NCBI GenBank assembly: GCA_030610885.1
Contig: JAUWQW010000013.1
Coordinates: forward strand, 1-36,723
Direction of reading: 5' to 3'
Source of the DNA: Candidatus Aminicenantota bacterium
GTDB taxonomy: Bacteria > Acidobacteriota > Aminicenantia > UBA2199
Length of the DNA stretch: 36,723 nt
Shown: piece by piece, positions 1 through 36,723 of the stretch
Numbering within the stretch: position 1 is the first letter of the stretch
Layout: the number at the start of each line of letters is the position of its first letter
Translations under genes and position numbers: made by a program
Notes under the pieces: generated by a model
What the model saw: the letters and a program-made list of their open reading frames with translations, nothing else
What the model was told of the DNA's origin: nothing
Database searches by the model: none

Positions 1-1
1 A

Positions 2-1528
2 GGGCAGAGTGTTTTGAAAAACGATGTTGTGCTGGATGATTACTGTCCACTCTGCCTACAAGAAAAGAGCAAAATAGAATTGATTGTAGAATTAAATGAA
101 AGGATTAAAGACTTAGAGGAACTAGAAATAGAGAAGGATAAGTTAGAAGAACAGGAACAAAAATTAAAAGATATTTTGCGAGTCAATATCAATACGATTG
201 ATGGATTACTCAAAGAGATGCTTTTCAAAGAGGAAAAGCAAGCCAAATTTTTTGAGAAGGTTCAGCAAATTAAAACCTCTTTGAATGCCTTTTCTGATGA
301 ATTTAAAAAGGAATTGATAGGTAAAGACCCAATTCAGGAGCCTAGCAAAATACAGATTGATAAGAAAGATATATCTGAACTTGCCAAGCAAGCACAAGGC
401 ATGGCAAAAACGCTCACAGAAAGTAAGAGATCAAATATAAAATTCCAAATATACACCAAGCTATTTCACGCAGTCACCGCTTACAATCAATATCAAAGCA
501 TTAAAAGACAACAAGAAATACTAACAAAACAACAAGTGACATTCCAACTGCTTTTTGCCGATTTTATTAAAAGGCAAGAAGAAGCTTTAAATGTGCTTCT
601 TAAAATGTTCTCCGCAAACATTGATGAATATTACACTACTATGAACCCCCATGAGAAAATTGAGGATATTAAGTTAGTACCAATTAAGGACAAAAACGAT
701 GACCTAGTCGGAATAACAATCGAATATAGCTTTTTTGATGAAACCAAAACGCCACCAATCGCCTATTTGAGTGAAAGTCACATTAACTGTCTTGGCCTAT
801 CTTTCTTTTTAGCTTCTGTTAAAGCATTCAATAAGCAGAACGAATTTTTTGTCCTTGACGATGTTATTTCAAGTTTTGACAGGCCACACAGATCAAGGTT
901 CGCAAAACTGCTAACTGACAAGTTCAGCAACTACCAAATTCTGTTACTTACACATGAACAGGGATTTTTTGAATTAGTGGCCAGTAATGTAAAAAGTAAA
1001 GGTTGGCTAATTCAAGATTTTAAGTGGTCAAAAGAGAACGGGGTAGGAATTGAAGAAGGCATAACTGATATCAAGGAACGTATTCTCAAGAAATTTGAGG
1101 CCGAAGACAAAGAAGGACTAGGTAATTATATCAGGATTTATACTGAAAAGGTAATGAAAGAAATAGCCTACGACATAGAGGCCCAAGTTGCTTTTAGATA
1201 TAATGAAATAAATGAAAAGAGAATGGCTGCTGAACTATTGGATGCTGTGCATGGTCGAATTTCAAAGAAGGGAAATGAATTAAAGGATAAGGCCAACATT
1301 CAAAAACTGAAGGGAATGCCAATGTTCATTGGTAATGTCACATCTCATGACAATGAGTTCACAGAAAGTATTGAGGACTTAGCAGCAATATGGGAAGATA
1401 TTGAGAAGACCATTCATATCTTTTACTGCGCCGAGTGTAGGAAGTTTATCTCTATCAAATATTTTGACAATGTGGAAAGCAAAATCAGGTGTGGGTGCGG
1501 CAAGTTGACTTACGATTGGAAGAAGTAA
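2..1528 (+). CDS. SMC/RecN/Rad50-like AAA ATPase, C-terminal part (5' end outside window), with CPLC hook-like motif and C-terminal zinc ribbon
   Basis: Frame is open to the window edge. CPLC flanked by coiled coil, Walker B-like 'FFVLDDVISSFD', 'LLLTHEQ', terminal CxxC...CGCG. Confidence 0.8.
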   Translation, partial: GQSVLKNDVVLDDYCPLCLQEKSKIELIVELNERIKDLEELEIEKDKLEEQEQKLKDILRVNINTIDGLLKEMLFKEEKQAKFFEKVQQIKTSLNAFSDEFKKELIGKDPIQEPSKIQIDKKDISELAKQAQGMAKTLTESKRSNIKFQIYTKLFHAVTAYNQYQSIKRQQEILTKQQVTFQLLFADFIKRQEEALNVLLKMFSANIDEYYTTMNPHEKIEDIKLVPIKDKNDDLVGITIEYSFFDETKTPPIAYLSESHINCLGLSFFLASVKAFNKQNEFFVLDDVISSFDRPHRSRFAKLLTDKFSNYQILLLTHEQGFFELVASNVKSKGWLIQDFKWSKENGVGIEEGITDIKERILKKFEAEDKEGLGNYIRIYTEKVMKEIAYDIEAQVAFRYNEINEKRMAAELLDAVHGRISKKGNELKDKANIQKLKGMPMFIGNVTSHDNEFTESIEDLAAIWEDIEKTIHIFYCAECRKFISIKYFDNVESKIRCGCGKLTYDWKK

Positions 1529-1600
1529 TGACCATCGCAAATTAAGTATATACATTTGGCAGCTATCATACTCGGCAAACAAGCCGTTGAGAAAGAAACA

Positions 1601-1671
1601 CATAACAACTGCATCAACTCAGACTGGTAAATACACTTCGCTTCAAAATGCAGGTAAATGCAACCATTATG
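1601..1671 (+). repeat. attC-like integron recombination site (site A)
   Basis: CATAAC-aac-TGCAT ... ATGCA-acc-ATTATG imperfect palindrome. Left half TAACAA-n5-TCAA-n3-(A)GAC follows the attC/VCR pattern. Lies just downstream of an ORF. Confidence 0.5.
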
Positions 1672-1682
1672 TAGTATAAAAA

Positions 1683-1775
1683 ATGTTTTTGTAAAATTCA
1701 CAAAAGTTTATTGACATTAGATATTTTTTATACCAATATAATATCTTACACATAACAATACAAAAAGGAGTTATA
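1683..1775 (+). promoter_or_regulatory. Repeated leader/promoter module, copy 1
   Basis: ATGTTTTTGTAAAATT ... TTGACA (1711) ... ATAACAATACAAAAAGGAGTTATA. Homologous to 3548-3646, with identical 41-nt spacing from TTGAC to ATAACAATA. Confidence 0.55.
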
Positions 1776-1797
1776 CCTCTAAAAAGAATGAAGTAAT

Positions 1798-2922
1798 ATG
1801 AAGTCTCAAATAATACAACTTAACAAAGAATTTCTAGAAACTATTGATATCTTACCAGATCATAAAATTCAACCGCCACTCATAAGTTTATTTTATAATG
1901 TCAGGAGTCGGGAAACCTCAACGTCTGTTGCTTCATTTAATGGCTATAAATTAATTTTTTCACCTTCTGAAAATGAAAATATTACTGATGTAGTAAAAAG
2001 GGGACTTTTATTTGCAGATTTAGTAATTTTAAATCATCCAAATATTGATATTGAATCATCTTTTTGTTTATTTCTTGTCCCATCATGGTTTCCTGATAAA
2101 AAATATGATTATTCTGCACTACATGATAAGGAAATACCACCACATTTAATTTTGGGTGGTAATGCCACTATTGCGGCAGGTTCTAGAGCCAAATTGGCTG
2201 ATGGCTCATCAGATGGTGTGCCAGCTACTGGTAATTATTCACTTTTACCAGAAAATATTGCGAAATGGTGTGTTACCGAAGGTAAAGAATTGATTAATTC
2301 TGGTCAGGTTATGTATTGCCCAATAATCCCCCCTGCCTCTTGGGAGCAATACCTATACTCAAAGGGTGTTAATTTTCAATCATTTTATAAAACATATAGA
2401 ATTCTCCCCCAAAATCAATCTTATCTCGATGATAACGTTGCTCGTGCAATCCAACATATTGATCTACCATTAATAACAAATATTGATCTGAAAACTTTAA
2501 ATAAAATAAAAAATGATGAGCGTGATAGTTTTGAAAAATTTCGTTCATATATGTTACAAGCGATTAACTCAATGAATTTTGCTGCACATTCAGATAATTT
2601 TGATAAACAAATGAGTATAATGAATGAAAATATACGCGCTGGTATTGAAGAAGTAAGAAGTGTTCACAAAAAAATTAAAAAAATGAAATTTGCAGAATTA
2701 AATAAAATTATGTTTATTGCCTTGCCAACAATTGTTTCAGCATTTATAAATGATCCTAATATAAAAATTCTTGGTCCTACATTATCAATATCGCAAGCTG
2801 TAATTGAATATTTAAATCATTTATTTGCAAATATAAAGAATAAATCAGAATTAAAAACTAACCCTATGTATTTTCTTTGGAAGATTTCTAAGGAAAAGCC
2901 AAAGACTGATATAAAGGTCTAA
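1798..2922 (+). CDS. Hypothetical protein, 374 aa, no family recognised
   Basis: Long ORF on the strand expected for a cassette gene, followed by an attC-like element. No recognisable motif. Confidence 0.75.
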   Translation: MKSQIIQLNKEFLETIDILPDHKIQPPLISLFYNVRSRETSTSVASFNGYKLIFSPSENENITDVVKRGLLFADLVILNHPNIDIESSFCLFLVPSWFPDKKYDYSALHDKEIPPHLILGGNATIAAGSRAKLADGSSDGVPATGNYSLLPENIAKWCVTEGKELINSGQVMYCPIIPPASWEQYLYSKGVNFQSFYKTYRILPQNQSYLDDNVARAIQHIDLPLITNIDLKTLNKIKNDERDSFEKFRSYMLQAINSMNFAAHSDNFDKQMSIMNENIRAGIEEVRSVHKKIKKMKFAELNKIMFIALPTIVSAFINDPNIKILGPTLSISQAVIEYLNHLFANIKNKSELKTNPMYFLWKISKEKPKTDIKV

Positions 2923-2931
2923 TAAATAAAG

Positions 2932-3036
2932 GTATAACAATCGCATTAAGTCGGACGCTAAACAGCTCGGCGGTTATTCGGAATTTTGTCTTTCGCTTTT
3001 ACCTCAATGCTGATGCGTAAGTTGGTTGCTACGCAT
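2932..3036 (+). repeat. attC-like element (site B; 3' boundary uncertain)
   Basis: GTATAACAATCGCATTAAGTCGGAC left half matches TAACAA-n5-TYAA-n3-GGAC. Contains hairpin ATGCGTA/TACGCAT (3013-3036). Confidence 0.4.
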
Positions 3037-3099
3037 GTTTGGCGCCGCAGAAATTCATGTTAAGAATGTGTCTCATTCTTGAACAAACCTAAACATTAA

Positions 3100-3128
3100 T
3101 TGACATAAAAAATTCCGTATGCTCTAAT
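3100..3128 (+). promoter_or_regulatory. Sigma-70-type promoter upstream of 85-aa ORF
   Basis: TTGACA (3100-3105), 17-bp spacer, TCTAAT (3123-3128). Confidence 0.5.
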
Positions 3129-3179
3129 AAATAATATAAAAATGAATTATAGGAAAAAAATAGTTAAAAGGGGGAAAAC

Positions 3180-3437
3180 ATGAAATTAAACGTAAAAGCA
3201 TTTGCTTTGACTTGTGCTTTGGTTTGGGGACTAGGATTGTTTCTTCTTACATGGTGGATAATTGCTTTTGATGGTGCAACAGGTGAAATCACATTTATCG
3301 GACGATTTTATCGTGGTTACTGCATAAGTCCTACGGGTAGCCTTATAGGCTTGGTTTGGGCATTCATAGACGGTTTGATTGGGGGTGCAATATTTGCGTG
3401 GCTTTATAATTTTATTTCTCGCCGTGCAGCAAAATAA
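3180..3437 (+). CDS. Small two-TM membrane protein of the 'bacteriophage holin'-annotated type
   Basis: 85 aa. Two hydrophobic segments, 'TWWIIAFDGATGEITFIGRFYRGY...GSLIGLVWAFIDGLIGGAIFAWLYN'. GGGGG-type RBS upstream. Confidence 0.6.
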   Translation: MKLNVKAFALTCALVWGLGLFLLTWWIIAFDGATGEITFIGRFYRGYCISPTGSLIGLVWAFIDGLIGGAIFAWLYNFISRRAAK

Positions 3438-3464
3438 AAATTGTTGAGAAACCAATATAAAAAC

Positions 3465-3540
3465 CTATAACAAATCACTCAACGCGACTATCTTTCGCGC
3501 TTTCAGCGCTCCAGCTGGCGGGTTAGTTTTGATGTTATAG
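3465..3540 (+). repeat. attC-like integron recombination site (site C)
   Basis: CTATAAC ... GTTATAG perfect 7-bp complementary ends, 76 bp. TAACAA-ATCAC-TCAA-CGC-GAC left half and GCGGGTTAGTTTTGAT right half. Confidence 0.6.
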
Positions 3541-3547
3541 AAAGAAC

Positions 3548-3646
3548 ATGTTTTTTGTAAAATTTTTTCTTATTTTTTGTTTGACTTTAGAGATTCGTCT
3601 AAATACAATTATATTTCATATATAACAATATAAATAGGAGTTATAT
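3548..3646 (+). promoter_or_regulatory. Repeated leader/promoter module, copy 2
   Basis: ATGTTTTTTGTAAAATT ... TTGACT (3581-3586), 17 bp, TACAAT (3604-3609) ... ATAACAATATAAATAGGAGTTATA. Confidence 0.55.
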
Positions 3647-3668
3647 TGAAACTTAAAAGGAGGAAATC

Positions 3669-4286
3669 ATGAGAAAGAAAATATCATTAGGATCACTTAC
3701 AATTATGCTGGTTCTTGCCTTTATTTTGTCAGGCATCAGTGTGCACGCCGCACAGTTTACAGCGGATCTGATAATTACCGGACCTGACACTGATTACACT
3801 TTCAAATTATATGTAAAAGATAATATGTACCGCCTGGAAAAGGTCAAAGGCGGTATAAAATTCCCGCCGTATCCAACCATTGTTAACAGAAACACCGGAC
3901 TGACCTGGGGGTTAAATCCGCAGGTGCGCCAGTATGTGGAGATGACTAATATCAGGCAAACTATGATGATGAACCCCATTATCGGTTGGGAATTTATGCG
4001 AAAAGACATGGAGAAGCAGCCAGGCCCTATTGAGACCTTAAGCGGATATACATGCGAGACAAGCATTTACCACGAACCAGGAAAATCTCGAATATCCGCC
4101 AAGATTTGGATCTCCCGAAAGCTTGATCATTTTATAAAGCAGGTTCATTACGCTGATAATAGTGATGCTATAATGGAACTTCAGAATATAAAAGAAGGAC
4201 CTGTGGACGAGGCCCTTTTCAAGATACCTCAGGACTATTCAAAGATGGAAATGCCTGATGAGAGGCAGGCCAAAACCGAACCTTAA
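3669..4286 (+). CDS. Exported DUF4412-like periplasmic protein
   Basis: Signal peptide 'MRKKISLGSLTIMLVLAFILSGISVHA'. Overall pattern of outer-membrane-carrier-type DUF4412 proteins. Strong RBS aggaggaa. Confidence 0.6.
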   Translation: MRKKISLGSLTIMLVLAFILSGISVHAAQFTADLIITGPDTDYTFKLYVKDNMYRLEKVKGGIKFPPYPTIVNRNTGLTWGLNPQVRQYVEMTNIRQTMMMNPIIGWEFMRKDMEKQPGPIETLSGYTCETSIYHEPGKSRISAKIWISRKLDHFIKQVHYADNSDAIMELQNIKEGPVDEALFKIPQDYSKMEMPDERQAKTEP

Positions 4287-4392
4287 AAACCAAAATCAAT
4301 AGTAATATAAGCATCAGGGAAATGATTACATGATGTACGACAACCAATCATTTTGGTGAGTGCTTCATGACTGTGTGAGGGGTGACAGTGCT

Positions 4393-4770
4393 TTGGCCAC
4401 AAATTTACCTTCTGCATCATTAGCAGGTGCAGTTGCCCTTGCAATAGGTATTGGAATCCAGAATTTTCCTGAAGGCACTGCAGTTTCTGTCCCTTTACGA
4501 AGAGAGGGATTATCTAGACTTAAAAGCTTTTAGTATGGGCAACTATCAGGGATTGTTGAACCCATTGCAGGAGTTATAGGTGCAGCTGCAGTAATTTGGA
4601 TGCAACCGATTTTACCGTATGCCCTATCTTTTGCTGCAGGTGCTATGATTTATGTGGTAGTTGAAGAAGTTATCCCTGAATCGCAGTTGGATAAAAATAC
4701 AGATATTGCAACAATTGGAGCAATGATAGGTTTTGCCTTGATGATGACATTGGATGTTGCTTTTAGCTAA
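4393..4770 (+). pseudogene. ZIP family metal transporter, C-terminal remnant
   Basis: Conceptual translation '..[72 protein letters not shown]..'. ZIP motif present, N-terminus missing, in-frame TAG where TGG (W) is expected. Confidence 0.85.
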
Positions 4771-4822
4771 AGAAAATATAGGAGATGAATATGAATAAAG
4801 AGATTCTTCCTTTGCCTGATAA
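4769..4822 (+). repeat. 54-bp direct repeat, copy 1 (duplicate of methyltransferase gene start)
   Basis: AAAGAAAATATAGGAGATGAATATGAATAAAGAGATTCTTCCTTTGCCTGATAA. Differs from 9426-9479 at 2 of 54 positions. Confidence 0.95.
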
Positions 4823-4889
4823 TATGATAAAACGCTCCATCAAACTCAATCCTAAGTGGGCTAGCCATATCTGTAGTATAGCTCAATAA
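4785..4889 (+). pseudogene. Truncated copy of the N-terminus of the 9442 methyltransferase gene (MNMNKEILPLPDN...*)
   Basis: Translation begins MNMNKEILPLPD, identical to the 9442 ORF, then diverges and stops after 34 residues. Confidence 0.7.
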
Positions 4890-4898
4890 GATTTATAA

Positions 4899-4938
4899 GT
4901 CAAAAACGGAGACCTGACCCCCAATAATAATGAACCGG
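4899..4938. mobile_element. Possible remnant of a RAYT/Y1-transposase-type element terminus
   Basis: 'gtcaaaaacggagacctgacccc' resembles sequence often seen next to REP-associated transposases. No transposase ORF present. Confidence 0.3.
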
Positions 4939-5057
4939 GGAAATAATTCTTATCAAATATTCCTTGTAAACAATATAATTTTATGCTATTAATAATTCAT
5001 GGAGAAAAAACGATTTTCCTATGGTGTGTTTTTTTATGTTTGCCTACTAAAAAGTGT

Positions 5058-5079
5058 ATAACAATATAAAAAGGAGTTA
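5058..5079 (+). repeat. Partial leader module, copy 3 (ATAACAATATAAAAAGGAGTTA)
   Basis: Nearly identical to the 3' end of copies 1 and 2. The upstream TTGAC part is absent. Confidence 0.6.
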
Positions 5080-5124
5080 GCTGCCTACTGATAAATCAGC
5101 GAATAAATTATAGGTAAAGAAATT

Positions 5125-6780
5125 ATGAATAATCAAAATGAAGACAGCCTTTCACCACCATCAGTACAAAGAGAGTACGAAGATCCCTGGAATAAGCTTA
5201 ATATTGATCTTGAAGCTGTAAAATTTAATTATCGATATTTAAAATCACAACTTCCGCCAAGAGCGATATTTTACGCTGTCTTAAAATCCGATGCATACGG
5301 ACATGATCTTAAAGAAATTGGAAAGGTTCTTTCTCAATCTGGATGTATGCACTTTGCAGTTGAATCTCCACAAGAAGGAATTCGGCTTCGTAATGAAGGC
5401 ATTACTGGTGACATATTATTAATGAATCCAATCCCCACATGGATGGCTGAATTATCTATTCGACATGATTTAAGTGTGTCTGTAATTCATGAATCCATTT
5501 TACAGCCATTAGAAGAAGCAGCTCAACTAATGGGAAAGATTTGCCGAATTCATTTAAATGTAAATATTGGATTAAATCGGATGGGGATTGCGCCATCAAA
5601 AATACTTAAAATTGCCAAAGAAGCAGCTTCTAAACCACATATTGAATTAGAAGGATTGTTTGGGCAACCCAGTGATTCTACCAGCGATCTTGAGTCATTC
5701 AAGCATTTAAAAAATATTTATGAAAAACTAAAATCAGAAGATGTCGCCCCAATTTATTTGCATTTTGCAAACAGCACTACTTTTTTAGCTCATCCTGAAA
5801 CCATTGCCGATGGTGTACGCCTGGGGATATTATTATATGGCGTTCTTCCGCCAGAACAATACAAAGTAAAAACAAAACCAAATCAATTAAAACCTGTAAT
5901 GAGCTTAAAAACAGAAATCGTACAAATTAGACAATTGCCTATAGGAAGCAAAATTGGTTACCATTCCAAAGAAAAAACAGAACGAGATTTAATAATTGGC
6001 ACAATTCCAATTGGGTATAATCACGGTTTAGATCGTAAACTATTAAACGGTGGTTATGTAATTGTTCATGAACAAAAAGCGCTATTTATTGGTGCGATAT
6101 CGATGAATTCATCAACGATAGATATTACTGAAATTAAAGATGTTGAAATTGAGGATGAAGTAGTAATAATTGGTCGACAAGGAAAACAAGAAATCAACAT
6201 AAATGAACTGGCTGAAAAATCAGATACTATTGCTGCAGAATTAATGATGCGCTTTGGAAAAAGCATAGCCAGAAATTATCAAATAGACGAACAGGATGTT
6301 ACATCAGAAATTATTATTGAACAAAAAAAAACAGATGATATTCACATTCGATATTTTCAAACAGAAAATGAATTACCTGAATGGATGAATGTTTATAATA
6401 TTGCGAATTTTTTACAAACGCATCTTATACCATTCGATGACCCAAAAGATGTTATTTCTACTGCTGTTGAATATGCTTTGTCTGCTCATCCAGGCGGTAA
6501 AGGTTTTATTTTATTAGCCACAATTAATGAAAAGCTTCTTGGCGTTGTTGTTTGTATACGAATCGATAAAGTAGGTATTATACCTGAAAATTTAATTGTT
6601 TATGTTTGTGTTCATCAAAATTATCGGGGAAAAGGATTGGGCAGTCGGTTGGTTCAAGAAGCAATTGACTGCGCGGATGGTGATGTAAAATTACACGTGG
6701 AAAAGACAAATCCCGCTATAAAGCTTTATAAAAAATTGGGTTTTAAAGATGATTATATTGAAATGCGTTTTTTGAAATGA
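5125..6780 (+). CDS. Alanine racemase-like fold-type III PLP domain fused to a C-terminal GNAT acetyltransferase domain
   Basis: 'AVLKSDAYGHD' (PLP Lys), 'HFANSTTFL', 'DGVRLGILLYGVLPPEQ', 'IGYHSK'. C-terminus 'VYVCVHQNYRGKGLGSRLVQEAIDCA..LHVEKTNPAIKLYKKLGF' is GNAT motif A/B. Confidence 0.9.
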   Translation: MNNQNEDSLSPPSVQREYEDPWNKLNIDLEAVKFNYRYLKSQLPPRAIFYAVLKSDAYGHDLKEIGKVLSQSGCMHFAVESPQEGIRLRNEGITGDILLMNPIPTWMAELSIRHDLSVSVIHESILQPLEEAAQLMGKICRIHLNVNIGLNRMGIAPSKILKIAKEAASKPHIELEGLFGQPSDSTSDLESFKHLKNIYEKLKSEDVAPIYLHFANSTTFLAHPETIADGVRLGILLYGVLPPEQYKVKTKPNQLKPVMSLKTEIVQIRQLPIGSKIGYHSKEKTERDLIIGTIPIGYNHGLDRKLLNGGYVIVHEQKALFIGAISMNSSTIDITEIKDVEIEDEVVIIGRQGKQEININELAEKSDTIAAELMMRFGKSIARNYQIDEQDVTSEIIIEQKKTDDIHIRYFQTENELPEWMNVYNIANFLQTHLIPFDDPKDVISTAVEYALSAHPGGKGFILLATINEKLLGVVVCIRIDKVGIIPENLIVYVCVHQNYRGKGLGSRLVQEAIDCADGDVKLHVEKTNPAIKLYKKLGFKDDYIEMRFLK

Positions 6781-6792
6781 GTATAATAATTT

Positions 6793-7854
6793 ATGGATTC
6801 TTTGCAAAAGAAATATGAGATAGATAAACACACATGGGATGAATGTGCAGAAACCTATGAACGCCAAATTGTGGGTGGACATCCTGATATTTTAGCGTTT
6901 GAAGAATTTGAAGAAGATTTTTTAGACCGTGTCCTTCGGTATTTGTCTGAAAAACAAAAGCGTCCCATCAAATTAATGGATATAGGCTGCGGATCAGGTC
7001 GTTTGCATGTACGATATGGCACTAAAACACACAGTATAGCTGAACTCGCTCAATCACATCCTTTGTCTTTATTAAAAATGAATTCCCCAAAGCTTGCTTA
7101 CGATCCAGTTATAGCGAAAAGTCTTATAGAAGTGTGGGGAATTGATTTCTCTCGAAAAATGATTGATTTGGCAAAAGATAAATTACAAAAAGTTGGTTTG
7201 AAAAATCATCATGAAATGGCACTAACATTTGAGCAAGGTTCTGCGTTTGAGTTAGAAGAACAATCGGGCGAGATTTTACCTGTTGCGATTTGTTTGGTGA
7301 ATTCTATTGGTGTTATGCAAGGCTTTGAAGGCGCAAATGAGTTATTTAAATCAATGCGTAGAGCTGTTGAATCGGCTAATGGAATTGCCATTATTTCCTG
7401 TTATCAACAAGAATATATCAAAAGTTATGGATTAGGGCAGTATGAATCGACAATAGATGTATCAGGGCAACCTATTTGGATGCAGCCCGACACTTATGCT
7501 TCGTCTCAATTCAAACAAATTCCAAAACAATATAAACTTGCGTATAGCAATGACAATAAATTGATAGTCGATGTTTTTGACTTGCATGATAATTTAATTA
7601 AAAAGGGTTATGTTTTAGTAAGAGACCCCGACAAAACTGAACAAACTATTAAAACAGGTGATATAAATACCTATTCAAAATATAAATCGCACTGGTATAG
7701 TTATGACCATATTGAAGAATTAATAAATGACCATTGGGAAACTCAAAAATCATATCATATTAAAACGCGATATTTAGATATCATAAGAGCAGAACCAGCT
7801 CAGATGGCAATTCTTGATTTTGGCGATCATCTTAAAAACATTTTTAAGCTCTGA
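6793..7854 (+). CDS. SAM-dependent methyltransferase (class I), with insertion between motif I and motif II
   Basis: 'IKLMDIGCGSGRLH' motif I and 'GIDFSRKMIDLAKDKL' motif II. Starts 12 bp after the upstream stop. Confidence 0.85.
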   Translation: MDSLQKKYEIDKHTWDECAETYERQIVGGHPDILAFEEFEEDFLDRVLRYLSEKQKRPIKLMDIGCGSGRLHVRYGTKTHSIAELAQSHPLSLLKMNSPKLAYDPVIAKSLIEVWGIDFSRKMIDLAKDKLQKVGLKNHHEMALTFEQGSAFELEEQSGEILPVAICLVNSIGVMQGFEGANELFKSMRRAVESANGIAIISCYQQEYIKSYGLGQYESTIDVSGQPIWMQPDTYASSQFKQIPKQYKLAYSNDNKLIVDVFDLHDNLIKKGYVLVRDPDKTEQTIKTGDINTYSKYKSHWYSYDHIEELINDHWETQKSYHIKTRYLDIIRAEPAQMAILDFGDHLKNIFKL

Positions 7855-7865
7855 AAGGTGTTGTA

Positions 7866-9272
7866 ATGGAAAATCCCTGGATTCAATACATAATCATTGT
7901 TGTCTATTTTATTTTTATTGTTACGAAAGGAATTCGTCGCTCAAAAGAAATTAGTGATAGTGATGACTTTTTAGTTGCGGGACGTAATATTGGCTGGTTT
8001 TTTCTGCTTTGTACAATGGGGGCAACAGTCGTAGGTGGCGGCGCTTCAATTGGCGCTATTGGCAGAACTTATGAGTGGGGAATCCTGATGTTAGCGGTTT
8101 CTTCTGGCTGGTACATTCATTTTATATTTTCTGGTTTATTTGTAGCTCCCCGTTTTCGTGAAGCAGAACTTTATACTGTTGCTGGATATTTTGGTTATCG
8201 ATTTGGGGCGAAAAGTCGATTTATTGCTTTTATATTATCGCTTCTTTTTTCCATAGGTATATTAGGCGCGCAAATGGTGGCTTTCGGGAAAATCATCACG
8301 ACAATGATTCCTCAGTTATCTTACTTTTGGGCTGTTATTATTGGCGGTGGCATCGTTATTTTATACAGTACTGCTGGCGGACTGTTAGCTGTTATTCATA
8401 CTGATGTTTATCAATTTATTATATTAATTGTTGGTTTTGCGATTACTTTAATTCTTTGTGTACCTGATTTATTAACGAGCGCTAACCAAATTTCTGTTGT
8501 TGTGCCTACAGAATTTTTTCAATTAGACGGTGGAAAAGGTTGGTTATTTTTAGTGACGACGTTTATTGCCTTTTTATTAGGAGAAACATTTGCACCAAGC
8601 TATGCGACCAGATATTGTGTTGCCAAAAACATTAAAGAAACAAAGCAGGGTATTGTTGGCGCTGGTGTCTTTTTAGCATTAACATTTCCCATAATATTAT
8701 TTTTTATTGCTCTTTATGCCCGATTGCATTTCCCCAATATCGATCCGGAAATGGCGTTGCCAAAAACTATACTAAAGTTGAATAATCCTTATGTAGGTGG
8801 TTTAATTATCGCTGCTTTAATGAGTGCAGTTATGTCATCTGCTGATTCAATACTAAACTCATCTACTGCAATCTTTGTTAAAGATCTATACGAAGAATAT
8901 ATTGCTAAACTAAATACTAATACCCAAAAAGGTCTTTTAATTGCTCGTGTTAGTTCAGTAGTTTTAGGTGGATTAGGAATCCTTTTAGCGCTTATTTTAC
9001 CTAATATAATTGATTTGCTTCTTTTAACTTACAATCTTTGGGCTCCAGGTATTATTTTACCTGTAATTTTTGGTATATTTTCAAAACAAAGGTCAAAATC
9101 TTTAAACAATATTATTTTTATAACAATGCTCATTTCTACTGTTGCAACTATTGGCTATATGAATACGCAATATAAAGAAATAATTCAACCCAGTGTATTT
9201 GGTGTGGTTGTTTCATGTATATCCTTTTTAATATTAAAGATAACATTAATTAAGAAAAAAGGCAGAAAATAA
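7866..9272 (+). CDS. Sodium/solute symporter (SSS) family protein
   Basis: Polytopic. 'DSDDFLVAGRNIGWFFLLCTMGATVVGGGASIGAIGRTYEWG', 'ALMSAVMSSADSILNSSTAIFVKDLY'. Confidence 0.9.
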   Translation: MENPWIQYIIIVVYFIFIVTKGIRRSKEISDSDDFLVAGRNIGWFFLLCTMGATVVGGGASIGAIGRTYEWGILMLAVSSGWYIHFIFSGLFVAPRFREAELYTVAGYFGYRFGAKSRFIAFILSLLFSIGILGAQMVAFGKIITTMIPQLSYFWAVIIGGGIVILYSTAGGLLAVIHTDVYQFIILIVGFAITLILCVPDLLTSANQISVVVPTEFFQLDGGKGWLFLVTTFIAFLLGETFAPSYATRYCVAKNIKETKQGIVGAGVFLALTFPIILFFIALYARLHFPNIDPEMALPKTILKLNNPYVGGLIIAALMSAVMSSADSILNSSTAIFVKDLYEEYIAKLNTNTQKGLLIARVSSVVLGGLGILLALILPNIIDLLLLTYNLWAPGIILPVIFGIFSKQRSKSLNNIIFITMLISTVATIGYMNTQYKEIIQPSVFGVVVSCISFLILKITLIKKKGRK

Positions 9273-9290
9273 ATTCATAAATTATGGGTA

Positions 9291-9320
9291 AAAATAGGGA
9301 CAGAGACCATTTATTTTATA
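9291..9320. mobile_element. Possible second RAYT/REP-type terminal remnant
   Basis: 'aaaatagggacagagaccatttatttta' resembles REP/RAYT-associated motifs. No transposase present. Confidence 0.3.
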
Positions 9321-9425
9321 AAGGTGTTTACTAAGTATTCAGCCAGGACAGTTGATTGACTTAAATAATCTTTAATGTTACTTTAATATGTAATCTATAA
9401 TAACATAAAAAGATATTATATCTTA

Positions 9426-9479
9426 AAAGAAAACATAGGAGATGAATATGAATAAAGAAATTCTTCCTTTGCCTGATAA
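9426..9479 (+). repeat. 54-bp direct repeat, copy 2
   Basis: 2 mismatches to 4769-4822. Spans RBS and start of the methyltransferase gene. Confidence 0.95.
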
Positions 9480-10149
9480 AAACGGCATTATAAAAGCACT
9501 TCCCATAGATATATCCAGAGAAAACATGCAGAGGATTAAGAAATTCGGGGCTTTTATGTTTTTATATGACTTTGCCCAGGATCGTTTTGTAAGGCCATGT
9601 ATTCATAAGGCTGACCCAAAAAAACATCGTGAAATACTGAAAAATCTAATTTCATCAGTAAAAAACTCCCGTGTTTTTGATATTGCCTGTGGAACTGGAG
9701 GTGCGATCACCTACTTTGATAGAAGCAATGAATATACAGGTCTTGATCTGTCATATTCTATGCTAAAGCAGGCTGTGAAAAAGGCTAAAAAGAAATCATT
9801 TCAAAAATCCAGATTTATTCAGGGAAATGCGGAAAAACTTCTTTTCGATGATGAATCTTTTGACTTTGTTTTAATGGACACAGCCTTGCATATGATACCT
9901 GAATACCATATGGCTATTGCAGAAATATCAAGGGTACTAAAAAAGGGTGGGGTATTTGTATGCAGTACTCCTGTTGTTGGAATCAGCAAAAAATTCGATT
10001 TTACGTGGAAGAAAATTTCAGACAAGCGAGACCTTCATTCTTTTTATGAAGCGGACATCCAGGATGCCTGCTCTCGTAATGGCTTAATATATATTCGTTT
10101 TAACACAAATGGTGGTGTACTCTATTTCCACGCACAGAAAAGAAAATGA
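9442..10149 (+). CDS. Class I SAM-dependent methyltransferase (UbiE/Methyltransf_11-like)
   Basis: 'VFDIACGTGGAITYFDRSNEYTGLDLSYSMLKQA', 'DFVLMDTALHMIPEYHMAIAEISRVLKKGGVFV'. Confidence 0.9.
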   Translation: MNMNKEILPLPDKNGIIKALPIDISRENMQRIKKFGAFMFLYDFAQDRFVRPCIHKADPKKHREILKNLISSVKNSRVFDIACGTGGAITYFDRSNEYTGLDLSYSMLKQAVKKAKKKSFQKSRFIQGNAEKLLFDDESFDFVLMDTALHMIPEYHMAIAEISRVLKKGGVFVCSTPVVGISKKFDFTWKKISDKRDLHSFYEADIQDACSRNGLIYIRFNTNGGVLYFHAQKRK

Positions 10150-10178
10150 TATAACCTGTTTATTAAAAAAGAGAACTC

Positions 10179-12482
10179 TCACTCCTCCAAAATCTCCCTT
10201 ATTTTTTCAGACAGACATTCCATATTAAATGGTTTCTGAATAAAGCCATTGCACCCACATTCCAGTATTTTGGTTGCCTGACCGTTCATGCTATATCCAG
10301 TAGAAAGCAGGACCTTGATATCTGTGTTTATCTCTTTTAAGGCATCATAGGTCTCTCCTCCACTCATTTCAGGCATGATCATATCAAGGATGACTAAATC
10401 AATAATATCTTTGTGTTTTTTAAAGACATCTATTGCCTCCTTACCACTTTTTGCAGAAAGCACCTTATACCCTAATTGCTCTAAAATGTCTTTGCTTACC
10501 TCAAGAACCATTTCCTCATCATCTATTAGAAGGATTATCTCGTGTCCTTTTACAATTTTTTTTCCTCTGGTTTCTGTTACATGATCCTTTATAGCTGTTT
10601 TTGATATAGGCAGGTATATGTTAATAGTCGTACCTGAGCCTTTCTCACTGTATACATTGACAATCCCTTTATGATTCTTTATGATACCATATACAGACGC
10701 CAGGCCCAGTCCAGCACCCTTACTTATATCCTTGGTGGTGAAGAATGGATCAAATATCTTTTGCCTTGTGGCTTGATCCATGCCTGCACCTGTGTCTGTC
10801 ACAGATACCTTCACATATTTACCGGGAGCCACATCATATGGCTTAATATAATTTTCGTTAAGATTAACATTAGCTGTCTCTAGATAGATCTCTCCTCCTC
10901 CCGGCATGGCTTGCCATGCATTAACGTAAATATTAAGAAGTACCTGCTCAATCTGTCCTCTATCAACATACACAGGCCAGATGTTATCCTGATATTTCTT
11001 ATGAATCTTTATCTCTTTTTTTGTGCGGCCAAACATATCAGAGGTGCTGGTAATAAGTACATTGATATCTGTGGATTTGATTTCATATTTCCCGCCCCTG
11101 GCAAAACCAAGGAGTTGTTTTGTTAGTTCTGACCCGCTTTGAATACATTGTTCGATATTTTTCAACCTGTTGTAATGAGGGTGTGTGGATTCGATACCTG
11201 TATACATTACGGATATATTCCCCTGAATAGCCATAAGCAAATTATTGAAGTCATGGGCAATTCCACCTGCTAGAGTGCCAATGGCTTCCATTTTCTGGGC
11301 ATGCTGAAACTGGTATTCAAGATTCTTTTTTTCAGTAAGGTCTAAAATAGATGCCACAGACCTATTTGTTCCCGGGATCATTGCAATAGAAATGAAGGCG
11401 TCTTTAACATTACCCATTCTGTCAATAAACTTGAACTCATAGTTTTTTGGGGCAGATTCTGGATCAAGCCTTCTTAATCTATTATAATTCTCCATTTTTT
11501 TTAGATCTTCTTTTGCTACAAATTCTGTCCACTTAAAATTACCTTGTATTTCGTCCTTAGAATATCCGGATAGCTTCTCAAACTCTGTGTTTACAAGCAC
11601 TATTGTTATATCTTCTTCAAAGATTCCCATTGCAGTAGCAGCAGTTTCAAATAGGACCTGATATCTTACCTCGCTTAGTTTAAGAGCCTTTTCTGCTTGC
11701 ACTCTTTCAGTGATATCCCGCACAATAGCCTGGATAAATAACTCGCCAGAGAGTGATATTCTGTTTAGAGAGACCTCAGCCTCAAATGGCGTGTTATCAT
11801 AACGGATATGACGCCACTGAAAGAATTGTGGCTGCCCTTTTAAAGCCGATTGTATCTTCTCCTGAGCCTTTTCTTTTGAATTTCGTCCATCGGGCTGTAG
11901 TTCTGGAGAGAAGCGGTATGGGGACTGGTCTAGAATCTGATTATAGCTGCATCTGAACATCTTCAGTGTTTTTAGGTTACACTCTATGAAACAATCTCCC
12001 TTCATCAGGAATATAGCGTCGCTTGCGTTTTCAAATATAGTGCGATAAAGCAGTTCACTCCTGTGTAGTTTTTCAATGGCTTGTTTGTACTCGTTTATAT
12101 CACGCACAACTACTATTAATCGTTCCTTTTCCCCAACAACACCTTTTTTGAGGTTACCCTCAACCCAGAACAATCGGCCAGACTTATCTTTAGCCTGCCA
12201 TTCAAAGAGTTGGGGCTTACCTTCAATCCCCTTCTTAATTTTATCTAAAACATCTGCTTTTGTGTATGGTGGAACACCTGCACTCAAGTTCTCTACATTC
12301 AAGTGTATGATCTCTTCTTTGGGGTATCCGTACATTTCACACGCCTTCCTGTTGACATCTAAAATATCGCCATTCTCTATATCATGGATAAATATGGCAT
12401 CATTAATCATATTAAATATTTCTTGATAATTATCCCTTTTAAACATATTAGTTATATTAAAAGAAATAATTAATAAAATCAA
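10179..12482 (-). CDS. PAS-domain hybrid sensor histidine kinase with C-terminal receiver domain
   Basis: Three PAS repeats, '[14 protein letters not shown]' H-box, '[37 protein letters not shown]', REC '[13 protein letters not shown]...[13 protein letters not shown]'. Confidence 0.95.
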
Positions 12483-12557
12483 TGCATTTTAATTAGAATT
12501 ATCTTGTTTTTTATTTAATTACTTGAATAAGTGATTGTTTAACATTAGAATCTAAGT

Positions 12558-13460
12558 ATGAAAAAGTATCTTGAAAAAAGAATAAAAAACATCAAAAAAA
12601 TAAAAAAAATAAGAAGCGAAGCATCAAATAGAAGCTTTTTCAGAATTTATAAGGATAATTATACCCTAGTTGCAATGGTATATCCTGAAGAGAATAGAGA
12701 TGAAATATCAAAGGTGGTTAAGTTCAGATCAATTTATGATGATAATAAAATCAATGTTCCTTTAATTTTAGATGTTATTGATAATAGAATTATAATTCAG
12801 GAGGATCTTGGATGTTTATCATTACAGAGGCTATTTTTGAAATCAAATATAAACAAAAAAAAAGGGATATTAAATCAAATATGTGAAATATTATTAAAGT
12901 TAAAACAAATATCAACAGATAACACAAAATCAATTCTTGATACAAAAAGAATGCTATGGGAAATGGATTTCTTTATCAAATATTTTGCATTAAATTTTTG
13001 CTCTACCTCAAAAGACATTGAGCAAATAAGAAATAATCTGTGCTCGATTGTTGATAAAATTACCAATATAGATACATTTGCTCATAGAGATTTTCATTCA
13101 AGAAATATGTTTTATTACAAAGACAAACTCTTTTTAGTTGATTTTCAGGATTCTCTAATAGGTCCGGAGTACTATGATCTTGTTTCTTTTGCGTTTGATT
13201 CTTACCTTGATTTAAAATCTATACGAAAATATCTTTTTGACATTTTATTAAAAAATAAATTTGAGATTAACTTCGAGAAATTATATTTAACAGCTATTCA
13301 GAGAAACATAAAAGCTCTTGGAACATTTGGATATCAGATAAAAATCAAAAACAATTTACTTTTTAAAAAATATGTAAATAGAACAATAAATTATGTTATT
13401 AATAATAAATTGTTTCCTGAATTCTCATATTTGTCATTATTCAAAAAAAATAAATTTTGA
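12558..13460 (+). CDS. APH/choline-kinase-family phosphotransferase (possibly sugar-1-kinase AmgK-like)
   Basis: 'FAHRDFHSRNMFYYKDKLFLVDFQDSLIGPEYYDLVSF'. Confidence 0.8.
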   Translation: MKKYLEKRIKNIKKIKKIRSEASNRSFFRIYKDNYTLVAMVYPEENRDEISKVVKFRSIYDDNKINVPLILDVIDNRIIIQEDLGCLSLQRLFLKSNINKKKGILNQICEILLKLKQISTDNTKSILDTKRMLWEMDFFIKYFALNFCSTSKDIEQIRNNLCSIVDKITNIDTFAHRDFHSRNMFYYKDKLFLVDFQDSLIGPEYYDLVSFAFDSYLDLKSIRKYLFDILLKNKFEINFEKLYLTAIQRNIKALGTFGYQIKIKNNLLFKKYVNRTINYVINNKLFPEFSYLSLFKKNKF

Positions 13461-13461
13461 G

Positions 13462-13489
13462 TTGAAAATTTAAAAAATTATATTATATA
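13462..13489 (+). promoter_or_regulatory. Putative promoter for the GC-rich RNA island
   Basis: TTGAAA (13462-13467), 16-bp spacer, TATATA (13484-13489), about 8 nt before GAGGCGG. Confidence 0.5.
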
Positions 13490-13497
13490 TTTATATT

Positions 13498-13612
13498 GAG
13501 GCGGTGACTACGTACCCAAATACCGGAAACGAGGTTGAGAGCCCGGAGCGTGGGTTGCAGTTAACACTGATTCCTCCTTTGTGAGAACGCTTACCTCCTT
13601 GTAGCCCGCCTC
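13498..13612 (+). ncRNA. Structured non-coding RNA candidate (6S-like or novel; strand inferred)
   Basis: GC-rich island in AT-rich intergenic DNA. Terminal helix GAGGCGG/CCGCCTC and continuing CTAC/GTAG, inner helix ACCCA/TGGGT, hairpin GTT-aa-CAC...GTG-ag-AAC, upstream promoter. Confidence 0.65.
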
Positions 13613-13691
13613 ATTGTTTAAAATTTTCCTTTTGAAATAATAAATATGTTATTTTCGACTGAGAGAGTGTATACTTAAATCTAAATAATAT

Positions 13692-14825
13692 ATGAAAAAG
13701 ATCAAGGTTGTTCACATAATTACGAAGCTTGAGCTTGGAGGAGCACAGATAAATACAATTTATACGTATAAAAATCTCAATCCAGAAGAATTTGATGCAT
13801 ATCTTGTTTGTGGCCATGGAGGACTCCTGACTAATAAAATAGAAAAGAGGGACAGATTTATAATTATTGAAAATTTACAAAGAGAGATAAACCCTGTTAA
13901 AGATTTAAAAACTTTTTTCCAGGTATTTAAAGTTTTGAAAAAAATAAACCCTGATATTGTTCATACACACTCTTCAAAAGCTGGGATTATAGGAAGGATG
14001 ATCGCATTTATCCTAAAAGTACCGGTTATTATTCATTCTGTTCATGGTTTTTCATTTTCTCCATTTCAATCTTTTTTAAAGAGGAATTTTTTTATGGTTT
14101 CAGAAAAGATTGTCTCCAAATTAACGACTCATTTTATTTTTGTATCAAATGATGATATTAAACTTGCCAAGCAAAAAAAATTGGTAAAAGATAATTACAC
14201 ACTTATAAGAAGTGGGTTTCAAATAGGGAGATTTTCAAAAAAGAGCTCTGGTTTAACTTATATAAGAAAAAAATATAATATAAAAGACAAAGATTTTGTG
14301 TGTGGAGTTATTGCTCCGTTTAAACCTCAAAAAGGGCTTTTTCATTTGATTGAAATCGCATCAATGATTTTAAAAAAGAGAAAGGATATTATTTTCTTTA
14401 TTGCAGGTGATGGTAAATTGAGAGAAGAAATTGAACATAGGTTGAAAAAAAAGGGAATATTAGAAAATTTTAGACTTCCTGGCTTTATGTTTGATATTGA
14501 AAATGCTATTGACATCTTTGATATAGGGATATCAACTGCTTTATGGGAAGGCTTACCTCAAAGTTTGATTCAAATGAGATTAAAGAAAAAACCAATTGTT
14601 GCAAGTAATATATCAGGGAATATAGAAGTTATAAAACATAATAAAAATGGATATCTTATTGATGTTTTTGATTATAGAAAGTTTTCTGAGAAAATCTTGT
14701 TTTTAGTAAACAATAAAAAAGAGAGAGAAAGACTTTCAAATTTTAAAGAGGATTTTTCAGAATGGGATGCAGATTTTATGGTAAAAGCTCAGGAGAGGTT
14801 ATATTTATTGTTAGGTAAAAACTGA
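13692..14825 (+). CDS. Glycosyltransferase family 4
   Basis: 'VVHIITKLELGGAQINT', 'IIHSVHGFSF', 'FFIAGDGKLREEIEHR', 'ALWEGLPQSLIQMRLKKKPIVAS'. Confidence 0.93.
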   Translation: MKKIKVVHIITKLELGGAQINTIYTYKNLNPEEFDAYLVCGHGGLLTNKIEKRDRFIIIENLQREINPVKDLKTFFQVFKVLKKINPDIVHTHSSKAGIIGRMIAFILKVPVIIHSVHGFSFSPFQSFLKRNFFMVSEKIVSKLTTHFIFVSNDDIKLAKQKKLVKDNYTLIRSGFQIGRFSKKSSGLTYIRKKYNIKDKDFVCGVIAPFKPQKGLFHLIEIASMILKKRKDIIFFIAGDGKLREEIEHRLKKKGILENFRLPGFMFDIENAIDIFDIGISTALWEGLPQSLIQMRLKKKPIVASNISGNIEVIKHNKNGYLIDVFDYRKFSEKILFLVNNKKERERLSNFKEDFSEWDADFMVKAQERLYLLLGKN

Positions 14826-14877
14826 TAAAATTTACAATTTGTGCAAGAACTATGGTTTTATCTTGTTATAATATTAA

Positions 14878-15483
14878 GTGAAAGCAAATAATTTAATGTT
14901 CTCTGATGATGAAATTATAAAATCAGTTAAAAGTGGTAAAACTCAAAATTTTGAGATTATTATCAATAAATATAATAAAAAGGTATTGAATTTCATTAAT
15001 AGAATGATATTTGATCATGATGAATCTCAGAATATAAGTCAGGATGTTTTTTTTAAAGTATATGAAAATTTAAATAGATATAAAATGGAAGGAAATTTTC
15101 AGGCTTTTATATTTAAAATTGCAAAAAATTTAACTTTAAATTATATAAAAAAGAAAAAGCGTGTGCTTTTTTTTTCAGAACATTTTTATAATGGTATAGA
15201 GGGAAAATATTTTCAATATGAGGCAACACAATATAAAAATATTGAGGATAAAGTAAAAGAAGAATTGCTTATTTCATCTATAATGGAATTGAAAGAAAAT
15301 CAGAAAATTGCATTAATCTTAAAAGTTTATCTTGATTTTTCTTATAAAAATATTTCAAAAATAACAGGTTGGTCTATACCAAAAATCGAAACATTAATTT
15401 CAAGGGCAAAGAATACTTTAAAAAGAAAAATATTTCTGCAAGAAAATAAAGATAAGAATGTTTACAAAGTGAGGGAAAAATGA
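14878..15483 (+). CDS. ECF-type sigma-70 family RNA polymerase sigma factor
   Basis: GTG start. Region 2 'FEIIINKYNKKVLNFINRMIFDHDESQNISQDVFFKVYENLNRYK', region 4 HTH 'LDFSYKNISKITGWSIPKIETLISRAKNTLKRKI'. Confidence 0.9.
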   Translation: MKANNLMFSDDEIIKSVKSGKTQNFEIIINKYNKKVLNFINRMIFDHDESQNISQDVFFKVYENLNRYKMEGNFQAFIFKIAKNLTLNYIKKKKRVLFFSEHFYNGIEGKYFQYEATQYKNIEDKVKEELLISSIMELKENQKIALILKVYLDFSYKNISKITGWSIPKIETLISRAKNTLKRKIFLQENKDKNVYKVREK

Positions 15484-15926
15484 AATGTAATAGAGTTAAA
15501 CTCTTGTTAAGTTCTTTTCAAGATAATGAACTTACAGAGAAGGAAAGAGCTGAAATCTTTTTACATTTAAAGAAGTGTGAAAAGTGTAAGTATGAATTAG
15601 AACAATTGGAGAACCTGAAAAAAGAAATAAAAAACTTAAATGAATTTGAACCAATACAAAATTTTACTTCTTTAGTTATGGATAAGATCAATAGAAAAAA
15701 GAGATTCAATATGTTTTCTATTCCCTCCCTGGTCTACTCATTTACTTTTATTCTCTTTTTTATTTTAGGATTCCTCATAAATGGCCCTTTAAAAAATAAT
15801 GTTGAAAACAAACAAAAAGAGATTTATATTTCTAATTTGCTCATGCAGGGCCAAGAATTGAGTTTGATTAATGTTCAAGATAAAACATTTAATATGTTGT
15901 ATAATGGTGATATAAATGAAAAATAA
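15480..15926 (+). CDS. zf-HC2-type anti-sigma factor, single TM
   Basis: 'LSSFQDNELTEKERAEIFLHLKKCEKCKYELEQL' plus TM segment. 4-bp overlap with sigma factor. Confidence 0.88.
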   Translation: MKCNRVKLLLSSFQDNELTEKERAEIFLHLKKCEKCKYELEQLENLKKEIKNLNEFEPIQNFTSLVMDKINRKKRFNMFSIPSLVYSFTFILFFILGFLINGPLKNNVENKQKEIYISNLLMQGQELSLINVQDKTFNMLYNGDINEK

Positions 15927-16380
15927 ATGGATTAAAATAATTTTAGTTGCTTCTCTTACATTTAATATTGCTTTTATTTCAAAGGCAATTTACAATAGAG
16001 CTTTTTCAAAGGGCAAAACAAGTGCGGAGGATTTAACATTAAAAACCAGAATAGCACTTAATAATGACCAGAAAGAGAAATTAAGCTTAATTATGAAAAG
16101 ATTTAGAATTAATTTAGTCAAGTCTAAGAAGGATGTGCTTGAGAAAAGGATTGATATAATAGAGCAATTGAGTGACCCTGAATATGATCTGGATATTTTA
16201 AGAAGTAAAACAAATGAGCTTAGCGAAATTGAAAATCAGCTAAATCTAACTTTTGTTGAAACTTTGGTTGAAATAAGTGATGTTTTGAATTCTAAACAGA
16301 GACTCAATTTTTTGTTGAACTTGAGTGAAAATTGGTTTTTTATAAAACAAAAAGAGAACAATATAAAAAAGCTTAGGTAG
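15916..16380 (+). CDS. Membrane-anchored periplasmic Spy/CnrX-like helical protein
   Basis: N-terminal TM, helical 'LNNDQKEKLSLIMKRFR..' and 'VLNSKQRLNFLL' repeat. Overlaps anti-sigma gene. Confidence 0.6.
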   Translation: MKNKWIKIILVASLTFNIAFISKAIYNRAFSKGKTSAEDLTLKTRIALNNDQKEKLSLIMKRFRINLVKSKKDVLEKRIDIIEQLSDPEYDLDILRSKTNELSEIENQLNLTFVETLVEISDVLNSKQRLNFLLNLSENWFFIKQKENNIKKLR

Positions 16381-16411
16381 ACATATATGTCTGCTAATAA
16401 AGGAGCAAAGC

Positions 16412-16912
16412 ATGAAGAAAAAATTAATGATTGTTATTATATGCTTGGTTGCATTTCTATTTAACTTGAATTTAAAAGCAAATATAGAAGGTCGAGATAT
16501 AATAAAAAAAAAACAAGCGGGTATTTTTTTAGCAGGAAAAAATCTTTTTGATGCCAGATTTATAATGAGATTTAAAGAAGATATTAATTTGAGCAAAGAG
16601 CAAGAAAAAAAAGTTGAGAATTTATTATTAGCATTTGAAGAAAACTCAATTAAGAAGAGTGCTGAGATAAAAATTAGAGAATTAAGATTTGCTTCATATT
16701 TAAATTCAGAAAAAATTAACAGGGGAAAAATAGAGAGACAATTAAAAACTATCAGTAAGATGAAGACAGATTTTCTTATTGATTATATTAATTATCTTTT
16801 AGATTTAAAGCAAATAATGACACCTGTACAAATTGAAAAATTAAAGGAAATTAAAAAGGGAATTATTATGAAATTTATAAAATTAAAAAAGAAAAATAAA
16901 GTAATACATTAA
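16412..16912 (+). CDS. Exported Spy/CpxP (LTXXQ)-like protein
   Basis: Signal peptide, 'INLSKEQEKKVENLLLAFEE', 'IMTPVQIEKLKEIKKG'. Confidence 0.6.
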   Translation: MKKKLMIVIICLVAFLFNLNLKANIEGRDIIKKKQAGIFLAGKNLFDARFIMRFKEDINLSKEQEKKVENLLLAFEENSIKKSAEIKIRELRFASYLNSEKINRGKIERQLKTISKMKTDFLIDYINYLLDLKQIMTPVQIEKLKEIKKGIIMKFIKLKKKNKVIH

Positions 16913-16918
16913 AAAGTA

Positions 16919-17824
16919 TTACATATTTTTTTTTATAACAACAATACTTACATCATCAGAAAATTTATTAAATTTAAGCATATCATCTATTATCTGATTA
17001 AAAATATCTTTAGCATTATATTTTTTTACTTTCTTAAGTATTATCTCAAGTTTTTGAGGGAAGTAAAAATCTTCTATATTTATATTATGTTCAGATAAAC
17101 CATCAGTATACAAAAGCAAAATATCCCCTGTCCCCATAAGATTTATCTCATTTATTGAATATTTTTTTTTATATCCTACTCTAGACAGATTCTTTCTAAA
17201 ATCAATATCTTCTCTTGATGGAAGTGTACCAATAGGCGGAAAATGAATAACTCTTTTCTGGCTTACTTCCATTAATTTATCATATTTATTTGAGAAAACC
17301 GCAGGATTGGGATGACCTGCATTAGTAAACCTGAACATGCCGTTTTCAGAGATCTCTCCATAGATCATTGTTATGAATTTAGAGAAACTTGAAGAACTGT
17401 AAAAACGTGAATTAATGTTTTCAAACAATTCAGTAGTAACCTGGCCATTTTGTTTTAATTCGTACATAACTCCAGTTAGAAAAGATTGATGGAGCATTGC
17501 TGCTAAAAGTGCATCTGTTATCTTGTGGCCTGAAACATCAGCAATTAAAATTCCTGCTTTTGTTTTATTTTGCTTAAGTCTTTCCGCAACATCTGTTCTG
17601 TTTATAACTATAGAATCTAAAATGCGTTTGTCCAGATCATAGCGTTTTTTAAAATCAACATAAATTATGTGATCTCCGCCAACAATTCCATTTAAAGGGA
17701 TTGTATCTCCATAAATATCAATTCCCTGCAGTTCTGGTATATCACCTGAACTCGGTTTTATATACCTGGCAATATCCTCAAAGTTCTTTAATTCATCTTC
17801 AAAAAAATCAATACTTTCAGTCAT
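16919..17824 (-). CDS. SpoIIE/RsbU-type PP2C serine phosphatase
   Basis: 'KAGILIADVSGHKITDALLAAMLHQSF', 'FTNAGHPNPAVF', 'GDILLLYTDGLSE', 'FSDDVSIVVIKK'. Confidence 0.92.
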   Translation of the reverse strand: MTESIDFFEDELKNFEDIARYIKPSSGDIPELQGIDIYGDTIPLNGIVGGDHIIYVDFKKRYDLDKRILDSIVINRTDVAERLKQNKTKAGILIADVSGHKITDALLAAMLHQSFLTGVMYELKQNGQVTTELFENINSRFYSSSSFSKFITMIYGEISENGMFRFTNAGHPNPAVFSNKYDKLMEVSQKRVIHFPPIGTLPSREDIDFRKNLSRVGYKKKYSINEINLMGTGDILLLYTDGLSEHNINIEDFYFPQKLEIILKKVKKYNAKDIFNQIIDDMLKFNKFSDDVSIVVIKKNM

Positions 17825-18075
17825 TTTAAATCCAGCCTAAACTTATTATATATTTTATTGTTAATATAGTATAAATTTATTGTTATTATACTATAAAACT
17901 ACACTTTTTAATAATAATTATTTTAGATTTTATCCAAATGATTATATTCTGGAATATCCTCACCTTTTATTTCCCTAATTATTTTATTTGAATAATATAT
18001 CTTTCAATAATAAAAACAATTAATGACCCAACTAAGTGCAATAAAAAAGAAGCCACAGGTTCATCAACTTTATTT

Positions 18076-18375
18076 TTATCTGAAGGAATTTCTTTTTTTC
18101 CAATATTTTGGTTTTCGGTTCAGATGCATTACTGCAATTATTATTATCTCCTTTTCCTTAATTTGATAAATGATTCCATAAGGGAATCTGTTTAATAAGC
18201 ATCTTCGTGTATTTTTAGATAGAACTGTCCATGCTTTAGGGAATGAAACAATATTTTCAACCGCAAAACAAATCTCCTTAGCGAATTCAAGTCCTAATCC
18301 TTCTTTACACTGATTATAATAGTCAACAGCTTCATTTAACTCTCTCTCAGCATCAGGATAAAACGAAAAATTCAT
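18076..18375 (-). CDS. RelE/ParE-family toxin
   Basis: 'MNFSFYPDAERELNEAVDYYNQCKEGLGLEFAKEICFAVENI..FPKAW..LNRFPYGIIYQI'. 4-bp overlap with antitoxin ORF. Confidence 0.88.
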   Translation of the reverse strand: MNFSFYPDAERELNEAVDYYNQCKEGLGLEFAKEICFAVENIVSFPKAWTVLSKNTRRCLLNRFPYGIIYQIKEKEIIIIAVMHLNRKPKYWKKRNSFR

Positions 18376-18599
18376 AATTCAAGGCGATCAAAGATTTTCT
18401 TGAAAACTTCTTTACCTGGTTTTGTTTTTACTCTGCCTTTCTTTATATCTTCTACTCTTGCCTCTGCTTCCTTTGCCCATATTTTGTCAATTTCTCTACG
18501 AGTTGGATTTAAACTTAAAAGTAATGCTTCAATAATTTCAGCTCTTATTTCAACTGGCAATGAAAGAGCATCGTCTATTAGTTTCTCTGTTTTTATCAT
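18372..18599 (-). CDS. Addiction module antitoxin (short alpha-helical type II antitoxin)
   Basis: 'LIDDALSLPVEIRAEIIEALLLSL...IDKIWAKEAEARVEDIKKGRVKTKPGKEVF'. Confidence 0.85.
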   Translation of the reverse strand: MIKTEKLIDDALSLPVEIRAEIIEALLLSLNPTRREIDKIWAKEAEARVEDIKKGRVKTKPGKEVFKKIFDRLEL

Positions 18600-18777
18600 T
18601 TTCTTTACCTCATATATTTATTATACATCAGTATAAATTTTATTGAAGTAAAAAATAAATTTTAATAAAGAAACTATTTTTGTATAAGCTACCTCTGTTA
18701 GATGTTTTTTGAATCCACAACCATCTATTGCCAAATTTCAACTTGATTTATTTAAGGGGATGTTATATTTTTAGGGT

Positions 18778-19335
18778 GTGAAAAGTTATATTAATATTCC
18801 CAATTCCTTAAGTATTCTGCGGATATTAATGGTACCTGTTATTTTTATTTTAATTATAAAGAGTACTTATCAAAATTATCCCTTTTTAATCTTTATATAT
18901 GTATTTACAATCTCACTCGATTTTCTTGACGGATATTTTGCAAGAAAACTTTCTCAAGAAACTGAAGTTGGGAAAATTTTGGACCCTGTGGCTGACAAAT
19001 CACTTGTCTTTTTTGTTGTAATAGCATTGATAATAAAGTCAGACTTTCCATTATGGCTTGCTATTCCAATTTTTTCCAGAGATATAGTAATACTATTTGC
19101 AGGTTTAATCTTATTCAAAACCAGACATTTTATAGCACCATCAATTATTATAGGAAAAATTGTTTTTACAATTTTTGGCCTTTTGATTTTAATTTATATT
19201 ATTGATTTAAATGTTTTTATCAATCTTGAAATATTAAAAAGACTTTTAGCTGTTTTAAGCTTTGGTTTTTTAATCTGGTCATTCATTGAATACTATAGAA
19301 TCTATATGAGTATAAAAAATAATGAACAGATATGA
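18778..19335 (+). CDS. pgsA: CDP-diacylglycerol--glycerol-3-phosphate 3-phosphatidyltransferase
   Basis: 'NIPNSLSILRILMVPVIF', CDP-alcohol motif 'DFLDGYFARKLSQETEVGKILDPVADK'. GTG start. Confidence 0.92.
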   Translation: MKSYINIPNSLSILRILMVPVIFILIIKSTYQNYPFLIFIYVFTISLDFLDGYFARKLSQETEVGKILDPVADKSLVFFVVIALIIKSDFPLWLAIPIFSRDIVILFAGLILFKTRHFIAPSIIIGKIVFTIFGLLILIYIIDLNVFINLEILKRLLAVLSFGFLIWSFIEYYRIYMSIKNNEQI

Positions 19336-20234
19336 ATGAACTCTATTATTCTTTTAATACCTTTTTAAGACATAAATTCAATAATCAAAAGGTGAGGAAA
19401 ATTCCAATTAATGCAGGGTTTTCATGCCCGAATAAAGATAGTAAATTATCAGATAAAGGTTGTATTTTTTGTGATAGATTTGGCTCAGGACCTGTTAAAG
19501 CATATAATTTGTCAGTATTTGAACAGATTGAGAAATTTATTAAAGATCATCCTAAAGTTAAGTATATTGCGTATTATCAAGCTCACACAAACACATATGC
19601 TTCAGTTGAGGAATTAAGAAAAAAAATTGAAATTGTTTTTAATTTTAAAGATATAGTAAGTGTTTTTATTGGAACCAGACCTGATTCAATAAAAGATGAA
19701 GTATATCCTTTTCTTGAAGAATTAAATAATAGAACCTACCTTAGTGTAGAACTGGGTTTGCAATCAATACATTTAAAAAGTCTTAATTTCTTAAACAGAA
19801 ACCATTCATACAAGCAATTTCTGGATACATTTCAAAAACTAAAGCACATGAATATCGATGTTATCGTGCACCTGATTGTTGGTATCCCCGGAGAGACAAA
19901 GCAAGATATGCTTGAAACTGTAAAAGAGATGAATAGATTAAAACCTGCTGGTATTAAACTTCATTTAATGCATGTTTTAAAAGGAACCTCTCTTTATGAT
20001 TTATACAAAAGAGGAAGATTCAAATTATTGCAAAGGGAAGAATATGTAAATTTAATTGTATATTTACTCGAACACCTTGACTCTTCAATTGTTATTCACA
20101 GATTAACAGGTGAAAGAGATAAGGAGTTGTTTTATGCTCCAGAATGGGCTTTAAATAAAGCTGATATAATTAATTCAATAAGGTCAAAAATGAAAGAACT
20201 TAATACTTTTCAGGGTAAATTCATGAAATGTTAA
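19332..20234 (+). CDS. TIGR01212/YhcC-like radical SAM protein
   Basis: 'KVRKIPINAGFSCPNKDSKLSDKGCIFCDRFGSG', 'YLSVELGLQSIHLKSLNFLNRNHSY', 'IVHLIVGIPGETKQDMLETV'. Confidence 0.92.
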   Translation: MNELYYSFNTFLRHKFNNQKVRKIPINAGFSCPNKDSKLSDKGCIFCDRFGSGPVKAYNLSVFEQIEKFIKDHPKVKYIAYYQAHTNTYASVEELRKKIEIVFNFKDIVSVFIGTRPDSIKDEVYPFLEELNNRTYLSVELGLQSIHLKSLNFLNRNHSYKQFLDTFQKLKHMNIDVIVHLIVGIPGETKQDMLETVKEMNRLKPAGIKLHLMHVLKGTSLYDLYKRGRFKLLQREEYVNLIVYLLEHLDSSIVIHRLTGERDKELFYAPEWALNKADIINSIRSKMKELNTFQGKFMKC

Positions 20235-20248
20235 AAGAATTTCTTAGA

Positions 20249-20283
20249 AAAAGTGGGGTTACAATAAGTGTTACCCCACTTTT
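20249..20283. terminator. Rho-independent hairpin (probably bidirectional)
   Basis: AAAAGTGGGGT ... ACCCCACTTTT 11-bp complementary arms downstream of the 20234 stop. Confidence 0.85.
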
Positions 20284-20392
20284 CCAAGTTAATATTAACT
20301 AAGACACACACAGTGTCTACAAACAATATATTCACAAATTCAATTTTTTCAAAATAATTTTTTTTTTAATGATAAAATCATACAAAAATAAT

Positions 20393-21229
20393 TTATTCTA
20401 TGAAATTTGTTTCTGTTCGCATTATAACAATTTTTAAATAGTATTTGAATAAAATAAATATTTGATATGCAATTATAGTTATAAAAAGGACAGACAAACT
20501 TTCTATTTGGTGCAATATAACAGATAAAAAAATTTGGACAAAAATTACTGCTAATATATATGAAATGAACATTAAGAGTATGTAAATTTTATTGGAGAAC
20601 ACAAATTTTATACCTTTTTTCATAGAAGATAAAAAATTCTTGTCATATTTTAGTTTGAAAATCCTTGAAAAATCATAAATTGCAATTGAAAAGATTGATA
20701 TAATTATACTTATAAAAATCCAGACATAGAATAGAATTTCTATTAAAAATTCGTTGGAAGAATTATTTTGAATTTTCCATATCAAGAAGCCAAAAATTAA
20801 ACAGAGCAAAAATACAACTACAAAGTTAACTAAATTTATAAAGAATATTTTGAGCATTTTAAAAAAGTTTTCAACTGAAGAAGAGATCAAATTTAAAAAA
20901 TTGTTTTTTTCTTTGTTTAATAAAACAGAATATATACCACCAGAAATAAAGATTGATATAATGGAAAACGCAATAATAACAAAAATGCAAATTGGGATTA
21001 AAGTTGGAAGCATTCCTTTGTAATTTCTAAAAATTTCAACCATGCAGGTAAAAAATCCATCGGAGCTCAATTTATTTAAAATTATTGATTCGCTCACTGC
21101 AAAAGAAATCGCTTTGTAGAAAGTAAAATATATGATAATACTGAAAAGTATATTGAATAACCATGCATATATTGCAATTTTTATATTCTTAATTCCTAAA
21201 CTTTTTGTTATAGCTTTTAATAATTTCAT
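20393..21229 (-). CDS. Hypothetical polytopic membrane protein
   Basis: About six hydrophobic segments. No family recognised. Confidence 0.75.
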   Translation of the reverse strand: MKLLKAITKSLGIKNIKIAIYAWLFNILFSIIIYFTFYKAISFAVSESIILNKLSSDGFFTCMVEIFRNYKGMLPTLIPICIFVIIAFSIISIFISGGIYSVLLNKEKNNFLNLISSSVENFFKMLKIFFINLVNFVVVFLLCLIFGFLIWKIQNNSSNEFLIEILFYVWIFISIIISIFSIAIYDFSRIFKLKYDKNFLSSMKKGIKFVFSNKIYILLMFISYILAVIFVQIFLSVILHQIESLSVLFITIIAYQIFILFKYYLKIVIMRTETNFIE

Positions 21230-21239
21230 TTTAAACCTC

Positions 21240-23180
21240 CTACATAACTAAAAGACTCAATATGTTTTGAAATAAGAACCCAAATTTTGATGCTATGGTT
21301 TTTAATCTTGTTTTTTTAGGCTCCAGAATTTTTGAATTGTTTATTAAATTTTTATCAAGCAAAATTTTAAACTCAGGATCAATAGCAGCATATACAATAG
21401 GTGAATTCTCATAAAAAATTATCTTTTTCCATTTTTCTTTCTCTTTCCAGAAATATTTAATATGTTTACCATTTTTAAGTTTTATTAACAATTCAACAGG
21501 AAAGTATCCCTCATTTCTTGTAAAAATAGCTTCATTTCTATATTTAAATGGATTTGAATCTATTTTTTTTGATTCTACACAAAACACAGCATTATCAAGG
21601 TTTGATGAACCATTTATAAATTGATTAAATGCCCATGAAAAATCTTCATCCATAAATTCATTAAATGTGTTTATAAAGTCTTTTGTTTTTGGATGTTTAA
21701 ATTTAAACTTTTTAGCATAAAATTTGAAAAAATCATACATTTTATTCTTTCCAATGTAATTTTTTAAACTTCTTAAAAGAATGCTTGCTTTAGAATAAAC
21801 GTTATTTGCATAATATAAACCATTGAGGAATTTCCATGAATATTGGTTAACATTATCAATTGGTAGAAGTGACACGCAGCTTAAGCGATTTCTCTCCCAA
21901 TCATTTATGTTTATCAAACTTGAAGCAATAAAGGAATATGAATTTTTAAAATAAGCATCCAGAATCTCCATTTCAAAAAATGTATTGACCCCTTCATCAA
22001 GCCATGCTTCTCTGAATTCATCAGTTCCGACCATTCCATACCAGTATTGATGTCCAAATTCATGAATGGTTACAAGTTCAGTTAATTTCATAGATTTAGG
22101 TATAAAATTAAGATATCCTGCAGTAATTAATGTTGGATATTCCATACCTGCGGATCTCATCCCTTTTAATGGAGGATCAACAATGGTAATTTTTTTATAA
22201 GGATATGGAAAGATGTTTTCAGCATAAAAATTTAACGCGAATTTAAGAGAATTCAAATACCTTTGTTTTGCTTTTGAATGAAATGGGGATAAAAGCAATT
22301 CAATTGTTGTGTTTTCATCATTTCCATTTAATTTAATCTTTTCAATGACTTTTTTAAATTTAGGTGATGTAGCCCATGCAAAGTCATGAATGTTTTTTTC
22401 TTCATAAAAATATGTTATTGTTTTGTCTACATTTTTCTCTTTCTTAATGAGATTCCCGGTAGAACCAATTATAAAATTTTCAGGTATTGTAATATCAACT
22501 TTATATTCACCATAATCAGCAAAAAATTCTGAATATCTATGAAATTGGTGACAATTCCACTGCCCATCATTTTGTAAAACACCAATTTTAGGAAACCACT
22601 GCCCAAAGAAGAAATAATCATCTGCAAAACCTGTTCGTGCAATTATTTTAGGTATGGTTAAAATAAAATCCGTTTTAATTGTGACTGACTGATACGGTTG
22701 AATTGGTACCTCAAGACTGATTTCAATTACAGTTCTATCGTGTTTGTTTTGATCATCAGGTGATATGTAACGAATTTTTCCATATAATTCTTCTCCATTT
22801 ATTATTCTCATCCCTTTTATTTTTATTTCTCCAAATTGTAGCTTTTTGAGGTATCTTTTAGATTTTTTTTCAAATCCAGCTTCTTTTAAAAATGTTGATT
22901 TTGTATTTCTAAATGCATTGTAATATAAATGAAACCTTAGGTTACTTACAGGATTATCTGTTTTATTTATCCATGTTAAAATCTCAGATGCTTCAAGTTT
23001 TTTAACTTCAGGGAATAATTGGGCAGTAATTAAGTATTTTACTGTTGGCTCATCAATGTTCTCGTTGTTTTGCAAAATATCTAAGCTGTTCTCTTCCTTT
23101 TTTTCAATAGTATCTAATTGAGAACAAAGATAGAGTGAAAAAACTGTTAATAATAAAATAATTAAAATTGTTTTTTTCAT
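21240..23180 (-). CDS. M1-family zinc metallopeptidase
   Basis: 'GMRSAGMEYPTLITAG', 'TIHEFGHQYWYGMVGTDEFREAWLDEGVNTFFE' (HExxH-18-E). Confidence 0.93.
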   Translation of the reverse strand: MKKTILIILLLTVFSLYLCSQLDTIEKKEENSLDILQNNENIDEPTVKYLITAQLFPEVKKLEASEILTWINKTDNPVSNLRFHLYYNAFRNTKSTFLKEAGFEKKSKRYLKKLQFGEIKIKGMRIINGEELYGKIRYISPDDQNKHDRTVIEISLEVPIQPYQSVTIKTDFILTIPKIIARTGFADDYFFFGQWFPKIGVLQNDGQWNCHQFHRYSEFFADYGEYKVDITIPENFIIGSTGNLIKKEKNVDKTITYFYEEKNIHDFAWATSPKFKKVIEKIKLNGNDENTTIELLLSPFHSKAKQRYLNSLKFALNFYAENIFPYPYKKITIVDPPLKGMRSAGMEYPTLITAGYLNFIPKSMKLTELVTIHEFGHQYWYGMVGTDEFREAWLDEGVNTFFEMEILDAYFKNSYSFIASSLININDWERNRLSCVSLLPIDNVNQYSWKFLNGLYYANNVYSKASILLRSLKNYIGKNKMYDFFKFYAKKFKFKHPKTKDFINTFNEFMDEDFSWAFNQFINGSSNLDNAVFCVESKKIDSNPFKYRNEAIFTRNEGYFPVELLIKLKNGKHIKYFWKEKEKWKKIIFYENSPIVYAAIDPEFKILLDKNLINNSKILEPKKTRLKTIASKFGFLFQNILSLLVM

Positions 23181-24179
23181 TTATTCTCCTTTTTTGAGTT
23201 TTTTCTCCCATTCCCAGGCTGAATTTATAATAAACTCAAGATCATTGTATTTTGGACTCCAACCCAATTTATCTTTTATTAAGTTTGAATCAGCAATCAA
23301 AATGGGAGGGTCGCCTTCTCTTTTTTTTGAATTAACTGTTTTAAAGTTTACTTTTGTAACCTTTTTTGTTGTGTTTAAAACTTCTAATACTGAATATCCT
23401 TGTCCATACCCACAATTAAAAACTTTACTTTTTCTCTCTTTTTTTAAATAATTTAAGCAAAGGATATGTGCGTTTGATAAATCATCAATGTGGATGTAAT
23501 CTCTTATAGCTGTCCCATCAGGGGTGTTATAATCAGTCCCAAATATATTTAAACTTTCATATTCGCCCAATGCTGTTTTTAATGCAAGCGTAATAAGATG
23601 AGTTGGATTTTCATACTTCTGTCCAATTCTTAATTTTTTGTCAGCCCCAGCAACATTAAAATAGCGTAATGCAATATAATTGAAATTTTTATATATATAA
23701 GATATGTCTTCTAATAGTATTTCTGTAAACATTTTAGATCTCCCGTATGGATTCACTGGGTTAAGCTGTGAATTTTCTTTAACAGGAAACTCTTCTGAAA
23801 TTCCATACACAGCTGCACTTGATGAAAAAACAAAGTTTTCTACACCATTTTCAATGCATGATTTTATTAGATTTAATGAATTAAAAAAATTATTATTGTA
23901 ATATTTTATAGGTTTATTTACAGATTCTTCTACAACTATATATGCAGCAAAGTGAATAACACTTTTGATTTTGTACTTTTTAATTATTTTGGTTATTAGA
24001 TTCGTATCTTTTAAATCTCCTTTTATAAAATCTCCGTAAAGGACGAAATCTTTGTTCCCGGTTGACAAATTATCATAAACAATTGGCTTGTATCCTTGCT
24101 CGCCAAGATCTCTTACTACATGACTGCCTATGTATCCAGCACCTCCTGTAACAAGGATATTTTCTGTTGAATCGTGCAT
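23181..24179 (-). CDS. galE: UDP-glucose 4-epimerase
   Basis: 'ILVTGGAGYIGSHVVRDLGEQGY', 'SSSAAVYG', 'NPYGRSK', 'TPDGTAIRDYIHIDDLSNAH'. Confidence 0.95.
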   Translation of the reverse strand: MHDSTENILVTGGAGYIGSHVVRDLGEQGYKPIVYDNLSTGNKDFVLYGDFIKGDLKDTNLITKIIKKYKIKSVIHFAAYIVVEESVNKPIKYYNNNFFNSLNLIKSCIENGVENFVFSSSAAVYGISEEFPVKENSQLNPVNPYGRSKMFTEILLEDISYIYKNFNYIALRYFNVAGADKKLRIGQKYENPTHLITLALKTALGEYESLNIFGTDYNTPDGTAIRDYIHIDDLSNAHILCLNYLKKERKSKVFNCGYGQGYSVLEVLNTTKKVTKVNFKTVNSKKREGDPPILIADSNLIKDKLGWSPKYNDLEFIINSAWEWEKKLKKGE

Positions 24180-24326
24180 TTTTTATCTCTTTTAATAATC
24201 TTACTCTATTTTGAAATATCATTCAACTAGAATAATATTTCAAAATTATAGTTTTTTTAGCTTTTATTGTTAAACTAATTTAATATTATATTTGACTTTT
24301 TTTTCAAAAGTAAATATTTTATATGT

Positions 24327-25487
24327 GTGAGACTTCAAAATAATGACTTATCGGAGAGGGATGCAACAATAGCTCTTGCAATAGAAAATATTGTAGAAAA
24401 AAATTTTTGGCTCACAAAGATCAGGTGGGTGTTTTCATTATTTATTTTAATATTTTTTACAACATATAACTCATTACAAGACAAGGTATATATAGATTCT
24501 TATAGACTTTTTTTAGTGATTTTTCTAAGCGTTTTAGGGAATATTATTTTTATCTTTGCTTTAAAAAAGGAACCAAAGAAGTTATTAGAAAAGTTAGATT
24601 ATAATAAATTTTCATTTATTGCATCTCTTCAGTTAGATTTTGACCTTGTAGTACTTGCATTGTTAGTATACCTTTCTGCAGGATTTGAAAGCCCAGTAAT
24701 CGTTTTATTTATTTTTCATGTGATCATTTCAACATTCTTGGTTGAGCATCAGAAAGCATTTAAAAACACCTTAACTTCAATTGTGTTGCTTTTACTTATT
24801 TTTTTCAAAAATGAAGGTTTTGGTTTTTCTTCAGAAAAATTAGCTTCAATGATTGCTTTTAATACAATTTTATTTTTTTCATATTTTGTTTCAGCATATG
24901 TATCGAAAAATTTTAAAAAAAATGAGGCAATACTTCAAGAATTATTAAAAAAGACTAAAAGGTTATCAATTACAGATGGCTTAACAGGATTGTACAACCA
25001 GACACATTTTTTCTCTGTCCTTAAATCTGAGGTTGAAACATCAAAGAGGTATAATCTTGTGTTTTCTGTAATAATATTTGATGTTGATCATTTTAAAAAT
25101 TATAATGATAATAATGGACATATTCTTGGCTCAAAAGCGCTCGCAAAGGTTGGAACTGTTATGAAGAAAGCTTTTAGAGCAAGTGATATTTTAGCTAAAT
25201 ATGGGGGAGATGAATTTGTTATTATTCTTTCCAAAACAGATAAAATTGGGGCTTTTTTAGCAGCTGACAGATTAAGAGAAACCATTGAGAAGGAAGATTT
25301 TGTTGGAGGGGAAAAACAACCATTTGGAAAAATCACCATTTCTTTGGGGATTGCCAGTTATCCTTCTCATGGCTTAACTGATGAAGAAATTCTTAGTAAA
25401 GCTGATAAAGCCTTATATTTTGCAAAAGAAACAGGGAGGAACAAAACAATAATTTATAGTAAAAGTTTTGAAAGTATAGAATCTTAA
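24327..25487 (+). CDS. Membrane-bound diguanylate cyclase (GGDEF)
   Basis: Multi-TM N-terminus. 'DGLTGLYNQTHFF', 'IFDVDHFKNYNDNNGH', 'AKYGGDEFVIIL'. Confidence 0.93.
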   Translation: MRLQNNDLSERDATIALAIENIVEKNFWLTKIRWVFSLFILIFFTTYNSLQDKVYIDSYRLFLVIFLSVLGNIIFIFALKKEPKKLLEKLDYNKFSFIASLQLDFDLVVLALLVYLSAGFESPVIVLFIFHVIISTFLVEHQKAFKNTLTSIVLLLLIFFKNEGFGFSSEKLASMIAFNTILFFSYFVSAYVSKNFKKNEAILQELLKKTKRLSITDGLTGLYNQTHFFSVLKSEVETSKRYNLVFSVIIFDVDHFKNYNDNNGHILGSKALAKVGTVMKKAFRASDILAKYGGDEFVIILSKTDKIGAFLAADRLRETIEKEDFVGGEKQPFGKITISLGIASYPSHGLTDEEILSKADKALYFAKETGRNKTIIYSKSFESIES

Positions 25488-25527
25488 AAATTTATTTTAT
25501 TTTTGATTTAATATAAAAGGAGTTATA

Positions 25528-26256
25528 ATGAAAAAAACAATAATTCTTGTTTTTTTAATATTGTTATTATCACTTCAGATTCATTCTGAAGGAGAGTGGG
25601 TGTTGGGATTTCATTTTTCTAAATGGTCAATAAACATTATCAGACAAATAATTGAAGATAATGTGATAGATGCTTTCGATGATTTTGATACTAGTAAGGG
25701 TGATTTGAATTTCGATTCAAATGGGAACAACTTTGGATTTGAAATAAATTATTTCCCAAAAGGCAAAGAAGGATCATTCTCCATAGGAATTTCATATGAA
25801 AGAAACAACTTTAAAGGAAAATTAACAGGGAATTATTCAGACAGTGATAATTTTGGTAATAAGGAAGAAATAGTTGGTAATGGTTCTTTTAGCCTACAAC
25901 CACATTCATTTAATATCAATTTATGCTGGGATTTATGGCCAAAATCCAGAGTTCATCCATATATTGGTTTTGGATTCGGAATTGGCCCATTGAATGGTGA
26001 AGGTGAATTAAATACGACGACTACTACCTATTACCATGGTTATACGCTGGTTGAAGAAACAAATGACAAAAAAACTTTAAAGGAAGCAATTAATGAACTT
26101 GATGATGAAGGCCAAGGATTTCCTCTTACTTTTTTCCCTATTATTCATCTAAGTTTAGGCTGCAAAGGAGAAGTTGTGAATAATCTCTATGTTTTTGTTG
26201 AAGTAGCAATTTATGATGGAACATTATTTAGAGGAGGAGTATTATATAGGTTTTAA
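25528..26256 (+). CDS. Outer-membrane beta-barrel-like exported protein
   Basis: Signal peptide, alternating aromatic/glycine strands, 'YIGFGFGIGPLNGEGELN', terminal '..GGVLYRF'. Confidence 0.6.
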   Translation: MKKTIILVFLILLLSLQIHSEGEWVLGFHFSKWSINIIRQIIEDNVIDAFDDFDTSKGDLNFDSNGNNFGFEINYFPKGKEGSFSIGISYERNNFKGKLTGNYSDSDNFGNKEEIVGNGSFSLQPHSFNINLCWDLWPKSRVHPYIGFGFGIGPLNGEGELNTTTTTYYHGYTLVEETNDKKTLKEAINELDDEGQGFPLTFFPIIHLSLGCKGEVVNNLYVFVEVAIYDGTLFRGGVLYRF

Positions 26257-26322
26257 TTAGTTTAAAATATCTATTTTTATAAGTATATACATAAAACAAA
26301 TCTATAAAATAGTATCATAAAC

Positions 26323-26366
26323 TTGACATATATTTTTTTTTCTCTTATATTAGTTTCTAATATAAG
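26323..26366 (+). promoter_or_regulatory. Promoter with overlapping 10-bp inverted repeat upstream of pepD
   Basis: TTGACA (26323-26328), 17 bp, TATATT (26346-26351). CTTATATTAG-TTT-CTAATATAAG at 26344-26366, running into the AAGGAG RBS. Confidence 0.75.
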
Positions 26367-26375
26367 GAGAATATA

Positions 26376-27830
26376 ATGAAATTCGAGCATGAAAAAACAA
26401 ATGAAATTTTGAAATGGTTTGAAGAGATAGCCTCAATCCCTAGATGTTCAAAGCATGAAGAAAAAATCTGTAAATGGCTACTTGATTGGGCTGAAGAACA
26501 CAATTTTGAAATTAAAAAAGATAAGGTTAATAACATTTTAATAAAGATACCTGGGTCAGAAGGATATGAAAATTCTAAAACAGTTGTTATTCAGGGGCAT
26601 ATGGATATAGTTTGTGAAAAAGAACCTGATTCAGATCATGACTTCACAAAAGACCCTATTAAAATGGTCTATGATGGAGAATGGCTCACTGCAGATAAAA
26701 CAACTCTTGGCGCTGATGATGGTATTGCCATAGCGATTGGTCTTGTTCTTGCTTTAGATAAAGATAACCCTCATCCTCCTTTAGAACTTCTATTTACAGT
26801 AGATGAGGAAACCGGGCTAACTGGAGCTAATGCATTAGAACCTGGATTTATAGATGGTAAGATTCTAATAAATATTGATTCAGAAGATGAAGGCGTTTTT
26901 ACTGTTGGATGCGCTGGTGGGATAAATACAAATTCGTTTTTACCAATAGATTATGAAGATGTACCTTATGGATTTAAACAATTTAAAATTAAAGCTGGAG
27001 GAATGAAGGGAGGACATTCTGGGATTGATATTGGGATAGGAAAAGCAAATGCTATAAAAATTTTAGCAAGAGTGCTTTATGAAATTAAAAAGAAAACATA
27101 TATAAGGATCTCAGATATTAAAGGTGGAAGTGCTCACAATGCTATACCAAGAGACACTGAAGCAATTGTTTTTATTCTTGAAAAGGATTTCAATGAAGTG
27201 CAGAATATTATTTCTGATTTTAATAAAATCTTAATAGATGAGTATAAGTTGGTAGATCCAAATATAAAAATTTCTATTGAGGATAATGGAAAAGGAAATT
27301 GCAAACAGGCTTTAACAGTTGGAAATAGTCAGAAACTTATTGAATTTATTTTTGCTATTCCTCATGGTGTTGCAGCAATGTCAAATGATGTTGGGGGACT
27401 TATTGAGACTTCGAATAATCTTGCAAATATCAAAATTGAAGATAATACTGTGAAAGTGCTTACAAGTCAGAGAAGCTCAGTAATGACAAGACTATATGCT
27501 ATTACATATGTTATAGAAGCAATTGCACGTTTAGCTGGTGGTGAAGCTAAAAGTGGTGATGGGTATCCAGCCTGGCATCCGAATATGGATTCTCCTTTAT
27601 TAGCCAGAAGTGTTAAATTGTATGAAAAACTTTTTAATAAAAAACCTGTTGTAGAGATTATTCATGCTGGATTAGAGTGTGGAATAATAGGAGATAAATA
27701 CCCTGGAATGGATATGATTTCAATCGGACCTGATTTGAGATATCCTCATTCACCAGAAGAAAAAGTTCATGTTGGAACAATAGGTAAGATCTGGGATTTT
27801 ACAGTTGCTTTATTAAAAGAGCTGAAATAG
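26376..27830 (+). CDS. pepD: Aminoacyl-histidine dipeptidase (M20 family)
   Basis: 'VVIQGHMDIVCEKEPDSDHDF', 'TTLGADDGIAIAIGLVLA', 'LLFTVDEETGLTGA', 'GMKGGHSGIDIGIGKANA'. Confidence 0.95.
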   Translation: MKFEHEKTNEILKWFEEIASIPRCSKHEEKICKWLLDWAEEHNFEIKKDKVNNILIKIPGSEGYENSKTVVIQGHMDIVCEKEPDSDHDFTKDPIKMVYDGEWLTADKTTLGADDGIAIAIGLVLALDKDNPHPPLELLFTVDEETGLTGANALEPGFIDGKILINIDSEDEGVFTVGCAGGINTNSFLPIDYEDVPYGFKQFKIKAGGMKGGHSGIDIGIGKANAIKILARVLYEIKKKTYIRISDIKGGSAHNAIPRDTEAIVFILEKDFNEVQNIISDFNKILIDEYKLVDPNIKISIEDNGKGNCKQALTVGNSQKLIEFIFAIPHGVAAMSNDVGGLIETSNNLANIKIEDNTVKVLTSQRSSVMTRLYAITYVIEAIARLAGGEAKSGDGYPAWHPNMDSPLLARSVKLYEKLFNKKPVVEIIHAGLECGIIGDKYPGMDMISIGPDLRYPHSPEEKVHVGTIGKIWDFTVALLKELK

Positions 27831-27837
27831 TTACAAT

Positions 27838-28758
27838 TCATTTGCAAGCTGATTCATAAAGATATTTGTTGATTTTACTTTCAGTACAATATATTTCCGG
27901 GAAGATCTCTTCCCACACTTCAATGTCTTCCATACATAGATACAATGGGATTTTATCTGATATAATGGATTGAATTTCTTGTCTTATAAACTTAAATACT
28001 TCTATTCTTATGGGTTTAAAATATCTGTATTTTCCATCATATCCTTTTATTAATTCACCTGAGAAAAGAAAAGAATCTTTAAATTTAAAAATATGCTTTC
28101 GTAAAGAGTGTGGGAATCTTAAAATCCCCATACTCCACCATGCTATATTTTGGGGGTTTATTATTTTTGAAATTTTCACAATAAGGCTTCTGTAATAAGA
28201 TTTCCAATTTTCTATTAAAATAATTGGATCAAAGTGTAGCCCGATTTTATATCCTTTTGATTGCACTTCTGCAATAGCTCTTAATCTTAAATTTAGATCT
28301 GGACTAAAATGCTCTTCTCTTTCTATAATTATTTGTGGGTTTAATGACCATGAAACTACAATATTTTTCAAAACCTTTTTATATTTTAAAATAGAATTAA
28401 TATTTATAGATTTTGTTTTAAATTCAAAAATAACTTCAGGGAAATTCTCAAATATAGATAAAATTTTATTTGAATATTTTGTTTCTGTATCAAAAGCAAG
28501 GGAATCTGAAAGTTCACCAGTGCCTATTCTTAAGTATTTCTGTTTTTTTGTAAATCTTAGAAGTTCTTTTTCCATATCATCAATATTTGTAAAGAATATA
28601 GGGTCTTTAGTTTCCAGATAATCTTGAAGAATGCAGTATGAACATGAGTATGGACACCCGGTGTGTAGATTTAAATTGAAATATCCGCAAGAAATAGCTT
28701 CTGGAGAGCATGGACAATGCTTTATAAAATTTCCTTTCTGTTTTTCGAATTTGATCAT
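27838..28758 (-). CDS. SplB-like radical SAM protein (spore photoproduct lyase family-like)
   Basis: 'CPYSCSYCILQDYL' CxxxCxxC, 'YLRIGTGELSDSLAFD', 'VVSWSLNPQIIIEREE'. Confidence 0.85.
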   Translation of the reverse strand: MIKFEKQKGNFIKHCPCSPEAISCGYFNLNLHTGCPYSCSYCILQDYLETKDPIFFTNIDDMEKELLRFTKKQKYLRIGTGELSDSLAFDTETKYSNKILSIFENFPEVIFEFKTKSININSILKYKKVLKNIVVSWSLNPQIIIEREEHFSPDLNLRLRAIAEVQSKGYKIGLHFDPIILIENWKSYYRSLIVKISKIINPQNIAWWSMGILRFPHSLRKHIFKFKDSFLFSGELIKGYDGKYRYFKPIRIEVFKFIRQEIQSIISDKIPLYLCMEDIEVWEEIFPEIYCTESKINKYLYESACK

Positions 28759-28762
28759 AATA

Positions 28763-30031
28763 TTACAAATTTATAGATTTTAATATTATGTTTTTTACAT
28801 CAAAAATAGTCATTTTCTCTGGAAGATATTCAGGTTTTGTTGTGAAGAAAAAGGCATTATCATAAATGTGCATTCCTGTAAAATGCGATTTTCCCCATTC
28901 TTCTTTTTTTTTTAATCCCCCTTTAAGATCAAAACCATGATTTGATAAAAGCAATATATCTGGAGCTGAATCAAGAAATCTGTTACTATATATCTCTTCT
29001 TTAAAATAGACTTTTTTTATAATTTTTTTACCTTCTATTTCATATTCTTCAAAGAGTTTTCTTATATCTTCTCTTACTTTTTTGTAGTCTTTTTTATCAA
29101 GCTTTGCTTTTGGATATTTATTTTTCAAATGAATATAAATTCTTGAGGGATCTAAAGCAAATGCGCTTGAATCTTCAGTTATTTCAGCAAGAGATTCGGG
29201 TTCATAAGTTTCTGTATTGAAAAATCCATATTTTCTCAATATTTGATTAATGTATATTTCCTTTTTTATAAGACCAAATCCATGATCTGAAAGCATTATT
29301 ATTTCAAATTCCTCTTTAACTTTAATTTTATTATAGAAATCCCCTATAATACTATCAATTTCTTCATAATAATTTTTAAAATCATTATGAAATTTATGAT
29401 TTTGATCTTCATATGCATCGTATAAAAAATGATGAAGTCTATCAGTTCCAGTTATTGTAAACATGAATAAATCCCAATTTTCATTTTTCCATAAAAAATC
29501 AGATACATTTTTTCTTACTTTTAAAGTGTACTGCAAATCAGAAATAAACTCTTTTTTTTTATCTTTACCTTTTGCAGCATTTATATCTACCTTGTAACCC
29601 TGATCCTCTAAAAATTTTAAATACTTTTCTGGATAAACAGCATTTTTTAAGTCAACAGAAATAAACCCTGATATTAAGACTCCTTGAATTTTTCTTGCTG
29701 GATAGGTTGATGGAAGGTTTATTACAACTGAATTCTTTTTTTTCTTACCTATATAATCAAAAAAGGTTGGACATTTCAAATCCTTGAAATTAGGGAATTT
29801 AATATCATAAGTTCCTTTATAAAGATCAACAAATCCAAATATACCGTGATTTCCTGAATCAGTACCTGTCATGAAACTAGACCAGGAAACAGAAGATATC
29901 TCTGGGATGGTTGCGCTCATTCTAACGCACTTTCCAGTCTTGAAGATTTCTTTTAAATTTTGCATTGTCCCTTCTTCTATGAGTTTTTTTATCATTTCAA
30001 AAGGTACTCCATCAAGCCCTATTATTAACAA
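28763..30031 (-). CDS. Alkaline phosphatase superfamily / type I phosphodiesterase
   Basis: 'LIIGLDGVPFEMIKKLIEEGTMQNL', 'VSWSSFMTGTDSGNHGIFGF', 'TGTDRLHHFLYD', 'EIIMLSDHGFG'. Confidence 0.92.
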   Translation of the reverse strand: MLIIGLDGVPFEMIKKLIEEGTMQNLKEIFKTGKCVRMSATIPEISSVSWSSFMTGTDSGNHGIFGFVDLYKGTYDIKFPNFKDLKCPTFFDYIGKKKKNSVVINLPSTYPARKIQGVLISGFISVDLKNAVYPEKYLKFLEDQGYKVDINAAKGKDKKKEFISDLQYTLKVRKNVSDFLWKNENWDLFMFTITGTDRLHHFLYDAYEDQNHKFHNDFKNYYEEIDSIIGDFYNKIKVKEEFEIIMLSDHGFGLIKKEIYINQILRKYGFFNTETYEPESLAEITEDSSAFALDPSRIYIHLKNKYPKAKLDKKDYKKVREDIRKLFEEYEIEGKKIIKKVYFKEEIYSNRFLDSAPDILLLSNHGFDLKGGLKKKEEWGKSHFTGMHIYDNAFFFTTKPEYLPEKMTIFDVKNIILKSINL

Positions 30032-30119
30032 TTTTTTATTTCTTTTTTTTAAAAATATTTTAACCCCCTAACTCTCAAACGAATTGCATATATTTCAGGT
30101 AATTTTTTGGCTTATTTTA

Positions 30120-30644
30120 TTAGTTTCTGCTATTTAACAATAAGTATTTTTTTGGGACAATTAATTTACTTGAAAAACCAATATTTGTAAGCATTATCAT
30201 TGCTCTTTTACAGTCTGGAAACTCTTCACAGAATATACCTTCCCATCCATCGAAATCACCTTCATCTATTAGAATATGGTCACCTTTTTTAAATGTTTCC
30301 TTTTCTTTCTTTAGCACAACAATCCCATTACTTTCTCTTGATTTAATATCTTCAATCTTATTATTATCAATTGTCCAGAGATAATTGCTTGACCCAAGAA
30401 TTTTTTTTACACCTTTAGCAAATCTGATCTTATGATATGACTCTTCTATTGAAAATTGTACGAAGAGATATCCATTGAATAAAGGAGTAACAACTTTTAT
30501 CTTTTTTTTACTTTTTTTTACTTTTTTTTTATATAGAGGTAAATAAACTTTTACTCCATAAAGTTTTAAGCTCTTTTCTGCGATAAATTCTTGTTTTGGT
30601 TTAACATTTACAACAAACCATGAATTGGAATTATTCATTTCCAC
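30120..30644 (-). CDS. NusG-like (UpxY/LoaP/RfaH-type) transcription antitermination protein
   Basis: 'SWFVVNVKPKQEFIAEKSLKLYGVKVYLPLYKKKVK...PLFNGYLFVQF' plus KOW-like 'FKKGDHILIDEGDFDGWEGIF'. Confidence 0.85.
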   Translation of the reverse strand: MEMNNSNSWFVVNVKPKQEFIAEKSLKLYGVKVYLPLYKKKVKKSKKKIKVVTPLFNGYLFVQFSIEESYHKIRFAKGVKKILGSSNYLWTIDNNKIEDIKSRESNGIVVLKKEKETFKKGDHILIDEGDFDGWEGIFCEEFPDCKRAMIMLTNIGFSSKLIVPKKYLLLNSRN

Positions 30645-30793
30645 ATTAAAATTTTAAAACATTTCAGAAAAAATGTCAATTTTCGAATTGAATCAAAAAA
30701 TGAATAACTTTACTTATTGTTGATTCATATTATCTTTATTTTTAATTATTTATCATAACGGATATATGTTATAATAAATAAAGGAGTTTTGCT

Positions 30794-31477
30794 TTGGCAA
30801 TTAAAAATGAAAAAAAAGAAATAAGGCCATTTATTTTAAAAAATGGGATTTTTGTTGCAGGGCATCCAAGAAGTGGCACTTCTCTTGTTTGTCAATTACT
30901 TGAAAGTGCAGGAGTAAATTTTCTTTCTGATGTTAAACCCGATCAATATAATAATGAAGGTTACTTTGAGTTGTCATCAGCTAAAGAACTTGAAAAAAGG
31001 TTAATTGATGAGGCTATGACAAACGAAAATATTATTTCATTAAATAAAATAGTTAAAACTTTAAATGACACAAAAGGATTATCAGGCTTAAAAATTGTTC
31101 ATATACCTTCAATATTCTTTTATAATCATATTGCAAAAAATATAAGAGCCATATTTATTTTCAGAAATCCTGCTGATGTTAAATCAAGCATGCTGAGAAG
31201 AGGTATTTCTAAATTCAAATTAACCTGGTTTGAAAATAACAATGCATTAATTTCTGCTTATGAAAATATAGAAAAGAGTATAATTTTAAGTTATGAATCT
31301 ATCATAGAAGGTAAATCTTGTGTAAAAAAGGCATTTAAAAAGTTGGGTTTCAATGTTGATATGACAGTTATAAAAAGAGGGAGTCAAACCCAGAAAAACA
31401 GTAAACTTGTTATTACTGATGAAGAAATAAAATTATATAAATTATTAAAAAAATTCGAAAAACAGATTTGTAAATAA
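30794..31477 (+). CDS. Sulfotransferase family protein
   Basis: PAPS loop 'IFVAGHPRSGTSLVCQLLESAGV'; 'AIFIFRNPADVKSSMLRR'. Confidence 0.85.
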   Translation: MAIKNEKKEIRPFILKNGIFVAGHPRSGTSLVCQLLESAGVNFLSDVKPDQYNNEGYFELSSAKELEKRLIDEAMTNENIISLNKIVKTLNDTKGLSGLKIVHIPSIFFYNHIAKNIRAIFIFRNPADVKSSMLRRGISKFKLTWFENNNALISAYENIEKSIILSYESIIEGKSCVKKAFKKLGFNVDMTVIKRGSQTQKNSKLVITDEEIKLYKLLKKFEKQICK

Positions 31478-31541
31478 ATTTTAAATAAAATAGGGAAATA
31501 TGCTGCTTACCGACACTCCAGTTGCAGTACTTTTAATGAAA

Positions 31542-32408
31542 TTAAGATTTTGTTTTCTTTATAAAACTTGAGGGTCCTGCTATCTGGGAACAACCATATT
31601 TATTTTTCATTTTCCCTGTCTTATAGTCAAGCTCAGATCCATGCGCAGAATGAGGGATCAGGTAAACAATGAGCATTAATACAGTAGCTGCAAAAGCCCA
31701 CCATTTACTTTTTTTCTTAAGAAAAAAAGCAAGAGCCCATAATATAACTATAAATAATATTTTATTATCAGTCAAATCTTTTCCAATAGGGAAACCTGTC
31801 CACCAATCATTAAATGCATATTTCTGTACTATGGGGCCAAATACCATTCCGCCAAATAAAATCATGACAAATGTGCATGTTATCATCCATGTGTAATTAC
31901 CATCTTTTCTGAGAATTTCCATGCCTGTTCTTATTGCGAACATAATTCCGAAAAACATAAAAATAATATGAATCATCAAAAATATTTTTGGTACTTTACC
32001 CTTAAATCTTATAACAATACTTTTACATTTGTTTAATTCAAGCTCTTTATTATTACAAACAACTTTTATCTTGTATTCTATTTTCCCTGCACAAGGTTGG
32101 CTCGGGATCTCTGTTACAAGTCTATATCCATCTCTCTTCATCTCTTTTTTTCCCCATTTATCATTGGAATTTAAACGTCTAAAAGAAAGTGATGCTCTCG
32201 TGTCTTCTTTCTTTGTTCTTATTGAAATACTTATATTTTTTGAAGAATTATTACTGCTTCTTGGCAGTTTATAGCTTACAATTTCTCCATTTAAGTGTTC
32301 TGTACTGTTTATGGGATGAGTTGGACCTGTTATATATTGGAAATATGCAATTAACAATGTTAAAACAAAAGCAATAATCCATAGTATAATTGAGGTTTTT
32401 CTTTTCAA
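31542..32408 (-). CDS. Hypothetical membrane protein
   Basis: N-terminal TM, extracytoplasmic beta-rich region, several C-terminal TMs. Confidence 0.7.
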   Translation of the reverse strand: MKRKTSIILWIIAFVLTLLIAYFQYITGPTHPINSTEHLNGEIVSYKLPRSSNNSSKNISISIRTKKEDTRASLSFRRLNSNDKWGKKEMKRDGYRLVTEIPSQPCAGKIEYKIKVVCNNKELELNKCKSIVIRFKGKVPKIFLMIHIIFMFFGIMFAIRTGMEILRKDGNYTWMITCTFVMILFGGMVFGPIVQKYAFNDWWTGFPIGKDLTDNKILFIVILWALAFFLKKKSKWWAFAATVLMLIVYLIPHSAHGSELDYKTGKMKNKYGCSQIAGPSSFIKKTKS

Positions 32409-32518
32409 GTTATTTCCTTAATACCTATTCAAATTCACATTTTAACAGATTATTTTTTATTCTCAAAGATAAAAATAGCATTGAGTGTTAAAAAAAGATT
32501 GAATATAAAATAAAAAAA

Positions 32519-32635
32519 AATTATATATTCGGAAGGAGTGATGACTATAATTTTTATTTTATTTCAAAACCAGGTGGAGAGAAAAATGACTCTAAGATGA
32601 ATTTTAGATTAATGTATAGAGTGAAAAAAGGGTAA
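32519..32635 (+). pseudogene. Possible 3' remnant of an outer-membrane/DUF5916-like gene
   Basis: Open frame 'NYIFGRSDDYNFYFISKPGGEKNDSKMNFRLMYRVKKG*' without start. C-terminal strand-like 'FRLMYRV'. Confidence 0.3.
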
Positions 32636-32732
32636 ACATAGAAGGTAAATAAAGAAATTTTATAATTAATATTTAACTATTTTTTGTTAGGATTATTGAC
32701 TTATGGAAAATTAACAAATAGAATATAAAATC

Positions 32733-33473
32733 ATGAGTAATTTAGGCAAATCATTGAAAAGAGAGCGGCTAAAAAGAGAAATTACTTTAACTCAAATTTC
32801 AGAAAAAACAAATATAAGTATAAATGTCCTAACAGCATTAGAAAATAATAGATTTGATGAAATACCAGGAAGATTTTATCTAAAAAATTATTTAAATAGC
32901 TATTTAGATGCTGTTAATATTGATAAAAAAAAATTTTTTGAAGAAAATAGAGAAATTATAAATTCTGTTAAAATTAAAAATGATTCTGAGCCTAAAATTT
33001 ATTTTAACAAATTGAGATATTCAAGATTTAAAAAGAAAAATTTTCTTGCACCTATTGTCCTCATTTTTGTTTTATTTGTTGGTTCTTTTTACTTTTTTTA
33101 CACATATAGACAAGATATAGCAAACATTTTTAAATCAATATCAGGCAAAAGAGAAATTCCGGAAACTGGAATAAATTTTAACTCAATGTTTAATAGATTT
33201 AGTTTTGATTATTCACCTATAAGTTTAGAAATAATCTTTGAAGGAGATTGCTGGACCCAAATTATTAGAGGAAATAAAATTGAGATAAAACAAATATATA
33301 AGAAAGGCGACAGAATAAAAATAATGGGATATAAATTATCTGTAATTCTTGGGAATCCTTCAAAGGTAAAATTTTATTTAAATAATAAGGAGCTCACATA
33401 TTTGAAAGATCTGAAGAAAATAGAGACAATTTCTATTAATCATTTCAATATAGATAGTTTTTTTAAAAAATGA
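32733..33473 (+). CDS. RodZ-like HTH membrane protein (HTH_25 + TM + DUF4115-like)
   Basis: 'LGKSLKRERLKREITLTQISEKTNISINVLTALENNRFDEIPGRFYLKNYLNSYL', TM, 'LEIIFEGDCWTQII'. Confidence 0.88.
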   Translation: MSNLGKSLKRERLKREITLTQISEKTNISINVLTALENNRFDEIPGRFYLKNYLNSYLDAVNIDKKKFFEENREIINSVKIKNDSEPKIYFNKLRYSRFKKKNFLAPIVLIFVLFVGSFYFFYTYRQDIANIFKSISGKREIPETGINFNSMFNRFSFDYSPISLEIIFEGDCWTQIIRGNKIEIKQIYKKGDRIKIMGYKLSVILGNPSKVKFYLNNKELTYLKDLKKIETISINHFNIDSFFKK

Positions 33474-34498
33474 TAAATTTAATATCAAAAAATCCTCTTG
33501 TAAGGAGAATTGTTGAAAATAATGCGAACAAAGAAATGCTCGATTGGTTGCTGGAAAAACAGTTAGCTTTTACAGAAGAAGAGAATCTTGAAAGTCTTGT
33601 ATTTATTTTAAAGGATGAGGATTTAAAATCAAGAGCATTAGACTTACTAAAGAGCATACCCGGGTTTGTTAAAGAGAATTATGTTAAAAAAAAAGAATCA
33701 AATCATAGAGTTGTATATTATCTTTTACTCAAAGCTCTGGAATTTCATAATACAAATTTAATATCAAAAATAATCCAAAATCAAGCACTTCCATTTACAT
33801 TTTTATCAAAAATTGCAGAAGAAGGTAATACTTTTGATCTTGAAATATTGCTTGAAAACCAAATAAAGTTAATCGCTTATCCTGAAATAATGGATTTGAT
33901 GGAAAAGAATCCTAAAATTAATAATTTTATCAGAGGAAGGATAAATGAGATTAGAGAATTTTATCTGAACACTGAGAAAAGTGAAGATATCCCTGAAAAT
34001 GAATTGGTTGAAGAGGTTAAGGCTATTATTTCAAAAGATAAAGAGTTACTAAAAATAGAAATTGAAAAAAATGCTTTAACAATATTACAGAAAATAAATA
34101 CAATATCCATCTCTGAAAAAATAAAATTAGCTTTATTAGGAACTAAAGTTGAAAGAATGATATTAGTTAGAGATCCGAATAAGATAGTATCAAATGCTGT
34201 GATTGAAAGCCCGAAAATAAGTCAAGAAGAAATTTTATTATTAATTAAAAACAGGAGTGTCCCGGGCGAAATAATTGGAAAAATTGCTAAAAACAGGGAG
34301 TATACAAAAAACTATTCAATACTTGTTGGTCTTGTTCAAAACCCAAAAACTCCAATAGCAAATGCCATTTCATTTATTAAGAAACTTCATATAAAAGATT
34401 TGCAGTTGATTATTCGTGATAAAGAGGTAAATCCAATTATAAAGAATCTAGCCTTTAATTACTATAAAGGAAAATCTGGCATGAAAAAAGGTAGCTGA
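33470..34498 (+). CDS. HEAT/DUF2336-like helical repeat protein
   Basis: Repeated helical pairs, 'LVGLVQNPKTPIANAISFIKKL'. 4-bp overlap with RodZ-like gene. Confidence 0.6.
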   Translation: MINLISKNPLVRRIVENNANKEMLDWLLEKQLAFTEEENLESLVFILKDEDLKSRALDLLKSIPGFVKENYVKKKESNHRVVYYLLLKALEFHNTNLISKIIQNQALPFTFLSKIAEEGNTFDLEILLENQIKLIAYPEIMDLMEKNPKINNFIRGRINEIREFYLNTEKSEDIPENELVEEVKAIISKDKELLKIEIEKNALTILQKINTISISEKIKLALLGTKVERMILVRDPNKIVSNAVIESPKISQEEILLLIKNRSVPGEIIGKIAKNREYTKNYSILVGLVQNPKTPIANAISFIKKLHIKDLQLIIRDKEVNPIIKNLAFNYYKGKSGMKKGS

Positions 34499-34552
34499 AC
34501 TGACATTAAGTCTTTTTTCTTTGATTATTTCTTAATATTTATCTGTTTATAA

Positions 34553-35092
34553 TTATGATTTCTTCTTTTTCATAAAATTTAAAATTGATTTTGGGATTTG
34601 GGAAGATAGATCATTTATAAGTGATGTTATTTCCTTAACTTTAACAAATATGTCATCCTCTCCAGCCCAATATGTTTTGATTTTATAAAGGATTTGAGTA
34701 TCAACTGTATTTATTATTTTATTTAAGATAATTATTGATACAAGTAAATCATCAACAAACCCGGCCACAGGAATAAAATCAGGAATAATATCAATAGGTG
34801 ATATTAGGTATACAAAAGCCATTAATATATAACTTTTTGTAAGAGGAGAAACCTCTTTATCCACTAACAGTTTTATCATAAGGTGGACAATGTCAGGAAG
34901 AATTAATAGATATTGTACGAATTTGTCTGTCCATTTCCCAGTTTTTTTATTTAACTTATCTTCTTTTGCCCATTTGCCAATCTTTTCCCTTAATTTTTGA
35001 TAAAAATCTTGGTATTTTTTTTCTTTTTTTTTTATTGAATTTCCCATTTTTTTCCTCGAGAAAATTATAATTCTTTTAAAATCTTTTGTCAA
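34553..35092 (-). CDS. DUF1232 (YkvA) family protein
   Basis: 'YILMAFVYLISPIDIIPDFIPVAGFVDDLLVSIIILNKI'. Confidence 0.92.
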   Translation of the reverse strand: MTKDFKRIIIFSRKKMGNSIKKKEKKYQDFYQKLREKIGKWAKEDKLNKKTGKWTDKFVQYLLILPDIVHLMIKLLVDKEVSPLTKSYILMAFVYLISPIDIIPDFIPVAGFVDDLLVSIIILNKIINTVDTQILYKIKTYWAGEDDIFVKVKEITSLINDLSSQIPKSILNFMKKKKS

Positions 35093-35190
35093 TAAAAGCT
35101 TACAGTTGACTATCAGTGGATTTATGGAAATTACATCTATTGCTTGACAATCAATTTTTTATATGATATTGCACTATTTGGGAGTATTAA

Positions 35191-35469
35191 ATGAATAAAA
35201 AAGATATATCTGAAATTATTTCGCGTAATCTTAGTATAAGAAAGTTTGAGGCTTATAATTTTATTGGTTTGTTAATTGAAGTCATAAATGAAAATTTAAA
35301 TAATGGCGAAAAAATCATTATATCAAATTTTGGTAAGTTTATTGTGGTGAAGCGAAACGAGAAGAAGGTAATAAATCCAAATAATAAAGAAATTATTATA
35401 ATTGCTTCTAAAAAAGTTGTTAAATTTTTTCCATCAAAAAATTTAAAGAAGAAAATAATAGGTAAATAA
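35191..35469 (+). CDS. HU/IHF family DNA-binding protein
   Basis: 'MNKKDISEIISRNLSIRKFEAYNFIGLLIEVINENLNNGEKIIISNFGKFIVVKRNEKKVINP'. Confidence 0.9.
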   Translation: MNKKDISEIISRNLSIRKFEAYNFIGLLIEVINENLNNGEKIIISNFGKFIVVKRNEKKVINPNNKEIIIIASKKVVKFFPSKNLKKKIIGK

Positions 35470-35470
35470 A

Positions 35471-36358
35471 ATGAAAAAGAAAATTTCAACTAAGATCAAA
35501 AACATTTTGTGGGCTACTGATTTTTCAAAAGAGAGTAAATCTTGCTTGCCTTACATTAAATTTTTTTCAAAAAAATTAAAGACAAAAAATCATGCATTAT
35601 ATATCCTTCCGAAATTTTCAGATTGGGTGTATGAAGCAGCCTTTTTTTCAAATGAAGAGTTAATTAAAGAGATAGAAAAAACTAAACAAAAATCTATGAA
35701 AAAGATAATAAATTACAGCAGTAAAGTTGGAATTTCTTTTAAAACAAAAATCTTGGAGGGGATTGCAAGTGAAGAGATAATTAAATATTCTGATGAGAAT
35801 GATGTTGATCTAGTTTTTGCTGGGAGAAGGGGGATTTCGGAGATAGAACAGATTTTAATAGGTTCTACAACTTCACGTCTTATAAGAAATTCAAATACTC
35901 CCGTTTTTGTAGTACCAAAACATAAGCGAGATGTTAAAATAGAGAAAATTCTCTCACCTGTAGATTTTAATGAGCTTTCTTTGCCTGAATTAAAATATTC
36001 TATTGCTATTGCCAAACAGATAAATGCAAAAATATATGTGGTGCACATTTCAGAATTTTTCAATTACAGAGTACCGGTTTTAAAAAGAGATAAGTTGATT
36101 GAGAAGATAAATATGAAAATTTTAGACATAGCTAAGCAGAACAATTATAGTATTGAAAATATTATTTATGATATGGGAGAGCCTGCTAAAAAAATAATTG
36201 AAATATCAAAAAAGAATAAGATAGATTTGATTGTAATGGCTTCAAATCAGAGAAAAGGACTTGAAAAGTTTTTTCTCGGTAGCATAACAGAAAAAGTTCT
36301 AATGTATTCAAATACACCAATACTAGTTCTGCCTCTCTCAGATAATGTATTGTCTTGA
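35471..36358 (+). CDS. Tandem universal stress protein (2x UspA)
   Basis: Two Usp domains ending 'GSTTSRLIRNSNTPVFVVP' and 'GSITEKVLMYSNTPILVLP'. Confidence 0.93.
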   Translation: MKKKISTKIKNILWATDFSKESKSCLPYIKFFSKKLKTKNHALYILPKFSDWVYEAAFFSNEELIKEIEKTKQKSMKKIINYSSKVGISFKTKILEGIASEEIIKYSDENDVDLVFAGRRGISEIEQILIGSTTSRLIRNSNTPVFVVPKHKRDVKIEKILSPVDFNELSLPELKYSIAIAKQINAKIYVVHISEFFNYRVPVLKRDKLIEKINMKILDIAKQNNYSIENIIYDMGEPAKKIIEISKKNKIDLIVMASNQRKGLEKFFLGSITEKVLMYSNTPILVLPLSDNVLS

Positions 36359-36723
36359 TGAATCTAAGCTACATAGAATAGCAACTCATATTATTTGTTT
36401 TAAAAATCAAAAAGCGAGAAGAAGTTTAATAAAAGCTAATATTGATTTAAAAAAATTATATAAATTCAGCAAAAAAGAATTAAATTCTGTAGGTTTTAAT
36501 AAAGATGAAATAAATGATATTAAATTTAATTATAGAGAAATTGCTGAAAAAGAGATTCACAAGTGTAAATTAAATAATACCTACTTGATTTTTAAAGAAG
36601 ATGAATTTTACCCTTCACTCTTACCTGAAATTTATGACTCACCCGATTTTATCTATGTGATAGGAGATACTAGTGTTTTAAAAACGGTTAAAATTGCTGT
36701 GGTTGGCTCAAGAAGACCTAGCT
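36345..36723 (+). CDS. dprA: DNA-processing protein DprA, N-terminal part (runs off window)
   Basis: Translation '..YPSLLPEIYDSPDFIYVIGDTSVLKTVKIAVVGSRRPS' is the DprA Rossmann start. Absent from the ORF track because there is no stop in the window. Confidence 0.9.
   Translation, partial: MYCLDESKLHRIATHIICFKNQKARRSLIKANIDLKKLYKFSKKELNSVGFNKDEINDIKFNYREIAEKEIHKCKLNNTYLIFKEDEFYPSLLPEIYDSPDFIYVIGDTSVLKTVKIAVVGSRRPS

Follow-up and report, generated by a model that had tools for sequence, protein, structure and literature searches.

The first 3,640 nucleotides of the window, a stretch of 36,723 nt that makes up the entire contig C48 of the MAG G000 (2.5 Mb, 128 contigs, 92.6% complete), are a cassette array of an uncultured bacterium with attC sites and no integrase, cut at the contig start, in which a repeated module of about 100 nt stands between each attC and the next open reading frame. 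Since the promoter-like part of the module stops at the very G|TT at which various cassettes start, we read the module as a probable attI-like site, dispersed and furnished with a promoter of its own; promoter activity, use as attI and route of spread are inferred. The standard integron possesses a single attI and a single Pc, and its distant cassettes are mostly silent. The window appears to differ from this arrangement in having a module copy ahead of each of its cassettes. The initial annotation had read the region as a probable cassette array, perhaps a CALIN or the tail of a chromosomal integron, and had reported no integrase in the window; this reading is supported, but the annotation overlooked the repeated module between attC and the next ORF. 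Assignment to CALIN, on at least two attC sites and no integrase on the contig, is supported, and the absence of the integrase may reflect assembly at the contig edge. The genomes compared included G000 itself, its congeners G001 and G002, G003, and G006 of another genus.

Three attC sites were delimited on the forward strand: A at 1599..1674, B at 2931..3067 and C at 3464..3541. The annotation had listed three attC-like elements, each after an ORF; A and C were confirmed by covariance model and B by anatomy, and the distance from ORF stop to site is 71, 9 and 27 nt for A, B and C, respectively. As seeds for the covariance model R2 we used eight sites outside the window with attC geometry (seven from G000 and one from a congener), with A, B and C left out. 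An unfiltered scan of the window gave two clear matches, at 3466-3542 with E 3.9e-5 and at 1601-1674 with E 1.6e-4; the following one had E 0.88. Covariance matches had been anticipated at about 1601, 2932 and 3465; our own model gave them at 1601 and 3466 but none at B, which it misses because of the long variable arm. The leave-out matches are decisive, and sites A and C are attC sites. In an outside control with plasmid loci, models R1 and R2 matched the class 1 integron attCs of aadA, aadB, catB3 and aac(6')-IIa cassettes (best E about 1e-5). With the attC geometry held fixed, 78% of pair cells contained standard pairs, compared with 23-38% when the partners were slid. A shuffle control found no covariation in the attC alignment, and a scan of the window at Rfam gathering thresholds gave zero matches. 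A hand-written attC geometry scanner picked out C only and its totals did not exceed those of the reversed sequence; since it failed this control, the covariance model was used in its place.

Site C has canonical geometry, with the crossover at G3534|T3535. Site A has the R'' box CACATAAC at 1599-1606 and the R' box ATTATGTAG, in which G is changed to A at 1666. The complementary ends first described for both sites are perfect in C and amount to six pairs in A, but because the R' box of A carries an A at the crossover G, it is damaged and the site is probably impaired. Site B is long (~137 nt) and partly decayed, with its crossover at G3059|T3060, the R'' box GGTATAAC, weak end complementarity in situ and an L''/L' helix GTCGGACGCTAAAC/GTTTGGCGCCGC of ~12 pairs with two extrahelical bases. 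On this anatomy, since its R'' matches the opening bases of the cassette to which it belongs and the L''/L' helix is present, site B is a long, decayed attC. The TAACAA starts lie at 1603, as annotated, and at 2935 and 3468 instead of the reported 2934 and 3467. A search of the 2.5-Mb genome for TAACAANNNNNTYAANNNNGAC, the left-half pattern, gave three occurrences, two of them in the window and all of them forward, against 2+2 in the reversed control, a count that is suggestive but not decisive as attC evidence. Folding better than shuffles, the annotation having named bottom-strand folding as a test, was found for C only, whose z against shuffles was -3.0 in situ on the + strand and -3.1/-2.7 with the R' of its own cassette; A and B in situ folded no better than shuffles (z about +0.5). 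These two folds, together with several decayed sites in the genome, would fit chance resemblance or another type of intergenic repeat, an explanation that is very hard to reconcile with the leave-out matches, the independent matches to class 1 attCs and the R''/cassette-start complementarity within the window. If functional, A to C would be sites of excision and integration by IntI.

The first cassette carries an ORF at 2..1528 (+) of 508 aa that has lost its 5' end at the contig edge and encodes an SMC/RecN-like ATPase that weakly matches Mad3, a component of the MADS defence system. The ORF of cassette 2 (1798..2922, +; 374 aa) matched no family, and that of cassette 3 (3180..3437, +; 85 aa) matched the NCBIfam holin_4 subfamily above cut-off. 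Behind the third module lies an ORF for a DUF4412 protein (3669..4286, +), downstream of which the covariance-model scan found no attC. Between the DUF4412 and Ala racemase genes, positions 4390-4770 hold what was judged by eye to be the remnant, with stops, of a ZIP-type metal transporter gene. Named relatives of one window protein come from MAGs labelled Acidobacteriota and KSB1; a ClpB-like protein has 59-62% identity in three such MAGs and a weaker match in the fourth.

The module carries TTGACA, followed by AT-rich sequence and, as leader, CATAACAATATAAAAAGGAG|TT. Module 1 (1667..1770, +) is of a long form, starts at the R' of attC A and ends in ACACATAACAATACAAAAAGGAG|TT (91% match, E 9.7e-29). 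Module 2 (3060..3146, +) is of a short form that begins with TTGACATAAAAAATTCCGTATG, has its leader end mutated to ATGAA|TT and shows 91-95% identity to three copies in the congener G002. Module 3 (3535..3640, +), long and diverged, starts at the R' of attC C and ends in AGGAG|TT (78% match, E 6e-15), and an isolated leader, ATAACAATATAAAAAGGAG|TTA, lies at 5058..5079 (+). We counted ~30 copies in G000 and 13 in G002; in G006 there are seven that match less well. The short form has a different promoter (window 3099 and contigs C21, C76, C80 and C82) and the copies in G006 a third type, with the leader unchanged in both. The -35/-10 spacing of the long module, ~20 nt, is atypical and a sigma-70 scan gave no promoter excess; promoter activity is putative. 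A role of the leader as a ribosome-binding site alone was considered and rejected: G|TT is kept though GGAG varies, and the ORFs mostly begin 15-120 nt beyond it, often behind their own SD; an additional ribosome-binding role may exist. No exact match to the leader was found in viral contigs.

By rule, the first bases of a cassette (TTRRRY) complement the R'' box of the attC of that same cassette. The start of cassette 1 lies outside the contig, and the boundary can be tested for two window cassettes, both of which begin exactly at the final G|TT of the leader (2/2, one leader having G changed to A). Cassette 2 (1771..3059, +) opens with TTATACCT, complementary to AGGTATAAC in the R'' of attC B, whose box pairs with the opening bases GTTATACC; the complementarity extends over 8 nt after the G. 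Cassette 3 (3147..3534, +) opens with TTATAGG, complementary over 7 nt to the R'' of attC C, CCTATAAC, which pairs with GTTATAGG. Among 38 starts that follow modules, the start of cassette 2 ranked second or better for B (two equal B matches) and that of cassette 3 ranked first for C (one match). These matches support site B and place the starts of cassettes 2 and 3 exactly at the leader end. Elsewhere, on the G006 contig C735, where a module is followed by two cassettes, each start matches the R'' of its own cassette, over 6 nt counted from after the G in the first and over 12 nt including the G in the second, and on C82 the cassette start TTCTGCT matches the R'' AGCAGAAC. A genome-wide permutation over nine testable module/attC pairs found no significant start-to-R'' complementarity (p 0.096), because several of the nine pairs are decayed or fail, and we therefore limit the boundary claim to the window plus a small number of loci elsewhere.

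The inverted boxes CATAAC/GTTATG in the leader, and a start of module 1 (TTATGT) that complements the leader box ACATAAC, could mark the module as a gene-less, promoter-only cassette with its attC shrunk to CATAAC...GTTATG, comparable with those of Vibrio and Treponema, and cassettes of this kind do exist (PMC11014356, PMC6557892). We consider this improbable: the boxes are just 13 nt apart and without L boxes, module starts and leader boxes do not covary across copies (TTCTATAG starts), and a single leader is common to two different promoter types. Nor is the module part of every cassette, as follows from the order on C82, attC-module-cassette-attC-cassette-attC-module.

Covariance-called attCs lie immediately 5' of a module in 11 of 14 cases, a number inflated because several seeds of the attC model were found through module adjacency. 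Some modules precede genes that have no recognisable attC (for instance a gene for a TPR protein and one resembling opine dehydrogenase), which would suit an ordinary CALIN, or a cut-off sedentary integron, in which the modules are genus-specific host promoters. Cassettes would have inserted at these as attG-type sites, and selection for expression of the inserted gene would have kept them. Insertion at non-classical attG sites is a published route (reference 57 of PMC12901181), and we regard this account as possible though rather unlikely. Against it, many modules have cassette boundaries at both edges, 18 of the 19 whose left edge is intact come directly after an attC or an apparent attC right half (half-sites judged by eye), and the other genus keeps the leader though its promoter differs.

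No protein scored above the TIGR02249 cut-off anywhere in the 92.6% complete MAG, and no complete integron (intI + attI + Pc) was found in it; C-terminal IntI remnants occur on its contigs C39, C57 and C59. The congener G001 encodes a 336-aa protein that resembles IntI (354.8 bits against a cut-off of 265) and has 36% identity to IntI1, in which R146, K171, R280, H303 and Y312 are conserved and H277 is replaced by Q, so that HxxR reads QxxR. This gene (G001:C75, L124 462-1472), the only intact one of its kind in a congener, adjoins a radical SAM gene that was judged by eye to be coproporphyrinogen-oxidase-like, and its short contig (2.7 kb) has neither attC nor module. No module was seen beside intI, the region in G033 having been read by eye. 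A 239-bp segment is 96% identical in G000:C39 (L016 7983-8221, -) and G000:C57 (L018 528-762, -); it contains the final ~30 codons of a gene resembling intI and then ACACATACG|TT, after which the two loci continue with differing cassettes, the start of the one on C39, TTGTGTGC, matching the attC R'' GCACACAAC. The segment resembles a duplicate of the intI tail and attI from an integron of the same-direction (Treponema-like) type in which intI has been truncated. On G000:C59, 38643-38750 and 44505-44624 (-) are two intI-like pseudogenes with internal deletions; ahead of each lie promoter-like sequence and AGGAG|TTAAATC, which resembles the leader.

For the cassette genes of the window we found no DNA match in G001, G002, G003 or G006, though the modules match G002; on this comparison cassette genes are strain-specific and modules conserved. 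One locus occurs with the same flanks in three states, as two G002 alleles (G002:C162, L179, and G002:C129, L176) and in G000:C21 (L038). The G002 alleles have either one module or two modules that enclose a gene for an EamA transporter together with the right half of an attC, an apparent gain or loss of a cassette within a single bin, and G000:C21 has ~2.1 kb of other DNA at this locus. In the allele with a single module, the left flank is that of the first module and the interior that of the second, a pattern expected from recombination between module copies. Window positions 5078-9285 carry genes for an Ala racemase-GNAT fusion, a methyltransferase and an SSF symporter with 90% DNA identity to the 'Acidobacteriota' MAG L049, with unrelated flanks, and the homology starts at 5078, adjoining the G|TT of the isolated leader; this 4.2-kb block was likely transferred horizontally. 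The contigs G000:C90 (L183 ~3789-4167) and G000:C101 (L040 ~4543-4921) share one gene end (93% identical) with different attCs, and the identity breaks near the R'' box.

The attI-like reading would account for window 1-3640 as the end of an integrase-less array of three cassettes, each ending in attC and then a module. Each module would behave as a copy of attI with its own cassette promoter, and an integron integrase, acting in trans or in the past, would have joined cassettes at the leader G|TT. Every cassette, or cassette pair, would then be transcribed from a standard promoter rather than from a distant Pc. The modules may have spread by the integrase or by homologous recombination between copies. 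Counting against this reading are the lack of a module beside intI, the p value of 0.096 for the nine pairs, the atypical promoter spacing and the modules without attC. A broader proposal is tentative: a many-headed integron whose ~30 attI-plus-promoter modules would each serve as landing site and promoter for a short array, addressable by an integrase in trans.

If cassettes each sit behind a promoter/attI-like module, this would be another way of keeping arrays expressed and would explain the usefulness of integrase-less CALINs. The repeated, ~90% identical modules would offer a route for cassette gain and loss through homologous recombination, and a conserved frame around differing genes is relevant to how cassettes are put together and distributed, a question still open. 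Among open-licence papers we found no description of dispersed promoter/attI-like modules.

CALINs are clusters of attC sites without an integron integrase (IntegronFinder, PMC9024848). The array agrees with them in having at least two attCs behind same-strand ORFs, no intI nearby and an assembly that ends at the array, but a module copy heads each cassette here, whereas CALINs have not been described with attI or promoter heads of their own. Promoter-bearing gene-less cassettes of Vibrionaceae (PMC11014356) and Treponema (PMC6557892) likewise provide in-array promoters that would feed downstream cassettes; they are varied and have their own attC, in contrast to one conserved module without a canonical attC. 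Insertion at attG sites (reference 57 of PMC12901181) also puts cassettes at G|TT away from the integron platform, although at scattered unrelated sites and not at one repeated promoter module. The delta-attI-type cassettes of class 1 and 2 integrons, in which attI fragments usable by IntI1 occur within arrays (PMC12901181), share with the module a core rich in A that precedes G|TTRRRY. In those cassettes a fragment of attI takes the place of the attC downstream of the ORF (PMC12901181), whereas the present module is situated upstream of the ORF, the attC is retained and ~30 copies occur in one genome.
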